Below, piece by piece: positions 1 through 64,000 of a stretch of DNA of 64,000 nucleotides. Made by a program: the position numbers and the translations under genes. Under the pieces are notes generated by a model. The model was given only the letters and a program-made list of their open reading frames with translations. It did no database searches and had not been told where the DNA came from. Position 1 is the first letter of the stretch; every line of letters begins with the position of its first letter. Origin of the DNA: Leptolyngbya sp. FACHB-8 (GTDB lineage: Bacteria > Cyanobacteriota > Cyanobacteriia > Elainellales > Elainellaceae); the NCBI RefSeq assembly GCF_014695575.1, contig NZ_JACJOO010000048.1:1-64000 (forward strand). The letters run 5' to 3'.

Positions 1-106
1 AAGGAGATTTCCAGTAATGAAATTACCCCCAGAATGTTGGTGCTTTGCCCGCGAAGCGGGCAAAGCACCAACATTCTGGGTAAATTCTTATGCAGAAACC
101 TCCTAA
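1..106. repeat. 106-bp palindromic element, copy 1 (inverted partner at 15104-15209)
   Basis: A perfect palindrome (arms 28-52 and 56-80, triloop GAA closed by C:G) sits inside imperfect outer inverted repeats that begin AGGAG(A/G)TTTC. The reverse complement of the whole block recurs at 15104-15209. The two copies are identical except that the 3-base loop is inverted. The element may start before the window edge. No protein is encoded. Confidence 0.9.
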
Positions 107-109
107 GTT

Positions 110-176
110 GAATAGACCTCCTGTGTGAATCGCTGCGCGGCTTCGCCGCGCAGCGATTCACACAGGAGGTCTATTC
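110..176. repeat. Perfect 32-bp-arm palindrome, triloop TTC
   Basis: Arms 110-141 and 145-176 are perfectly complementary; the loop is TTC (GAA on the other strand) closed by C:G. It abuts the previous element, so two palindromes lie in tandem upstream of the gene at 340. A relative sits at 62846-62930 in the opposite orientation, and the similarity extends to about 193. Positions 194-339 hold no other recognised feature. Confidence 0.9.
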
Positions 177-339
177 ATGCAGAAGGTCTAATGCTCTGGC
201 GATGACCATGGATTGTGCCGCAACCCCCATCATCAAAACCTGTGAGATCCTGAGTTATGAGAATGATGTTTACACTGTTTTACGGAATGGTGCGGCACCA
301 ATTTGTAGCCACCTACAGATCTGCTTGTGAAGACGTTCT

Positions 340-825
340 ATGGAATGGAATCACGATGAATCCAGACACAGCGCCACAACGGATGTTGGGTGGGATAGGT
401 ACTCGGAAGCCGTTGATGAATACTTAGCAACGGCGTTGCCTTGCCTTGCCCAGGCTTACTCCTATGAAGACTGTCCTGTCATTGTCTTTGAATTGTGGGC
501 CAGCTCTGGCCGCTTAATCGTTTACGACTCTCCCGTTGGTATCTGCCTGCGAGAACGGAAAGAACGGGTTTGCACCCAACTCATCAGCCGGGCCTTGATG
601 GCGTGTCAGGCTGCCATCTGGCAATTACCTGAGAATGCTAGGCAGCAGGCCCAAACACGTTTGGAACAATCAGTTTGGGAGGCAACACGTACCAGCCTCA
701 CAGCAGGTAAAGGAAATACCGCCCTAGCCTATTTTCGTTCCTATCCTTTTCCCATTGCCTTACCCAAAGATGAATACGATCGAGCCTTTGAGCTTCTCAG
801 TGGAGAATGGGTTGATGTCCCTTAA
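340..825 (+). CDS. Conserved-looking hypothetical protein, 161 aa
   Basis: I do not recognise this protein. It is soluble and mildly acidic, with no signal peptide or membrane segment. The middle (about residues 45-75) looks like an alpha/beta fold with a strand rich in V, I and F followed by a basic helix; residues 85-120 are helical. Three cysteines lie within the first 80 residues but form no known metal motif. The ATG at 340 gives the longest reading; no strong Shine-Dalgarno sequence precedes it. It stands alone, downstream of two tandem palindromes and convergent with the KGG-protein gene, with a hairpin between them. Base usage looks like its neighbours, so I infer a real cyanobacterial gene of unknown role. 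Confidence 0.6.
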   Translation: MEWNHDESRHSATTDVGWDRYSEAVDEYLATALPCLAQAYSYEDCPVIVFELWASSGRLIVYDSPVGICLRERKERVCTQLISRALMACQAAIWQLPENARQQAQTRLEQSVWEATRTSLTAGKGNTALAYFRSYPFPIALPKDEYDRAFELLSGEWVDVP

Positions 826-863
826 CCGCCAATACGTGAAGTATGAAGGCTATAGCTACAACT

Positions 864-916
864 ATTTCTAAGAGGAGAAGGCCGGTGCTTCACACCCGCC
901 TTCTCCTCTTAGAAAT
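864..916. terminator. Hairpin between convergent genes, 19-bp arms
   Basis: Arms 864-882 and 898-916 are perfect, around a loop with its own short GGTG/CACC stem. Its position between two converging genes suits a bidirectional terminator, but there is no clear T-tract. It may instead belong to the dispersed palindrome population. Confidence 0.6.
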
Positions 917-1041
917 GGCTATGAGTTTATCGATAAACAAGTTAAATAAAGGGGGGCAATCAGTTGCTTAAATCGAGTTAGATTTAATCGCGCGATCGCC
1001 CCCAATTGTGAGGATATTCACAGGGGTTTTCTCAGAGCGCG

Positions 1042-1284
1042 CTAGCTCTTCTTTTTCTTATCACCACCACCGTGGCTGTTTTCACCGCCCTTGCGGCCAA
1101 TTCGAGACATGTGCTCACGGTTTTGGCTGACTTTTTCACCACCCTTGCGACCTGCCTCCCGAGCTTCCTCGGAAGTAAACTCGTGGGCAGTTCCTTTTTC
1201 GTGAGCAACTTTACCGCCTTTGCTGGCAATTTCCTTTTGCTTCTCAGGGTCCATGGAAGCAAATCCCCGTTGATCAGTACCCAT
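1042..1284 (-). CDS. KGG-repeat general stress protein
   Basis: An 80-residue, very hydrophilic, glycine- and lysine-rich protein. The KGG motif that defines the stress-induced KGG family (relatives of GsiB and fungal Con-10) occurs at residues 22-24, 47-49 and 65-67, each after a short charged helix; the tail ends in a run of lysines. Family members are intrinsically disordered, hydrophilin-like proteins that accumulate in desiccation, salt or stationary phase; their molecular action is not established. The ATG at 1284 is preceded by a purine-rich AGGAGAT stretch, a good ribosome site. It is monocistronic by position. The other frame over the same DNA gives only a basic shadow ORF. Assignment is secure at family level, function only general. 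Confidence 0.9.
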   Translation of the reverse strand: MGTDQRGFASMDPEKQKEIASKGGKVAHEKGTAHEFTSEEAREAGRKGGEKVSQNREHMSRIGRKGGENSHGGGDKKKKS

Positions 1285-1724
1285 AGGATGTTATCTCCTC
1301 TTCACTTACATTCAGTTCAAAAAGCTATACGAATAGCTATTTGTAGGCTTACTTTTAGTTAAATAGATTCCTCACAATCGCATCTCTGTCGAAAGCCAGA
1401 ACTGAGCAAAGACGAAATGTATAGTTTCCTAGCTTTTTCCTGTGTTAGAAAAATCGTTTCCTCCAATGATTTAAAAGAACATTTTCTCTTCAGATACGAG
1501 ATAATACGAGTCTTGGGTACACAGCCCCAAAGTTGAACCTCGAATGTACTTTATATCTTGCAACAAGCCCATTCTGGGTTTTGATTCTTGATTCGATTAG
1601 ATGGGATACTTGTTCCTCTTCGGAGTTGGAACTATAGAATTACCCTGGATACAAAGCTCAATGATTCTGTCATTTCTAAAAACTTATTCTGTTCGTTCAA
1701 ATTTGCTCTGTTATAAATAGTTAT
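1285..1724. other. Intergenic region, promoter side of the KGG gene
   Basis: About 440 A+T-rich bases with no ORF showing protein-like features. It must carry the promoter of the leftward KGG gene. I see no recognisable regulator site or RNA family. Confidence 0.5.
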
Positions 1725-1795
1725 AAAAATCTGATATCTACAAAGAAGGGGGTTACACATGATGTAACTCCCTTCTTTGTAGATATCAGATTTTT
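1725..1795. terminator. Long hairpin downstream of the PSI factor gene, 26-bp arms
   Basis: Outer arms of 26 bp (1725-1750 and its complement ending at 1795) are perfect; a further GTTAC/GTAAC stem lies inside. On the minus strand it follows the stop codon of the 1808-2416 gene by about 12 bases, as a terminator would, but it is far longer than a typical intrinsic terminator. Confidence 0.65.
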
Positions 1796-1807
1796 AATGA
1801 AACGATA

Positions 1808-2416
1808 TTATTGAGGCACCAATTCAGTGTTCAGCTCGTTTACAACGCGACGTCTTAGTTGAACAGATTCAGATCGAGGTAATAGGTCAAAAACAACTCG
1901 TAGGGCGTCGTCAATATTTTCGTAGGGCACAACGCCTGTTTCGTCAAAGACGACTTTACCCTCCTGGTCAAAAATGACGGTTTGGGGAACGTACCCCTTG
2001 TAGTAATAACCAACCTCATTCTTTTCGTACTTATCCTTCACAGGAATCGCATCAACCGAGATAGGAATGATGTTGAGATTCCGACCGTAAAACGCATCAA
2101 TCGTACTGACAACGGTAGTAAATTGTTTGCTGTCACTACTGTCATCCATGTAAAACACGACTACTGCCGGAGTGCCCCGACCTAAGGATTGTGCCAGGGT
2201 AACGCGAGGCGGTACCAGGTAGCCATTCCCGCCATACAGAGGAAAGATGTTTCCGTCGTAGTGGTCATCCGTCAGGCCGGCGCTAGCGGGGGATGCCAAG
2301 CCGAAGATGAGCAGCAGGGCGACTCCCATGGGTACGGCAACGCCGCACACTAGCCTCCGGCCTAGTTCGCGCACCCGCTGTGCGATCGCAGGCCATAGCC
2401 CCTCAAACCCTTGCAT
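1808..2416 (-). CDS. Thylakoid thioredoxin-fold protein, probable photosystem I accumulation factor
   Basis: A 202-residue protein with a hydrophobic segment at about residues 25-47 ending in an AxA-type site, so it is exported or anchored at the thylakoid or plasma membrane. Residues 75-180 follow a thioredoxin-like pattern: a strand VVVFYMDD, a helix, a second strand around IIPISVD, a cis-proline-like VPQTV and a final helix. The catalytic CxxC is absent; the corresponding place reads DDSSDS, so a redox disulfide role is unlikely. This matches the cyanobacterial family annotated as thylakoid membrane photosystem I accumulation factor, from memory; the exact role is inference. It lies just downstream (about 75 bases) of the ABC ATPase start on the same strand and could be read from that operon. 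Confidence 0.7.
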   Translation of the reverse strand: MQGFEGLWPAIAQRVRELGRRLVCGVAVPMGVALLLIFGLASPASAGLTDDHYDGNIFPLYGGNGYLVPPRVTLAQSLGRGTPAVVVFYMDDSSDSKQFTTVVSTIDAFYGRNLNIIPISVDAIPVKDKYEKNEVGYYYKGYVPQTVIFDQEGKVVFDETGVVPYENIDDALRVVFDLLPRSESVQLRRRVVNELNTELVPQ

Positions 2417-2491
2417 GACTTTTCTCCCACGTAATGTCCTGTTTCATTGTGTAATATTTGGGGACACTCTGGTGCTCATTGGTACGGGCAA

Positions 2492-3238
2492 TTATTCGCC
2501 CCATTCATCGGCCTGTTGCTGCTCGGTAGCTACCAGATCTTGTCGCAGTGCGACCCAATCCACTTGATGGGTCGGGCTTTGCCAGGCTACGTGTCCCTGT
2601 TTCAGGTACAACACTCGATTACTACCCTGGGCTGCCAGTTCTAGCTGATGGGTGACCAGCAGGATCGTTAGACCTTCATGGCTCAGGTTCTGCAAGAGAT
2701 TCATTAAAGCTTCTCCTCGGCCCAGATCTAGAGCAGAGGTGGGTTCATCCAATAAGAGAACATCGGGGTGCTGGATCAGGGCACGGGCGATCGCCACCCA
2801 CTGCCGTTGCCCGACAGACAGTTCTTTTTCCGTCGATTCCAACCATTCTCCTGGCAAACGCATTCGTTCAACCCAGGTATCGAGGCGTTGTTTGATTTCT
2901 AAAGATGGCATCCGCTGCAATTGAAGCGGATACCGTAGCGCATCAGCAACGGTCATGCCAAGCAATCGTGATTCCTGCAACACCAGGGCTACGCGACGGC
3001 GCAGATCAATCACGGGAATGCGACGAATATCCCGCCCGTTATAGAAGATATGGCCTGTAGTCGGTTCGCTGAGGCGGTTAAACAGCCGGAGCAGGTGTGT
3101 TTTTCCGGCTCCCGAAGGGCCAACGATGGCGAGGCGATCGCCCCCTTCCACCGTTAGCGAAATATCATGCAGGATGGTTTGATGTCCAATGGATGTCTGA
3201 AGACTCACTCCCTCAAGCTGTATCGTAGCCCCGTTCAA
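2492..3238 (-). CDS. ABC transporter ATP-binding protein
   Basis: A 248-residue nucleotide-binding domain with Walker A GPSGAGKT near residue 40, a Q-loop (LVLQES), signature LSVGQRQ near residue 141, Walker B DVLLLDEPT and the switch histidine in VTHQ. It hydrolyses ATP to power a transporter, but no permease gene is adjacent. Sequence style resembles the YbbL/FetA and phosphate-type importers; the substrate cannot be named. Its ATG overlaps the stop codon of the upstream membrane gene (3235-3238, ATGA), so the two are translationally coupled and probably work together. Confidence 0.85.
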   Translation of the reverse strand: MNGATIQLEGVSLQTSIGHQTILHDISLTVEGGDRLAIVGPSGAGKTHLLRLFNRLSEPTTGHIFYNGRDIRRIPVIDLRRRVALVLQESRLLGMTVADALRYPLQLQRMPSLEIKQRLDTWVERMRLPGEWLESTEKELSVGQRQWVAIARALIQHPDVLLLDEPTSALDLGRGEALMNLLQNLSHEGLTILLVTHQLELAAQGSNRVLYLKQGHVAWQSPTHQVDWVALRQDLVATEQQQADEWGE

Positions 3239-3819
3239 ACGGCTAGCCCTCCCAGGTGGAATGCAGTCCAGATTGTCCAGGCATCAATTAACAACAGCAG
3301 CAGTGTGAACCCGAGCAGAATAAGATACATCCACGGTTGGGCAAGGGGCCGCACATCTCGCGTGTCAATGCCCGTTTTGGCTTGCACCGCTTCCACCAGT
3401 CGTGCAAACCCGGCAACGCGCATGGGCAGCAAGCGTGCTTCCCCAGCATGGGTCACAAAGTAATAGATAAGCCCGCCCTGCCCCGTTGTTTTGGGTTTCA
3501 AGGCTTTAATATCCTGCCAGGGCAACACCCACCCTTTTCGCCAAAAGCGTGGTACCCAAACTGGATAGACCACCTGAATAGCGTCTGCACCTAGCACGAC
3601 CCGCTCACTTAGGGTGGCATACAGCGCAACAAACCCAAGCCCTAAACCAATGGTTAACAGGGTAGGCGGTACAGGAGCCTGTGTGACACTCGCCAGAAAT
3701 GGCAAGGGTACCGTTAGCGCCAGGTACAGCAGCAATAAGGTAATGCGAACAAGGGGAGATAGACGGAAGGTCAGAGGAAAGGTCGGGATGTTTGGAGATG
3801 GGGTTGAAGGGGTAGTCAT
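3235..3819 (-). CDS. Membrane protein with PH-like domain, 194 aa
   Basis: Two hydrophobic segments near the N-terminus (about 25-45 and 50-68) and one at the C-terminus (about 163-190) enclose a soluble part. That part (about 70-150) has the strand pattern and VLPWQDIKAL-type motif of bacterial PH domains that sit on membranes. It is the first gene of a two-gene unit with the ABC ATPase, overlapping it by four bases. It could be an accessory or a very small membrane partner for that ATPase, but it does not look like a normal ABC permease. Function unknown. Confidence 0.7.
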   Translation of the reverse strand: MTTPSTPSPNIPTFPLTFRLSPLVRITLLLLYLALTVPLPFLASVTQAPVPPTLLTIGLGLGFVALYATLSERVVLGADAIQVVYPVWVPRFWRKGWVLPWQDIKALKPKTTGQGGLIYYFVTHAGEARLLPMRVAGFARLVEAVQAKTGIDTRDVRPLAQPWMYLILLGFTLLLLLIDAWTIWTAFHLGGLAV

Positions 3820-3953
3820 AACGGGGTTTGTGTTACCGTCCCAGGAAAATCGCTCTGCCCTTTACTGTAAGTGAAACCTTCCATGAAGTTGAATGGAGTG
3901 TGTTTCACATACCGTACTCAACTGTTTTTTATGCCAACGCCTTCGTCATGCTG

Positions 3954-4394
3954 CTATTCGGGAAGATATTTTTGAACGACGCTCCAGCCGGTGGCAAGTA
4001 CGAAGAGGAAACCGAGCAGAAGGGTGAGGTTAATGGTGATGTGGAGCGATCGCGCGCCCGGTTCCCCTAAACCAATGCGAGTCGCGCTCCAGGCCGAAAG
4101 CAACGTCAACCCCACGACCAGCAAACCGATGGGTAGATGAGCCGAGTGCCCCAAGGTTCCATACTCCCCTAATGTGCCAACAATTCCGATCGCCAGCAAC
4201 CCCAGCACCAGAGCCAATAACACGATTCCAGAGAGAATATGAAATGGCCTCAGCCATGCATCATAAGAACGAATCCTTTGCCGGTAAGAGCGCATCCTGA
4301 TGCCGGAAAAGGCTAGCAATCCGTAGAACAACAGCGATAGCCCCATCGACCAGGCCGCGATACGCCACAACCACAAGAAAGAAGGAAGATCCAC
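3954..4394 (-). CDS. DUF4079 family four-helix membrane protein
   Basis: A 146-residue protein with four predicted membrane helices (about 10-30, 50-75, 82-100, 118-138). Histidines in or next to the helices (FHILSG, GHSAHLP, LHITIN) recall di-haem cytochrome b561-type proteins, consistent with the DUF4079 family found mainly in cyanobacteria and plastids. Haem binding is inference. Start at 4394 is the only one giving the complete first helix. The gene stands alone on the minus strand between the PH-like gene and DUF1830. Confidence 0.8.
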   Translation of the reverse strand: MDLPSFLWLWRIAAWSMGLSLLFYGLLAFSGIRMRSYRQRIRSYDAWLRPFHILSGIVLLALVLGLLAIGIVGTLGEYGTLGHSAHLPIGLLVVGLTLLSAWSATRIGLGEPGARSLHITINLTLLLGFLFVLATGWSVVQKYLPE

Positions 4395-4443
4395 AGAATT
4401 GATTCCCTGGGAAAACTTGCTTCTATTATGCCGGAATGCAATA

Positions 4444-4503
4444 AACCCCAGGCATTTTAAGAAAAAACAGATAAACCGTTCTTCTCAAGGAAAGCCTGGG
4501 GTT
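4444..4503. repeat. Inverted repeat, 10-bp arms with inner stem
   Basis: AACCCCAGGC at 4444-4453 pairs with its complement at 4494-4503, and TTAAGAA/TTCTT-type pairing continues inside. It lies upstream of the DUF4079 gene and about 200 bases past the DUF1830 gene, so either gene could use it. Confidence 0.5.
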
Positions 4504-4710
4504 AATCTTGTGGGTGACGTTCGTTACTAAGGTAGCCCTTAAAACGTGACGTTTTTCCTTAATCGTATGCTATGCCGTAGCCGTATCGAAATTGCTGTTT
4601 GAGATGAATGAACGAAGGGAGAAAATTACTAAAAGCGGTACTAAAAACAGTATCTGAAATGCAACAGAAATATAAGATATAGGTTACCTTTGCTCGCGTT
4701 GCAGAAAGAA

Positions 4711-5061
4711 CTATTCAGCAATACCTGCGGTTAAGGACTCCCGCTGAAAGCTAGACTCCGGGTGCCCCCCAGCCTCCCCCTCAACGGCTAAGGCTGCATC
4801 TAATTCAGCTTCAATACGCAGCCGTTCGCAGGGGATTGTATCTGATAAAATTGCACTCGCCATCATGCCAGTGTGGATTTCCAGCAATGCTTCCGGAAGG
4901 GCTTCAAAAATTAGTCGCTGTCCCGGAAAAACCACCCGTTCAAAATACCAATTCGCTACATTTGTGACACGGGCAATTTGGATTTTGCTGGTGGCGTTAA
5001 CGTAGCAGCATAGGATGCAGCTTGCGTTATCTGATGGAATGGGATCAAAAATTTGCGCCAT
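4711..5061 (-). CDS. DUF1830 domain protein
   Basis: A 116-residue soluble protein. Residues 15-85 carry the cyanobacterial DUF1830 pattern: CCYVNATSKIQIARVT, an RVVFPGQRLIFEA strand pair and LEIHT; the cysteines at about 16 and 19-20 are part of that domain. The last 25 residues are variable and polar. No enzymatic motif is visible and the biochemical role is unknown. It is transcribed away from the radical SAM gene, with the 75-bp palindrome (5257-5331) inside the shared divergent promoter region. Confidence 0.8.
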   Translation of the reverse strand: MAQIFDPIPSDNASCILCCYVNATSKIQIARVTNVANWYFERVVFPGQRLIFEALPEALLEIHTGMMASAILSDTIPCERLRIEAELDAALAVEGEAGGHPESSFQRESLTAGIAE

Positions 5062-5256
5062 AGCTGAGGAGTGAATTTCGTTTAAAAATGACAGATCAAC
5101 GCTAACACCCCCCTATATTGAACGTTGTAAACTCGACTACCATCTCTCAGTATCAAAAGAAGGGTTTGGGATCATGACAGGCTCTACCGCTGGGAGCAAT
5201 ATAGATCAAGCCTTTTGAGAGATGTGCTGATCGTCTCTATCCTTTGTCAATACTCT

Positions 5257-5331
5257 GGACAGTTTTTCTGAAACCATTGATTTTGCGTGCGCGAAGCGCA
5301 CGCAAAATCAATGGTTTCAGAAAAACTGTCC
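5257..5331. repeat. Perfect 36-bp-arm palindrome, triloop GAA
   Basis: Arms 5257-5292 and 5296-5331 pair without a single mismatch; the triloop GAA is closed by C:G, giving the core GCGAAGC. It lies between two divergently transcribed genes, so it cannot be a simple transcription terminator for either. Confidence 0.95.
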
Positions 5332-5496
5332 GAACTAATGCTTTGTAGAAACTCGATTAAAACGGGGGCTGTTGCTTCTCTAAAAAGTATAGGTTGAGGA
5401 AATAGGGAATCAGCTTGTTCAGAATTCCCGGCTCTGGCAGACGGTGTTATGGTGAAGATATATTAACCGCCCTCAGAACCGTCATAATCTTTCGCG

Positions 5497-7071
5497 ATGA
5501 ATCGCATCCTCTACGTCCGGCTTCCCTGTAACCCTATTTTCCCCATTGGGGTCGTCTATCTGGCTGACCACGTCCATAAGATGTTTCCGGATGCGGTGCA
5601 GCGAATCTTTGACTTTGGGACGGTACCCCCACTCGATTTTAAGAAGGCCTTAGACCTTTGTATTGATGAGTTTAAGCCTACCCACCTAGTATTCTCGTGG
5701 CGAGATATCCAAATTTATGCTCCGGTAGGGGGCCGAGGTGGAAATCCTCTGCAAAACGCCTTTGAGGTGTTTTATGCCCGTAATCCCCTGGTGAAGTTAC
5801 GGGGTGCGTTTCGCGGGATGCGGGTCATGACGGCCTACTACGGGGAGCTGTGGCGTAATGCAGATTTGATTAAGCAAGGAATTCGTCGTGCTCGTCGTTA
5901 TCAGAAAGAGGTAACTACGGTAGTGGGCGGCGGTGCAGTCAGTGTGTTTTACAAGCAGTTGGGTTCGTCGCTGCCGCCGGGAACAGTAGTGTCGGTAGGC
6001 GAGGGTGAGCTGCTGTTGGAAAAATTGCTGCGGGGTGAAGATTTCTCGGACCAGCGCTGTTATGTGGTGGGAGAAGCAGAGCCGCGCGATCGCCTCATTC
6101 ACGAAAGCCCCACTCCCTTAGAAAAGACCGCCTGCAACTACGACTACATCGATAGCATCTGGCCAGAATTTAACTATTACCTGCAAGATCTCGATTTCTA
6201 CGTTGGTGTACAAACGAAGCGGGGCTGTCCCCACAATTGCTGCTACTGCGTGTACACCGTTGTGGAAGGCAAGCAGGTACGGATTAATCCTGCCGATGAA
6301 GTGGTGGCTGAGATGCGCCAACTTTACAATCGCGGCGTTCGCAACTTTTGGTTTACGGATGCCCAATTTATTCCTGCCCGTCGCTTTATGGATGATGTGG
6401 AGGAATTGCTGAAAAAAATTGTGGATGCCGGTATGACCGACATTCACTGGGCCGCTTATATTCGTGCTGATAACCTGAACCCACGCCTGTGCGACCTGAT
6501 GGTCCAAACTGGCATGAATTACTTCGAAATCGGCATTACTAGCGGCTCACAAGAGCTGGTGCGAAAAATGCGCATGGGGTACAACCTGCGTACCGTGTTG
6601 CAGAATTGCCGCGATTTGAAGACGGCTGGGTTCAATGACTTGGTGTCCGTCAACTACTCCTTTAATGTGATTGATGAAACGTTTGACACCATCCGTCAAA
6701 CGATCGCCTATCACCGAGAACTTGAGGCCATCTTTGGGGCAGACAAAGTGGAACCTGCTATCTTCTTCATCGGCCTGCAACCTCACACGCACCTCGAGGA
6801 GTATGCGCTTCAAAAGGAAATCCTGAAGCCCGACTACGACCCCATGAGCCTGATGCCCTGGACGGCGAAAAAGCTCCTGTGGAATCCCGAACCCTTGGGG
6901 GCGTTCTTCGGGGAGGTCTGTTTGGAAGCCTGGCGCAGCAACCCCAATGATTTTGGCCGCGAAGTGATGCGCATTCTTGAAAATCGTTTGGGTCGTGCGC
7001 CGCTAGAGGAAGCGCTCTCCGCTCCCATCGAGCCAGAAAAGCAAAAGTTGGCGATCGCCCAACCCAACTAA
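5497..7071 (+). CDS. B12-binding-type radical SAM protein, probable PSII high-light acclimation family
   Basis: A 524-residue protein. The N-terminal 200 residues resemble a cobalamin-binding Rossmann domain (VVGGGAVSVF, GEGELLLEKLL). The radical SAM cluster motif CxxxCxxC is at C244, C248 and C251, followed by the TIM-barrel elements FWFTDAQF, YIRADNL and EIGITSGS. Such enzymes cleave S-adenosylmethionine at a 4Fe-4S cluster to start radical chemistry. From memory this family is annotated in cyanobacteria as a photosystem II high-light acclimation radical SAM protein; its substrate is not known. The ATG at 5497 starts the Rossmann strand directly. It is monocistronic, with a hairpin just after the stop. 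Confidence 0.8.
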   Translation: MNRILYVRLPCNPIFPIGVVYLADHVHKMFPDAVQRIFDFGTVPPLDFKKALDLCIDEFKPTHLVFSWRDIQIYAPVGGRGGNPLQNAFEVFYARNPLVKLRGAFRGMRVMTAYYGELWRNADLIKQGIRRARRYQKEVTTVVGGGAVSVFYKQLGSSLPPGTVVSVGEGELLLEKLLRGEDFSDQRCYVVGEAEPRDRLIHESPTPLEKTACNYDYIDSIWPEFNYYLQDLDFYVGVQTKRGCPHNCCYCVYTVVEGKQVRINPADEVVAEMRQLYNRGVRNFWFTDAQFIPARRFMDDVEELLKKIVDAGMTDIHWAAYIRADNLNPRLCDLMVQTGMNYFEIGITSGSQELVRKMRMGYNLRTVLQNCRDLKTAGFNDLVSVNYSFNVIDETFDTIRQTIAYHRELEAIFGADKVEPAIFFIGLQPHTHLEEYALQKEILKPDYDPMSLMPWTAKKLLWNPEPLGAFFGEVCLEAWRSNPNDFGREVMRILENRLGRAPLEEALSAPIEPEKQKLAIAQPN

Positions 7072-7093
7072 CCTCCTCCAATTGTGAGATACA

Positions 7094-7128
7094 AGACACC
7101 CGGTGTTTCTAAGAAACACCGGGTGTCT
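7094..7128. terminator. Hairpin after the radical SAM gene, 16-bp arms
   Basis: Perfect arms 7094-7109 and 7113-7128 with triloop TAA closed by C:G, 23 bases after the stop codon. There is no T-tract, so termination is likely but unproven; the triloop geometry matches the dispersed palindromes. Confidence 0.7.
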
Positions 7129-7188
7129 GCTTGCGGATTTAGCTAAGCTGGAGAAGTTGAATCATAGCCTTGAGGGATCGGTGTTCTG

Positions 7189-7686
7189 ATGGCGAGATCA
7201 GTGTGGATTAAGTGGGTCATGGGACTGTGGGCGATCGCCCTCCTCTTCGGTTTCAACACCCCTATTGCCCTGGCTGAGGCAACTTCTGGCGCAGCAACTC
7301 ACCCGATGACGATCTATCGCAGCGAAAACTGTAGCTGCTGCGGGAAGTGGATGGAGCAGGTGCAAGCCGCCGGATTTGAGATTGACGATCATTTTGTTGA
7401 TGACATGGACGCCAAGAAGGAGGAGTTGGGTGTTCCCGAAGCCGCATCCTCTTGCCATACGGCTGTGGTCGATGGCTACCTGGTCGAGGGCCATGTTCCC
7501 GTAGCGGATCTACAACGCCTGCTAGCTGAACGGCCTGCGGTCGCTGGAATTGCCGTGCCCGGTATGCCGATGGGTTCTCCAGGTATGGAATCCGACGATG
7601 GTGAACCGAGCGACCCCTTCTCTGTCGTCACCTTTACAAAAGACGGCACGGTAGAAGTGTTTCAGGATTATCCCGAAGGAGTCTAG
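7189..7686 (+). CDS. DUF411 family exported metal-binding protein
   Basis: A 165-residue protein with an N-terminal signal peptide (about residues 1-30, ending ALAEA). Residues 40-130 are the DUF411 domain with the thiol motif CxCC at 48-51 and a further conserved cysteine in SSCHT near residue 88. A Met-rich stretch ([10 protein letters not shown]) follows. Members are periplasmic, often near copper or cation resistance genes, and are thought to bind metal or act on thiols; that is inference here. It ends two bases before coaBC, so both are probably co-transcribed although their roles look unrelated. Confidence 0.85.
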
Positions 7687-7688
7687 GT

Positions 7689-8912
7689 ATGGTCGAGGGG
7701 GTGCAGGGTCGACGGATTCTGATCGGCGTTGGGGGAGGTATTGCAGCGTATAAAGTCTGCGAAGTGGTTTCAACACTCGCGAAAGCTGGGGCTGAAGTGC
7801 GCGTGGTGCTGACGGAAGGCGCGCAGCAGTTTATCACACCCCTGACAATGGCAACCTTGGCCCGACATCCGGCCTATACCGATGCCGATTTCTGGCGGCC
7901 CATCCACCATCGCCCTTTACACATTGAACTGGGGGAATGGGCTGAGGTCATGGCGATCGCCCCCCTTACTGCCAACACTCTGGGCAAGCTGGCCTATGGC
8001 TTGGCCGATAACCTGCTGACTAACGTAGTGTTGGCTTCTACCTGCCCCGTGCTGTTAGCCCCCGCCATGAACACGGATATGTGGCAGCAACATTCGGTGC
8101 AGCGTAACTGGACGTTAGTGCAGGAGGATCGCCGCTACCACTCCTTAAATCCGGGCGAGGGAATTTTGGCGTGCGATCGCGTCGGTTCAGGTCGTATGGC
8201 TGAACCCGCTGAGCTTCTATCAGCATTGGAGTCGTTGCTGTATACGAGGGGCGATCGCGATCTCACTGGAAAGCATCTGCTCATCAACACGGGAGGCACC
8301 CGAGAACACCTCGATCCCGTACGCTTCATCGGCAACCCTTCCACCGGCAAGATGGGTGTTGCTTTAGCTCAGGCTGCATTGCACCGGGGAGCCCGTGTCA
8401 CCCTCGTCCATAGCCCCATGGAGCCGAGCTTGTTGCAACCTGTTCAAGGGGCACGGCGGATTGCCACCTCTAGCGCTGCCGAAATGCACTGTGCCATGCT
8501 GGAGCATCAACCGGATGCCGACTGGATTGTGCTAGCCGCTGCCGTCGCGGATATGAAACCAGCTACTTACTCTGTCCACAAACTACCGAAAGCTGAAATC
8601 CCGGAAGCTTTGCCACTGGCTCCTGTGCCCGATATTGCCGCAGACTTGGGAGCTCACCGTTTACCCCACCAAAGATTGATCGGATTCGCCGCTCAGACGG
8701 GTGATATCGTGCCGCCGGCTCTGGATAAGTTGAAGCGCAAGAAGTTGGATGCGATCGCTGCTAACCCTGTCGATCTAGGAGAGGGGGGATTTGGGAGCGA
8801 TCGCAATCAAGCCGTTCTGCTGGATGCTAGCGGTCGCCAACAGGTTGTTCCCCTTAGTAGCAAACTCCAACTGGCCCACACCCTGTACGATTTCGTTTTA
8901 AGCCTTCCGTAA
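7689..8912 (+). CDS. coaBC: Bifunctional phosphopantothenoylcysteine decarboxylase / phosphopantothenate-cysteine ligase
   Basis: A 407-residue two-domain enzyme of coenzyme A synthesis. The N-terminal half is the flavoprotein CoaC ([19 protein letters not shown] with the conserved Asn, and a substrate-clamp cysteine at [11 protein letters not shown]). The C-terminal half is CoaB ([43 protein letters not shown]). It joins cysteine to 4-phosphopantothenate using CTP and then decarboxylates the product. Length is normal. The start at 7689 lies two bases after the DUF411 stop. It converges with ndhD, separated by a CTCAG-family element and a terminator. Confidence 0.96.
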
Positions 8913-8997
8913 AACGGATAGTCAACTAATATGAGGCTGCACAGAACGTAGGGGTGGGTTGGGCAGGCCATTTGTGCCTGTGATGGTAATCTTTCAT

Positions 8998-9060
8998 TTT
9001 TGCATGCGCGTCGCGCACGCAAAAATAGGTGGTTCAGCTTATCCCAAATTGAGGTTAAAG
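8998..9060 (-). mobile_element. CTCAG-family palindromic element, partial copy
   Basis: Read on the minus strand it begins with the family end TAACCTCAATTTGGGATAAG (consensus TAACCTCAGTTCGGGATAAG), then a hairpin at 8998-9026 with triloop GTC closed by C:G and one mismatch per arm. The second hairpin and the right terminal repeat seen in the full copy at 29641 are missing. Confidence 0.75.
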
Positions 9061-9061
9061 A

Positions 9062-9101
9062 AAACTCCGGCAAATCCGATAAGGATTGCCGGAGTTTTTT
9101 C
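9062..9101. terminator. Bidirectional terminator between coaBC and ndhD
   Basis: AAAACTCCGGCAA and its complement form a 13-bp stem flanked by A-run and T-run on the two sides, the classic two-way intrinsic terminator for convergent genes. Confidence 0.85.
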
Positions 9102-9117
9102 AGAACTGGGTCAGGAA

Positions 9118-10722
9118 TTAGGACTGGCCTAAAACCGGAGCCCTCATAGGCTCTGCACTGGAGATTTCAGCAGGCTTGGTAGTATCTGCAAGCTCTCGAC
9201 CCGGAGTACTTGCAAAGGTTTCCTGCAACATGACTGTAATCTGCGTTGCGGTGGAATCGTAAAGTTGGGTCAGTAGCTTGGGATAAAAGCCAATTCCGAT
9301 GATGGGAATCAGTAGCGACGCGATGATGAACACTTCGCGGGGTTCGGCATCGATCAGCACTTCATGCTCTACCAATTCCTTGTTTTCAGGGCCGTAGAAG
9401 ATTTCCCGCAGCATCGACAGCAGATAGATGGGAGTCAGAATCACTCCAACCGCCGCCAGGATAATCATGATGACCTTGAAGGTCGTATCGTAGGCTGGGC
9501 TGGACGCAAAACCTACAAAAACCATCAGTTCAGCAATGAAGCCGCTCATGCCGGGTAGCGCCAGGGATGCCAGCGAACAGGTGGTAAACATGGCAAAGAT
9601 GCGCGGCATCTTGCGGCCAACACCACCCATTTCATCCAGGATTAGGGTGTGAGTGCGATCGTAGGTTGCCCCCACCAGGAAGAATAGACTGGCTCCAATC
9701 AAACCGTGAGACACCATTTGCAGCATCGCACCGCTCAGACCCAAATCCGTGAAGGAGGCAATCCCGATCAGCACAAAGCCCATGTGGGAGATAGATGAGT
9801 AAGCAATCTTCCGCTTCAGGTTGCGCTGAGCGAAGGAGGTGAGGGCGGCATAAATGATGTTGACGACCCCCAGAATTACGAGGATGGGCGCGAAGTACAC
9901 ATGGGCATCGGGTAACATCTGCACGTTCATGCGAATCAGGGCATAGCCGCCCATCTTCAACAGAATTCCAGCCAGCAACATGTGTACCGGGGCCGTAGCT
10001 TCACCGTGGGCATCAGGCAACCAGGTGTGAAGCGGAAAAATCGGTAACTTGACGCCATAGGCGACCAGGAAACCTGCGTAGACCAGAAGTTGAAACTTCA
10101 GTGGATAGTCCTTCGCCATCAAGGTCTGCATGTCGAAGGAGACGGTATCGCCATAGAAGGCCATCGCCAGGGCTGCGACCAGAATGAACAGGGAGCCACC
10201 AGCGGTATAGAGAATAAACTTGGTTGCCGCATACAGGCGCTTCTTCCCGCCCCAGATGGAGAGTAACAGGTAAACGGGGATCAGCTCTAACTCCCATACC
10301 AGGAAGAACAGCAGCATATCCTGAACTGCGAACACCGCAATCTGACCACCGTACATCGCCAGCATCAGGAAGTAGAACAGCTTCGGCTTCAGAGTGACGG
10401 GCCAGGATGCCAGGATTGCCAGCGTGCTGATGAAGGAGGTTAGCAGGATCAGTGGCATGGACAAGCCATCAGCCGCTACCGACCATCTCAAATCAATCTC
10501 GGGCAGCCACGTGTAGCTTTCCACCATCTGCATCCCCGAAATAGACGGGTTGTAGCGGTTGAAAAAGCCGTAAACCAGAATGGCAAAGTCTACCAAACCG
10601 ATGATCAGAGCGAACCAGCGGACGGTTTTGCCATCCTTGTCGGGAATGAAGGGGACAATCAGCGATGCCACAACGGGCAGCAGAATAACGGTTGTTAAGA
10701 AGGGAAATGTATCAATATTCAT
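9118..10722 (-). CDS. ndhD: NAD(P)H-quinone oxidoreductase subunit 4, NdhD1 type
   Basis: A 534-residue polytopic membrane protein with about 14 helices and the antiporter-like core of the complex I ND4/NuoM family ([61 protein letters not shown]). It is a proton-pumping arm subunit of the thylakoid NDH-1 complex, which uses ferredoxin electrons for cyclic flow and respiration. The key glutamate and lysines are present. It lies 144 bases downstream of ndhF on the same strand, the usual ndhF1-ndhD1 order, so I call it the D1 form. Only a polar tail of about 40 residues looks variable. Confidence 0.95.
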
Positions 10723-10798
10723 TGGGCTTCTCGTATCAAGAGGATTTCTATTAAGGCTTTATCGAAGTTGCGGACAAGCCGCTAAGCCCGAGGGAAAA

Positions 10799-10845
10799 GG
10801 GAGATGGCGCAATGATACGTGCCCTACAAAGAGCAACCATCTCCC
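10799..10845. repeat. Inverted repeat between ndhF and ndhD
   Basis: GGGAGATGG at 10799-10807 and its complement at 10837-10845 could pair across a 29-base loop in the ndhF-ndhD spacer. It may partly attenuate or process the dicistronic message; it is not a canonical terminator. Confidence 0.4.
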
Positions 10846-10866
10846 CATAGCCCTGATGGATTTACA

Positions 10867-12951
10867 TCAGGTCACTCCTGAAACCAGTACCAGGCCCAAA
10901 ACAGCCCCAAACACAATTAGGGCATAGAATTGAACTCGGCCATTTTCCAGGTACTTCAGTGCTTCCCCGGTCACCAGGGTAACGAAGCCCGTCAGGTTTA
11001 CTACCCCATCCACGATCCGTACGTCTACTTCCAGCACTTGCTTGGCCAGACGACGGCTCCCCTGGACAAACAGCACTTCGTAAATATCGTCGATGTACCA
11101 CTTGTTAAGGGAGAGACGGTAGAGAGCGGGGATCTTTTGGGCGATCGCCCCCGGATCGATCACATGGCGCGAGTACATCAGCACCGCCAGGCTAATCCCA
11201 ATTAAGGCAATACCCACTGAGCTTCCACCCATCGTCAGGAACTCGCCCCACTCGAAATCTTCGGGTATCCCAAAGGAGGTCACCGCTTCCACCACCTCAC
11301 CAGGTGGGTGAATGAAGGCTTCAAAGTAGTTACCGAATGGTGTTCCAACGAAACCGATCAGGATGGAGGGAATCGCCAGGATTACGAGTGGCAGGGTCAT
11401 CGTGATGGGCGACTCGTGGGGTGAATCACTGTGATGCTCATCGTGATGATCGGCTTCTTCTGAGGGGTACTCAGCCGTCAGCTCTTGAGGGTTCATAGCG
11501 CCGGGACCAAAGGCCAGGCCCATACGCTGCAGCTTCTCAGCCTTCAGCATCCGCTTGACATCGCCATCCTTACCCCGAAATGGCCCCTCAAAGGTCATGA
11601 GGTACATCCGGAACATATAGAACGCGGTAACACCAGCGGTCAGATAACCGACTGCCCACAGACCCGGGTTGACATGGAAAGTAGCGCCGAGGATCTCGTC
11701 CTTCGACCAGAAACCGGCGAAGGGAGGAATCCCACTGATGGCGAGGGTACCAATCAGGAAGGTAATGGCCGTGATGGGCATATACTTCCGCAAGCCGCCC
11801 ATCAGTCGCATGTCTTGAGCGTAGGTAGCGTCGTGGCCGACGACCCCCTCCATCCCGTGAATCACGGAACCGGAACCCAGGAACAGCATCGCCTTAAAGT
11901 AGGCGTGGGTCATCAGGTGGAACAGACCAGCCCCATAGGCACCAGCTCCCATCGCCATGACCATGTAGCCCAGCTGAGACATGGTGGAGTAGGCCAAGCC
12001 CTTCTTAATATCGTTTTGCGTGATAGCAATGCTTGCTCCCAGGAATGCTGTGAAAGCGCCTGTCCAAGCCACAATATTCATGGCATCAGGAAGCGCTTCA
12101 AACATGGGGAACATACGGGCGATCAGGAAGACCCCAGCAGCCACCATCGTCGCGGCGTGGATCAGGGCGGAGATGGGGGTAGGACCTTCCATCGCATCGG
12201 GCAGCCACACATGGAGGGGGAACTGCGCCGACTTCGCCACTGGCCCTAGGAATACCAGGATGGCAAAGAAGCCTGCTAATCCAGCACTAAGGGCTCCGCT
12301 ACTGACAAGTTCTTCGAAGCGTTCGCCAATCACGTTGAACTCGAAGCTGCCCGTTGCCCAATAGAGGGCCAGCATACCGAGCAATAGACCAAAGTCACCA
12401 ACTCGGTTGGTCACAAAGGCTTTTTGGCAGGCATCGGCAGCGGCCTTACGGTCATACCAGAACCCGATCAGCAGGTAGGAACACATCCCCACTAGTTCCC
12501 AAAACACATAAACCTGAACCAGGTTAGGGCTAACTACCAGGCCCAGCATGGAGGAACTGAATAGGCTGAGATATGCGTAAAACCGAACATAGCCGGGGTC
12601 ATGGGCCATGTAGCCGTCAGTGTAGATCATCACCAGGAAGGCTACCGTGGTTACGATCACCAGCATGAGGGAGGTCAGGTGATCGACGGTATAACCCATT
12701 GCCAGGTGAAAGTCTCCGGCGGAGGCCCAGTCAATGTATTGAGTAAAGGTTGGGTGCCCTTGAATCTGGCTCCATAGGAGAGCAAAGGAGAGCACCATCG
12801 CTGTTCCCGTCAACGAGACGATGAACGTGGAACTGAGCGATCGCAACTTTGAGGTGAATTTTCCGTAGGAGATAAGTCCTAAACCCAGCACCATAGCACC
12901 CGCTAGTGGCAGGGTGGGAATGAGCCAGGCTAATTGGTACAGGGAATCCAT
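10867..12951 (-). CDS. ndhF: NAD(P)H-quinone oxidoreductase subunit 5, NdhF1 type
   Basis: A 694-residue ND5/NuoL-type antiporter-like subunit with about 16 helices (WELVGMCSYLLIGFWYDR, PLHVWLPDAMEGPTPISALIHAATMVAAG, TQNDIKKGLAYSTMSQLGYM) and a C-terminal extension with a long lateral helix. A His-rich soluble loop (DHHDEHHSDSPHE) lies near residue 490. It pumps protons as the distal subunit of the thylakoid NDH-1 complex. It precedes ndhD in what is probably an operon. Length is normal for cyanobacterial NdhF1. Confidence 0.96.
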   Translation of the reverse strand: MDSLYQLAWLIPTLPLAGAMVLGLGLISYGKFTSKLRSLSSTFIVSLTGTAMVLSFALLWSQIQGHPTFTQYIDWASAGDFHLAMGYTVDHLTSLMLVIVTTVAFLVMIYTDGYMAHDPGYVRFYAYLSLFSSSMLGLVVSPNLVQVYVFWELVGMCSYLLIGFWYDRKAAADACQKAFVTNRVGDFGLLLGMLALYWATGSFEFNVIGERFEELVSSGALSAGLAGFFAILVFLGPVAKSAQFPLHVWLPDAMEGPTPISALIHAATMVAAGVFLIARMFPMFEALPDAMNIVAWTGAFTAFLGASIAITQNDIKKGLAYSTMSQLGYMVMAMGAGAYGAGLFHLMTHAYFKAMLFLGSGSVIHGMEGVVGHDATYAQDMRLMGGLRKYMPITAITFLIGTLAISGIPPFAGFWSKDEILGATFHVNPGLWAVGYLTAGVTAFYMFRMYLMTFEGPFRGKDGDVKRMLKAEKLQRMGLAFGPGAMNPQELTAEYPSEEADHHDEHHSDSPHESPITMTLPLVILAIPSILIGFVGTPFGNYFEAFIHPPGEVVEAVTSFGIPEDFEWGEFLTMGGSSVGIALIGISLAVLMYSRHVIDPGAIAQKIPALYRLSLNKWYIDDIYEVLFVQGSRRLAKQVLEVDVRIVDGVVNLTGFVTLVTGEALKYLENGRVQFYALIVFGAVLGLVLVSGVT

Positions 12952-13296
12952 AGCGGGTTTCTACTTGTTGCAACTTCGATGAAGTCGGGTTAGGGTGCCC
13001 ACTTCAATTTTCTTAATTTGATTCAACAAAACCGTCTACATTTTGGCACAGCTTCGGTAACGTCATATCCCTATCCAAAGCAGGCTTTATCTATAGATTC
13101 AGATAGGGGAAAACGTAGTAGTGTTCATACTTCCAGCATTGTGTCGGATAGCTATGGTATCAATAGTGCCGAGTCACACAGTCTGATCGAGCTTTGACAA
13201 CATTTAAGGTTTTAACTAGGTTTGTGGCCTTATCTATAGAGAAATGATCAGCGTTTGAGAAAAAATAGTTTTAGAACCCAATACTTCTGCTTCACA
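12952..13296. promoter_or_regulatory. Divergent promoter region of ndhF and cysE
   Basis: The ndhF and cysE promoters must lie here or nearby. The 11-mer TTATCTATAGA occurs twice in the same orientation (13087-13097 and 13230-13240), 143 bases apart, and could be a regulator site; this is a guess. No further RNA feature is visible. Confidence 0.4.
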
Positions 13297-13345
13297 CTAT
13301 TTAGGAAATGTGTGCAGTAATGAGCTACACACATTTCCTAAATAG
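13297..13345. repeat. 18-bp-arm palindrome between divergent ndhF and cysE
   Basis: Arms 13297-13314 and 13328-13345 are perfect, with a 13-base loop. Its place upstream of both genes rules out a role as their terminator. Confidence 0.85.
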
Positions 13346-13500
13346 GGCTTTGGCTTACCGCTTTGTCGAGTTACATCGAGAGTTCAAGGCATTTTTGTTG
13401 TATAGGGTGTGCTTTGCGCAGCATACACAACAAGATCCAGGTTCGAGACGATGACCATCGCCCAGTCGGGTTATCCAGAGAATTCACAGTGGGCGGTAAG

Positions 13501-14328
13501 ATGAAAAATGAATTTATTTCGAGTCCTTGCACCGACCCGAGGGATAAGCCCGTGCTCAAAACCCTGGTTGAAGATTTTCGCATCATTTTTGATCGTGACC
13601 CTGCGGCCCGCAACTGGTTAGAAGTTTTGGTCTGCTATCCAGGGCTACAAGCGCTGGTGCTCTATCGCTTCGCCCACTTTCTTAATCGGCTTCACCTACC
13701 CTTTATTCCACGCCTGATTTCCCATCTAGCCCGATTTCTAACCGGAATTGAAATCCACCCTGGTGCCACCATCGGCCGGGGCGTTTTCATTGATCACGGT
13801 ATGGGGGTCGTTATTGGGGAAACGGCGATCGTCGGAGATTACGCCCTGATCTACCAGGGGGTGACCCTGGGTGGTACGGGTAAGCAAAGTGGCAAACGCC
13901 ACCCAACCTTAGGAGAAAACGTTGTCGTCGGTGCTGGGGCAAAGGTGCTCGGCAATATCACCGTAGGCGATAACGTTCGGATTGGGGCTGGTTCCGTGGT
14001 GCTGCGGGATGTCCCCTCGGATTGCACCGTTGTCGGCGTGCCTGGTCGCATCGTGTATCGTTCTGGTGTCCGTGTGAACCCTTTGGAGCATGGAAGTTTA
14101 CCTGACTCTGAGGCCCAAGTCATTCGAATGCTAGTCGATCGGATTGAGGCTCTAGAAAATCAAGTAACGTCTCTACAGGACGTTCGCGCTGGTGTACCTG
14201 CGTTGGCACTTGCTGTTTCGGATGATCCTCAACCTGAGTTGATAGAGGCTTCTAAAGTAGCCGAAGCTGAGTCTTGCCGTTTGCGCGATCGCGTCATTGA
14301 AGAGTTCTTGAACGGTTCAGGAATCTAA
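13501..14328 (+). CDS. cysE: Serine O-acetyltransferase
   Basis: A 275-residue protein from this start. The N-terminal helical SAT domain (about 15-85) is followed by left-handed beta-helix hexapeptide repeats ([20 protein letters not shown], the active-site His in [28 protein letters not shown]), and a C-terminal coiled-coil tail. It makes O-acetylserine from serine and acetyl-CoA, the first step of cysteine synthesis. An in-frame ATG at 13363 would add 46 residues unlike any SAT; the ATG at 13501 after GGGCGGTAAG fits the family better. The 60-residue tail after the beta-helix is longer than in E. coli CysE. Confidence 0.92.
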
Positions 14329-14349
14329 TCTTCTAGACATAGCACCAGG

Positions 14350-14389
14350 AGGGGGATCGATTGCTGAACAATCGATCCCCCTTCTTTTC
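14350..14389 (+). terminator. Intrinsic terminator of cysE
   Basis: A 13-bp stem (AGGGGGATCGATT and complement) with a 7-base loop followed by a T-rich run, about 22 bases after the cysE stop. Confidence 0.88.
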
Positions 14390-14734
14390 TTAATAGGACT
14401 GCCGCATTTTTATTGGGTTTGATGGGTGCAACACACTACACCTGATAAGAACGTACTAACTGCATCAAATCTGCATAAATCCTACTCAATAAATTTAGGT
14501 TTTGATCAGATTTAAAGTGCTTGAAGTCGCTACTGTCTTAAGGCTGAAATCTCTCGGAAAAATCTCAAAAAAACACCTGATTAGAATTAGTTAAAACTGT
14601 AAAAATCTTATGTAAACCGCATGGAAACTCAAAGCTAAAAGGCTATAATTAGATTAAGCAATTTGTATCTTTTGCTACATTTAATTGCTTTTTGTGACGT
14701 TTTACTTCGTTGCTCTCAGGTGGGAAATGGCTCT

Positions 14735-14878
14735 ATGAATCGTCAATCTGAAAAGTCTGCGCAATCCTCTTCACAGTCTCCTATGCAGACCCCCAATGAG
14801 GGGCCTGAGTTTGAGCAGTGGGCTGTGGCAGTTAAGCGACAAATGATTGCATCCTTAAAGCGCAAAGGGATTTCGTAA
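14735..14878 (+). CDS. Small hypothetical protein, 47 aa
   Basis: A short polar protein beginning MNRQSEKSAQ, with a Ser/Gln-rich N-terminus and a helical end (FEQWAVAVKRQMIASLKRKG). The frame is open from 14663, but the extra 24 residues are hydrophobic and unlike the rest. The ATG at 14735 lies 11 bases after the purine-rich AGGTGGGAAA. Its reality is supported by a strong terminator at 14998-15024. I infer a small cyanobacterial protein of unknown role; the amphipathic C-terminal helix suggests binding to a protein or membrane surface. Confidence 0.6.
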   Translation: MNRQSEKSAQSSSQSPMQTPNEGPEFEQWAVAVKRQMIASLKRKGIS

Positions 14879-14997
14879 GGGGTTTGGCCTTGCCGTCCCC
14901 CAGTCCGTACTTCAGGCGAAAGGAGTTTCAGTCATGCCCCCATTGGGCTGAAGCGATCGCATAACTTCCAAATTTAAAATTTATCTACTAATCCATT

Positions 14998-15024
14998 CCA
15001 GGCCATCAGGTCTGGCTTTTTTTT
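14998..15024 (+). terminator. Intrinsic terminator with T8 tract
   Basis: CCAGGCC-ATCA-GGTCTGG stem followed by eight T residues. It ends the transcript of the small gene at 14735. Confidence 0.85.
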
Positions 15025-15035
15025 AAGACCTCAAA

Positions 15036-15053
15036 TAACCTCAGTGCAGGTTA
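15036..15053. repeat. Joined ends resembling the CTCAG element (possible remnant)
   Basis: TAACCTCAG-TG-CAGGTTA reads like the left and right terminal repeats of the CTCAG family with the whole interior missing. It may be a deletion or excision remnant, or chance. Confidence 0.35.
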
Positions 15054-15099
15054 AGGGCCTTTTCGAGGGAGACGCTAGACACGCCTTGAAAAGGTCCTT
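15053..15099. repeat. Imperfect hairpin, 15-bp arms
   Basis: AAGGGCCTTTTCGAG pairs with a near-complement at 15085-15099. The CTTTTCGAG part recalls the second hairpin of the CTCAG family, so it may be a decayed piece of one. Confidence 0.5.
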
Positions 15100-15103
15100 G
15101 CCT

Positions 15104-15209
15104 TTAGGAGGTTTCTGCATAAGAATTTACCCAGAATGTTGGTGCTTTGCCCGCGAAGCGGGCAAAGCACCAACATTCTGGGGGTAATTTCATTACTGGA
15201 AATCTCCTT
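15104..15209. repeat. 106-bp palindromic element, copy 2
   Basis: The inverted copy of 1-106. Perfect arms 15130-15154 and 15158-15182 with triloop GAA closed by C:G. All bases outside the loop match the reverse complement of copy 1; only the loop orientation differs. Its right edge overlaps the TAA stop codon of the DUF58 gene. Confidence 0.92.
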
Positions 15210-16356
15210 AGTTTAAAGAAGCTTGTAATTGGGTTGTTAAAGGTTCATCCGGCACAATAATTCGCCCATGGGCTGTCTGGTTAGGTAACGCAGTCTGGCC
15301 GTTCTGGGGCCAAAGTAACCAGCGGCTACCCGTTGGGAGATTGCTGAGGCGATCGCTTTTCTGCGTCATCCAGATAATTGGCACTCCCGGAAGCAAAGGG
15401 CTACGAGGATTTTGCCCTGGCATTACAGCGGCTAAAGTTTCTAATACGGGGCGATCGCCTCGCACGACTCCACTCTCGGCTGTCCAGATGCTAACCGGCA
15501 ACTTCTGTCGCAACCCATAGAAGTAGAGGGAAGCCGCCGCAATGACTGCTTGCTCAAAGGCTTCAGCATCCCAGGCGATCGCACTATCCAGCCCCAAGAC
15601 CACTTCTTGTCCACCCGTAAATAGCTCCAGTTCCCGCACCCGAAGCTCTCCATAACGCGCACTGGTGCGCCAGTGAATGAGCCGGGTTGAGTCACCCCAA
15701 CGGTAAGGCCGTAACGTGCGGGTAACACCCTCTGATGCTCCCTGAGCCTGAATAGGGCTTTGAACCGTCGCGCTGGCTTCGCGGCCCAACTCATCTACAA
15801 GGGGGCAACGGCTCAGCGGTAGTACGGTTGGGTACACCACTACAGAAGCCCGAACCTGTTCCTGTCGTCGGCTCCAGAACAATCCCAGGGGAGCCGCCGT
15901 CCGCAACACCACTCCCTGCCAGTGATACAGACCACGCTGCTGCGCGACGTGAGATTGTCGCCAGTGGTAAGCTCCCCGAGCCGGGATGCGTTCAATGGCG
16001 GCTTCATGGGTTCCTCCCAACCCTCGAGGCCGCAAATCCTGCACCTGAAGCAAAAGTTGGGGACGGGGGCGGGGATTGTGAATTTCCAATTCTAGGGTGA
16101 GGGTATCGCCGACACTGATGGGGTCGTTGGGAATGCGGGTGATGTGGAGCGATCGCAGCGATCGCCCCGGCTGGGTCACTCCAACAGTCAGCAGGGCCAG
16201 CATGACTCCGCTAATCGCATAGAGCCAGCCAGCCATGGTATTGGTTGCGGCCACAAAGAAGAAAATTGCCAGACTTAGCATGACCCATCCACTGTAGGCG
16301 GGTGCAACCCAACGGTACTCAAGCCAGGTTTGAAAGCGAACAAAAAAAGCTGGCAT
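15208..16356 (-). CDS. DUF58 domain protein
   Basis: A 382-residue protein with two N-terminal membrane helices (about 20-60), a linker rich in Pro/Arg, and the DUF58 motif RPYRWGDSTRLIHWRTSARYG style segment near residues 220-245, followed by a von Willebrand factor A-like domain starting LGLDSAIAWD. DUF58 proteins usually accompany MoxR-type AAA ATPases and act in assembling or inserting enzymes; no MoxR gene is adjacent here. The stop codon touches the 106-bp palindromic element. Function is otherwise unknown. Confidence 0.85.
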   Translation of the reverse strand: MPAFFVRFQTWLEYRWVAPAYSGWVMLSLAIFFFVAATNTMAGWLYAISGVMLALLTVGVTQPGRSLRSLHITRIPNDPISVGDTLTLELEIHNPRPRPQLLLQVQDLRPRGLGGTHEAAIERIPARGAYHWRQSHVAQQRGLYHWQGVVLRTAAPLGLFWSRRQEQVRASVVVYPTVLPLSRCPLVDELGREASATVQSPIQAQGASEGVTRTLRPYRWGDSTRLIHWRTSARYGELRVRELELFTGGQEVVLGLDSAIAWDAEAFEQAVIAAASLYFYGLRQKLPVSIWTAESGVVRGDRPVLETLAAVMPGQNPRSPLLPGVPIIWMTQKSDRLSNLPTGSRWLLWPQNGQTALPNQTAHGRIIVPDEPLTTQLQASLN

Positions 16357-16487
16357 AGGGTTCAGACTTCGGGATGAGGTATAGCTTCATTCAAGCAAGG
16401 CGGGCACCCATTCGCCCAGGACAAGGTAGAGGAGAATTTGCGATCGACTCATACGAAGTCTGAGCCCTATGCCTTTGGGAGGCAAGC

Positions 16488-16493
16488 TATAAT
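16488..16493 (+). promoter_or_regulatory. Probable -10 box TATAAT
   Basis: A perfect TATAAT about 40 bases before the chosen ATG at 16532. Transcription would begin near 16500, which makes the alternative ATG at 16502 nearly leaderless and so less likely. No good -35 is seen. Confidence 0.5.
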
Positions 16494-16531
16494 TTGGGCT
16501 GATGCCATCACATAAACTCTTTGTTATTTTT

Positions 16532-16864
16532 ATGGACAACCCTCTCGTTCATGCATTTTTTATTGGTCGTGCCCTGGCAGAATCTATCGCCCAGCAGGCT
16601 GAATCTACACTGAGCGATGTCCTCAGCGATCTGGGCAAATTTGATGCAGAACAACGGGAGCGGCTGCGGCAGTTTACAGAGCAGGTGCTTGAAAAAGCCC
16701 GGCAAGATGAAGAAGCTGCTATGCAAGGACGACCTGCCTCTACTGCAACATCTACTTCTTCCGGTGGAGCCTCATCCGATTTGCAGACCATGATCGATGA
16801 ACTTCGGGCTGAGATTGCCGAGTTACGCACTGAGTTGCAGCGCTACCGTAACCGCACCCTTTAA
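16532..16864 (+). CDS. Conserved cyanobacterial small protein with coiled coil, 110 aa
   Basis: Starts MDNPLVHAFF. The first 25 residues form a hydrophobic helix, residues 30-70 are a charged helix, then a Ser/Thr linker and a C-terminal coiled coil (LQTMIDELRAEIAELRTELQRY). It resembles a DUF6825-type family seen with thylakoid proteins, from memory and with moderate certainty. The longer frame from 16502 adds ten residues and is disfavoured by the TATAAT position. It lies upstream of the ABC1 kinase gene, with a 132-base gap. Confidence 0.65.
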   Translation: MDNPLVHAFFIGRALAESIAQQAESTLSDVLSDLGKFDAEQRERLRQFTEQVLEKARQDEEAAMQGRPASTATSTSSGGASSDLQTMIDELRAEIAELRTELQRYRNRTL

Positions 16865-16996
16865 ACTGGAAATCACGGTCATTTTATGACCATAGGGCGA
16901 ATCAAGTTACTCGTTCTCATTTACATCCTCCGGATTGTAGTTGACGTTCGTTTCATCTCCTTGTTTGTTGTTGAGTAGTGCTGAGCAAAGAACTGC

Positions 16997-18838
16997 GTGT
17001 CTGCCCTATCTGATCCCCATAATTCCAGCAGCCACCCTGATTCCGGTGAAGACCTGCCGCTGACTGACCCTCAAGCGGAAGCGCCGGTTTTGGATGCGGT
17101 TGTGCTAGAGGCGACGTCTGATCCCTCTTATCTCGACCCTACCAAGGCTACGCGTATGTACGCTGGTGGTAAAGGCAAGTCTTACCGATGGAGCCGGGAA
17201 CGCTACTCCAAGAAGCGGCGTTTTGTTGACATCTGGTCATTTGCGCTCAAGCTTCTAGCGGCTCAATGGTCCTACGGCAAAGCCTGGACTTATTCGGGTG
17301 GTATGACGGATGAGGCAAAAGCCCGTCGCCGCCGTCGAATGGCTATCTGGATTCGGGAAACATTCCTTGATTTGGGGCCGACCTTCATCAAACTGGGTCA
17401 ACTCTTCTCCACTCGGGCTGACCTGTTTCCTGCTGAGTATGTTGAGGAGCTGTCGAAGCTGCAAGATAAGGTTCCGGCCTTTGCCTATGAGCAAGCGGAG
17501 CAAATCATTCAGCAAGACTTAAACAAAACAATCCCGGAGCTCTACCGCAGCTTCGACCCGATCCCGCTAGCCGCCGCAAGTCTGGGTCAGGTTCACCGGG
17601 CGCAATTGCATTCGGGTGAAGAAGTTGTCGTAAAAGTCCAACGTCCTGGTCTGCGGAAGCTATTTGAAATTGACCTGGAGATCCTCAAGGGGATTGCCCG
17701 CTACTTCCAGAACCATCCAGACTGGGGCCGAGGACGCGATTGGATGGGTATCTATGGCGAATGTTGTCGCATCCTTTGGGAAGAAATTGAGTATCTCAAT
17801 GAAGGGCGCAACGCAGATACCTTCCGGCGCAATTTCCGTAATGAATCGTGGGTGAAGGTGCCTCGGGTTTACTGGCGCTACAGTTCGCCCCGAGTGCTGA
17901 CCCTGGAGTACATGCCTGGCATCAAAATTAGTCACTACGATGCTATTGAAGCGGCTGGGTTAGACCGCAAGACTCTGGCTCAGTTGGGAGCACGAGCTTA
18001 CCTCCAGCAATTGCTCAATGACGGCTTCTTCCATGCTGATCCTCACCCCGGTAACATTGCTGTAAGTCCAGATGGTGCGCTCATCTTTTACGACTTTGGC
18101 ATGATGGGGCGGGTGCAGGCCGTGACGCGAGAGCGTCTGCTCAACACCTTCTTTGGTATTGCTCAGAAAAATGCTGATCAGGTAGTAACCTCGCTGGTGG
18201 AATTAGGAGCTTTGGCAGAAGTCGAGGATATGGGGCCAGTGCGTCGCTCCATTCAATACATGCTCGACCACTTCATGGATAAGCCTTTTGAGGCGCAGTC
18301 TGTCGCTCAGATTAGCGACGACCTGTACGACATTGCCTACGACCAGCCCTTCCGCTTCCCGGCTACCTTCACCTTTGTGATGCGGGCTTTCTCAACCCTG
18401 GAAGGCGTTGGCAAAGGACTTGACCCAGAATTTAACTTTATGGAGGTCGCAAAGCCTTTTGCGATGCAAATTATGACCAATGGCAGCCATTCGGATGGTG
18501 GGTTACTGGAAGAACTCGGCCGACATGCCGCCCAGGTTAGTAGCTCGGCCCTAAGTTTGCCTCGGCGCATTGAAGACACTATTGAGAAGCTGGAGCGGGG
18601 TGATCTGCGAGTGCGAGTGCGCTCTCAGGAGACCGATCGCATTCTCCGTCGGGTAAGCAATGTCAACATGGGGACGAATTACGTCCTCCTGATGGGCACC
18701 TTTACTATATCGGCGGTAGTGTTGTTGGTAAACGGATTTGCCTGGTTGGCGGGTATCGCGATAGTGCCGGGGGCGATCGCTGCGTTTGCCTTTATCCGAC
18801 TGCTGCAACGGATAGATCGGCTTGATCGTATGCTTTAA
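16997..18838 (+). CDS. ABC1/AarF-UbiB family atypical kinase
   Basis: A 613-residue protein with GTG start. The ABC1 domain begins at about residue 125 (ETFLDLGPTFIKLGQLFSTR, the KxGQ motif), then AAASLGQVHRA (Ala-rich loop), VKVQRPG (catalytic Lys), the LNEGRNA motif, HADPHPGN (catalytic loop) and YDFGMMG (metal-binding Asp). Two C-terminal membrane helices lie at about 565-605. Family members act in quinone or tocopherol biosynthesis and in chlorophyll-linked stress control in thylakoids or plastoglobules. The N-terminal 50 residues are low complexity. It precedes the PP2C gene by about 105 bases on the same strand. Confidence 0.92.
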   Translation: MSALSDPHNSSSHPDSGEDLPLTDPQAEAPVLDAVVLEATSDPSYLDPTKATRMYAGGKGKSYRWSRERYSKKRRFVDIWSFALKLLAAQWSYGKAWTYSGGMTDEAKARRRRRMAIWIRETFLDLGPTFIKLGQLFSTRADLFPAEYVEELSKLQDKVPAFAYEQAEQIIQQDLNKTIPELYRSFDPIPLAAASLGQVHRAQLHSGEEVVVKVQRPGLRKLFEIDLEILKGIARYFQNHPDWGRGRDWMGIYGECCRILWEEIEYLNEGRNADTFRRNFRNESWVKVPRVYWRYSSPRVLTLEYMPGIKISHYDAIEAAGLDRKTLAQLGARAYLQQLLNDGFFHADPHPGNIAVSPDGALIFYDFGMMGRVQAVTRERLLNTFFGIAQKNADQVVTSLVELGALAEVEDMGPVRRSIQYMLDHFMDKPFEAQSVAQISDDLYDIAYDQPFRFPATFTFVMRAFSTLEGVGKGLDPEFNFMEVAKPFAMQIMTNGSHSDGGLLEELGRHAAQVSSSALSLPRRIEDTIEKLERGDLRVRVRSQETDRILRRVSNVNMGTNYVLLMGTFTISAVVLLVNGFAWLAGIAIVPGAIAAFAFIRLLQRIDRLDRML

Positions 18839-18943
18839 AGACCAATGCTTTAAAGATTTGCATTAAATTGAATAAAATCCTGTTGCTGCGATTACGCTTA
18901 CCGTTGTGACTATTATGTATCCTTGTCCGAGACGAACTGCCCT

Positions 18944-19708
18944 ATGAAGTGCCTTTTCTCGGGTCTCACTGATCCGGGACTCCTCCGTACCGTTAATCAG
19001 GACGCTTTTTACATAGACCCATCGGGTCGATTTTTCATCGTGGCAGATGGCATGGGAGGCCATGCCGGCGGCCAGGAAGCCAGCCGAATTGCGACGGAAG
19101 CCATTCAGCAACATCTGGATGAAAAATGGTTCTCGCCCGATGATTCGCGTCGCCTGTTGGAGATGGCATTCATGCGGGCTAACCGAGCCATTCTCAGTGA
19201 CCAATCCCGCCATCCTGAACGGTCGGATATGGGAACGACTGCTGTGGTGGTTATCTTTCGGCAAGGGCAGACCTGGTGCGCCCATGTGGGCGATTCCCGC
19301 CTTTATCGGCTGCGAGGTGCCCAACTGGATCAGATCACCGAGGATCACACCTGGGTCGCCCGCGCCATGAAGATGGGCGAGCTTTCCTCAGACCAGGCCC
19401 GTGTCCATCCCTGGCGGCATATTCTGTCGAAGTGTTTGGGGCGGGAAGACCTGCGTCATGTCGATGTCGCCATGGTGGAGGCCAGACCGAGCGATCGCCT
19501 TCTCCTATGCAGCGATGGCCTCACCGAAGAACTCTCTGACCACCTCATTGCATTTCACCTTAAGTCCATCCGCTCCTGCGAGAAGCTGGTTAGCGCTCTG
19601 GTTAACGCCGCTAAGGATAAGGGCGGGCGAGACAACATCACGGTTGTGGTGATCACTATTGAGTCTGTCAGTGCTTCTGAAGAAATGACAGCCTTGCAAG
19701 CTGAGTAA
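18944..19708 (+). CDS. PP2C-type Ser/Thr protein phosphatase
   Basis: A 254-residue stand-alone catalytic domain. Motifs of the PPM family are in order: NQDAF, ADGMGGHAGG (metal-binding Asp and Gly), GTTAVVV, HVGDSRLYRL, LCSDGLTE and GRDNITVVVI. It removes phosphate from Ser/Thr using two metal ions and is the natural opponent of Hanks-type kinases, one of which lies 3 kb away at 22194. An in-frame TTG at 18923 would add seven residues; the ATG at 18944 gives the usual KxLFSGLTDPGLLR-like N-terminus. A strong hairpin at 19736 ends the unit. Confidence 0.93.
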   Translation: MKCLFSGLTDPGLLRTVNQDAFYIDPSGRFFIVADGMGGHAGGQEASRIATEAIQQHLDEKWFSPDDSRRLLEMAFMRANRAILSDQSRHPERSDMGTTAVVVIFRQGQTWCAHVGDSRLYRLRGAQLDQITEDHTWVARAMKMGELSSDQARVHPWRHILSKCLGREDLRHVDVAMVEARPSDRLLLCSDGLTEELSDHLIAFHLKSIRSCEKLVSALVNAAKDKGGRDNITVVVITIESVSASEEMTALQAE

Positions 19709-19735
19709 GGGGTTGTTCAAACTCATCCTATAAAG

Positions 19736-19772
19736 TGTGGTGTAGAGGTCACGTAACGCCCTCTACACCACA
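19736..19772 (+). terminator. Hairpin after the PP2C gene, 13-bp arms
   Basis: TGTGGTGTAGAGG at 19736-19748 and its complement at 19760-19772 form a perfect stem 27 bases after the stop. No long T-tract follows. Confidence 0.7.
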
Positions 19773-19832
19773 TTCCACCTAGTTTTAGGGGTAGTTAGCC
19801 ACTTTAGCCAAATAACGTGCTGTAGCTCTCCC

Positions 19833-19887
19833 ATGGCCCTTAGCGGGCTAGTGAGGATATAGCCCTCACTAGCCCGCTAAGGGCCAT
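19833..19887. repeat. Perfect 24-bp-arm palindrome
   Basis: Arms 19833-19856 and 19864-19887 pair fully, with a 7-base loop. It lies between the PP2C terminator and the nblA leader. Confidence 0.88.
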
Positions 19888-20480
19888 CGTGAAGGCATTG
19901 CTTCCAACTTCCCCACTCAAGGAAGTTTTAGTGTGGAGAAGAGCTTAATTTTTATACTTCGTCCTATCTCAAATTTATATTACACACCTGCTGAGAAGCC
20001 ATTTACGCTTATACCTACCCTCAGCCATAGACCCCACGATGGGCGGTGAGCGGCGATCACCCATCAAAGCCAATTCAATTCTTCAAGTCTTCAAAGTATT
20101 TGTAAACTTTTCTAACGATCAAGATAATCCCTCAATGCCGCTTGAATCCTTGATGGAATGGGGCAGGAATAAGCTTTTATACCTATTTGATCCCAGCTGA
20201 TGGGCTGGGTGAATGTTCGAGGCGAACGGTTTTACAGTTTTTAACTTGATATACCCTTAGCATCCTGATCAAGTACCCAATTCGGGTGATGGTAACTTTG
20301 TCAAATCATTGTTAGAGTTTTTAACATCTGGGTGAGATTGGATGACAGAAATGGGCATCCTAAAAGCAATCTCATCAAGAGGCTACCCCGGTAGGCAGCA
20401 TGGCGGTCTGTCATTCTCTCCAACCCCGGTGACTCTAATGGGTTTGACTACCACCCCCTGATTCCACAAGGAGAACTACT
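19888..20480 (+). promoter_or_regulatory. nblA: Long upstream region of nblA
   Basis: Almost 600 bases without a gene precede nblA, expected for a nutrient-stress-controlled promoter. A near-match to an NtcA site (GTA-N8-TAA, consensus GTA-N8-TAC) is at 20102-20115, but no -10 box is correctly spaced. A good ribosome site AAGGAGAA lies 5-12 bases before the ATG. Confidence 0.45.
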
Positions 20481-20675
20481 ATGGACGACACCATTCAATT
20501 GACTCTAGAACAGCAGTTCAGCCTGCGTTCCTTCGAAACTCAGGTTGCACGCATGAGCCACGAACAGGCTCAGGATTTCCTGATTAAGCTCTATGAACAA
20601 ATGATGATGCGGGAAACCATGTATCGCCACTTCCTAAAGCATCAATGGGGAATTGATTCTAGCCCCAATCTGTAA
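20481..20675 (+). CDS. nblA: Phycobilisome degradation protein NblA
   Basis: A 64-residue protein with the family layout: an N-terminal LTLEQQFSLRSFE segment, the central helix MSHEQAQDFLIKLYEQMMMRE and the C-terminal basic-aromatic end YRHFLKHQWG. NblA binds phycobiliproteins and the ClpC chaperone and triggers disassembly of phycobilisomes during nitrogen or sulfur starvation. Length and all hallmark positions are normal. It is monocistronic with a long regulatory leader. The probable regulator NblR is at 39541 in this same window. Confidence 0.96.
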   Translation: MDDTIQLTLEQQFSLRSFETQVARMSHEQAQDFLIKLYEQMMMRETMYRHFLKHQWGIDSSPNL

Positions 20676-21247
20676 TGAAGGTGTCGCAGCGGCGACCTCC
20701 CTCTCTTGCTCGGTTCCATCGGGAAATAAGCAGGGGATGCTGGGGCGTCACTCGATTCCAACTCTAAGGCTTCAATTCCGATCAGGCATTTCTCATTTGT
20801 TTGCTGATCGTGCTCTCTTGTTAAGTTGAATCTCTCTGTGCTTTCTTTTCAAGTGTTTCCCGCCAGGGTATAAGATTCGCTGCCAATCATTACTCACTAT
20901 TTGTCATTGCAGGCCAAACGGACTTCCGTCGCTTTAATGCAATGCCTTTTATCAGGTTTTAAGACGATGAATAGGCTTTCGGTGTGGGTATCGTAGACCC
21001 CAACGAAACATGTTTTGCTATTGCGAACTATGCGCACAGCGCAAGGCTTGTTTTGCAATGCGTTTCATCGGATTTTCAGGCGGGTAACAGAACCTCGTAC
21101 AGACCTTGTATAGGATGCTGCATATTCTGAACAGGGAAACTGTGCGCAAAAGCTGCTTTTTATAAAAACTGTCCAGAAGGATGGAACACCAAGCCCATTG
21201 GGGTGATAGGGTTGGGAACATGTAACCATTCTGGGTGACAGCCTCCT
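20676..21247. other. Intergenic region with decayed palindromic and direct repeats
   Basis: No convincing gene. Around 20940 and 21055 two copies of a related stretch beginning TGCAATGC(C/G)TTT repeat in direct orientation with many mismatches. Between them GCGC-ACA-GCGC (21029-21040 region) looks like the core of an old triloop palindrome whose arms have decayed. Confidence 0.4.
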
Positions 21248-22114
21248 ATGTTTCAGAGCGCTTTGATTTGCACTGATTTCACCGATGGCCTGCATCGTTT
21301 TGTGCGCTTTGTGCCAAGTTTGGCGGCTAGTGGTCTGAAAAAAATTGTCTTTCTACATACGGCTCCTCTAGCTGATGGTGCTGTGCCTCGCCCCAACGAG
21401 GAGAAGGAGAAGCAGGCGCGCGATCGCCTCTCCCCGGCTCTGCAGAACATCCCCTCGGGTCTGGAGGTGAAGGTTGATGTTCGTTCAGGTAATCCTCCCG
21501 AACACATTCTGAATGCGATTCGTACCCACAATCCAGAACTCCTGATCTTAGGTACGGCAGGCCGTAGTCTACTCAACGAAAAACTCTTTGGCAGCACGAC
21601 TATTAACCTGTGTCAGCGCGTAGCAATACCTTGCATGATTCTGCGCCCACAGCTCATCTCAACTTACACCGAGGAGGAACTGGACCTACGCTGTCGCCAT
21701 CTATTCCGCTACTTCCTGCTACCTTACGACAATAGCGAGTCTGCACAGTACACCCTGCAACGGATTCGCGAGAAAACATCGGGTAAACAAACAGCTTTAG
21801 AATGCTGCCTATTAGCCTGGATTGTTGATGAAGTGAGCCGTAACGCCGATTTGCGGAAAAATGCCATTAACAATGCTGAAAAGGTCTTGGCGTCGGTAAA
21901 GACGAGCCTGGACCCTGGCTTAAGGGTAGAAACCGAAGTGTGTCTCGGTAATGCTGTGACTGAAATTTTGGATTTAGCAGTCGAGCGCGATATAACAGCG
22001 ATCGTCAGCGGTTCCCGGAATGTGGGCAAGCTGATTGAGCTGTCAGTTCCTAGCTTGACGGGAGAACTCCTACGGAAAAGCTGGCATCCCATCATTTACT
22101 TCCCCATCCGGTGA
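21248..22114 (+). CDS. Tandem universal stress protein
   Basis: A 288-residue protein of two UspA domains. The first (about 1-140) has the ATP-binding signature G-x2-G-x9-G-S in GTAGRSLLNEKLFGST. The second (about 155-285) ends VSGSRNVGKLIELS and has lost part of that signature, so probably only the first binds nucleotide. Tandem USPs act in stress survival or as nucleotide-dependent adaptors. It converges with the Ser/Thr kinase gene, 79 bases away. Confidence 0.87.
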   Translation: MFQSALICTDFTDGLHRFVRFVPSLAASGLKKIVFLHTAPLADGAVPRPNEEKEKQARDRLSPALQNIPSGLEVKVDVRSGNPPEHILNAIRTHNPELLILGTAGRSLLNEKLFGSTTINLCQRVAIPCMILRPQLISTYTEEELDLRCRHLFRYFLLPYDNSESAQYTLQRIREKTSGKQTALECCLLAWIVDEVSRNADLRKNAINNAEKVLASVKTSLDPGLRVETEVCLGNAVTEILDLAVERDITAIVSGSRNVGKLIELSVPSLTGELLRKSWHPIIYFPIR

Positions 22115-22193
22115 AGCTTGGATTGGAATTGCTTTTGACGGCTTGCAGAGCCAGCAGAGTCTCTGCGACTTCTGTCGCGACTGTACGATGCCG

Positions 22194-23732
22194 TCAACCC
22201 GAAAGATCGGGGGAGTGGCTGTCGTAAAGGGATTCTAATTTCATCAGAATCTTGGGTTTTAAGTCCTCTAGGGCTTGCTTCAGTTGCAGCTTGGCGGGAG
22301 TAAAGGTGTGGGTTTGAGGAGCCATCTGAGCCATCGTGACCCAATTATTAAGCAATTGGCACTGGGCTGAGTCGATGGTAGACGTAAGCACATTTGCACA
22401 ATTCTGCGGTGCTTCTTTTGCAAAAAAAAGAATCCGATAGTTGCCAGCATCCCCCAGGAGGCGAGCCATTTTTTGACCAAAGTTGCTTTTGAGGTCTAAG
22501 TAACTGGGGAGCCAACGAGGGCCATGCTGAGGTGTGTAGAGAACGGTCAGCCACAACAGCGTTGGATGAGGCTGAGGAGCAAATAGAAACTGGTTATAGC
22601 GGGTACAGACACGACGGCGATCGATTTCGTCCTGGGGAAACATGACCCATAGAGCGGGCAAGGGTTCCTCGCTGGTGGGGATGGGCTGAGGGAATGTGAT
22701 GTCCCCTAAAGGCTTATCCTTCGGCCAAGACGTCAGCCGGCAAACCTCATCAGGTGATAGCACCTTGGAAGAGGATGGTTTTTCGGCAATGGGTACCTTG
22801 GATAAAACGGCTTCAATCCGCTTGCCGATCTCACGACCACTCCCAAACCGTTGTTCCAGAGGTTCGAGGGCGTGAATGATTTCGACTGCATTTTGAGGGC
22901 GATCGCTCGGTTTTTTCGCCAGGCAGCTCATGATCAGGTTTTCCAGCGCCTTCGGTACCCGAGCGTTGGAATTTGCCTCTGTAAAGGCACGGGGGGGGTG
23001 TTGATGGTGTGCCCGATACCAGCTACCAAAGGTGTGTGTATCGGCGTTGATAGGCATCCTGCCCGTCAACATCTGATACATCATCACGCCCATGCTGTAG
23101 ATGTCAGAGCGGCTATCTAGCTCCTGGCCTTCCATCTGCTCCGGGGAGGAATAGGCCAGGGTGCCCATAAAGCAATTGGTCTGATTGGAATCCGCCTGCA
23201 GAGTTTTAGCGATACCAAAGTCCAATACTTTCGTGAGTTCCCCTAAGCTGTCATCCTGTGTAACTAGAATGTTGCTGGGTTTAATGTCACGGTGCACGAT
23301 AGGACAGAGCTTGCCATCAATTGGGATACCCTGGTGAGCCGTTTGTAACCCCAGGCAAATTTGTCGGCTAATGCTAAGGAACCGGGGCAACCGCAGGGGC
23401 TGCTGCATAATAATTTCGCTCAGGCTGCGGCCTTTCAGGTACTCCATGACATAGAACGGAATACCATCTTCATCAATGCCGTAGTCGGAGACGCGAATAA
23501 TGTGGATGCTGCGTTGGCCGAGAAGCGCGCAGGTTGTAGCTTCTCGCTCAAAGCGATCGCGCATCTTCTGGTTCAACATGGTTTGGGAAAGGAACTTTAC
23601 GGCTACAGGCACGCCTCCAAGGAGCGTATCCCGAGCTGAATAAACCCGCCCCATGGAACCCTGACCTAGCAGCTCCACCAGTTGATATCGGTTATTTAAG
23701 ATGCGGCCAAGGTTTGGGTCTGCCATCCCCAT
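22194..23732 (-). CDS. Hanks-type Ser/Thr protein kinase
   Basis: A 512-residue soluble kinase. The catalytic domain fills residues 10-275: LLGQGSMGRVYSARD (glycine loop), VAVKFL (ATP Lys), VHRDIKPSNIL (catalytic Asp), DFGIAK and YSSPEQ in place of APE. The remaining 230 residues start with a Pro/Lys linker and form a soluble domain with WLTVLYTPQHGPRWLPSYLDLK and repeated aromatic strands that I cannot name; it is not a PASTA or WD domain. No membrane helix is present. The partner phosphatase could be the PP2C at 18944. Confidence 0.92.
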   Translation of the reverse strand: MGMADPNLGRILNNRYQLVELLGQGSMGRVYSARDTLLGGVPVAVKFLSQTMLNQKMRDRFEREATTCALLGQRSIHIIRVSDYGIDEDGIPFYVMEYLKGRSLSEIIMQQPLRLPRFLSISRQICLGLQTAHQGIPIDGKLCPIVHRDIKPSNILVTQDDSLGELTKVLDFGIAKTLQADSNQTNCFMGTLAYSSPEQMEGQELDSRSDIYSMGVMMYQMLTGRMPINADTHTFGSWYRAHHQHPPRAFTEANSNARVPKALENLIMSCLAKKPSDRPQNAVEIIHALEPLEQRFGSGREIGKRIEAVLSKVPIAEKPSSSKVLSPDEVCRLTSWPKDKPLGDITFPQPIPTSEEPLPALWVMFPQDEIDRRRVCTRYNQFLFAPQPHPTLLWLTVLYTPQHGPRWLPSYLDLKSNFGQKMARLLGDAGNYRILFFAKEAPQNCANVLTSTIDSAQCQLLNNWVTMAQMAPQTHTFTPAKLQLKQALEDLKPKILMKLESLYDSHSPDLSG

Positions 23733-24148
23733 AGGTATTACTCCAGCGGCACAGGCTCAGAGAACGTGAGAAAACTCAGTCTCCTGGCTGTCAACTTACA
23801 TAATGTGTTGTGAATGAAACACTGAGATCTGAACACACAAAAGCCGGGACTTATTTCGTTATCCCAATGTGGTAGTTGGACTAACTTGTTGACTTACTAC
23901 CCCTTTTCGTCAGATGACCATACAAATGACGACAAAAAACCAAAGGAAACCCATAGAAGGTGCCAGAGTTCCTGTGGATTACTGCCGAAAGTCATAAAGT
24001 TATCTTAATCACGAATCCGCTTTCCTGCCCACCTCGTATTTCATAGGCAATCGCGCGCAGGAGTTGTCATCCCTGGAACACAAAGTCTAATGTCAACATT
24101 CCCGAATTCTGAGGGAGAGCACCAAAGTAGGGAAGATTTTTTCAGGCG
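23733..24148. other. Intergenic region upstream of the Ser/Thr kinase
   Basis: About 415 bases carrying the kinase promoter on the minus strand. No ORF, RNA family or long palindrome is visible. Confidence 0.5.
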
Positions 24149-24177
24149 AGGGGTGCGCGAGTATCGCTTGCACCCCT
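24149..24177 (-). terminator. Hairpin after livG, 8-bp arms
   Basis: AGGGGTGC and its complement enclose a 13-base loop just after the livG stop codon. There is no T-tract, so it is only a possible terminator. Confidence 0.45.
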
Positions 24178-24183
24178 TGTCTC

Positions 24184-25002
24184 TCACTGCCCTAAATACG
24201 CCTCTAACACTTGGCTATTGCGTTGAATGTCTGTAGGCGTCCCGTGAGCTAAATTGCGGCCTTCTGCCATCACCCAGATGCGATCGCAAAGGCTCATAAT
24301 CATATCCATATTGTGTTCGATGATCAGGAAGGTCATGCCTTGCTGATTCCAGGCGCGAATATGATCAGAGATCTGGTTAATCAGCGTGGGGTTAACCCCG
24401 GCGGCGGGCTCATCGAGCAGGATGAGCTTGGGGCGCGTCATGAGTGCGCGAGCCAGTTCCAGCAGCTTGCGCTGGCCGCCAGAAAGAGAGCCAGCATAGT
24501 CGTGCGCTTTCGCGGCCAAACCCACGGATTCGAGTAGTTCCCAGGCGCGATCGCGCTGTTGCTTCTCCTCCTGGGCAATTTGACCGGGGCGTAACCATAC
24601 ATTCCACAGAATTTCGCCCGTTTGTTTTTGTGTGGCTAGCAGCATATTGTCGAGCACTGACAGTCGCGAGAGCACTCGGGCGACCTGGAACGTTCGCACG
24701 AGCCCCTGTCGTGCTACCTCATAGGATGGCAGGGTGTGAACGGGTGCTCCGTCAAAAATCACAGCACCAGAATCGGGGCGTAGGGAATTGGCGAGCAGGT
24801 TGAAGAGTGTCGTCTTTCCGGCTCCATTGGGACCAATCAGCCCGGTAATGCTGCCTGGCTGTACAGCGAGGTTCACTCGATCTACCGCTCGTACTCCACC
24901 AAAGCTTTTGGATAGTTCCTGCGCATTTAACAGGGGTGGGGCGGTAATGGCCTGTGAAGGTAATGGGGCATTTGCCCCTGTCTCGGTAAACCTATCGACC
25001 AA
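24184..25002 (-). CDS. livG: Branched-chain/neutral amino acid ABC transporter ATPase (LivG/NatA type)
   Basis: A 272-residue ABC ATPase with Walker A GPNGAGKT, signature LSGGQRK, Walker B LILLDEPAAGVNP and switch His in IEHNMD; the DEPAAG plus VNP pattern and C-terminal YLGQ are typical of LivG. It powers import of hydrophobic or neutral amino acids; in cyanobacteria the matching system is the Nat (N-I) permease, where this is NatA. It overlaps the livM gene by 11 bases, so they are coupled. LivF, LivH and the binding protein are not in the window. Confidence 0.9.
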   Translation of the reverse strand: MVDRFTETGANAPLPSQAITAPPLLNAQELSKSFGGVRAVDRVNLAVQPGSITGLIGPNGAGKTTLFNLLANSLRPDSGAVIFDGAPVHTLPSYEVARQGLVRTFQVARVLSRLSVLDNMLLATQKQTGEILWNVWLRPGQIAQEEKQQRDRAWELLESVGLAAKAHDYAGSLSGGQRKLLELARALMTRPKLILLDEPAAGVNPTLINQISDHIRAWNQQGMTFLIIEHNMDMIMSLCDRIWVMAEGRNLAHGTPTDIQRNSQVLEAYLGQ

Positions 25003-26305
25003 GGGTCAATTCCTCCTTTTTGCCCAGCATGCCTTGAGGCCGCCACATCATCAGAACAATCAGAATGAAGCCAATGACCATGACGCGGAATGCTCCCAAA
25101 CGGGCGTCTTCGAGAGGAATAATATCCTTCAAGACAAAGCGAGTAATGGTGTCATAGGCCCAGAAGATCGTAGCTCCCAGCACCGTACCTAAATTGCTTC
25201 CGGCACCCCCCAATACCACCATAGTCCAGGCGTTGAACGTCACCAACGGCCGGAAATTATCGGGATAAACGGTAGTTAGTTGCCAGCTATAGAGCGCTCC
25301 GGCCAAGCCTGCCAAAAATCCTCCCAGCATCAAGGATTGCAGTTTATAGCCGAAGACATTTTTGCCAAGGGCTCGGGCTACTTCTTCGTCTTCGCGAATG
25401 GCTTTGATCACCCGTCCCCAGGGCGATCGCACTAACCGTTCCAACCCCCAGTACACCAGGGCCAGCAGCACTACACATAGCAGCATCAATCCATTCTTGC
25501 TGGGGTTGTCCTGGTAGTGGTACAGAGCTGTCAGGCCGTATCCAAAGACCCATATCCCAATCACGCTACCAATAAGGGCCATCACAACGCCTAACCCGGC
25601 TGACCATCCGGCCACACGCTTGGCCGCTCGTTCTCCGAGCGTCACATAGAGCCATACAGTTCCGGCTAGCGAGCTGAGCAACAGCACCCCTAACAGCCAG
25701 GGCGCTACGGCATCCGATTGATTGAGATAGCGAGCAATGACCCCGATGCCAAATAGCAGCAGGACAAGGGACAGCACATAACCCAGGGCAACACGGCCAC
25801 CGTTCCACAACTCCTGGAAGGGGACGTGCTTCCGGACCTGCTGTAACCATTTGAACACCTGCCAGTACGCCAGTCCCACAACGACTGTGAGAATGGCCAT
25901 CATGACAATTCGCAAGGGTAGGCTGAGGTTGAGGGTGGCCAGGGGCAGCGGGAAACGTTGGATCCCAAAGGTGCCTTTCGTGAGCCAGTCTTCATTGACG
26001 GCAATCAGACGGATGACCTCCGAGACGCCGATGGTGACGATGGCGAGATAGTCTTCGCGCAGGCGCAGGGTAGAAAAACCAATGAGCAGACCGAGGAGAG
26101 AGGCGGCGATCGCCCCCAGCACAACTGCCAGGATCAGGGGCACTCCTGCCATGCTGAGCAAGACCGTGGTGTAGGCACCAATCGTCATGAAGGCCACATG
26201 GCCAAAGTTAATTAGCCCTGTGAAGCCCCATTGCAAATTGAGACCCAGGGCAAAAATGCTGAAGATGGTGGTAAAAATGACCAGCGAAACGATGAAGTTT
26301 TCCAT
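24992..26305 (-). CDS. livM: Branched-chain/neutral amino acid ABC permease (LivM/NatC type), enlarged
   Basis: A 437-residue permease. The N-terminal part (LNLQWGFTGLINFGHVAFMTIGAY) and C-terminal part (RSPWGRVIKAIREDEEVARALGKN, then GLAGALYS) are classic LivM. Between about residues 150 and 275 lies extra sequence with three or so additional hydrophobic helices; ordinary LivM proteins are roughly 300-370 residues. Together with LivG it forms half of a Nat-type importer for neutral amino acids. The reading frame is unbroken, so the insert is probably genuine. Confidence 0.88.
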   Translation of the reverse strand: MENFIVSLVIFTTIFSIFALGLNLQWGFTGLINFGHVAFMTIGAYTTVLLSMAGVPLILAVVLGAIAASLLGLLIGFSTLRLREDYLAIVTIGVSEVIRLIAVNEDWLTKGTFGIQRFPLPLATLNLSLPLRIVMMAILTVVVGLAYWQVFKWLQQVRKHVPFQELWNGGRVALGYVLSLVLLLFGIGVIARYLNQSDAVAPWLLGVLLLSSLAGTVWLYVTLGERAAKRVAGWSAGLGVVMALIGSVIGIWVFGYGLTALYHYQDNPSKNGLMLLCVVLLALVYWGLERLVRSPWGRVIKAIREDEEVARALGKNVFGYKLQSLMLGGFLAGLAGALYSWQLTTVYPDNFRPLVTFNAWTMVVLGGAGSNLGTVLGATIFWAYDTITRFVLKDIIPLEDARLGAFRVMVIGFILIVLMMWRPQGMLGKKEELTLGR

Positions 26306-26513
26306 TGCTGGAGAAGAGGATAGAGAATTATCGCCGGAAGCGATGCGGTAGGGAGCAGTTAGGCAGATAGAACATATCTATCAAATCCCTGAATCAACCA
26401 TTGTGCCAGTCTTAACCCGTTTTGAGAAACCGGAATGCAAGTTGGGCTGCTTGAAACAGGAGCGAAGTACCCCCATACAAGCAAACTATCCGCTGGCGAG
26501 GCCCAGGAGCTGT

Positions 26514-35291: not shown

Positions 35292-35993
35292 ATGACAAGT
35301 TGGAAGAATGGTTCTTGGAAGCTTGGGTGCATGCTGGCAACAGCGATCGCCCTCGGAGGCATCTCCCTCGTTTCAATCGCTCCTGCCGCCCGGGCTCAGC
35401 AGACGCTATTTGAGGAGCAGGGCAACCTGCAACCCATGGAGGACGAATATACCTTCTCCGGGACTGCTGGACAGACGGTGACAATCGCGATGAATAGCGA
35501 TGTGTTTGATACTCTGCTCGTGCTGCGTGGCCCCAATGGGCAAGACGTCACGATGAACGATGACTACGCGCGTAGCCTTAACTCCACCATTGTGGCAACG
35601 CTGCCAACAACAGGTACCTATACGGTTTTGGCCCGCTCCTTCTCTGGTCAAGGTGGAGCCTATCGAATTGTGGTACGTCCGGCGACAGCCTATGACCAGG
35701 CTTACGCCCGTGGGTTTGAGCAACTCCGTAATGGGCAGATGGATCAGGCGATTGCCTCCTTTACCGACGCGATTGGTCAAGACCCGAACCAGCCGATCGT
35801 CTATCTAGATCGCGGTGACGCTTACTACAGCCAGGGCAATATTCAGGGTGTCGTTGCAGACTATACCCGTGCAGCTGAGCTATACGAGCGAGCAGGAGAT
35901 ACGATGGCAGCCCAAGGCTTGCGGGAGCAACTTGAGTATATGCGGTCGAATCCCACACCTATGCCCATGCCCATGCCTATGCCCATGCCATAA
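35292..35993 (+). CDS. Exported PPC-domain and TPR-repeat protein
   Basis: A 233-residue protein from ATG 35292; the earlier in-frame ATG at 35193 would bury the signal peptide. Residues 1-36 are a signal peptide (hydrophobic core ending PAARAQ). Residues 40-125 match a bacterial pre-peptidase C-terminal (PPC)-like beta domain: EEQGNLQPMEDEYTFSGTAGQ, then DVFDTLLVLRGPNG and DDYARSLNS. Residues 130-215 form two TPR motifs (QAIASFTDAIGQDPNQ). The tail is a pure Pro-Met repeat coded by tandem CCCATG units. It is secreted or periplasmic and probably scaffolds other proteins; partner unknown. Confidence 0.83.
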   Translation: MTSWKNGSWKLGCMLATAIALGGISLVSIAPAARAQQTLFEEQGNLQPMEDEYTFSGTAGQTVTIAMNSDVFDTLLVLRGPNGQDVTMNDDYARSLNSTIVATLPTTGTYTVLARSFSGQGGAYRIVVRPATAYDQAYARGFEQLRNGQMDQAIASFTDAIGQDPNQPIVYLDRGDAYYSQGNIQGVVADYTRAAELYERAGDTMAAQGLREQLEYMRSNPTPMPMPMPMPMP

Positions 35994-36016
35994 GAGCAAT
36001 CATCCCAATTCTTGAC

Positions 36017-36100
36017 TAATCTCAGTTCGGAATACGCTGGATTGCCATGTTGAGTGCTGCACAACGCATAGCACTTGAAAACGGCCTTAACTAAACTCCA
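36017..36100 (+). mobile_element. CTCAG-family element, decayed copy
   Basis: TAATCTCAGTTCGGAATACG at the left and a worn TTAACTAAACTCCAAGTT at the right match the family ends; only the second hairpin (GAGTGCTGC-ACAAC-GCATAGCACTT) remains, with mismatches. It lies between convergent genes. Confidence 0.65.
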
Positions 36101-36101
36101 A

Positions 36102-36150
36102 GTTGAATAGCAAAATCGCGTCGTTTGGCGACGCGATTTTGCTATTCAAC
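36102..36150. repeat. Perfect 22-bp-arm palindrome
   Basis: Arms 36102-36123 and 36129-36150 with loop TTTGG. It directly follows the decayed CTCAG element. Confidence 0.88.
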
Positions 36151-36205
36151 CGTGCCTGTTTGGGTGTGCTGAGTGGAAGCCGACGCGTGTATGCGTAAGG
36201 CTGTA

Positions 36206-36610
36206 TTACTGGCGTTGAGTGGCGATCGCCAAGCGCACCCCAGGAATTTGGCGCAACTGATCCATGACGCCTACTACGGCACCATGACTGACCGCTTTAT
36301 CGGCGTTGATGACAACAATGGGTGGAGTGGGGTTATTGGCGATCGCTTGCTGCACACGGCCTGCCAGGGTGCTGAGATCCATCGGTTCTTGATCCAGCGC
36401 TAAACCTCCGTCAGACGTGATGCTGACAACCAGTTGGGTCTGATTTTGCTCCTCGGAAGTAGCCGCCCCAGGCAAATTTACAGGAAGCCCGGCAGAACGG
36501 GTTAGATAGAGCGATGACATGATAAAAAATGTGAGGATCGCAAAGATCACATCGATCATGGGCACGATGTTGATCTGAGAGGGTGGCTCCGGTTCACTGG
36601 GTAGGCGCAT
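36206..36610 (-). CDS. exbD: ExbD/TolR-type biopolymer transport protein
   Basis: A 134-residue protein: short cytoplasmic N-terminus, one membrane helix (about 15-37, IVPMIDVIFAILTFFIMSS) with the conserved proton-relay Asp in VIFAILTF context preceded by MID, and a periplasmic domain. With ExbB it forms the proton-driven stator that energises outer-membrane transport or envelope processes. The longer frame to 36667 would overlap the exbB gene by 74 bases; the ATG at 36610 overlaps it by 17 and gives the standard N-terminus. No TonB gene is adjacent. Confidence 0.88.
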   Translation of the reverse strand: MRLPSEPEPPSQINIVPMIDVIFAILTFFIMSSLYLTRSAGLPVNLPGAATSEEQNQTQLVVSITSDGGLALDQEPMDLSTLAGRVQQAIANNPTPPIVVINADKAVSHGAVVGVMDQLRQIPGVRLAIATQRQ

Positions 36611-37271
36611 AGGGGGCTCCTCCTTTCTCGTAACGGCGGCGGTAGAGTAGCTCGATCTGACCTCCATACTCCTGGATCAGGGCAATTTGCCGTTGATACA
36701 GGCCACGAAACATATTGGCAAAGAGAAGCGTGGCGATCGCTACCACCAACCCTGATGCTGTCGAAACCAACGCTTCACTAATGCCCGCGGTCACATTCGT
36801 TGTCTGAGTGCTGGAGGCTTCGCCAAGGCGCAGGGATGCAAAAGAATGAATCAGCCCCAAAACGGTACCGAGCAACCCCAGTAACGGCGCAACACTGATG
36901 ACTGTGTCAAATACAGTGTTAAAGCGTTTTAAGAGTGGAATCTCTGCCTGGGCTGCACTCTCTAATGCCAGCCGAAACTCTTCAGGAGTGGGGTGATCCA
37001 ACTCCAGCGCAGCTAGAAAAATCCGGGCCATGGGTAACTGAGCGTTCTGTTCCAGCTTTTGAAAAGCAGCCCGGGAGCTACGCTTATACAAGGACAGGGT
37101 TTCTTGTATCACCTGATCCTGGGTCTTCATAATCTGAAACCAAAACACTAACCGTTCCATAACTAAAGCCAGGGCGAGGATGGAGAATCCCACCAGGGGA
37201 ATCATCACGACCCCACCCGCTATGAACAGGTCACGCAAAGGCATCGCAGTTGGCTCAGGTACCCGTATCAA
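36594..37271 (-). CDS. exbB: MotA/TolQ/ExbB proton channel protein
   Basis: A 225-residue protein with three membrane helices (about 12-38, 110-140 with SVAPLLGLLGTVLGLIHSF, 155-185 with TNVTAGISEALVSTASGLVVAI). These two later helices are the pore-lining signature of the ExbB/TolQ family. It pairs with exbD to form a proton channel stator. Alternative ATG at 37244 would remove nine residues. It is the middle of a three-gene unit DUF2993-exbB-exbD with overlaps of four and 17 bases. Confidence 0.92.
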   Translation of the reverse strand: MIRVPEPTAMPLRDLFIAGGVVMIPLVGFSILALALVMERLVFWFQIMKTQDQVIQETLSLYKRSSRAAFQKLEQNAQLPMARIFLAALELDHPTPEEFRLALESAAQAEIPLLKRFNTVFDTVISVAPLLGLLGTVLGLIHSFASLRLGEASSTQTTNVTAGISEALVSTASGLVVAIATLLFANMFRGLYQRQIALIQEYGGQIELLYRRRYEKGGAPYAPTQ

Positions 37272-38059
37272 GTACCAGGAAAGTGTTCTATCTGAGCATA
37301 ACCGCTGAAGATAAGTTTTTTGCCAGAAGTTTCCAGGCGGTTGAGCCGCATGCTGACCCCGTCTAGGTCAAACCGATCCAAATCCACCATCTCGTTCAGC
37401 ACGTTAGCAAAGGCCATCGTTAACACTTGAGAAAGCCCCCGTACGTCTTCTGGCACGTCTTCTGATTCAAAGGTCGGGTTCTGGAATTGAATACGCCGTC
37501 GTCGTTCTACCTCTAAGGTTGCCTTCATCCGAATAGGTACATCACTGCGGTTCGGCAGATCAGTTAAAGCACTAATTTTGAGTTGATTGTCAGGCAGCAG
37601 GTTGACCTGGACATCCCGGAAGGTAATCGGTTCCCCTCCCGATAGATTAGTCAGGGCCTCGGACTGCAAATTCACCAGGCGTTTTTGCACCAATTCTGCC
37701 TTGAATGCCCGGTTGATGCCATCTTCAGTCAAGACGACTTGAGCTACGGCCTGGGTTGGGTTCTTCAGGCGTACATGCCCCGACAGGATCGAGCCAGGAT
37801 CAATGGCAACAGCGTCCGCTATAAAGGACATTTCTGCCACTTCAAACTCCCGGCGAATGACAAGATTGCGCCCAGACATTTGAAAGGCATCGATACTGCC
37901 CTGAAGCAATTTACTTGGGGGATTACATCGAATCTGTACGTCGACAGCTTCGCTAGCCGAAAAAAGATGCCGAATAGATTGGGTGGCAACTTTGTTCAGG
38001 AGCTGTTCCCCAAAGTCAGTTCCAGCGCCGGGTTTGGGAGAGGTAAACAGGCTAAACAT
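37268..38059 (-). CDS. DUF2993 domain protein
   Basis: A 263-residue cyanobacterial and actinobacterial family protein. There is no clear signal peptide; the body alternates beta strands (QIRCNPPSKLLQGSIDAFQM, FIADAVAIDPGSILSGHVRLKNPT), typical of a lipid- or envelope-associated LEA-like or mammalian BPI-like fold. Function unknown. It starts the unit that includes exbB and exbD, overlapping exbB by four bases, so I infer a role in the envelope. Confidence 0.85.
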   Translation of the reverse strand: MFSLFTSPKPGAGTDFGEQLLNKVATQSIRHLFSASEAVDVQIRCNPPSKLLQGSIDAFQMSGRNLVIRREFEVAEMSFIADAVAIDPGSILSGHVRLKNPTQAVAQVVLTEDGINRAFKAELVQKRLVNLQSEALTNLSGGEPITFRDVQVNLLPDNQLKISALTDLPNRSDVPIRMKATLEVERRRRIQFQNPTFESEDVPEDVRGLSQVLTMAFANVLNEMVDLDRFDLDGVSMRLNRLETSGKKLIFSGYAQIEHFPGT

Positions 38060-38459
38060 AGTGGGGAATAGACCAGAATGTTACTTTTCGTAACGCCCTT
38101 GTTGTAACAAATTCTTCATACACATTGCAACGTTTGAGGGCCAATTTGAGCACAGCGAAACTTATAGCACAGTGTTGAAATTGCTATATGTCTGCTTTTG
38201 GCCGGCTGCAGTCACAATTCAGGGATTGTAAACCTGGAGTTTTTGCAAGAGATCCGGGGAAGCTCTAATCTAGTAAAGAGGAATTGGCAGGCAAGCGCAT
38301 CCATATCTTAGATTCGGATTTGTCTCCATCCTTCAGAGTTCCTGCTTTAGGCCGTAGGCCGGATGCAGAGCTCAATATTTGCTCAGTCATCCTCAGGCTA
38401 TCATGCTGGATGACAGCAAATAGCTCAATTCAGACGAGATTTGTTATTGGACGCTGCGT
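38060..38459. other. Divergent promoter region of the DUF2993-exbBD unit and nadK
   Basis: About 400 bases with no supportable gene or long palindrome. One of the few gaps without a palindromic element. Confidence 0.5.
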
Positions 38460-39377
38460 GTGCCCAAAGCTGGCATTATTTACAACGACATTAAGCCCGT
38501 AGCCTGTCGCACTGCCGAAGAGTTGCGAGACAAGCTCGTGGCTAATGGCTGGGATGTTCAAATGGCGACAGGGGTCGGCGGGATTTTGGGCTATTCGAAG
38601 CCTAACCGCCCCATGTGCCATACCCCGATCACTAGCCTGGTGCCCGAAGGCTTTGATGAAGACATGGTCTTTGCCATTGTTCTAGGGGGCGATGGAACGG
38701 TGTTAGCGGCCTGTCGGCAGGTGGCCCCCTGTGGTATTCCCTTAATGGCAATCAACACAGGGCATATGGGCTTTCTCACGGAAGCTTACTTGAATCAATT
38801 GCCTCAGGCAGTGGAGCAATTGCTCAATCAAGATTACGGCGTTGAAGAACGGGCCATGCTCACAGTAGAGGTGGTGCGAGATGACATCGCCTGCTGGGAG
38901 GCGCTCTGCCTCAACGAAATGGTGATCCACCGTGAGCCGTTGACTAGCATGTGCCACTTTGAGGTCGAAATTGGTAAACACGCGCCAGTCGATATTGCTG
39001 CGGATGGGGTGATTATTGCTACGCCAACGGGCTCTACAGCTTATGCCCTATCAGCGGGAGGGCCGGTTATAACTCCAGGGGTTCCCGTGTTGCAATTGGT
39101 GCCGATTTGTCCCCATTCCCTGGCTTCACGAGCTCTGGTGTTTGACGATCGCGAACAGGTAACCATCTTTCCAGCCAACCCAAATCGATTGGTGATGGTG
39201 GTGGATGGGAATGCCGGATGTTACGTACTGCCAGAGGATCGGGTACGGGTGCAGCGATCGCCCTACACAGCCCGCTTTATCCGAATGAGACCTCCAGAAT
39301 TTTTCCATGTTCTGCGCGAAAAACTGGGATGGGGGTTGCCCCACGTGGCTAAGCCAACTTCTGTGGAACTTCCCTGA
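38460..39377 (+). CDS. nadK: NAD kinase
   Basis: A 305-residue protein with GTG start. It carries the NAD kinase motifs GGDGTVLAA (residues about 77-85), [15 protein letters not shown], the [15 protein letters not shown] loop and a C-terminal VDG. It phosphorylates NAD to NADP with ATP, which sets the pool for photosynthetic electron transport. Cyanobacteria often have two paralogues; which this is cannot be told here. The response regulator at 39541 follows on the same strand. Confidence 0.93.
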
Positions 39378-39413
39378 GGGGGCCGCCGTCCCTGGAAAGT
39401 AACTGGTTGAATC

Positions 39414-39487
39414 GGGCGTCAGTTGCCTACCATTTGACGAGGTGGGCAATCAGCGCTCACTTGTTAGATCGTAGGCAACTAACGCCC
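39414..39487. repeat. Inverted repeat in the nadK-nblR spacer
   Basis: 17-bp arms (GGGCGTCAGTTGCCTAC and complement, one mismatch) around a 40-base interior. A longer-range stem than the palindromes elsewhere; it may end nadK transcription. Confidence 0.6.
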
Positions 39488-39540
39488 CAAGGTGCTAGGG
39501 GCTCTGTGATAAAACAGACGTGTCCCCTGTGCTGTAGTTT

Positions 39541-40236
39541 ATGAATGCATCTGCTAGCGAAACTAACCTCTGTGTTCTAGTCGTTGAGACAGACCGTAGC
39601 CTGGCTCAGCACGTTGCAACGGATTTGCAGGACTTGGGGTATCAGGCTGCGATCGCCCACGATGCCGAAAGTGGTCTCAAGCAAGCCCAGGCTCTCCAGC
39701 CTGCCCTGATTGTCATCGATCGCGCTTTATCTGAGGACTCAGGGCTGACTCTCTGCCACCGCTTGCGCTCCCAGGGCATCCGGATGCCAGTTTTGCTGCT
39801 GATGGCCCGAGATACGGTGGAAGACCGTACTGCCTGCCTGGAGGCTGGGGCTGACGATTATTTTCTCAAGCCTTACCGCAGCGATGAATTTGTCAAGCTG
39901 GTACGGTTTTACCTGCAGCCCGAGACATCTCCCAGTGAGCAGCTCCGATTTGCTGATCTCACCCTTGACCTGTCCAGCCGGCGGGCTCAGCGGGGAGAAC
40001 GGCCAATCGACCTGACGATGAAAGAATTCGAGCTACTGAAATACTTAATGGAACACCCTCGAGAGGTTCTGACGCGGGAGCAGATCCTGGAGAATGTTTG
40101 GGGCTACGACTTTATGGGCGAGTCGAATGTCATTGAGGTGTATGTGCGGTATCTTCGCCTCAAGATTGAGGATGAAGGAGAGAAGCGCCTCATTCAGACC
40201 GTGCGTAGCGTCGGCTATGTGTTGCGAGAAGCTTGA
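39541..40236 (+). CDS. nblR: OmpR-family response regulator, probable NblR
   Basis: A 231-residue protein: receiver domain (5-120) and winged-helix DNA-binding domain (135-230; LTMKEFELLKYLMEHPREVLTREQIL, YVRYLRLKIE). The phospho-acceptor Asp is present in VIDRAL, but the acidic pocket reads VVETD instead of the usual DD pair, and LMARDT replaces the normal switch. That irregular receiver is a known feature of NblR, which activates nblA and stress acclimation without conventional phosphorylation. I favour NblR over RpaB because RpaB has a normal acidic pocket. Confidence 0.75.
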   Translation: MNASASETNLCVLVVETDRSLAQHVATDLQDLGYQAAIAHDAESGLKQAQALQPALIVIDRALSEDSGLTLCHRLRSQGIRMPVLLLMARDTVEDRTACLEAGADDYFLKPYRSDEFVKLVRFYLQPETSPSEQLRFADLTLDLSSRRAQRGERPIDLTMKEFELLKYLMEHPREVLTREQILENVWGYDFMGESNVIEVYVRYLRLKIEDEGEKRLIQTVRSVGYVLREA

Positions 40237-40318
40237 GGGTACAGAGAGCTTGCTTCTATAAGCTGCTAAAGCCTTCGGAATGAGAACTTACAGAACCAGG
40301 TGTGCAGGTTAAAAAATT

Positions 40319-40840
40319 ATGGGAAAAAGTGGTATGAGACAAAAACGCCAAACCCTGCGGCAGCGATTCCTGAGCTGGACCATTATTGGTCTGTGCCTGG
40401 TGGCTCTGGGGTGTAATGCGGCGACTGCCGATTCAAGTACGTCTGAGGGCCAGATGCTTCCAATTACCGCTGAGGTTGAGTTGGGGAGTGAGCAGTTCCA
40501 GCTAGAGGTCGCTCGGACCCCTTCAGAACAAGCTATGGGCTTAATGTATCGCCCGTCCCTGGAAGATAATCGCGGGATGTTATTCCCCTTCAGGTACCAG
40601 CGCGTTGTGCAGTTCTGGATGAAGAACTGCTTAATTCCTCTGGATATGGTGTTTTTACGCAACGGGACAGTACAGGCCGTGGTGACAGCTCCCCCCTGTG
40701 AAGATGAACCCTGCCCCACCTATGGCCCCAGCACCGCCGTCGATAGCGTAATCGAGCTGCGGGGTGGCCGGGCTCAAGAAGTTGGGATTACTCCAGGCGA
40801 TCGCGTCGAAATTCGCTTCCTTGAAGGGTCTCAGTCGTAA
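40319..40840 (+). CDS. DUF192 family lipoprotein
   Basis: A 173-residue protein with a lipoprotein signal (LVALGC, Cys near residue 32). The DUF192 domain follows (about 50-165): PSEQAMGLMYRPSLEDNRGMLFPF, FWMKNCLIPLDMVFL and VIELRGG. It is an exported membrane-anchored protein of unknown activity. Its TAA stop codon lies inside the 6-bp repeat that flanks the downstream CTCAG element. Start could also be the ATG 15 bases further on. Confidence 0.87.
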   Translation: MGKSGMRQKRQTLRQRFLSWTIIGLCLVALGCNAATADSSTSEGQMLPITAEVELGSEQFQLEVARTPSEQAMGLMYRPSLEDNRGMLFPFRYQRVVQFWMKNCLIPLDMVFLRNGTVQAVVTAPPCEDEPCPTYGPSTAVDSVIELRGGRAQEVGITPGDRVEIRFLEGSQS

Positions 40841-40841
40841 G

Positions 40842-40920
40842 TAACCTCAGTTCGGGATAAGCTGACATCCATTTTGAAGTGTGCGAAGCGCATTCCAAAA
40901 TGCCCTTAACTCAAACTCAG
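40842..40920 (+). mobile_element. CTCAG-family element with one hairpin
   Basis: Left end TAACCTCAGTTCGGGATAAG is exactly the same as at 29641. One hairpin remains (40870-40902, GTGC-GAA-GCGC core, mismatches in the arms) and the right end CCCTTAACTCAAACTCAG is worn. GTAAGT flanks it at 40837-40842 and 40923-40928, including the stop codon of the DUF192 gene. Confidence 0.82.
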
Positions 40921-40932
40921 AAGTAAGTCACC

Positions 40933-40965
40933 AAAAAGGGTGGAAGCTCAGCTCCCACCCTTTTT
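40933..40965. terminator. Bidirectional terminator
   Basis: AAAAAGGGTGG(A)AGCT pairs with AGCTCCCACCCTTTTT; A and T runs on either side serve both convergent genes. Confidence 0.88.
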
Positions 40966-40976
40966 GCTTTGTTTAT

Positions 40977-42440
40977 TTAAGCACTGGCTTCTGCTGAGGC
41001 TAACGTTGTATTAGCTTGAGGCTTAAGCCGTTGTAGAGCTTGGTTTACAAGCGTCTGGGCGAAAGCTGAGCGCTGATTCTCCTGGAACACCCAACTAAGT
41101 TTCTGGGCCAGCCTATCGAGCTGCAAACCGCCCGAGGTTGCCTCCAGGGCTTCCTGCTCCTGGAAGTACTCAATCAAGCTCAAGCCAGCCATACGGGTCA
41201 GATAGGCAGCGCTAACGCCCTGTAACGCCCCTCCAGCCACAAAGGTAAGCGCGTGGCTCTTGAGAAGGGGAGTAATGGCCTGGCTCGTCAACTCTACCAG
41301 GCCTAGCTTCACCATGGCTTCTGCTAGAGTGCTGGCTGCATTCTTGGCTTGCTCCAGGCTCACCTTCTGCTGATACATCGACCCCAAATCCATCACGAGT
41401 TGGGCGTTAATCGAAGCCGTGGCTAACAGATCCAGGCTGGGAACGGGGCTGGCGAAGGCGGCGGTAGCGGCAATCCACTGAGCTTGCTCAATGACAGGAA
41501 GGGCGCGATCGCGACGAATCCGGTTCACTTCGGCTTTGATCTCGTCTTTCAGGTGTCGGGCCTGGCGATCGGTGGTTGCCAGCACCAATCGTGGCGCATC
41601 TACCGTCACAATGGCTTCTAACCGCTCTAGCAGGGATGCTAACTCCGGTTGAGGTTGCTCTAAACGTTCAGAGATAGTGCCGTTTGCCTGATGCTGGCGT
41701 ACTTTGAAGGGTGCGGGGGCAGCAGCGATCGCCACTACATCTTGCACAGATACGACACCCAGCGCCCGCTCCCGAATTTGCTGCAAGATGAGCGGTCGCT
41801 CATCCGGTAAGTACTGGTCTTGCTTGTTGAAGGCCAACACCACGCGATAGTGCTGCTGTTGGAGCTGCTTCAACAGAGCCAAGTCAGAATCAGTCAGGTC
41901 ACCTGTAATCAGAAACAGCACTAAATCTGCCGATACTAACTCTGAACTGACGGCATCTGTAGCCAGGTCAAAAAGCTCAATGGGCCGAGGGGTTTCGGTG
42001 GGTTGGGGAATGCCTTGCTGCTGAAGGTAATTGAGCAGGGTCGTTTTGCCTGAAGCGCGCGAACCAGCGATCGCAACCCGCAGATTCTGCCGTTCCAGTT
42101 CAGTTTGTAAGGCTGTCAACCGCTCCTGCAAACCTGGTAAAACATTGGAAGTTGTTCCAGGAGTTTCGACTTCCGCCTTTAGCCGGGTAAGCCAATGGTC
42201 TGCTGTCGCGAGAGATTTTTCTACAGTGGCACGATCCAAAATGACGGGAGCTGGGGATAAATCAAGTTTGCTGGCACGGGGTCGCTGTAACCACCACATA
42301 CCGCTGCCGAGGGCGATCGCCCCCCACATCATACTTTCGCCCATATGTGCAGCCCCCGGGTGTATCCAGTTCAGCACCCAAGTTCCTGCTGTTAGTGCCA
42401 AACCTCCAATCAAAATCGGCTGCCGGATCCCCTGGCCCAT
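40977..42440 (-). CDS. GTPase-domain DUF697 membrane protein
   Basis: A 487-residue protein. Two N-terminal helices (about 10-55) anchor it; a small GTP-binding domain follows (G1 GSRASGKTTLL near residue 136, G3-like LVLFLITGDL, G4 FNKQD near 208). The C-terminal 180 residues are the DUF697 (YcjF-like) domain with hydrophobic, possibly membrane-associated helices. Such proteins are thought to tether to membranes and act as dynamin- or Era-like switches, but their targets are unknown. It is monocistronic, followed by the bidirectional terminator. Confidence 0.85.
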   Translation of the reverse strand: MGQGIRQPILIGGLALTAGTWVLNWIHPGAAHMGESMMWGAIALGSGMWWLQRPRASKLDLSPAPVILDRATVEKSLATADHWLTRLKAEVETPGTTSNVLPGLQERLTALQTELERQNLRVAIAGSRASGKTTLLNYLQQQGIPQPTETPRPIELFDLATDAVSSELVSADLVLFLITGDLTDSDLALLKQLQQQHYRVVLAFNKQDQYLPDERPLILQQIRERALGVVSVQDVVAIAAAPAPFKVRQHQANGTISERLEQPQPELASLLERLEAIVTVDAPRLVLATTDRQARHLKDEIKAEVNRIRRDRALPVIEQAQWIAATAAFASPVPSLDLLATASINAQLVMDLGSMYQQKVSLEQAKNAASTLAEAMVKLGLVELTSQAITPLLKSHALTFVAGGALQGVSAAYLTRMAGLSLIEYFQEQEALEATSGGLQLDRLAQKLSWVFQENQRSAFAQTLVNQALQRLKPQANTTLASAEASA

Positions 42441-42570
42441 GTCCCTAACCTCATGACGTGATACCTCTTCTTATTGTATCGGGGTAGCCCCCTCCGGAGA
42501 TCCCCTCGACCGAACCCCTGTACTGGAATTTCCCGAATTTTCTACCAGTGCTACAGAGACTGGCATACCT

Positions 42571-42627
42571 TAAAGGCTAGAAGCAGAGGGAGGGTGCATT
42601 GCACCCTCCCTCTGCTTCTAGCCTTTA
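42571..42627. repeat. Perfect 27-bp-arm palindrome, triloop ATT
   Basis: Arms 42571-42597 and 42601-42627; ATT loop closed by C:G. It lies between the GTPase gene promoter and the tRNA-fMet terminator. Confidence 0.93.
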
Positions 42628-42636
42628 GGTGGAATT

Positions 42637-42670
42637 AAAAAAGCCCCACCTGAAATTGGTAGGGCTTTTT
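42637..42670 (-). terminator. Intrinsic terminator of tRNA-fMet
   Basis: On the minus strand, AAAAAGCCC-TACC pairs with GGTGGGGCTTTTTT; the T-run ends it a few bases after the tRNA. Confidence 0.87.
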
Positions 42671-42674
42671 AACT

Positions 42675-42751
<77 letters not shown>

Positions 42752-42897
42752 TCGCTCTGTGCTTTCGTCTCGCACTTATTCATAGTAGCGAACATCGAGC
42801 GTTTTGACAAATGATTTACTAAAAAAGATTTGAATTTATCCGAATGGGCTACTTCTCGGGCTTCGAGTAGACGGTGGGTGCTCATTCGTTCTGCACG

Positions 42898-45024
42898 CTA
42901 GCTGAATGGACGTGTAAGGCTACGATCGAGCTGAGACTGTAGTTCTTCCAGGCTATGAGCCGGGCCTCGACAGCTCAGGCCCTGGCAGACTAAGGCTGCA
43001 TCTCCTTTGGGTAGGTCGAGCTGGAGCCGAAGGATCGCTGAAGGAAGATAACGGGGAGCGATCGCTGCTAGATATTGGGGCTGGGTGCGGACGAGGGTTT
43101 GCGTTTGGTACCAGTCCAGGGCGATGAACAGACCGGGGCAACTGGCGGGAGACTGCTCCATGATGCCGCTGAAGGAGCGAAGGGCCTGCTCTGCCCGGTC
43201 CAAGTAAGGCAGGTCTTCCGTAATGAGGAAGAGACGGATGAGGTTGGCAATCGCCACTCCATTCGCGGAGGGAGTCGCATTGTCATCAAAGCTCCGTTCC
43301 CGCACTACCAAGTCAGCATTGTCATCCGTATTGAAGTAGCCTCCCAGATTGGAACTCCATAGATGGGCGTCAAACTCTCGTTGGAGAGCGAGGGCATGGC
43401 TGAGCCAGTAAGCCGAACTCTGGAAATCGGGCTTGATGCTGAACGAGGAAACCACATCCACGGGGTCGGCTACAGCTCGGGTGGAGAAATCCCACTGGTG
43501 AGCCTGGTGCAGGTCGAGCAAGGCTTTAATCAGCAGGGCATAGTCTTCGGAGCGGGCGATCGTGCTGACAGTTCCTTCGTAGTTCAGACGATGCAGCCGG
43601 CCCTCCACCTGTTGTTGAGTCACGATAAAATTGGCGGCGCGATCGGCCAAAGTTAAGTATTGAGAATTTTTGAACACCACCGCAGCACGGGCTAGGCCAG
43701 AGATCATCAAGCTGTTCCAGGCGACGATCATTTTGGGATCGGTGACTGCAGGAATACGACCCTGCCAGGGATAGGTCTTGGCTTCCTCGTTATTGCGAGC
43801 TGGGGGGAAGGTAACGACGTTGGCAGGTTCATCGCCATAGCGAACCCGGAACAGCTTCTGTAAGGCTTGTTCTAGGTTTGCACTCAGAGGGCCCGGGTGC
43901 TTCCGTTGCAGAACATTGTGTCCCTCAAAGTTGCCTTTTTCTGTGACCGTAAACTGTTCCTGAAGTTCGGTCAGCTCCTCTTCACTCAGCAGGGTTTGTA
44001 AGTCGGAGTAGTCCCATACATAAAATGCTCCCTCCTCCGGTTCGGCCTCGTCTGGGCTGACAAAACTATCAGCATCCTGTGCGGCATAGAAATAGCCCTC
44101 AGGGGCCGTCATTTCCCGCTGGAGCCACTGAACGGTACCGGCGATCGCCCGCTCAAAGGCGGGCTCCTCCATTCCGGCACTCCACAGGTTTGCCAAAAAC
44201 TCCACTACTTGCCCATTGTCGTAGAGCATCTTCTCGAAGTGGGGCACGGTCCAGTTGGGGTCTACGGTGTAGCGATGAAACCCCCCAGCTACATGGTCAT
44301 AGATGCCTCCCAGCGCCAGATCCAGCCCGCGCTGCTGGCAGATCTCCCGCGCCGCTACTTTCGCATCGGGGAACTGAAAGCGCGCTCCATGCAGCGCCGC
44401 CTCTGCATGGGGAATCATGGGAAAGCTTGGCCCTGTACGGGAAGCCGCTAATATAGCCGCGCTATACTCTAATCCCTGCCGTAGCAAGTCGGGCGTGAGT
44501 TCTGTTTCGTCCCGGAACTGGGCCATCTGATTCAGCCGTCCGTAGATCTCGTCCCGGACAGATTGCATCTTGTCTTTTTGCGTGTCGTAGAACTGCCGAA
44601 TGGCCTGAAGAATCTGCAAAAATCCTGGCCGTCCATAGCGAGGCTGTGCAGGAAAATAAGTGCCACCGTAGAAGGGCAGCAGATCGTCGGGAGCTAGAAA
44701 AATATTGAGTGGCCATCCCCCCTGGCCCACCATCATTTGCAACGCCTGCATATAAATACTGTCCAGGTCCGGGCGCTCCTCCCGGTCAACCTTGATGGGC
44801 AGGAAGTTTGCATTCATGTAGTCGGCGATCGCCCCATCCGAAAATGCCTCGCCCTCCATCACCGTGCACCAATGGCAACTGGAATACCCAATAGAGAGGA
44901 AAATTGGTTTATTGTCCTGGCGAGCTCGGGCGATCGCCTCGTCACTCCAGGGCCACCAATCGATGGGATTATGGGCATGCTTCCGCAAATAAAGGCTGTG
45001 GGCGTCAGCCAGACGGTTGGGCAT
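42898..45024 (-). CDS. DUF255 thioredoxin-domain protein (YyaL/SSP411 family)
   Basis: A 708-residue protein. Residues 1-165 are a thioredoxin-like domain with the active-site motif C50-H-W-C53 (SSCHWCTVM) and [24 protein letters not shown]; the rest is an alpha/alpha-barrel like that of glycoside hydrolases and N-acylglucosamine epimerases ([35 protein letters not shown]). The family is widespread and its substrate is not known; a redox role at C50/C53 is inference. Length is normal. Monocistronic, with two hairpins upstream. Confidence 0.9.
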
Positions 45025-45150
45025 GGGGGCAGACCTCTCAGGATTTTCACCTAGAGTCTACCGCGAGATTTAAGAGGGATTCTCAATCTCTAGCAGGGTG
45101 TTGTCAGCGTCTATAGCAATGTGCAAATGCGTTAAGTACAGCAACGGTGG

Positions 45151-45173
45151 GGTGGGGCGCTTCGTGCCCCACC
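45151..45173. repeat. Triloop hairpin TTC
   Basis: GGTGGGGC-GC stem with TTC loop (GAA on the other strand) closed by C:G, one G:T wobble. Lies between 45024 and 45274 with the next repeat. Confidence 0.75.
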
Positions 45174-45202
45174 GCACTTCATCAACGTGCATAGCGCTAT
45201 GC

Positions 45203-45265
45203 GATCAGAAGCAGGTCGTTGAAAGGCTTTGCTCTGTAAGGTTTTCCAACGGCCTGCTTCTGATC
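45203..45265. repeat. Long imperfect inverted repeat
   Basis: GATCAGAAGCAGG(T)CGTTG and its near-complement ending at 45265 can pair over about 20 bp. It lies just after the stop of the 45274 gene (minus strand), as a terminator might. Confidence 0.65.
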
Positions 45266-45273
45266 ACGTCATG

Positions 45274-45924
45274 TTATTGCGGTGCAAGGTAAATGCGATC
45301 GCCCTCAATGCGAATTTGCTCCAGTGAAATGCCCTGCTGCTGAAGCAACTCCATCAGCTGCGTCTCCAGGTCATCGACTGACACCCCAAACTGTTGCGCT
45401 ACCACGTCCAGCGGTAGCTGCAGGCGTCCTACTCGGACACTGGTATTGCCTTCTAGCTCCAGACGCCCATTTCGAATCTGAGGGCTACTCTCCAGCCCAA
45501 TGAATAACTGTTGCTCATCCAACCCCGGCACCATCGAGAGCAACTGCTCCACGCGTAGCCGATCGCGATCGCTCAACTTATCCAATGGCAACTCTGCCAG
45601 GTTGACCACTGTACCCGTCTCTAACCGCCCATTCTTCACGGTTGCGCTCAAGTTGGCAGCAGGCTCCTGCCACTCGGATGGCACGACATGGGAAGCGATC
45701 GCCTCCTGCAACAACTGCTCTACCTGAGCGGAACTCAAGACCACCTCTGCATCTGATTGAGCTTCTGATGCCGACGTTATTGCTGAGTTAGAAGACTCTA
45801 TCGTTTGAGCCACATACCAATCGGGCAATCGAGTTGCCTGGCGTACTGAATAGGCGATCGCGAACACTGAGCCGACCAGCGCTCCCATCACCATCCAAAG
45901 CATGAAGAAACCGGACTTGTTCAT
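45274..45924 (-). CDS. Hypothetical membrane-anchored protein, 216 aa
   Basis: The ATG at 45924 starts MNKSGFFMLW directly before a hydrophobic helix (about 3-25); a longer frame to 45996 adds 24 unlikely residues. Residues 60-215 form a soluble acidic domain with two similar stretches: VVPSEWQEPAANLSATVKNGRLETGTVVNLAELP and LPLDVVAQQFGVSVDDLETQ, plus EGNTSVRVGRLQLP in between, a strand-turn pattern that repeats. No known family is recognised. Cytoplasmic or periplasmic face cannot be decided. Confidence 0.6.
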   Translation of the reverse strand: MNKSGFFMLWMVMGALVGSVFAIAYSVRQATRLPDWYVAQTIESSNSAITSASEAQSDAEVVLSSAQVEQLLQEAIASHVVPSEWQEPAANLSATVKNGRLETGTVVNLAELPLDKLSDRDRLRVEQLLSMVPGLDEQQLFIGLESSPQIRNGRLELEGNTSVRVGRLQLPLDVVAQQFGVSVDDLETQLMELLQQQGISLEQIRIEGDRIYLAPQ

Positions 45925-46074
45925 AAAAGGATTAAGGCAAGGGGCAGAAGAAGCAAGGGAGTAGAGGATGGTAGAGGGTAAGAACGGAGTACTCAATTTT
46001 AAACTTCAGCCTCGCTTGTCGGCCTTCAGCCTTTTTCTTCAACCTTCTATCGCTTTTGCCCTCTGTCCTCCCTA

Positions 46075-47652
46075 CTATCGCTCCACCTGCCTCTTCAAGG
46101 CATAGAGCATCTGAGGTTGTGCCTTTCCCTTCAGCACCTGCGCTCCCAGGGGTTCACAGTAAAAATGGGGGGCGATCGCTTGATACACGCGCTCCGTCAG
46201 GAGAATATCGCCGACCTGCGCTCGAGCCATCAGTCGAGCTGCCGTATTGACGGGATCGCCCAGAATATTAAACTCTCGTCGACCCCGAGGTTCTCCAATT
46301 TCCGCCGAGAAAACTGCCCCTGAGCAGATGCCAACACGCAGCCCTAAAGAGACTGGAACACCTCCGGCAATAGGAGGTGGTAGCTGTTGCACAATTTCCT
46401 GCACAGCCAGAGCTAGGCCAGCCGCCCGTAAGGCATCCTCTGGATGGCTACTAAATGCACCAAAGTAGATCAAAATATCAGAGCCAACGGCGTGATAAGT
46501 AACTTTTTGTAAAGTGCCACCCCGCGCCTTTACCGCCGCATCAATGAGTGAAAAGGTCCTTGAAAAGCTTTCTGTCAGCGCTGGTACTTCATCAGGATGG
46601 GCAATATCCGCTGCTTCGGGATAGCCCATCAGGTTAATGAACACGACAGTTGGTTCTGGAAAATTCGGTGGAATTCGCCGCTCGGCAGCGCCCTCTACAA
46701 GTTGGGTGAGAATTTCGGAGGGTAGGTAGCATGCGAGGAGTTGGACTCGACGCAGTGCGTCCTGAATTTCGTTCAATAGGCCCTCCGTACTGCGATCGAG
46801 AAGGAGAGGGCTGGTCAACCGCCGCCGGTTCAGGCTGATGTCATAATCCCCCAGGAAACCTGTGGTCAGGTCGTCCTGAATCAGGTAATGGCAGCTTGGC
46901 TGGCGTTCATTCTGGCAGGGTTCCATATCAAATTGGTCGTCCGCGCGGAGGCGATCGCCCGCCTCCTGGGTCACACAGACCCGTCCTACCTTGCCACTGC
47001 TCTCAGCCAGTTTTGCCCGTTGTACCGTCTGCCCCAGTAGCACATGGGCCATACGATGTGGGGTGCCTAGATCCGCAGCGAGATACATACCGGCATGAAT
47101 TCCGACACGCATGGCTAACGAAAATCGTCCCTGCGGAGTTTCAATACTTCGAAAATTTCGCATCGCCCGCTGCATTCGTAGCCCTGTCCGTACGGCCTGG
47201 GCGGTGTCGTCTCCCTGGACATCTTCCAGAAACTGGACCAGCATCGCGTCCCCGGTAAACTCCAGCAGGTCCCCCCCTGACTTGCCAATGATTTCGATCA
47301 TTTCGGAGAAGTAGCGATTGAGAACCTCCAGGAGCGCCATTGCCCCTTTGCGTCCGGAAGCGGCATTGGCCTCCATCAAAGGCGTAAAACCCGCCAGATC
47401 CGTAAATAGGAGAGTACCCTGTCGCCATTCGTAGCGTACTTTTCCAGATGGGGGTGGCTGTTCAGCGACTTGCCGGGGGACGTAATCCTGCAAAGCTCGC
47501 TGTAGGGTACGCAAATGCTGGAACACCTGCATCAGACGGTCTGGCTCCGGATCAAACCACACCCGTGCATAAAGGTCAGCGGGTAACAAGCGGCGCATTT
47601 GAGGCTCAATTTCGGCCAAAACCGCATGTTCTGACACAGGTAAACGGGTCAT
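46075..47652 (-). CDS. Protein with two class III nucleotide cyclase domains, asymmetric
   Basis: A 525-residue soluble protein: an N-terminal region (1-75), cyclase domain 1 (80-235), a linker and cyclase domain 2 (333-520). Domain 1 keeps both metal Asp residues (D85, D135) but has Gln at 211 and Leu at 215 where the transition-state Asn and Arg belong. Domain 2 has Asn at 340 and Ser at 391 in place of the metal Asps but keeps N469 and R473 (PVNTAARL). The two could make one active site between them, as C1 and C2 do in mammalian adenylyl cyclases. Substrate is unclear (E131, H387, N462 at specificity positions). No membrane helix. Confidence 0.85.
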   Translation of the reverse strand: MTRLPVSEHAVLAEIEPQMRRLLPADLYARVWFDPEPDRLMQVFQHLRTLQRALQDYVPRQVAEQPPPSGKVRYEWRQGTLLFTDLAGFTPLMEANAASGRKGAMALLEVLNRYFSEMIEIIGKSGGDLLEFTGDAMLVQFLEDVQGDDTAQAVRTGLRMQRAMRNFRSIETPQGRFSLAMRVGIHAGMYLAADLGTPHRMAHVLLGQTVQRAKLAESSGKVGRVCVTQEAGDRLRADDQFDMEPCQNERQPSCHYLIQDDLTTGFLGDYDISLNRRRLTSPLLLDRSTEGLLNEIQDALRRVQLLACYLPSEILTQLVEGAAERRIPPNFPEPTVVFINLMGYPEAADIAHPDEVPALTESFSRTFSLIDAAVKARGGTLQKVTYHAVGSDILIYFGAFSSHPEDALRAAGLALAVQEIVQQLPPPIAGGVPVSLGLRVGICSGAVFSAEIGEPRGRREFNILGDPVNTAARLMARAQVGDILLTERVYQAIAPHFYCEPLGAQVLKGKAQPQMLYALKRQVER

Positions 47653-47867
47653 AAAAGCCTGGGGGAATGGGTGGTCTCTACGATCGACATACAGTAATGC
47701 CCCTCCTCACGACTATCCTCCCAAAAACCCCCTCACGTAAAGGCGCTTTTCTAAGGAATTTAAAAAAATGTCGTTGAAATCGAAAAACTCTTGTGTAGAG
47801 ATGGCTAATATAGTTTATGCTTGTAAATGCTTAAATACATCAGACATTGATGTCTTGAGTCCTCTGA

Positions 47868-47948
47868 GCGGATGTGGCGGAATTGGTATACGCGCACGTT
47901 TGAGGGGCGTGTGGCTTTGCCTTGCGAGTTCGAGTCTCGCCATCCGCA
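47868..47948 (+). tRNA. tRNA-Leu(GAG)
   Basis: 81 nt, with the long variable arm of class II tRNAs. Anticodon loop TTGAGGG in the stem ACG/CGT gives anticodon GAG. Acceptor stem GCGGATG pairs with CATCCGC; discriminator A. CCA is not encoded. Confidence 0.96.
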
Positions 47949-47975
47949 TCTGTAGGTGCATAGCACTTACCAAGT

Positions 47976-48016
47976 AAATTAAGGGAGTTCTGCGATGCAG
48001 GGCTCCCTTAATTTTT
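47976..48016 (+). terminator. Terminator of tRNA-Leu
   Basis: AAATTAAGGGAG pairs with CTCCCTTAATTT; a T-run follows. About 30 bases after the tRNA. Confidence 0.85.
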
Positions 48017-48135
48017 AGTTACATAACCTAGGATCCATGTCTGTCGCGAACTAGCAGAAGTGGGCTCTCGGTTATGGCGCTTCTCACAAAAAAAATGACC
48101 CTTTCAACCAGCTTTAAAGCTTCATTAAAGGAATA

Positions 48136-48180
48136 TTGAGGGTTGATGTGGTGTATTTCGCACGCCGCATCAACCCTCAA
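48136..48180. repeat. Palindrome with 13-bp perfect outer arms
   Basis: TTGAGGGTTGATG and complement around a core TGGTGTATTTCGCACGCCG, related to GTGCGAA. Between the tRNA-Leu terminator and the response regulator. Confidence 0.75.
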
Positions 48181-48630
48181 CCGGGCATGCCCCTAGTACT
48201 AAGCGGCGAGAATCAATGGGGGTGCTTGGTACTTTATTCGCTGGTCCTAAAGGAAATCTGAAGTTACTTCACCTACGTAAATTTTTTGTGAAAGTTGGGC
48301 ACTCTAGGCGAAGGATCCAGGCATAAAGGCTCTGTTTTTCCGTCAGGTGTAATCTATATCCCACTTCGCCGAACCAAATTCCAGACTCGCAGCTACACTA
48401 GATGCTATCCCAGGAGTAAGACGGGTTCCCAGGGGCGATCGCTCAGGGGGGTCTACTATCGACAGGCAAAAGTTCATCAGGAGTGGCATAGACTGTAATG
48501 CAGAGCCAGTCATCGGTATCATCTGTAGGCTCAGGCACGGTTTAGATTTACGTTTAGAACCGAACAGCGTTAATCTGAGAGAGCTAAAGCCTTTTGCCAT
48601 TTCCTTCAACCGTTACCCGAGGAGTTCGCC
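48181..48630. other. Region upstream of the response regulator
   Basis: About 450 bases. Open frames in it are spurious. The regulator promoter lies here; no distinct site found. Confidence 0.5.
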
Positions 48631-49170
48631 GTGGCAACTCATAAGATTTTGGTTATTGATGACAGCAGGGTGATCCGCAACATGGTGCGGGACATGCTAC
48701 CCAAAGGTAATTTTGAAGTATTAGAAGCAAAGGACGGGGTAGAAGGCGTTAATACGATTTATCAAGAACGACCTAACCTGATCATGCTGGACTTCCTCCT
48801 TCCACGTATGAGCGGCTGGGAGGTGTTTCAGGAGATCGAGGCGAAGCCAGAGTTGCGAGCCCCCCTCGTGCTGATGTCTGGTCGTAAAGAAGAGGTCACG
48901 GAAAAGATTCCTGAGCCGTTCGAGTATTTTGAGTTTATCGAGAAGCCCTTTGAGCAGAAGCAATTGGTGGAAGCGATCAAAGCGGCGATGGTGAAGTTTA
49001 AGAAGTGGCCGCAACCGATTGTTGCTGCCGCTCCAGCAGCTGATGGTGCTGCTGGGTCTGCTGAAGTCGAACTCCTCAATAAGAAGATCGAAAAAATGCA
49101 GGCCGAGATTGACATGATGAAGAAGCAGATGGGCCAAATCCTGACCTTCATCAAGCAGCGGATGAAATAA
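48631..49170 (+). CDS. CheY-like response regulator with C-terminal coiled coil
   Basis: A 179-residue protein, GTG start. Receiver domain 1-125 with the acid pair D10/D11, phospho-acceptor D54 (LDFLLP), Ser in LMSGRKE and Lys in EKPF. A Pro/Ala-rich linker (PIVAAAPAADGAAG) leads into a 35-residue coiled coil (LLNKKIEKMQAEIDMMKKQMGQ). It has no DNA-binding or output enzyme domain, so the output is likely through protein contacts by the coil. The cognate kinase is not adjacent. A hairpin terminator and a triloop palindrome follow. Confidence 0.85.
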   Translation: MATHKILVIDDSRVIRNMVRDMLPKGNFEVLEAKDGVEGVNTIYQERPNLIMLDFLLPRMSGWEVFQEIEAKPELRAPLVLMSGRKEEVTEKIPEPFEYFEFIEKPFEQKQLVEAIKAAMVKFKKWPQPIVAAAPAADGAAGSAEVELLNKKIEKMQAEIDMMKKQMGQILTFIKQRMK

Positions 49171-49184
49171 TCCAATTCTTTGCG

Positions 49185-49225
49185 ATCGCCCTGGTGGATG
49201 GCTTCTGCCCCTCTACCAGGGCGAT
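49185..49225 (+). terminator. Hairpin after the response regulator
   Basis: ATCGCCCTGGT and its complement form an 11-bp stem 15 bases after the stop. It includes the HIP1-like GCGATCGC start. Confidence 0.65.
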
Positions 49226-49260
49226 ATTTATTTCAGGTTTTGGGTGAAGCGCCTATAACA

Positions 49261-49305
49261 GGAGGTGTAATGAGGGGGCACAAAGTGCCCCCTCATTACA
49301 CCTCC
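49261..49305. repeat. Perfect 21-bp-arm palindrome, triloop AAA
   Basis: Arms 49261-49281 and 49285-49305. AAA loop closed by C:G. The right arm contains the recR stop codon (49296-49298) and its last two sense codons and part of another. Confidence 0.93.
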
Positions 49306-49892
49306 AAATCTCGTCGCCCTTCCAGCGCGCGTGCCAGAGTAACTTCGTCGGCATATTCCAGATCCCCGCCCATAGGTAGGCCAAAGGCAATGCGCGTTAC
49401 CCGAGTGAAGGGTTGCAGAAGTTTGCCAATGTAGAGGGTTGTAGTTTCCCCTTCAACACTTGGGCTGATAGCCATAATTACTTCTTTCACATCCTGCTGA
49501 TTCACCCGCCGGATCAACGGGGTAATGTGAAGCTGGTCGGGGCCGATTCCCTCCATTGGAGAGATGAGCCCGCCTAAAACATGGTATTTGCCCTGGTATT
49601 CCCGCGTTTTTTCAATAGCAATCACATCTCGCGAGTCAGCAACGACACAAATAGTAGCGGAATCGCGGCTGGGGGCACGGCAGATATCGCACACCTCCTC
49701 GGCGGAGAGGTGATAGCAAACACTGCAATAGCCAACTTGCTGTTTGGCTTCCAGCAAAGCCTGGGCCAACTCACGCACATCAGATTCTGGCCGCTTCAGG
49801 ATGTGGAGGGCAAGCCGCTGAGCAGTTTTGGGGCCAATGCCGGGTAGCCGTTGAAATTGTTCGACTAACCGGGCGAGGGGGCGCGTGTACGT
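49296..49892 (-). CDS. recR: Recombination protein RecR, probably ACG start
   Basis: A 198-residue reading with all RecR parts: helix-hairpin-helix [17 protein letters not shown] (about 18-35), a C4 zinc finger ([16 protein letters not shown] near 56-71), a Toprim domain ([28 protein letters not shown]) and the C-terminal [10 protein letters not shown]. RecR loads RecA on gapped DNA with RecO. The first in-frame ATG/GTG/TTG is a GTG at 49778, which would delete the hairpin-helix motif. The frame stays open to ACG at 49892, which follows GGAGG by 8 bases and falls exactly where relatives begin. The start may be a real ACG or an error. Confidence 0.9.
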
Positions 49893-49955
49893 AGGTCTAT
49901 CCTCCGAAAAAATTTGCTTCCAACGCCATCATAGCGGTTCTGAAGATGGCTTATG

Positions 49956-50006
49956 GGTACGTTTTTGGGGCATGAAAATTACGGTTTCACGCCCCAAAAA
50001 CGTACC
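49956..50006. repeat. 22-bp-arm palindrome, one mismatch
   Basis: GGTACGTTTTTGGGGCATGAAA and its complement (single A:C mismatch) with a 7-base loop. Between the MFS gene and recR on the minus strand, where it might end MFS transcripts. Confidence 0.85.
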
Positions 50007-50029
50007 AGAATTAGTGGGCCCAGTCTGCG

Positions 50030-51190
50030 TTAACTCGTTTTTGGGTGTGTCAGGCTGATAAAACTAGCGAGTACTGCCAATGCAGTGGCCGCAAAAAAGA
50101 CAGAGTGCAATCCGGCATACTTCCACACGGGTCCCAAAAGCCAGGGGCAGATGAATTGCCCCAGGGAATTGAACCCTGTTCCGATCCCCAGAACGCTGGC
50201 CCGTAGCTCAGGGGGTGTGTGACCCGCGAGAACGTTGTAGAGGTTGGGGGTGATGATGCCAAACCCAATGCCAAAAAGGATGGCAGCCGGCACGATGAGG
50301 GATAGGTGAGTCAGGAGCGGGATGGTGAAGATGGTGGTGGCCATGAGGCTAAAGCCTAGGGCGATCGCCCGGTTTTCTCCTAGTCGCTTAGCCACCCAGG
50401 CAGCTCCCACGGCTGCAACGATGGCAGCTCCCACTGCCCGGATTGCTAACACAAAGCCGTTCAGTTCAGGCCCTGCGCCAATGGCAGCTTTGAGGTAGAG
50501 AGGCGTATAGATGACCACGGTATAGACCACTGTGGCAGCGACGCCGATCAATCCATAAATACGCCAGATTTGAGGTTGCTTCAGAACAGTGCGTAGTTCA
50601 GAGGTTCCCCCCGAAGGCATCATTCCAGAGACCTTGGAGGAAATGCCATTAAAGACAACCAGCATAAAGCTGAGTAGAATAACACCCGCTCCATATAAAT
50701 AGAAGGAATATTGCCAGTGGGTTTTGCCGACCCATCCCCCCAAAAGCGGAAACAAGATGGCGGATGTGGTCATGGCGCTGGTGGCAAACCCCAGCACCCG
50801 GGAGCGGGATTCCCCCTCATACATGCTGCTGAGAATACCAATGGTGGCAGCGGCAATACCCCCGCTGGCTGCGCCCAGTAGGGCACGAGATGCCAGCAAC
50901 AGGGGAAAACTTGTGAGAAATGCCGTCGAAATACCAAAGAAGCTATAGAGTATAAGGCTCGGAATCATGACCTTCATCTTGCCAATCCGATCGGCAAGTA
51001 GGCCCATGATGGGTGTCATCAAAGCACTGGTTAGGGCGTGAATACTCAGGAGGGTGCCGGCCCAACGAGGATTTAAACCTAACTCCTGCACCATTTCTGG
51101 AAAGACTGGCGCGACGATACCTCCGGTCATGGTTGTTAAACAACCAGCCAACAGCAACAAGCTAAACTGAATGCTTCGTTCTGTTGACAT
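50030..51190 (-). CDS. Major facilitator superfamily transporter
   Basis: A 386-residue, twelve-helix transporter from ATG 51190 (an earlier start at 51214 would add eight residues). The motif-A loop GLLADRIGKMKVM lies between helices 2 and 3 and the pattern RALLGAASGGIAAATIGILSSMYE is typical of drug or proton-antiport types. Substrate unknown. It faces the lipoprotein gene divergently, with the second copy of the 9-bp TSD element between. Confidence 0.87.
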   Translation of the reverse strand: MSTERSIQFSLLLLAGCLTTMTGGIVAPVFPEMVQELGLNPRWAGTLLSIHALTSALMTPIMGLLADRIGKMKVMIPSLILYSFFGISTAFLTSFPLLLASRALLGAASGGIAAATIGILSSMYEGESRSRVLGFATSAMTTSAILFPLLGGWVGKTHWQYSFYLYGAGVILLSFMLVVFNGISSKVSGMMPSGGTSELRTVLKQPQIWRIYGLIGVAATVVYTVVIYTPLYLKAAIGAGPELNGFVLAIRAVGAAIVAAVGAAWVAKRLGENRAIALGFSLMATTIFTIPLLTHLSLIVPAAILFGIGFGIITPNLYNVLAGHTPPELRASVLGIGTGFNSLGQFICPWLLGPVWKYAGLHSVFFAATALAVLASFISLTHPKTS

Positions 51191-51572
51191 GTTTTTCTTA
51201 AACAGTGCGATCAATGTCCCTTCCTCACATCACACCCACGCCTGTTCGACGTATTGTTTCACGCTAGAAGATCGCGGGTTGAGATGGTTCATCCAGTAGG
51301 CATCCTTGTGAACTGTCCTATGACTTCCTTATGATGTAACCCTTCTGGAACTGACGAGTCAAAAGTGCAACTTTGAAGTTTTCAATAGGCTAGGAGTCAT
51401 GTCAAGTCCGTTGTAAAACTATCCCCCTAGAAGGAACAAAGAAGGGGTTTTAAAACTGGCAGTGTTTATATTTCATTTTTGATAGAAGTGAGTTACTCAA
51501 TCAAACATAAAATTCAAAATTTGTATGCCTTCCTGCTTGTCTATACCTCTAGTACGAATATAAAGATTGAGC
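51191..51572. other. Upstream region of the MFS transporter
   Basis: About 380 A+T-rich bases; no gene. The last nine bases (51564-51572, AGATTGAGC) are the left copy of the element's flanking repeat. Confidence 0.5.
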
Positions 51573-51705
51573 CAGCAATTCTCATTTTGAAATCAGGTCC
51601 GAAAACCGCGCGCCTTTGGCGCGCGGTTTTCGGGCTTCAAAGCCAAGAGTTCACGCCCGTAGGGCGTGAACTCTTGGCTTTGAAGCCCATACTGGAGAAT
51701 TGCTG
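51573..51705 (+). mobile_element. Three-stem palindromic transposon-like element, copy 2
   Basis: Same structure as 34854-34985: TIR CAGCAATTCTC, hairpin 51599-51633 (loop TTT) and hairpin 51632-51688 (loop GTA, 27-bp arms). AGATTGAGC flanks both sides exactly (51564-51572 and 51706-51714). Relative to copy 1 the first loop is inverted and two arm positions have compensatory changes. Confidence 0.93.
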
Positions 51706-51867
51706 AGATTGAGCCTTTTGTTGCAAATAGGCACTCATTGAACTAAAGAATTGAAGTGAATTTTAAAATCTATAAACAGTTGTAGTAAAGTTCTGTCCCC
51801 TAGAAAGAGGTGTTGATTCTCTGCAAAAACTAAGCTGTTGGGTAAGCAAGGTTAGGAGGGAATCGTG

Positions 51868-52722
51868 ATGAAATTGATTGGCGATATCAGCAAAGGCTTT
51901 GGAAAAGGAGCGATCGCCCTCATTCTATCGGCCGGGCTCCTAACGGCTTGCCAAACCAACACTCAAACGAGTGTTGAAGAGCCTGAATCCACATCTCCCA
52001 ACCCTGCCGTAGAGCATCCAATTAGCACTACAGGTGATCAAAGTGTACGGACAGGCGAACTGACAGGCAATATCGAGAAGTACATGGGTGAAACGCTCTC
52101 TATCCGTGGTGAAATGCGAGAATCTGTTGGAGATATTGCATTTTCCATGGCGGGCGATCGCCTGTTTGATGGTAAAGATGTGCTTGTTATTAATGCGACA
52201 GGAACTCCGTTTCTGGTTCCTGATGGCAACCAATTCACCAAGAATCTCCAGGTGATAGGGCAGGTTCGCCGTCTAGCCACCGCTGACCTCCAGAAGGAAT
52301 ATGGCTTGAATCTGGACCCTCAAACTTACCAGCAGTACGAAGACAGCTCTGTAGTCATCGCCCAATCGATCGCCTTTGCTCCTGAACCCGAGGAGATTAG
52401 CAAAAATCCGGAATCCTATTACGGTCAAACCATCTCCGTCGAGGGAACCGTCGCTGACCAACTCACACCGAGTACCTTTACTCTTCAGGATAACGACCTG
52501 TTTGCTGGCGAGGAAGTTCTGGTTATTGGTTCAACCCCAGATGCAGCCTTAGCCGAGAAGGAAGATATTGTGATTACGGGTGTTCTTCGGCCTTATATTC
52601 CAAACGAGTTTGAACAGGATTATGACCTCGATTGGGACAGCGGTTTGAAACAGAAAATTGATGACGAATTTATCGAGAAGCCGGTTCTCGTAGTTGAGAG
52701 TATTTTCCCTGCAGCCAAATAA
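51868..52722 (+). CDS. Lipoprotein with two similar domains, 284 aa
   Basis: A GTG at 51865 precedes the ATG; the AGGAGGG ribosome site best fits ATG 51868. A lipobox LLTAC (Cys near residue 28) shows membrane anchoring. A Ser/Pro linker leads to two repeats (about 70-160 and 165-275), each with a phrase like ENIEKYMGETLSIRGEMRE...FLVPDGNQF or NPESYYGQTISVEGTV...FAGEEVLVIG, suggesting a duplicated OB- or PRC-like beta domain. No family name known. Divergent from the MFS gene, followed by a terminator. Confidence 0.75.
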   Translation: MKLIGDISKGFGKGAIALILSAGLLTACQTNTQTSVEEPESTSPNPAVEHPISTTGDQSVRTGELTGNIEKYMGETLSIRGEMRESVGDIAFSMAGDRLFDGKDVLVINATGTPFLVPDGNQFTKNLQVIGQVRRLATADLQKEYGLNLDPQTYQQYEDSSVVIAQSIAFAPEPEEISKNPESYYGQTISVEGTVADQLTPSTFTLQDNDLFAGEEVLVIGSTPDAALAEKEDIVITGVLRPYIPNEFEQDYDLDWDSGLKQKIDDEFIEKPVLVVESIFPAAK

Positions 52723-52756
52723 CGCTCTCTATCTCAAGCGGCCTGGACAAGGACCT

Positions 52757-52785
52757 ATGGGTAGGCTATGCCTACCCATTTTTTT
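52757..52785 (+). terminator. Intrinsic terminator
   Basis: ATGGGTAGGC-TAT-GCCTACCCAT stem followed by T7. Ends the lipoprotein gene and may serve the convergent FAD oxidase. Confidence 0.9.
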
Positions 52786-52814
52786 GTACATCAGGTTCTC
52801 CATGGGATTTGGGA

Positions 52815-54179
52815 TTAAGAGCGATCGCGCAATTCCCACGCTTTCATCTTTCCAGGATTTAACAGACCATAAGGATCCATTGCTTCCTTAAAGGCCAATT
52901 GCACCGGATCCACGGTCTTCCGTCCACCATCCTCCAGGATGTAGGTATGCGGATTGGCAATAAATGCGCCCTTCTCCTCGTGGTAGTGGATGATCTCGCA
53001 CAGACGCTCGGCGGTACTATATCGCACAATTTGTAGCGCTGCCGGAACTACTCGTCCGTGTACCCGAATGAACTCCAGGTGCATCATCGCTTCATCACCG
53101 AAGTGATGGTACATCTCCTCCAGTAGGGCCAAGTTAGGATCATAGGGAAAGAGCGTTTGCAAGTAGGTTAATGTCGGATCAACGCTCCGGGCATGGAGCG
53201 TTGTGTGGTTCCAGGTAAACTCCAGGAGCATCGTGCCTTTCCCAGCTTCCTGAGCTGATTTGTGATAGCAAATTTGGCCACCCATTTCCTTCACTAGCTC
53301 GCCAAACGGCTCCAAGCAGGGTTCCGCAATCATCACAAGGGCAACATGCGAGCCCGATGGAATGGCGCTCTTCAAGGCTGCAAAGTAGCCGGGAACTGGG
53401 TCTGCACAGATGCAGATCAGTTTTTTAATCAGTCCGTCGGCTTCCCCTAACACCTGACCAAACCGGGCCGCTGTCATAAAATCATCAAACGCCACAATCA
53501 ACTCAGCCCAGGGATAAGCAGGCCCCAGAGGGACTTCGAGCTCTGTGATGATACCGTTGGTGCCGTAGGCATGGTTCACCTTTTGCACGTCGTCGCCCCG
53601 CAGCTCGATCACCCGAGGTTCATCTTCCATCGTGACAACCCGCACGGCTAGCAAATTACCGCGATCGCGCAACTGACCATAGCTAATAGAACCAATGCCC
53701 CCACTACCCCCACCAATAAAACCGCCCACCGTCGCTGTTCGATAGGTGGAAGGCACCATTCGCAATTCCCACCCGGTTTCCCGTGTCTGCTTATCCAGTG
53801 CTGCTAGCTTGACCCCAGCTTCCACACAGGCAATACCTGGCCTAATCCACTTCACCGCTTGCATCTTGCTCAGATCAAGAATTACACCACCTTGCAAAGG
53901 GATGCATTGCCCATAGTTGCCTGTCCCAGCCCCCCGTACCGTTAAGGGAATGCGCTGCTGCACACAAACTTGAGCAACTCGCAGAACCTCAGCCTCCGAG
54001 GTGGGTTTCACGACCACCTCTCCTACCTTGTCCTGCAACTGTTCCACCAAAATTGGGCTGTAGGTGTAATAGTCTTTCGACAGCTTCGCCACTTGTGCGG
54101 CGTCACGAATGATTTCGATGCCCTCCAGTGCGGCGGAAAAAGCATCCCAGTCAACTGGGCGGAGCGTAGTAGCAGTCAT
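52815..54179 (-). CDS. FAD-binding oxidoreductase
   Basis: A 454-residue flavoprotein of the vanillyl-alcohol oxidase/PCMH superfamily. The FAD-binding domain covers about 45-230 (RGAGTGNYGQCIPLQGGVILDLSKM, ATVGGFIGGGSGGIGSISYG) and the C-terminal domain ends NPGKMKAWEL, as in GlcD/lactate-type oxidases. The substrate is probably a 2-hydroxy acid or alcohol but cannot be named. It might replace a missing GlcD for glcE/glcF, which is inference only. No motif for covalent His-FAD is seen. Confidence 0.85.
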   Translation of the reverse strand: MTATTLRPVDWDAFSAALEGIEIIRDAAQVAKLSKDYYTYSPILVEQLQDKVGEVVVKPTSEAEVLRVAQVCVQQRIPLTVRGAGTGNYGQCIPLQGGVILDLSKMQAVKWIRPGIACVEAGVKLAALDKQTRETGWELRMVPSTYRTATVGGFIGGGSGGIGSISYGQLRDRGNLLAVRVVTMEDEPRVIELRGDDVQKVNHAYGTNGIITELEVPLGPAYPWAELIVAFDDFMTAARFGQVLGEADGLIKKLICICADPVPGYFAALKSAIPSGSHVALVMIAEPCLEPFGELVKEMGGQICYHKSAQEAGKGTMLLEFTWNHTTLHARSVDPTLTYLQTLFPYDPNLALLEEMYHHFGDEAMMHLEFIRVHGRVVPAALQIVRYSTAERLCEIIHYHEEKGAFIANPHTYILEDGGRKTVDPVQLAFKEAMDPYGLLNPGKMKAWELRDRS

Positions 54180-54355
54180 GACTATACCTGTACGGATTGG
54201 GTACTTTATCTAACCTAATGTCTATAAAAAAATAGAGTTGGAAATTTAGCTACAGCTTTCCATCTATCAATATGCTGGAAACCTCTGCTAACGAACAGTG
54301 ATATGAAATCTGTGATATGGCCTCATATAGCCTTTGTCGCGTTAGTTAAGATATC

Positions 54356-54408
54356 AGGCCCAAAAGACCGTATCGCTCGCGAAGGGGGCGATACGGTCTT
54401 TTGGGCCT
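54356..54408. repeat. Perfect 21-bp-arm palindrome
   Basis: Arms 54356-54376 and 54388-54408 around TCGCGAAGGGG. Just upstream of the FAD oxidase start and 28 bases after the stop of the 54437 gene. Confidence 0.9.
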
Positions 54409-54436
54409 AATGTTTGATCATCCTCTACTTGTTCTT

Positions 54437-55348
54437 CTAAAGAGGTTGCCATCCGTGCCCTCGGTATCGATCGCCAAACTCATCAGGGTGAAAAATCTCA
54501 GCCAGAATCTCTAGCGAATCCACTAAACGTGGGCCAGGCCGATTAAAGTATTGATTGCCATCTGTCAAAAAGACCTGTCCAGTTTGCACCGCCTTTAAAG
54601 AGGCCCAGTAAGGATGCTGTGTTAGGGTCTGAGCTTCCTGACGAGTCCGCTCTAAATCAAAACCACAGGGCATAATAACCAGAACGTCTGGATCGGCTTG
54701 CTGCAAAGCTTCCCAGGAGAGCCAGGGAGAATGTTTGCCTACGGTGCCAAAGCAGGACTGACCTCCGGCGATCGCTACCAACTCTGGCACCCAGTTACCC
54801 GCTGCCATCAACGGTTCAATCCATTCGATACATACAACCGTTGGTCTGGATGTGAGGGTCTCGGCGCGAGTCTGGCAGTCAGCAAGCCGCTGCTGCAAAC
54901 GTTCCAGGGGAGCCTCAACGCCCAATGCCTCTGCAACTCTTTGAATATCAGACCATATATCCGTCAGTACCATGGGCTGCAGGGAGATGATCTGCGGCTG
55001 AATGTCAGCTAATCGGCTTATGGCCTCCTCTACATCTCGCAGGCTGACGGCGCATACGTCGCATTGTGCCTGGGTCACGATATGGGTCGGTTGAAGCTGT
55101 AGCAGCAGGTCGTCGTATACCCGATAAACACTGAGGGCCGCCTGCAAAACGTCGGTAACCTGAGCATGAATAGCCGCACTACTTCCAGAGGGGTCGAGCT
55201 TGGGTTCGGTGCAGATGGGTAAGTGCTGGACTTCAAGAGGGTAGTCGCATTCGTGCGATCGCCCCACTAATTCCCCCGTCAATCCCAAAAATGCCACAAT
55301 CTCGGTTGCACTGGGTAACAGAGACACAATACGCCGTTTGTCTGCCAT
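54437..55348 (-). CDS. Cobalamin-binding-like periplasmic-binding-fold protein
   Basis: A 303-residue type III substrate-binding fold like BtuF (LLPSATEIVAFLGLTGELVGRSHECDYP, then THIVTQAQCDVCAVSLRDVEEA). No signal peptide or lipobox is present; it begins MADKRR straight into the fold, so it is probably cytosolic. Similar cytosolic BtuF-like proteins are common in cyanobacteria and are annotated cobalamin-binding; the real ligand is untested. No transporter gene is adjacent and no cobalamin riboswitch was recognised upstream. Confidence 0.82.
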   Translation of the reverse strand: MADKRRIVSLLPSATEIVAFLGLTGELVGRSHECDYPLEVQHLPICTEPKLDPSGSSAAIHAQVTDVLQAALSVYRVYDDLLLQLQPTHIVTQAQCDVCAVSLRDVEEAISRLADIQPQIISLQPMVLTDIWSDIQRVAEALGVEAPLERLQQRLADCQTRAETLTSRPTVVCIEWIEPLMAAGNWVPELVAIAGGQSCFGTVGKHSPWLSWEALQQADPDVLVIMPCGFDLERTRQEAQTLTQHPYWASLKAVQTGQVFLTDGNQYFNRPGPRLVDSLEILAEIFHPDEFGDRYRGHGWQPL

Positions 55349-55726
55349 TCTTTTTGCTCCTGCTACCTGCCCTTGCCAAATTATTTAGTCTCCGGTGCGT
55401 GCTTTAAAGAAGGTCTACGGATATTCCGAAGTGACCCTATGAAAGCTTCCTAGAAAATACGGACACAGATCGTTAACAGCAGGCGTTAGGATAGTTGTAG
55501 TAAGACTTGTATCGTATAATACAAGCTTATCCTAGAGACTGCTTTACAGCTTCAGAAAATCTCCTCGCACTTTCATTTTAGAAATGAAAGCGCTTGAGCG
55601 AGCCTTCTAGCACAGTCTTCTATTCGGAAAAGCTGGCAAGACCTAATCTTCCTTTTCCAAATCTTCTTACCTTCTATTTACACGCGTGCCTGGCTTTTTC
55701 AACTGCCAGCAGGTATCCCTATCCCT
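55349..55726. other. Divergent promoter region with a short hairpin
   Basis: About 380 bases. A short stem CTTTCATTT-TAG-AAATGAAAG is at 55570-55590, set in a larger imperfect repeat. Its loop is closed by T:A, unlike the long palindromes. Confidence 0.5.
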
Positions 55727-56608
55727 ATGACTGCAATCACCCTGGCTGGCTGGCAACACTGCTTTATTGAAACCAATCGTATCCGTCTCCACTGCGTTAC
55801 CCAGGGCGAGGGAGATCTAGTTGTTCTCCTCCACGGGTTTCCCGAATTTTGGTACTCTTGGCGGCACCAAATCCCAGCTCTGGCTCGCCACTTCAAAGTG
55901 GTGGTGCCCGATCTGCGTGGGTTTAATGATTCTGATAAGCCAACTTCAGGCTATGACCTGGATACCTTGGGTGCTGACATTCGTGGCCTGATTGAAGGAT
56001 TAGGATACAGCAAAGCTCATATTATTGGTCATGATTGGGGTGGCTCTATTGCCTGGCACTTTGCCCACCATTTCCCCCAATATTTGAACCGTTTAGCAAT
56101 TCTTAATGCTCCTCATCCACAACAGTTATTGCAGGAGCTGACGAGCAATCTGGATCAACTGCGTCGGAGTTGGTATATGTTGGCTGCTCAGGTGCCAGGG
56201 CTACCCGACTGGTTAATTCGTCAGAATCTGAGTAACTTCGTCCGCAGTACGTTTCAGGGGCAGGCCGTCCGCAAAGGCGCGTTTACGAGGCAGGATGCCG
56301 AAATTTACCAGGCTGCCCTCGAAAAGCCTGGAGTTCTCAGCGCTGCTCTAAACTACTATCGGCATTTACTGACTCCTCAGGTTCTACTGAACCAGTGGGA
56401 GCGATCGCCCCGTCCGGTACAATCCCCCACTCTAGTGCTCTGGGGTGAGGATGACACCCTCCTCAACCCTCGTTTTCTGGATCGTGTGCGGCAATTAGTA
56501 GATGCGCCATTTCAGGTTCAGCTCGTTCCCGAATGTGGGCACTGGATTCAGCAGGAAACACCACAGATTGTTAACCGTGAGTTACTAAAATTTCTCAGGC
56601 AACCCTAA
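55727..56608 (+). CDS. Alpha/beta hydrolase (epoxide hydrolase-like)
   Basis: A 293-residue hydrolase. Oxyanion motif HGFPEFWYSW near residue 36, nucleophile elbow GHDWGGS (Asp) near 107, acid D in GEDDTLL and catalytic His in ECGHWIQ. The Asp nucleophile and HGFPE are typical of epoxide hydrolases and haloalkane dehalogenases. The cap domain (about 140-220) is helical. Substrate unknown. Start at 55727 is the first ATG with a plausible N-terminus. Confidence 0.9.
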   Translation: MTAITLAGWQHCFIETNRIRLHCVTQGEGDLVVLLHGFPEFWYSWRHQIPALARHFKVVVPDLRGFNDSDKPTSGYDLDTLGADIRGLIEGLGYSKAHIIGHDWGGSIAWHFAHHFPQYLNRLAILNAPHPQQLLQELTSNLDQLRRSWYMLAAQVPGLPDWLIRQNLSNFVRSTFQGQAVRKGAFTRQDAEIYQAALEKPGVLSAALNYYRHLLTPQVLLNQWERSPRPVQSPTLVLWGEDDTLLNPRFLDRVRQLVDAPFQVQLVPECGHWIQQETPQIVNRELLKFLRQP

Positions 56609-56913
56609 CCCTAAATTTGATTTTGAAAGGCATATAGCCTATCCAGGCCGTAATATCCGCATGGTTTAAGTAGGCATGTTAGCAAAGGGGACACTGGTTT
56701 CCGTAGATATCAGGAGGAATGGGGCCATATTTCATGGTTTTCCCAAGGGAACCGTTTCCTTCCCGTGATCACCCGGTTATACGAACTTTAAGAAGCGCCT
56801 ACTCTGGAAATACAAGGAATAAGGATGGTTGCAACGCTCCTCGACCTTCCGCCTTCTGAGTTTTTGCCGTTGGTTGCGTCTTGCCAATCCCCCATCTCAC
56901 CCGCCAGTCCACC
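56609..56913. other. Intergenic region upstream of the FHA gene
   Basis: About 305 bases with no gene or major palindrome; a small GGTTTTCCC-AAGGGAACC stem near 56738 is the only structure. Confidence 0.5.
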
Positions 56914-57624
56914 ATGCTAGATCCCCACTCCATGTCTGCTTTTTCCTCACGGGAGCAAAGTACAACTGAAAACCCCGAAATTCAGCAGCGTTTAGGCTTG
57001 TACCAGGTGTTCCTCAAGCTGTATGAGCAAAACCGGGGGCTGTTAGACGAAATTCTTAGCTTGGAAAACAGTGGTAGTAAAGCCTTGGCCAGGGTGACGT
57101 TACCTTACATCCAGGGGTTGGTGCTACGCCAGCAGGTTTATTTAGTGACAAATGTTTTGGGTGGAGAAACCCAAGCTTTGACTCAGTCTCAAAATTTATG
57201 GATTATTGGCCGCGACTCTCGACGGGTCAATTTGCCGATTCAAGATAAGCGGCTTTCCCGTCGCCATGCTGCTATTCGCTATGCCAACAAACAGTTCTAC
57301 CTGGTAGATTTGGGCAGCAGCAATGGCACCTATATCAATGGGGAACCAATCCGCCGCTGCACGTCCTTGAAGGATGGCGATCGCATCCGGCTCGGTAGTG
57401 TTTCCTTTTCCTTCTTCATCTGTGACTTCATGCATTCGCCACCTCAACTTTCCTCTGAGGTGCCCAATGCCCGCGACATGCCGCAACTTTCGCAAACACC
57501 CGCCCATCCTCTAGGAGTTGCAGAGGAAGAGGCTACCACCAACATTCAGCCTCCCCCACCAAAAGTGCAAGATGGGCCCAATCCCATCGAAGAAACCTTC
57601 ATGTTTCTCCGGAAGCAAAGTTAG
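56914..57624 (+). CDS. FHA domain protein
   Basis: A 236-residue protein from ATG 56914 (TTG at 56881 would add 11). An N-terminal helical region (about 10-85) precedes the FHA domain (about 90-180): IIGRDSRRVNLPI, RLSRRHAAIRY and LGSSNGTYINGEPI, which bind phosphothreonine peptides. The C-terminus is Pro-rich. It likely reads phosphorylation by Hanks kinases such as that at 22194. The helical N-terminus has no known name. Confidence 0.88.
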   Translation: MLDPHSMSAFSSREQSTTENPEIQQRLGLYQVFLKLYEQNRGLLDEILSLENSGSKALARVTLPYIQGLVLRQQVYLVTNVLGGETQALTQSQNLWIIGRDSRRVNLPIQDKRLSRRHAAIRYANKQFYLVDLGSSNGTYINGEPIRRCTSLKDGDRIRLGSVSFSFFICDFMHSPPQLSSEVPNARDMPQLSQTPAHPLGVAEEEATTNIQPPPPKVQDGPNPIEETFMFLRKQS

Positions 57625-57644
57625 GTTAAGAACCGGCTCTGGTA

Positions 57645-57723
57645 GGGTCTGTTCTAAAAGTTGTTATTTTGTACGTGAAGTGTACGAAATAGCAATCATT
57701 TCAGCAAATTCTAAAATGCACCC
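57645..57723 (+). mobile_element. TA-flanked MITE-like element, copy 1
   Basis: Left end GGGTCTGTTCTAAAA and right end whose complement is GGGTGCATTTTAGAA, flanked on both sides by TA. Inside is a hairpin core GTACG-TGAAGT-GTAC. The relative is at 61795. Confidence 0.7.
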
Positions 57724-57733
57724 TAATTTTGCC

Positions 57734-57778
57734 GAAGCCTGAAAATAGTCCGTCTTTGGCGGGCTATTTTCAGGCTTC
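57734..57778. repeat. Palindrome with 15-bp outer arms
   Basis: GAAGCCTGAAAATAG and complement around a CCG-T-CTTTGG-CGG core. Wedged between the TA element and a truncated CTCAG copy. Confidence 0.82.
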
Positions 57779-57783
57779 AATTC

Positions 57784-57854
57784 AAAATGAGCGTTTTCGA
57801 GTGCCGCGCAACGCGCGGCACTCGAAAACGTCCTTAACCCGAACTCAGGTTAAA
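57784..57854 (+). mobile_element. CTCAG-family element, truncated on the left
   Basis: Carries the second hairpin (57792-57830, loop AAC) and the right end CTTAACCCGAACTCAGGTTA with near identity to 29641. The left end and most of the first hairpin are missing. Confidence 0.85.
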
Positions 57855-57912
57855 TAGCAACGGATACGCTGAGTCGCTGACACCTGCTAAAATATCTGGG
57901 TCGTTTCGCCTG

Positions 57913-58428
57913 TTGAGTGTATCTTTGAGCCAGTCGGTTGATCTACCCCGGGTTGATGATTTCCTGCAAGAGCTTGCGGCCATTCAACAAACGGGTTCAA
58001 AACGCATTGCACTTCTGGGCTCCCGCCATGTGCCCATTACCCACCAGATCCTCATTGAGGAGATGAGCTACGCCCTTGTACTGGGGCGTAACCGCTTGTT
58101 GACCTCAGGGGCTACGGGAACCAATGCTGCTGCCATTCGCGGGGCTATGCGGGCTGATCCGAACCTGCTGACGGTGATTCTGCCCCAAAGCCTAGAGCGG
58201 CAACCTCGGGAATCTCGTGAACAACTGGAGCAGGTGATTCATCTAGTGGAAAATCCTGACAATGACCACATGTCACTGGCAGAGGCGAGCGCCATCTGTA
58301 ACCAGGAGATTGTTTCACGCTGCCAGCAACTCATTTGCTTTGCCTTCCACGATAGCCATACCCTACTGAAAACCTGTGGGGATGCTGAGGATCAGCGTAA
58401 AATCGTGACCCTCTTCTACTTCGATTAA
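57913..58428 (+). CDS. DprA/LOG-like Rossmann-fold protein
   Basis: A 171-residue protein with TTG start. A Rossmann fold begins RIALLGSRHVPITH near residue 32, with LLTSGATGTNAAAIRGA (dinucleotide- or phosphate-binding loop) near 65. It resembles the central domain of DprA, the loader of RecA on incoming DNA, and also the LOG phosphoribohydrolases; cyanobacterial relatives are annotated as DNA recombination-mediator protein A. The helix-turn-helix tail of real DprA is missing. Start at TTG is uncertain. Confidence 0.7.
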   Translation: MSVSLSQSVDLPRVDDFLQELAAIQQTGSKRIALLGSRHVPITHQILIEEMSYALVLGRNRLLTSGATGTNAAAIRGAMRADPNLLTVILPQSLERQPRESREQLEQVIHLVENPDNDHMSLAEASAICNQEIVSRCQQLICFAFHDSHTLLKTCGDAEDQRKIVTLFYFD

Positions 58429-58482
58429 GTTCGGGTTCAACCCGCTTTGCTCATCGAGTCGTTCTATTGCTGAGAATTCGTA

Positions 58483-58896
58483 ATGCAAAGCTTATCGGTT
58501 CAAGCGGTATTAGTTGGTGGCGTCGTCGTTGCGGCGTTTCTGGTGTATGTACCGTTTGGGTTAGTGGCCTATGGGCGGCTGCAGTTAGGGATGCAGGCGT
58601 TGGCGACTCCCCGGGCGGTTGTCGATAAGTTACCTGCTTATGCCCAACGGGCAACTTGGGCCCACCAAAATTCCTTCGAAGCCTTTACTCTATTTGCGGC
58701 TGCCTGTTTGCTGGCCTATGTAACGGGGATCACAGGGGGGTGGGTGATGGGTGCTGTCATTGCCCATCTCAGCGCGCGGCTGTTATATTCCATTTTCTAC
58801 ATCTTGAATGTGCCATTGTTGCGATCGCTGATGTTTGGAATTGGTTCTCTAAGCTCAGCTACCCTTATGATCTCTAGCTTCCTGAAGGTGTTTTGA
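58483..58896 (+). CDS. MAPEG family membrane protein
   Basis: A 137-residue protein of four helices (about 7-28, 60-80, 83-105, 112-135) with the MAPEG RATWAHQNSFEAFTLFAAA motif after helix 1. MAPEG proteins include glutathione S-transferases and prostaglandin synthases; the bacterial members have unknown substrates. It lies 54 bases after the DprA-like gene and could share its transcript. Confidence 0.88.
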   Translation: MQSLSVQAVLVGGVVVAAFLVYVPFGLVAYGRLQLGMQALATPRAVVDKLPAYAQRATWAHQNSFEAFTLFAAACLLAYVTGITGGWVMGAVIAHLSARLLYSIFYILNVPLLRSLMFGIGSLSSATLMISSFLKVF

Positions 58897-58974
58897 GGGG
58901 CGATCGCAGATTACCGTTTGAATCGGTTACGGTTTGCTTATTCACCTTAGTCATCGACATTGTTTGTTCGCTCT

Positions 58975-59466
58975 ATGGCTTCTACCTATTCATTCGACAT
59001 CGTTAGCGATTTTGATCGCCAGGAGTTGGTTAACGCTCTGGACCAGGCGCAGCGTGAAATCCAGAGCCGTTACGACCTGAAAGATACCAAGACCAGCCTC
59101 GAACTGTCTGAGGACACCATCACGGTGGTGACCGACGGCAATATGACTCTGCAAGCAGTTCATACGATCCTGCAAACGAAAGCCGCGAAGCGCAATCTAT
59201 CCCTCAAAATCTTTGACTTTGGTAAGGTAGAAGCGGCCAGTGGTAGCCGCGTACGCCAGGAGATTCGCTTGCAAAAGGGAATTACTACGGAACTGGCCAA
59301 GCAGATTTCCAAACTCATCCGAGATGAGTTTAAGAAGGTGCAGGCGTCAATTCAAGGAGACGCTGTACGCGTGGCGGCAAAGTCGAAAGACGAGTTGCAG
59401 GAAGTTATTCAGCGCTTGAAGCAGGAAGATTGGCCGGCGGCCCTTCAGTTCACCAATTACCGATAG
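58975..59466 (+). CDS. YajQ family (UPF0234) nucleotide-binding protein
   Basis: A 163-residue protein from ATG 58975, giving the canonical [21 protein letters not shown] start; the TTG at 58960 is disfavoured. The two halves share a ferredoxin-like alpha/beta fold ([42 protein letters not shown]). YajQ members bind RNA, tRNA or cyclic di-GMP in different bacteria. It ends five bases before the convergent gene at 59472. Confidence 0.92.
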
Positions 59467-59471
59467 CCATT

Positions 59472-59873
59472 TCAACTGGCTAGGCTTGGTGGGGGAGGAA
59501 CCATACGATGCAAATCGATATGGGAAAAAATTGTGTTGCCGTTGATCTCGACACCCACAGTACCTTCTGTTCTTAAAGCTAAGTCAATAAATTGATAAAG
59601 CAAGTAGGCACTGGTAATGCGCCCTCGAATGGTAACGATACCTCCCCGTTGGGCGATCGCCCAGGGGGTGAGACTGGCTTCCCCAAAGCGTTGGCAGAAG
59701 GCGTGGCATACCCGTTTGGTTAAACCGTGGTAGTCGTACTCGCCATTCAATCCCATTCTTTCGGGAGGAATGGTCTCAAATAGGGTAGATGCGCCACTGG
59801 CCACAGCAGAGGTAGCTGGACAAGTTCGGTATGGTTGTATCCCTACCGAGGCTACCGAATTTTGAAATTCCAT
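59472..59873 (-). CDS. Hypothetical protein with BON-like segment, 133 aa
   Basis: The central part (about 48-115) has GEYDYHGLTKRVCHAFCQRFG followed by strands GGIVTIRGRITSAYLLYQFIDLALRTEGTVGVEING, close to the alpha/beta pattern of BON domains, which bind membranes. The N-terminal 40 residues are low complexity. No signal peptide. Function unknown. It is convergent with YajQ. Confidence 0.6.
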   Translation of the reverse strand: MEFQNSVASVGIQPYRTCPATSAVASGASTLFETIPPERMGLNGEYDYHGLTKRVCHAFCQRFGEASLTPWAIAQRGGIVTIRGRITSAYLLYQFIDLALRTEGTVGVEINGNTIFSHIDLHRMVPPPPSLAS

Positions 59874-60392
59874 AAAGGTCTGTGGTGCTTAACACAATGA
59901 AATAGAGCATTTTGGACTTTAAGGTTAGCTAGAAAACCCTAAAATCCTAAGCGACTCTTTCTAGCGACGAACCATCCGAATCACTTGCAGCACTCAGCTT
60001 ACGTCCTGAGGACTGGCGTTGTACTAGCAATACAGCAACCTTAACTGGGACACACAACAACACAGAAAAACGAAGCCTTTAGAACGGAAGGCAAAACTCC
60101 CTACTCAAGCCTAAGAATAATAGGATTTCGAAGCGTGGCACGTATCAAAATTAACTTTACCCTCAGGCTTCTTTGTCAATCCTTCATAAAGTTTCCCGTA
60201 AAAACCGAAAAAAATCAAATGGCAGTGTGTTTTTTTTAACAAAGAGGTAAGGTGAAAGCGATCGTTCGGTCTATGTATTTTTAGTTATAAAAGGAAAGCA
60301 AATTTTCCTTTTAGATGTTGATAACTATCTAACCTTTCCTTTGCAGTTCGCGTAATCCTGTGATGCAAGTTAGCTTACATCTTCTTCCTAAA
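59874..60392. other. A+T-rich intergenic region
   Basis: About 520 bases, A+T-rich; a short AAAAGGAAA-GCAAA-TTTCCTTTT stem at 60289-60311. No protein gene is convincing. Confidence 0.5.
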
Positions 60393-60459
60393 ACCAAACC
60401 CCGAAAGGCATATTTCCCGTGCGAAAAGTGTATGGAAAATATCCCTTCCGGGGTTTGGT
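60393..60459. repeat. Palindrome with imperfect 25-bp arms
   Basis: ACCAAACCCCG pairs perfectly with its complement; further AAGG and ATATTTCC blocks pair with interruptions around GTGCGAAAAGTGTAT. Just downstream of the gene at 60472 on its 3' side. Confidence 0.75.
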
Positions 60460-60471
60460 GCAAGATCTGCG

Positions 60472-61647
60472 TTAGTGAAGATCAATTGCAAAGAGATTAT
60501 CAGCCACTGCCTCAACTTTACTAGCGCTTATTTGGGGAGTGTTTGCGGACCATGCTTCCAAAGCTCGGGCGATCATTCCCATCCGGCGCTCCTGATCAGC
60601 GGTAATGCTTCCTACTGTATTACCCAAACCGGGTGCATTCCATTGGCGGGTATCCGGGTCGAGATAAGCTCGAGTGCGTGCCCAACTTATGGCTTCTGTT
60701 CCTGTAAGCCCCATTTGACGAGCTTCTTGAAGGCGATCCAGGTATCCGCCTCGACTTAAAGCGGCAGCCGGAGATTGATTAGCCAGATCGATGGCGTTTA
60801 ATTGCTCCTCCAGAGATAAAGCCATACCTCGTTGTGCTGCATCCTGAAACAGCGTCATCGCTTGTTTTTGTAGCCGTACCAGTTGTCGGGCATTAGCCTC
60901 TTGAGGGGTTGCTGCCCCATGTTGGTAGGAGAAGGAACCTAAATTCCAAACCCCGTTACCCGGATCTTTGTGTCCTTTATAAGCAGGAGTTGTTTCTCCG
61001 GTAGGGGTGCGAGTGCCTTCTGCACTTCCAACGGCGATCGCCACCAGCGAATCAGGGCCGCCTGTAAACAGGGGAGCCAGAGCTTCTGGAATCTGAGCAT
61101 CATTGGGGAAAGGAGCATTGGCCTTGGAATGTATCGCTTGGGCCAGGTTCTGAACAATGTCGGGTAGGGGCGGTAAATCAGGAATGGCAAAGGAGAGCCC
61201 ATTGGCTCCTGAATCAGGCTGAGGCACTTGTGCGACAACGGCTTCGGGTTGGGTCAGAGCTGGGGCCGGTGTGGGTGTTGGGGCTACCGGGGCTTCAACT
61301 GGATCGGGAGGTGCTGCTTCTGACGCGATCGCGATCCCGGTTGCTATAGGCTCAGGTGGTGGTGGCAATTCTGCCAGATCCCCTCCTTTGCCCACGGGAG
61401 CTTCCATGGCATGGCTTGGAATGGTCAGTGGTAGATTGGGATCGGGTTTGTCTGGCTCAGCATCCGCTGTTGAAGCAGTGGAAGTGGGTTCAAAGGAAAG
61501 ACTCTCATTGGGAACTTCCGCAACAGGAGCGGGGTCAAAGGATAAAGCAATATCCGATTCAGCGGCCTGGGCAACCGGGCTAAGGCAAAGGAAACCGGCC
61601 GATAGTAGGGCGACCGTGTAGGGGGCAAGGACGTAGGAATTCGACAT
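60472..61647 (-). CDS. Secreted protein with lysozyme-like C-terminal domain
   Basis: A 391-residue protein from ATG 61647; the earlier frame to 61695 would put a signal peptide 16 residues in. Signal peptide (1-30), a long Pro/Ala/Glu-rich linker (about 35-190), then a helical domain (195-385) beginning AIAVGSAEGTRTPTGETTPAYKGH and VWNLGSFSYQHGAATPQEANARQL. The Glu in GSAEGTR is the likely catalytic acid of a lysozyme-like fold; that is inference from similarity I recall among cyanobacterial proteins. It would act on peptidoglycan outside the cytoplasm. Confidence 0.7.
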   Translation of the reverse strand: MSNSYVLAPYTVALLSAGFLCLSPVAQAAESDIALSFDPAPVAEVPNESLSFEPTSTASTADAEPDKPDPNLPLTIPSHAMEAPVGKGGDLAELPPPPEPIATGIAIASEAAPPDPVEAPVAPTPTPAPALTQPEAVVAQVPQPDSGANGLSFAIPDLPPLPDIVQNLAQAIHSKANAPFPNDAQIPEALAPLFTGGPDSLVAIAVGSAEGTRTPTGETTPAYKGHKDPGNGVWNLGSFSYQHGAATPQEANARQLVRLQKQAMTLFQDAAQRGMALSLEEQLNAIDLANQSPAAALSRGGYLDRLQEARQMGLTGTEAISWARTRAYLDPDTRQWNAPGLGNTVGSITADQERRMGMIARALEAWSANTPQISASKVEAVADNLFAIDLH

Positions 61648-61794
61648 GGTCAAGCTAGAATTTTGGCAATAAGGGCACGGAGAGCTTGCCAACACCCCAC
61701 TGATGGGCTGTTGACGGCAGCATTGTATAGAGCGTACGAGCCAGTTCTACTTGTTGCAGCGCCTTTTGAGGGATACCTCTACTGCAATTCCTAA

Positions 61795-61872
61795 GGTCTG
61801 TTTTAGAGATTGTTTTTTCATGTGCGGAGCACACGTAAAAACAACCCTTCCACTTGGGTTCAAAACACACCC
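61795..61872 (+). mobile_element. TA-flanked MITE-like element, copy 2
   Basis: Ends AGGTCTGTTTTAGAG and a right end with complement GGGTGTGTTTTGAAC, TA on both sides. Hairpin core TGTGC-GGA-GCACA (61815-61828 region), C:G closed. Confidence 0.7.
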
Positions 61873-61902
61873 TAGACTGATAGCAAAACGACGGATGAAG
61901 AA

Positions 61903-62307
61903 TTAGGGACCGTTACGTTGGAACAGGAAGGAATAGCCTGCGTACTCATCCCCCTCATAAAGCACCACGAACCACGTTTGTGGATCGAAGGCCAGAGGAT
62001 AAACCTCCCGTTCTGCAGCAACTCCCTCACGAATTTCAACCTTGGGTAGGCGGCAGTAGGGCTCGCTCACAACGGCTTGGACAGCTTCTTTGCGATCGCG
62101 CTCAGGAATAGCCAAAAGTTTGGCTAACTCATCCCGACCCAGTATAGAGCTCGGTTGCACGATCTCGGCACAGTTATTGCTAACCTGTTTGGGCTTCCAG
62201 GTATCTCGCATATCGGCCAGCATACTCATCATTACTAGCATTGAGCCGCCTACAAGAAAATACTGGAAATTGGAGGAGCGACGAGCAGGCTTACGAGGCT
62301 TCATCAT
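61903..62307 (-). CDS. Hypothetical single-helix membrane protein, 134 aa
   Basis: A basic N-terminus (MMKPRKPARR), one membrane helix (about 15-32) and a soluble domain with C44 and C85 possibly disulfide-bonded; ends FLFQRNGP. Not recognised. It is the last gene of a three-gene unit: its ATG overlaps the 29-residue gene upstream. Confidence 0.65.
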   Translation of the reverse strand: MMKPRKPARRSSNFQYFLVGGSMLVMMSMLADMRDTWKPKQVSNNCAEIVQPSSILGRDELAKLLAIPERDRKEAVQAVVSEPYCRLPKVEIREGVAAEREVYPLAFDPQTWFVVLYEGDEYAGYSFLFQRNGP

Positions 62308-62380
62308 GACGGCCCTCCCCAGCCAGCATCAGGCAGGACAGAACGATTAATAACCAGGCAGCACCAAGAATAATACTCAT
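62291..62380 (-). CDS. 29-residue membrane protein
   Basis: Reads MSIILGAAWLLIVLSCLMLA and then GEGRHDEAS: one membrane helix with a short polar tail. It has a strong ribosome site GGAGGAAAAC before the ATG at 62380. Its ATG overlaps the stop of the gene upstream (ATGA, 62377-62380), and its 3' end overlaps the start of the gene downstream. Such small membrane proteins are usually subunits or regulators of a larger complex. Function unknown. Confidence 0.65.
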   Translation of the reverse strand: MSIILGAAWLLIVLSCLMLAGEGRHDEAS

Positions 62381-62721
62381 AGTTTTCCTCCAAGAAGTAG
62401 ACCCATTGCGGTCAGCGTTAAGCGATATCCCAACACCAGGCTTAAGGGGGGAGCCCACGTTGCCAGGCTGATAGCTAGTACAGATGGGAGGGCCAAAATT
62501 AATGCGACAGGCACCCAAAGGATGGGCATCGCTGTCAAAACAAAATCAGCCACCATACGTAGAACGGCCGCCCCAGCAACCCACAGTAAAGCCTCCAGAA
62601 GAATGGCGCGATCGCCCCGAGGCGGCGACAGCAGTGTTTTCACCCGCATCCAAGAGGGTGCAGGAGAACGGCGAGAAACGAGCAGCGGAGACCTGGGAGA
62701 AAGCGGGTGGCGACTGTCCAT
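62377..62721 (-). CDS. Hypothetical membrane protein, 114 aa
   Basis: From ATG 62721 (62745 would add eight residues). A basic N-terminus, then two or three helices (about 45-65, 68-88, 92-112). Not recognised; it may be a small subunit of a complex with the two genes after it. First gene of the unit, translationally coupled to the 29-residue gene. Confidence 0.55.
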   Translation of the reverse strand: MDSRHPLSPRSPLLVSRRSPAPSWMRVKTLLSPPRGDRAILLEALLWVAGAAVLRMVADFVLTAMPILWVPVALILALPSVLAISLATWAPPLSLVLGYRLTLTAMGLLLGGKL

Positions 62722-62845
62722 AGAAATATAGCTAAAGTAGTACATCTGAACTTATGGTGCAAGTGTACTATAAATTTGCTATAAAGCAAGGGCTCTATCG
62801 AAGAAATTTCCAGCCCATATCCCTGTAAGAATGCTGCCGATCCGG

Positions 62846-62930
62846 TAATAGACCTCCTGCATGAATCAGTTCCTGAGGGTGTGAATCGTTGCGCGGTGAA
62901 GCCGCGCAACGATTCACACAGGAAGTCTAA
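62846..62930. repeat. Palindromic element, relative of 110-176
   Basis: Core hairpin 62879-62919: 18-bp arms, GAA loop closed by T:G. Outer TAATAGACCTCCTG and GGAAGTCTAATG match the reverse complement of 110-193. One arm position differs in a paired way (C:G to T:A). Confidence 0.85.
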
Positions 62931-63043
62931 TGTGGGGGTAGGCAGGGTAGGTGTTTGATTGGCGGTTTAGAAGGCGATGTGAGCCGCACCATCGTTCTTA
63001 ACGATCGCGCACAGCACTGTAGACTGAAACCATTGCGGGTTGA

Positions 63044-63988
63044 GTGTCCACTTCTATGCATCAAGGTGATTCCCGTTGGGACAGCGCTGAGCGCCCCTCA
63101 TTCTGGAGCGTTTGGGGGCCGCGCCTGACTCCTTATTTATTTCTGGCTCCAGCCCTATTGATTTTGGGGCTGACCGTGTTTTTCCCGGCGGTGCAAGCAT
63201 TTTTGCTGAGCTTCACCCAGTACCAGTTTGATGTGACACAGCCTCCGGAGTGGGTGGGCCTGGAGAATATGCAGCGCTTGCTGCGTGACAAAGTGTTCTG
63301 GGAAGTCCTGGGAAACACCCTGCTTTACCTCGTTTGTGTGGTTCCGCTACTGGTAATCTTCCCGCTGCTGCTGGCAATTTTGGTCAACCGGGTGCTGCCA
63401 GGGATGCACTGGTTCCGCGCGGCGTACTATACCCCAGTGGTGATCTCGATGGTTGTGGCAGGCATTGCCTGGAAATGGCTTTATACCGAAAATGGGCTGC
63501 TCAACCAGTTCCTCAAGGCGTTCCACCTGTCGAAAGACGGCATTCCCTGGTTGACTAGCCCTAGCATGGCCCTGTTTAGCGTGATGGCTGTAACGGTGTG
63601 GAAAGGGTTGGGTTACTACATGGTGATTTACCTGGCCGGGTTGCAGTCCATTCCAGCAGACTTGTACGAAGCGGCTTCCATTGACGGTTCGGTGGGCTGG
63701 CAAAAGCATTGGGATATTACCATTCCCTTGATGCGGCCCTACTTGTTCCTGGTGGCTGTCATTTCATCTATTTCGGCCACTAAGGTCTTCGAAGAGATTT
63801 ATGTGATGACTCAGGGGGGGCCTCGCAACAGCTCGAAAACGATTGTGTACTACGTTTACGAGCAGGCGTTTCAAGATTTGGAGATCAACTATGCCTGTAC
63901 GGTTGGCTTAGCTCTCTTCTTGCTAATTCTTGGGCTCTCAATGGTGCGGTTGATTGTAAGCCGAGGGGAGCCGGGAGCGATCGCATAA
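63044..63988 (+). CDS. Carbohydrate ABC transporter permease (MalF/UgpA type)
   Basis: A 314-residue permease with six helices (about 30-52, 92-115, 125-145, 170-200, 230-250, 285-305). The EAA motif lies near residue 215 (YEAASIDGSVGWQKHWDITIPLM), the contact point for the ATPase. It imports sugars or glycerol compounds; the partners (second permease, binding protein, ATPase) would be beyond the window edge. GTG start at 63044 or ATG at 63056. Confidence 0.9.
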   Translation: MSTSMHQGDSRWDSAERPSFWSVWGPRLTPYLFLAPALLILGLTVFFPAVQAFLLSFTQYQFDVTQPPEWVGLENMQRLLRDKVFWEVLGNTLLYLVCVVPLLVIFPLLLAILVNRVLPGMHWFRAAYYTPVVISMVVAGIAWKWLYTENGLLNQFLKAFHLSKDGIPWLTSPSMALFSVMAVTVWKGLGYYMVIYLAGLQSIPADLYEAASIDGSVGWQKHWDITIPLMRPYLFLVAVISSISATKVFEEIYVMTQGGPRNSSKTIVYYVYEQAFQDLEINYACTVGLALFLLILGLSMVRLIVSRGEPGAIA

Positions 63989-64000
63989 AACCGCAAAAAA

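Follow-up and report, generated by a model that had tools for sequence, protein, structure and literature searches.

Loop inversion and paired arm changes in the hairpins of a high-copy MITE-like element of Leptolyngbya sp. FACHB-8

A two-hairpin element at two intergenic sites

The window, the 64,000-nt stretch of Leptolyngbya sp. FACHB-8 DNA analyzed here (contig NZ_JACJOO010000048.1, positions 1 to 64,000), contains two insertions of a single non-autonomous element of about 132 bp, both on the forward strand and both intergenic, lying between ORFs. Each copy starts with CAGCAATTCTC, ends in the inverted repeat of that sequence and is flanked by an exact 9-bp target-site duplication (TSD). 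Copy 2 (51573-51705, 133 bp) is recognized by its pair of terminal inverted repeats (TIRs; 51573-51583 on the forward strand and 51695-51705 on the reverse strand), by its TSD (AGATTGAGC at 51564-51572, repeated at 51706-51714) and by its 93% match to copy 1 (34854-34985, 132 bp), which lies between two occurrences of GCTCAAATT (34845-34853 and 34986-34994).

Both copies comprise two hairpins with 3-nt loops, the arms being 17 bp long in H1 and 27 bp long in H2. In copy 2, H1 (51598-51634, forward strand) has arms at 51598-51614 and 51618-51634 around the loop TTT (51615-51617), and H2 (51632-51688, forward strand) has perfect arms at 51632-51658 and 51662-51688 around the loop GTA (51659-51661); a GGG (51632-51634 in copy 2) is common to the two stems. 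The corresponding forward-strand features of copy 1 are H1 at 34879-34915 (arms 34879-34895 and 34899-34915, loop AAA at 34896-34898) and H2 at 34913-34969 (arms 34913-34939 and 34943-34969, loop GTA at 34940-34942). Folded as single-stranded DNA, the two window copies reach -65.0 and -64.9 kcal/mol, against -19 to -20 kcal/mol for shuffled sequences (z-scores of -16.0 and -15.2).

A first-pass annotation had proposed that copy 2, which it placed at 51564-51714 (the element itself plus both target duplications), differs from copy 1 only in paired ways and by an inverted loop. The changes it described are present: H1 has gone from G:C to A:T on both arms at element columns 31:57, H2 from A:T to T:A at columns 64:112, and the H1 loop (columns 43-45) reads TTT in place of AAA. 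The word 'only' was too strong, since copy 2 also has GT instead of TC at columns 25-26, at the base of H1, and one extra G. The former gives rise to the single T.G wobble (26:62) that had been reported at the hairpin base; the latter, which precedes the right TIR and makes the copy 133 rather than 132 bp long, had been taken for a difference of A or T next to the TIR. The observation on copy 2 is partly confirmed, and it is much stronger across the family than two copies could show.

Copy number, classification and distribution

The element occupies at least 144 distinct places in its own genome (6.93 Mb, 95 contigs), as determined by a covariance model search that gave at least 150 matches. 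Six of these were set aside: four were fragments at contig ends, and two were palindromes matched again on their opposite strand. At 112 of the 144 places the element is exactly 132 bp long; the other 32, copy 2 of the window among them, are outside the loop and pair counts given below. The 9-bp TSD is exact at 91 of the 144 places and has one mismatch at 29, two at five and more at 19. A loop-blind pattern search for exact TIR pairs recovered 78 places and its reversed control none. No two copies among the 144 places have both flanks in common, the insertion sites being unrelated, and no segmentally duplicated copies were found in the genome; a second genome of the genus (G001) carries no orthologous copies. 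Tandem copies about 9-10 bp apart occur at two loci, L062 (C65:13222-13353 and 13363-13494) and L066 (C74:37579 and 37721); at C65, the second copy seems to have taken its right half from the first, and its H2 arms are left mismatched.

Miniature inverted-repeat transposable elements (MITEs) of bacteria are a class with TIRs and target duplications. The element resembles them in its TIR, its 9-bp TSD, its length of about 132 bp, its lack of an ORF and its high copy number at unrelated sites, and is unlike them in having an interior filled by two stacked perfect hairpins. It is a high-copy non-autonomous DNA transposon, and is termed MITE-like because an autonomous relative with the same ends was not found in the two transposase families searched. 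Among candidate partners, ISAs1-type transposases (PF13808) are absent from the genome and none of the seven DDE_Tnp_1 matches (PF01609) is flanked by the element's TIR and a 9-bp TSD, and both were rejected; no element of 0.7-2.6 kb with the same TIR was present among the loci scanned. REP and REPIN elements are palindromes linked to a tyrosine transposase and are without TIR or TSD; with its TIR and 9-bp TSD, the element does not fit this description.

No identical hairpin core turned up in other genomes or viral contigs, in a search from which the genome itself was perhaps excluded. Within the family, the same ends enclose unrelated interiors in further genera (7 of 36 genomes, counting that of FACHB-8), often with 9-bp duplications, and they are also found in other cyanobacteria, Verrucomicrobia and further phyla. 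Ends of the form CAGCARTTCTCATTTTG occur in short elements across several phyla (G012, G013, G021, G023, G045 and G047; loci L216-L312), again often with 9-bp duplications. Two-hairpin interiors with unrelated stems accompany the same TIR in G012, G013 and the metagenome-assembled genome (MAG) PMM_0003; the named relatives with two-hairpin interiors are cyanobacterial.

Loop orientation within the family

Each common loop of the element occurs alongside its reverse complement at a similar frequency. Among the 112 ungapped copies, the H1 loop is AAA in 23, TTT in 27, GAA in 22, TTC in 28 and another sequence in 12, and the H2 loop is GTA in 33, TAC in 27, GAC in 9, GTC in 13, GAA in 10, TTC in 11 and another in 9; no common loop ratio departs from 1:1 (p 0.48 to 1.0). 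A similar picture emerges from the 68 of these copies that have exact TIRs, a selection blind to the loops (H1: AAA 19, TTT 18, GAA 11, TTC 18; H2: GTA 21, TAC 18, GAA 9, TTC 8, GTC 6, GAC 4). An excess of GTA in the best 30 matches was discarded as an effect of the query, which carried GTA. Counted relative to the element ends, orientation is about 50:50, contrary to the alternative named in the first-pass annotation that it always follows the flanks. Since all loop pairs except GAC/GTC differ at all three bases, the flip is best read as one event and not as three substitutions.

Loop orientation does not track ancestry. The proportion of copy pairs with concordant loops lies between 0.45 and 0.58 in each class of distance, the exception being one small class (H2, distance 0). 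Copies identical outside the loops have the same H1 orientation in 11 cases and the flipped one in 11, and for H2 the same in 13, the flipped in 7 and another loop in 4; for copies one event apart, the ratio of same to flipped is 42/45 for H1 and 42/43 for H2. On a minimum spanning tree, from which the 96 of 111 edges with a distance of at most 6 were used and the 15 longer ones dropped, nearest neighbours are separated by a flip on 42 of the 96 edges for H1 and 39 for H2, with 18 and 20 loop substitutions respectively. Flips of H1 and H2 are independent (Fisher p 0.31). Orientation is at or near equilibrium, and the loops look unconstrained.

Tossing a coin would likewise give a ratio this close to 1:1 with no trace of ancestry, and an assembler that reads a palindrome both ways could leave loop orientation undetermined in a draft of 95 contigs. 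Such an artefact is very unlikely as the source of the pattern. Contig-end prefixes of exactly 113 nt in four of nine sharing pairs (40 ends) suggest an assembly word of about 113 nt, a length well in excess of both hairpins (37 and 57 nt), on which ground small-word ambiguity was judged unlikely; arm variants on the two sides of the loop are in the correct phase, and one loop of a second family departs from 1:1 in the same assembly (loop B, 53:32, p 0.03). An effect of contig strand (canonical k-mers) was also rejected, contig-oriented loops being likewise unbiased at about 1:1.

Flipping is not universal, and its activity differs between genomes. In Verrucomicrobia and Akkermansia-labelled MAGs, where these ends enclose 20-bp arms and 14-nt loops, the loop has one orientation in 24 of 24 elements. 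The ten orientable elements of PMM_0003 have H2 loops GTA (7), TAC (1) and others (2) and H1 loops GTA (4), TAC (0), TAT (2), ATA (1) and others (3), in a search whose GTA query under-counted flips.

Paired and single changes in the arms

The covariation check proposed in the first-pass annotation bears out its claim of compensatory change. In an alignment of 33 copies (30 distinct), 12 pairs have changed on both sides, against a mean of 2.1 in shuffled alignments (0 of 500 reach 12) and at most two in controls with slid arms, and 99.4% of cells are paired. Across the 112 copies, Watson-Crick cells number 1826 of 1904 in H1 and 2920 of 3024 in H2 (27 pairs), compared with at most 780 and 991 in slid controls.

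Changes are distributed unevenly along the stems. The 96 tree edges hold 41 paired events, 77 single-arm events and one other double event, and 79 changes fall in 44 unpaired columns. Within 0-7 bp of the loop there are 13 paired and 59 single events, in mid-stem (H1 8-13, H2 8-19) 19 paired and 2 single, and at the stem base 9 paired and 16 single. The difference between near-loop and mid-stem positions is pronounced (Fisher p 1.8e-9), with the reservations that the 0-7 bp boundary was picked after the profile of this family had been viewed, that base composition differs between tip and mid-stem and that tree edges are not independent. Frequent unpaired arm changes, which the first-pass annotation had named as counting against its reading, are seen in part: they lie mostly near the loop and are nearly absent from mid-stem. 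Paired change without unpaired intermediates, a signature of template switching, is seen in mid-stem and is lacking less than 8 bp from the loop.

Compensatory change is usually taken as proof of selection for structure, and how perfect stems persist is an old question. If an RNA or DNA hairpin were needed by the element, selection on pairing combined with ordinary point mutation would yield paired changes; the strong covariation, the proportion of paired cells in the 33 copies and the recurrence of a two-hairpin plan with unrelated stems behind the same TIR (G012, G013, PMM_0003) all agree with this. It is nevertheless highly improbable as the explanation. Selection on pairing cannot produce three simultaneous loop changes to the reverse complement, and mid-stem intermediates are nearly absent. 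Mismatch cells of the A.C and G.T kinds are about equally common (58 and 51), and so offer no sign that RNA pairing in the element strand is under selection. In addition, none of seven loci searched against Rfam reached the gathering score of any family (best 38.7 bits, gathering score 60).

Inverted tips and rearranged hairpins

Imperfect tips are informative on the unit of inversion. Eight imperfect tip types, defined on the 8-bp inner arms, recur. Three of the eight are found in either orientation, the loop and its neighbouring mismatch having turned as one: CGCACGCC-AAA-GGCGCGCG, AGCCCGCC-TTC-GACGGGCT and TCACACCC-TAC-GGGCGTGA. Separate mutation of these tips is possible, though less simple than their turning as units.

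Several copies, judged by eye, have been rearranged further. In one (C46:106418-106554), the 3' arm of H1 continues into a reverse-complemented copy of the left flank, such that TTGGATTTC, which follows the 3' arm, mirrors GAAATCCAA, which precedes the 5' arm; a stem lengthened with flank sequence, a further signature of template switching, is found in this one copy. Two copies (C54:58011 and C51:66575) are 89-bp palindromes from end to end except for a 3-nt loop, with exact TSDs. At C42:95853 H2 has no loop, and at C53:71360 H1 is truncated. An element of PMM_0003 (L325, G051, at about 1525) has 63-bp perfect arms around the loop GTA and is apparently a whole-element palindrome, paralleling the 89-bp pair.

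Inversion of tips might also come about by extrusion of a cruciform that is nicked, flipped and rejoined by a junction resolvase or hairpin-processing enzyme, with paired changes arising through separate mismatch correction. Perfect arms with short loops extrude readily, the turning of mismatched tips as units fits this route, and so does the fixed orientation of the 14-nt loops of Verrucomicrobia. It is an unlikely route all the same: a second process is needed for arm homogenisation and for the flank-extended arm, and known hairpin processing would not be expected to reseal cleanly without loss of bases.

Other hairpin repeats of the same genome

A second two-hairpin MITE in the window (29640-29770, forward strand; family 2) provides an independent test within the same genome. 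Its ends differ from those of the first family, and its TSD is about 6 bp by reading, compared with 9 bp. A pattern search with both loops masked found at least 92 copies. Loop A is AAA in 46 and TTT in 33 (p 0.18), loop B is AAC in 53 and GTT in 32, and the two are independent of each other (odds ratio 0.99). Family 2 had earlier seemed strongly one-sided because the query then used carried loops; this reading was dropped as an ascertainment effect once the loop-blind pattern had given these ratios. With the loops summed, the major and minor orientations stand at 41:21, 31:18 and 27:26 at zero, one and two stem differences, a trend seen by eye, as though copies were gradually losing an ancestral orientation. 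The arms, counted in the 60 of 92 copies with one or two differences, have 7 paired and 27 single changes near the loop, against 11 paired and 7 single ones 8-15 bp away (p 0.006); with each kind of change counted once, the paired and single counts are 2/20 and 4/5 (p 0.043). At 57783-57853 lies the right half only of a family 2 element, joined to another hairpin whose stem is like that of the first family.

All compared copies are separate insertions, and it could be argued that flips accompany transposition alone, or stem from ectopic conversion between inversely paired copies, instead of arising in replicating residents; with arms identical in either direction, a donor could pair both ways. 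This is improbable: both families flip despite their different TSDs, and homology of 17-27 bp is short for recombination. The same difference in TSDs (9 bp and about 6 bp) argues against a single transposase as the cause.

Two further repeats were encountered. A third repeat (1-106, forward strand) has the loop GAA, and its inverted copy (15104-15209, reverse strand) the loop TTC; the two are identical at 103 of 106 positions, and the only differences are those of the loop at positions 53-55. A fourth hairpin repeat, at 109-177 and 62879-62929, shows a compensated C:G to T:A arm change and loops, CTTCG and TGAAG, that are nearly reverse complements.

Template switching as the proposed mechanism

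The best explanation of these observations, to which a probability of about 0.7 is given, is that DNA synthesis has time and again switched template from one hairpin arm to the other. When synthesis crosses a hairpin, the growing strand would often switch to the opposite arm, using either its own folded-back copy or the complementary strand as template, and would later switch back. Where part of the copied tract has no mirror image within the tract, one arm would be rewritten from the other, and a single-arm mutation would then be either erased or copied, the latter giving a paired change. Where part of the tract spans the loop symmetrically, it would be replaced by its own reverse complement, so that the loop and the roughly 8 bp beside it would turn over together, along with any mismatches. 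A tip zone of this size would fit a need for a paired stretch at the switch, and an occasional late or early switch back may give rise to extended stems, truncated hairpins and wholly palindromic elements.

Template switching would thus account for all of the products with one type of event. It probably acts on resident copies rather than at transposition, with replication as the likely cause and the host, not a transposase, as the likely driver. The first-pass annotation had held that either the structure is maintained or one arm is copied from the other, and that a flip arises through an arm template or a cruciform; the family as a whole supports this reading and favours copying. Copying is preferred to selection on pairing on the strength of the three-base flips, the lack of a G.T excess, the exempt tip zone and the one flank-extended arm.

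Relation to known systems

Plastids descend from cyanobacteria, and hairpin inversions in plastids were reportedly treated by Kelchner and Wendel. Ripley 1982 is referred to in PMC8604942 and PMC7202029. Phase-variable invertible elements depend on a site-specific recombinase that works on inverted repeats and inverts the regulatory segment between them; the invertible segment of the present element is 3 nt plus the tip. Template switching is a known process in phage, E. coli, yeast, rRNA genes and plastids. Its two outcomes, arm homogenisation and tip inversion, are both described in PMC8604942 and PMC8794818. The former attributes homogenisation of arms and inversion of spacers in short inverted repeats of yeast genes to template-switch (quasipalindrome) mutation, and the account given there concerns ten inversion events in coding genes across strains, whereas here the hairpins belong to a mobile element of one genome and their orientation is at or near equilibrium. 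The rRNA hairpins discussed in PMC8794818 are maintained by template switching and bear the same signature of compensatory change, stem extension and loop inversion. In the counts presented in that source, compensatory change occurs with loop inversion 6 times and loop inversion alone 69 times, in loops under selection; in the element the loops look unconstrained and inversions are the rule.

The closest natural parallel, as far as the description in PMC6824564 goes, is provided by the small inversions of plastid hairpins (flip-flop loops), which flip repeatedly and homoplasiously between short inverted repeats. These are represented in that source by single sites compared between species, with loops of 4-24 nt, whereas the element is multi-copy and mobile, has 3-nt loops and allows arm homogenisation to be measured. 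Arm-templated correction during replication in a bacterium is described for quasipalindromic lacZ reporters of E. coli (PMC7202029), an engineered system for arm correction that resembles the element in this respect. The open-licence PMC literature yielded no account of inverted loops in bacterial MITEs, and saturation of flips across bacterial MITEs is undescribed as far as that search shows. As an example of an already known mutational process, the element is strong and unusually clean, and its setting is new.

Implications and rate of inversion

More than 100 copies of the first family and at least 92 of the second serve as parallel reporters in a single genome. Paired change is accompanied here by three-base loop inversion to equilibrium, which selection on pairing cannot make, and correction fails closer to the loop than a boundary of about 8 bp. 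Covariation tests that read paired change as a sign of functional RNA would call such MITEs strong structured RNAs, and the families thus offer a natural warning and a calibration set. Measurement of flips in a living strain would give a direct rate of template switching outside E. coli and yeast.

It may be ventured, tentatively and with considerable doubt, that every short-loop perfect hairpin of this bacterium is in constant motion, that resident tips invert many times faster than bases mutate, that growing cultures mix both orientations at each locus and that the same process builds and polishes the perfect palindromes of the mobile elements, by lengthening stems and by making entire elements palindromic. 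If true, MITE hairpins would be products of hyperactive template switching and not of structure selection. The loss of SbcCD was considered as a cause of flipping and rejected, given that an SbcC gene is present in the genome; no obvious repair defect thus explains the rate. One copy of the element (C83:262117-262248) directly adjoins sbcC (C83:262327-265437).
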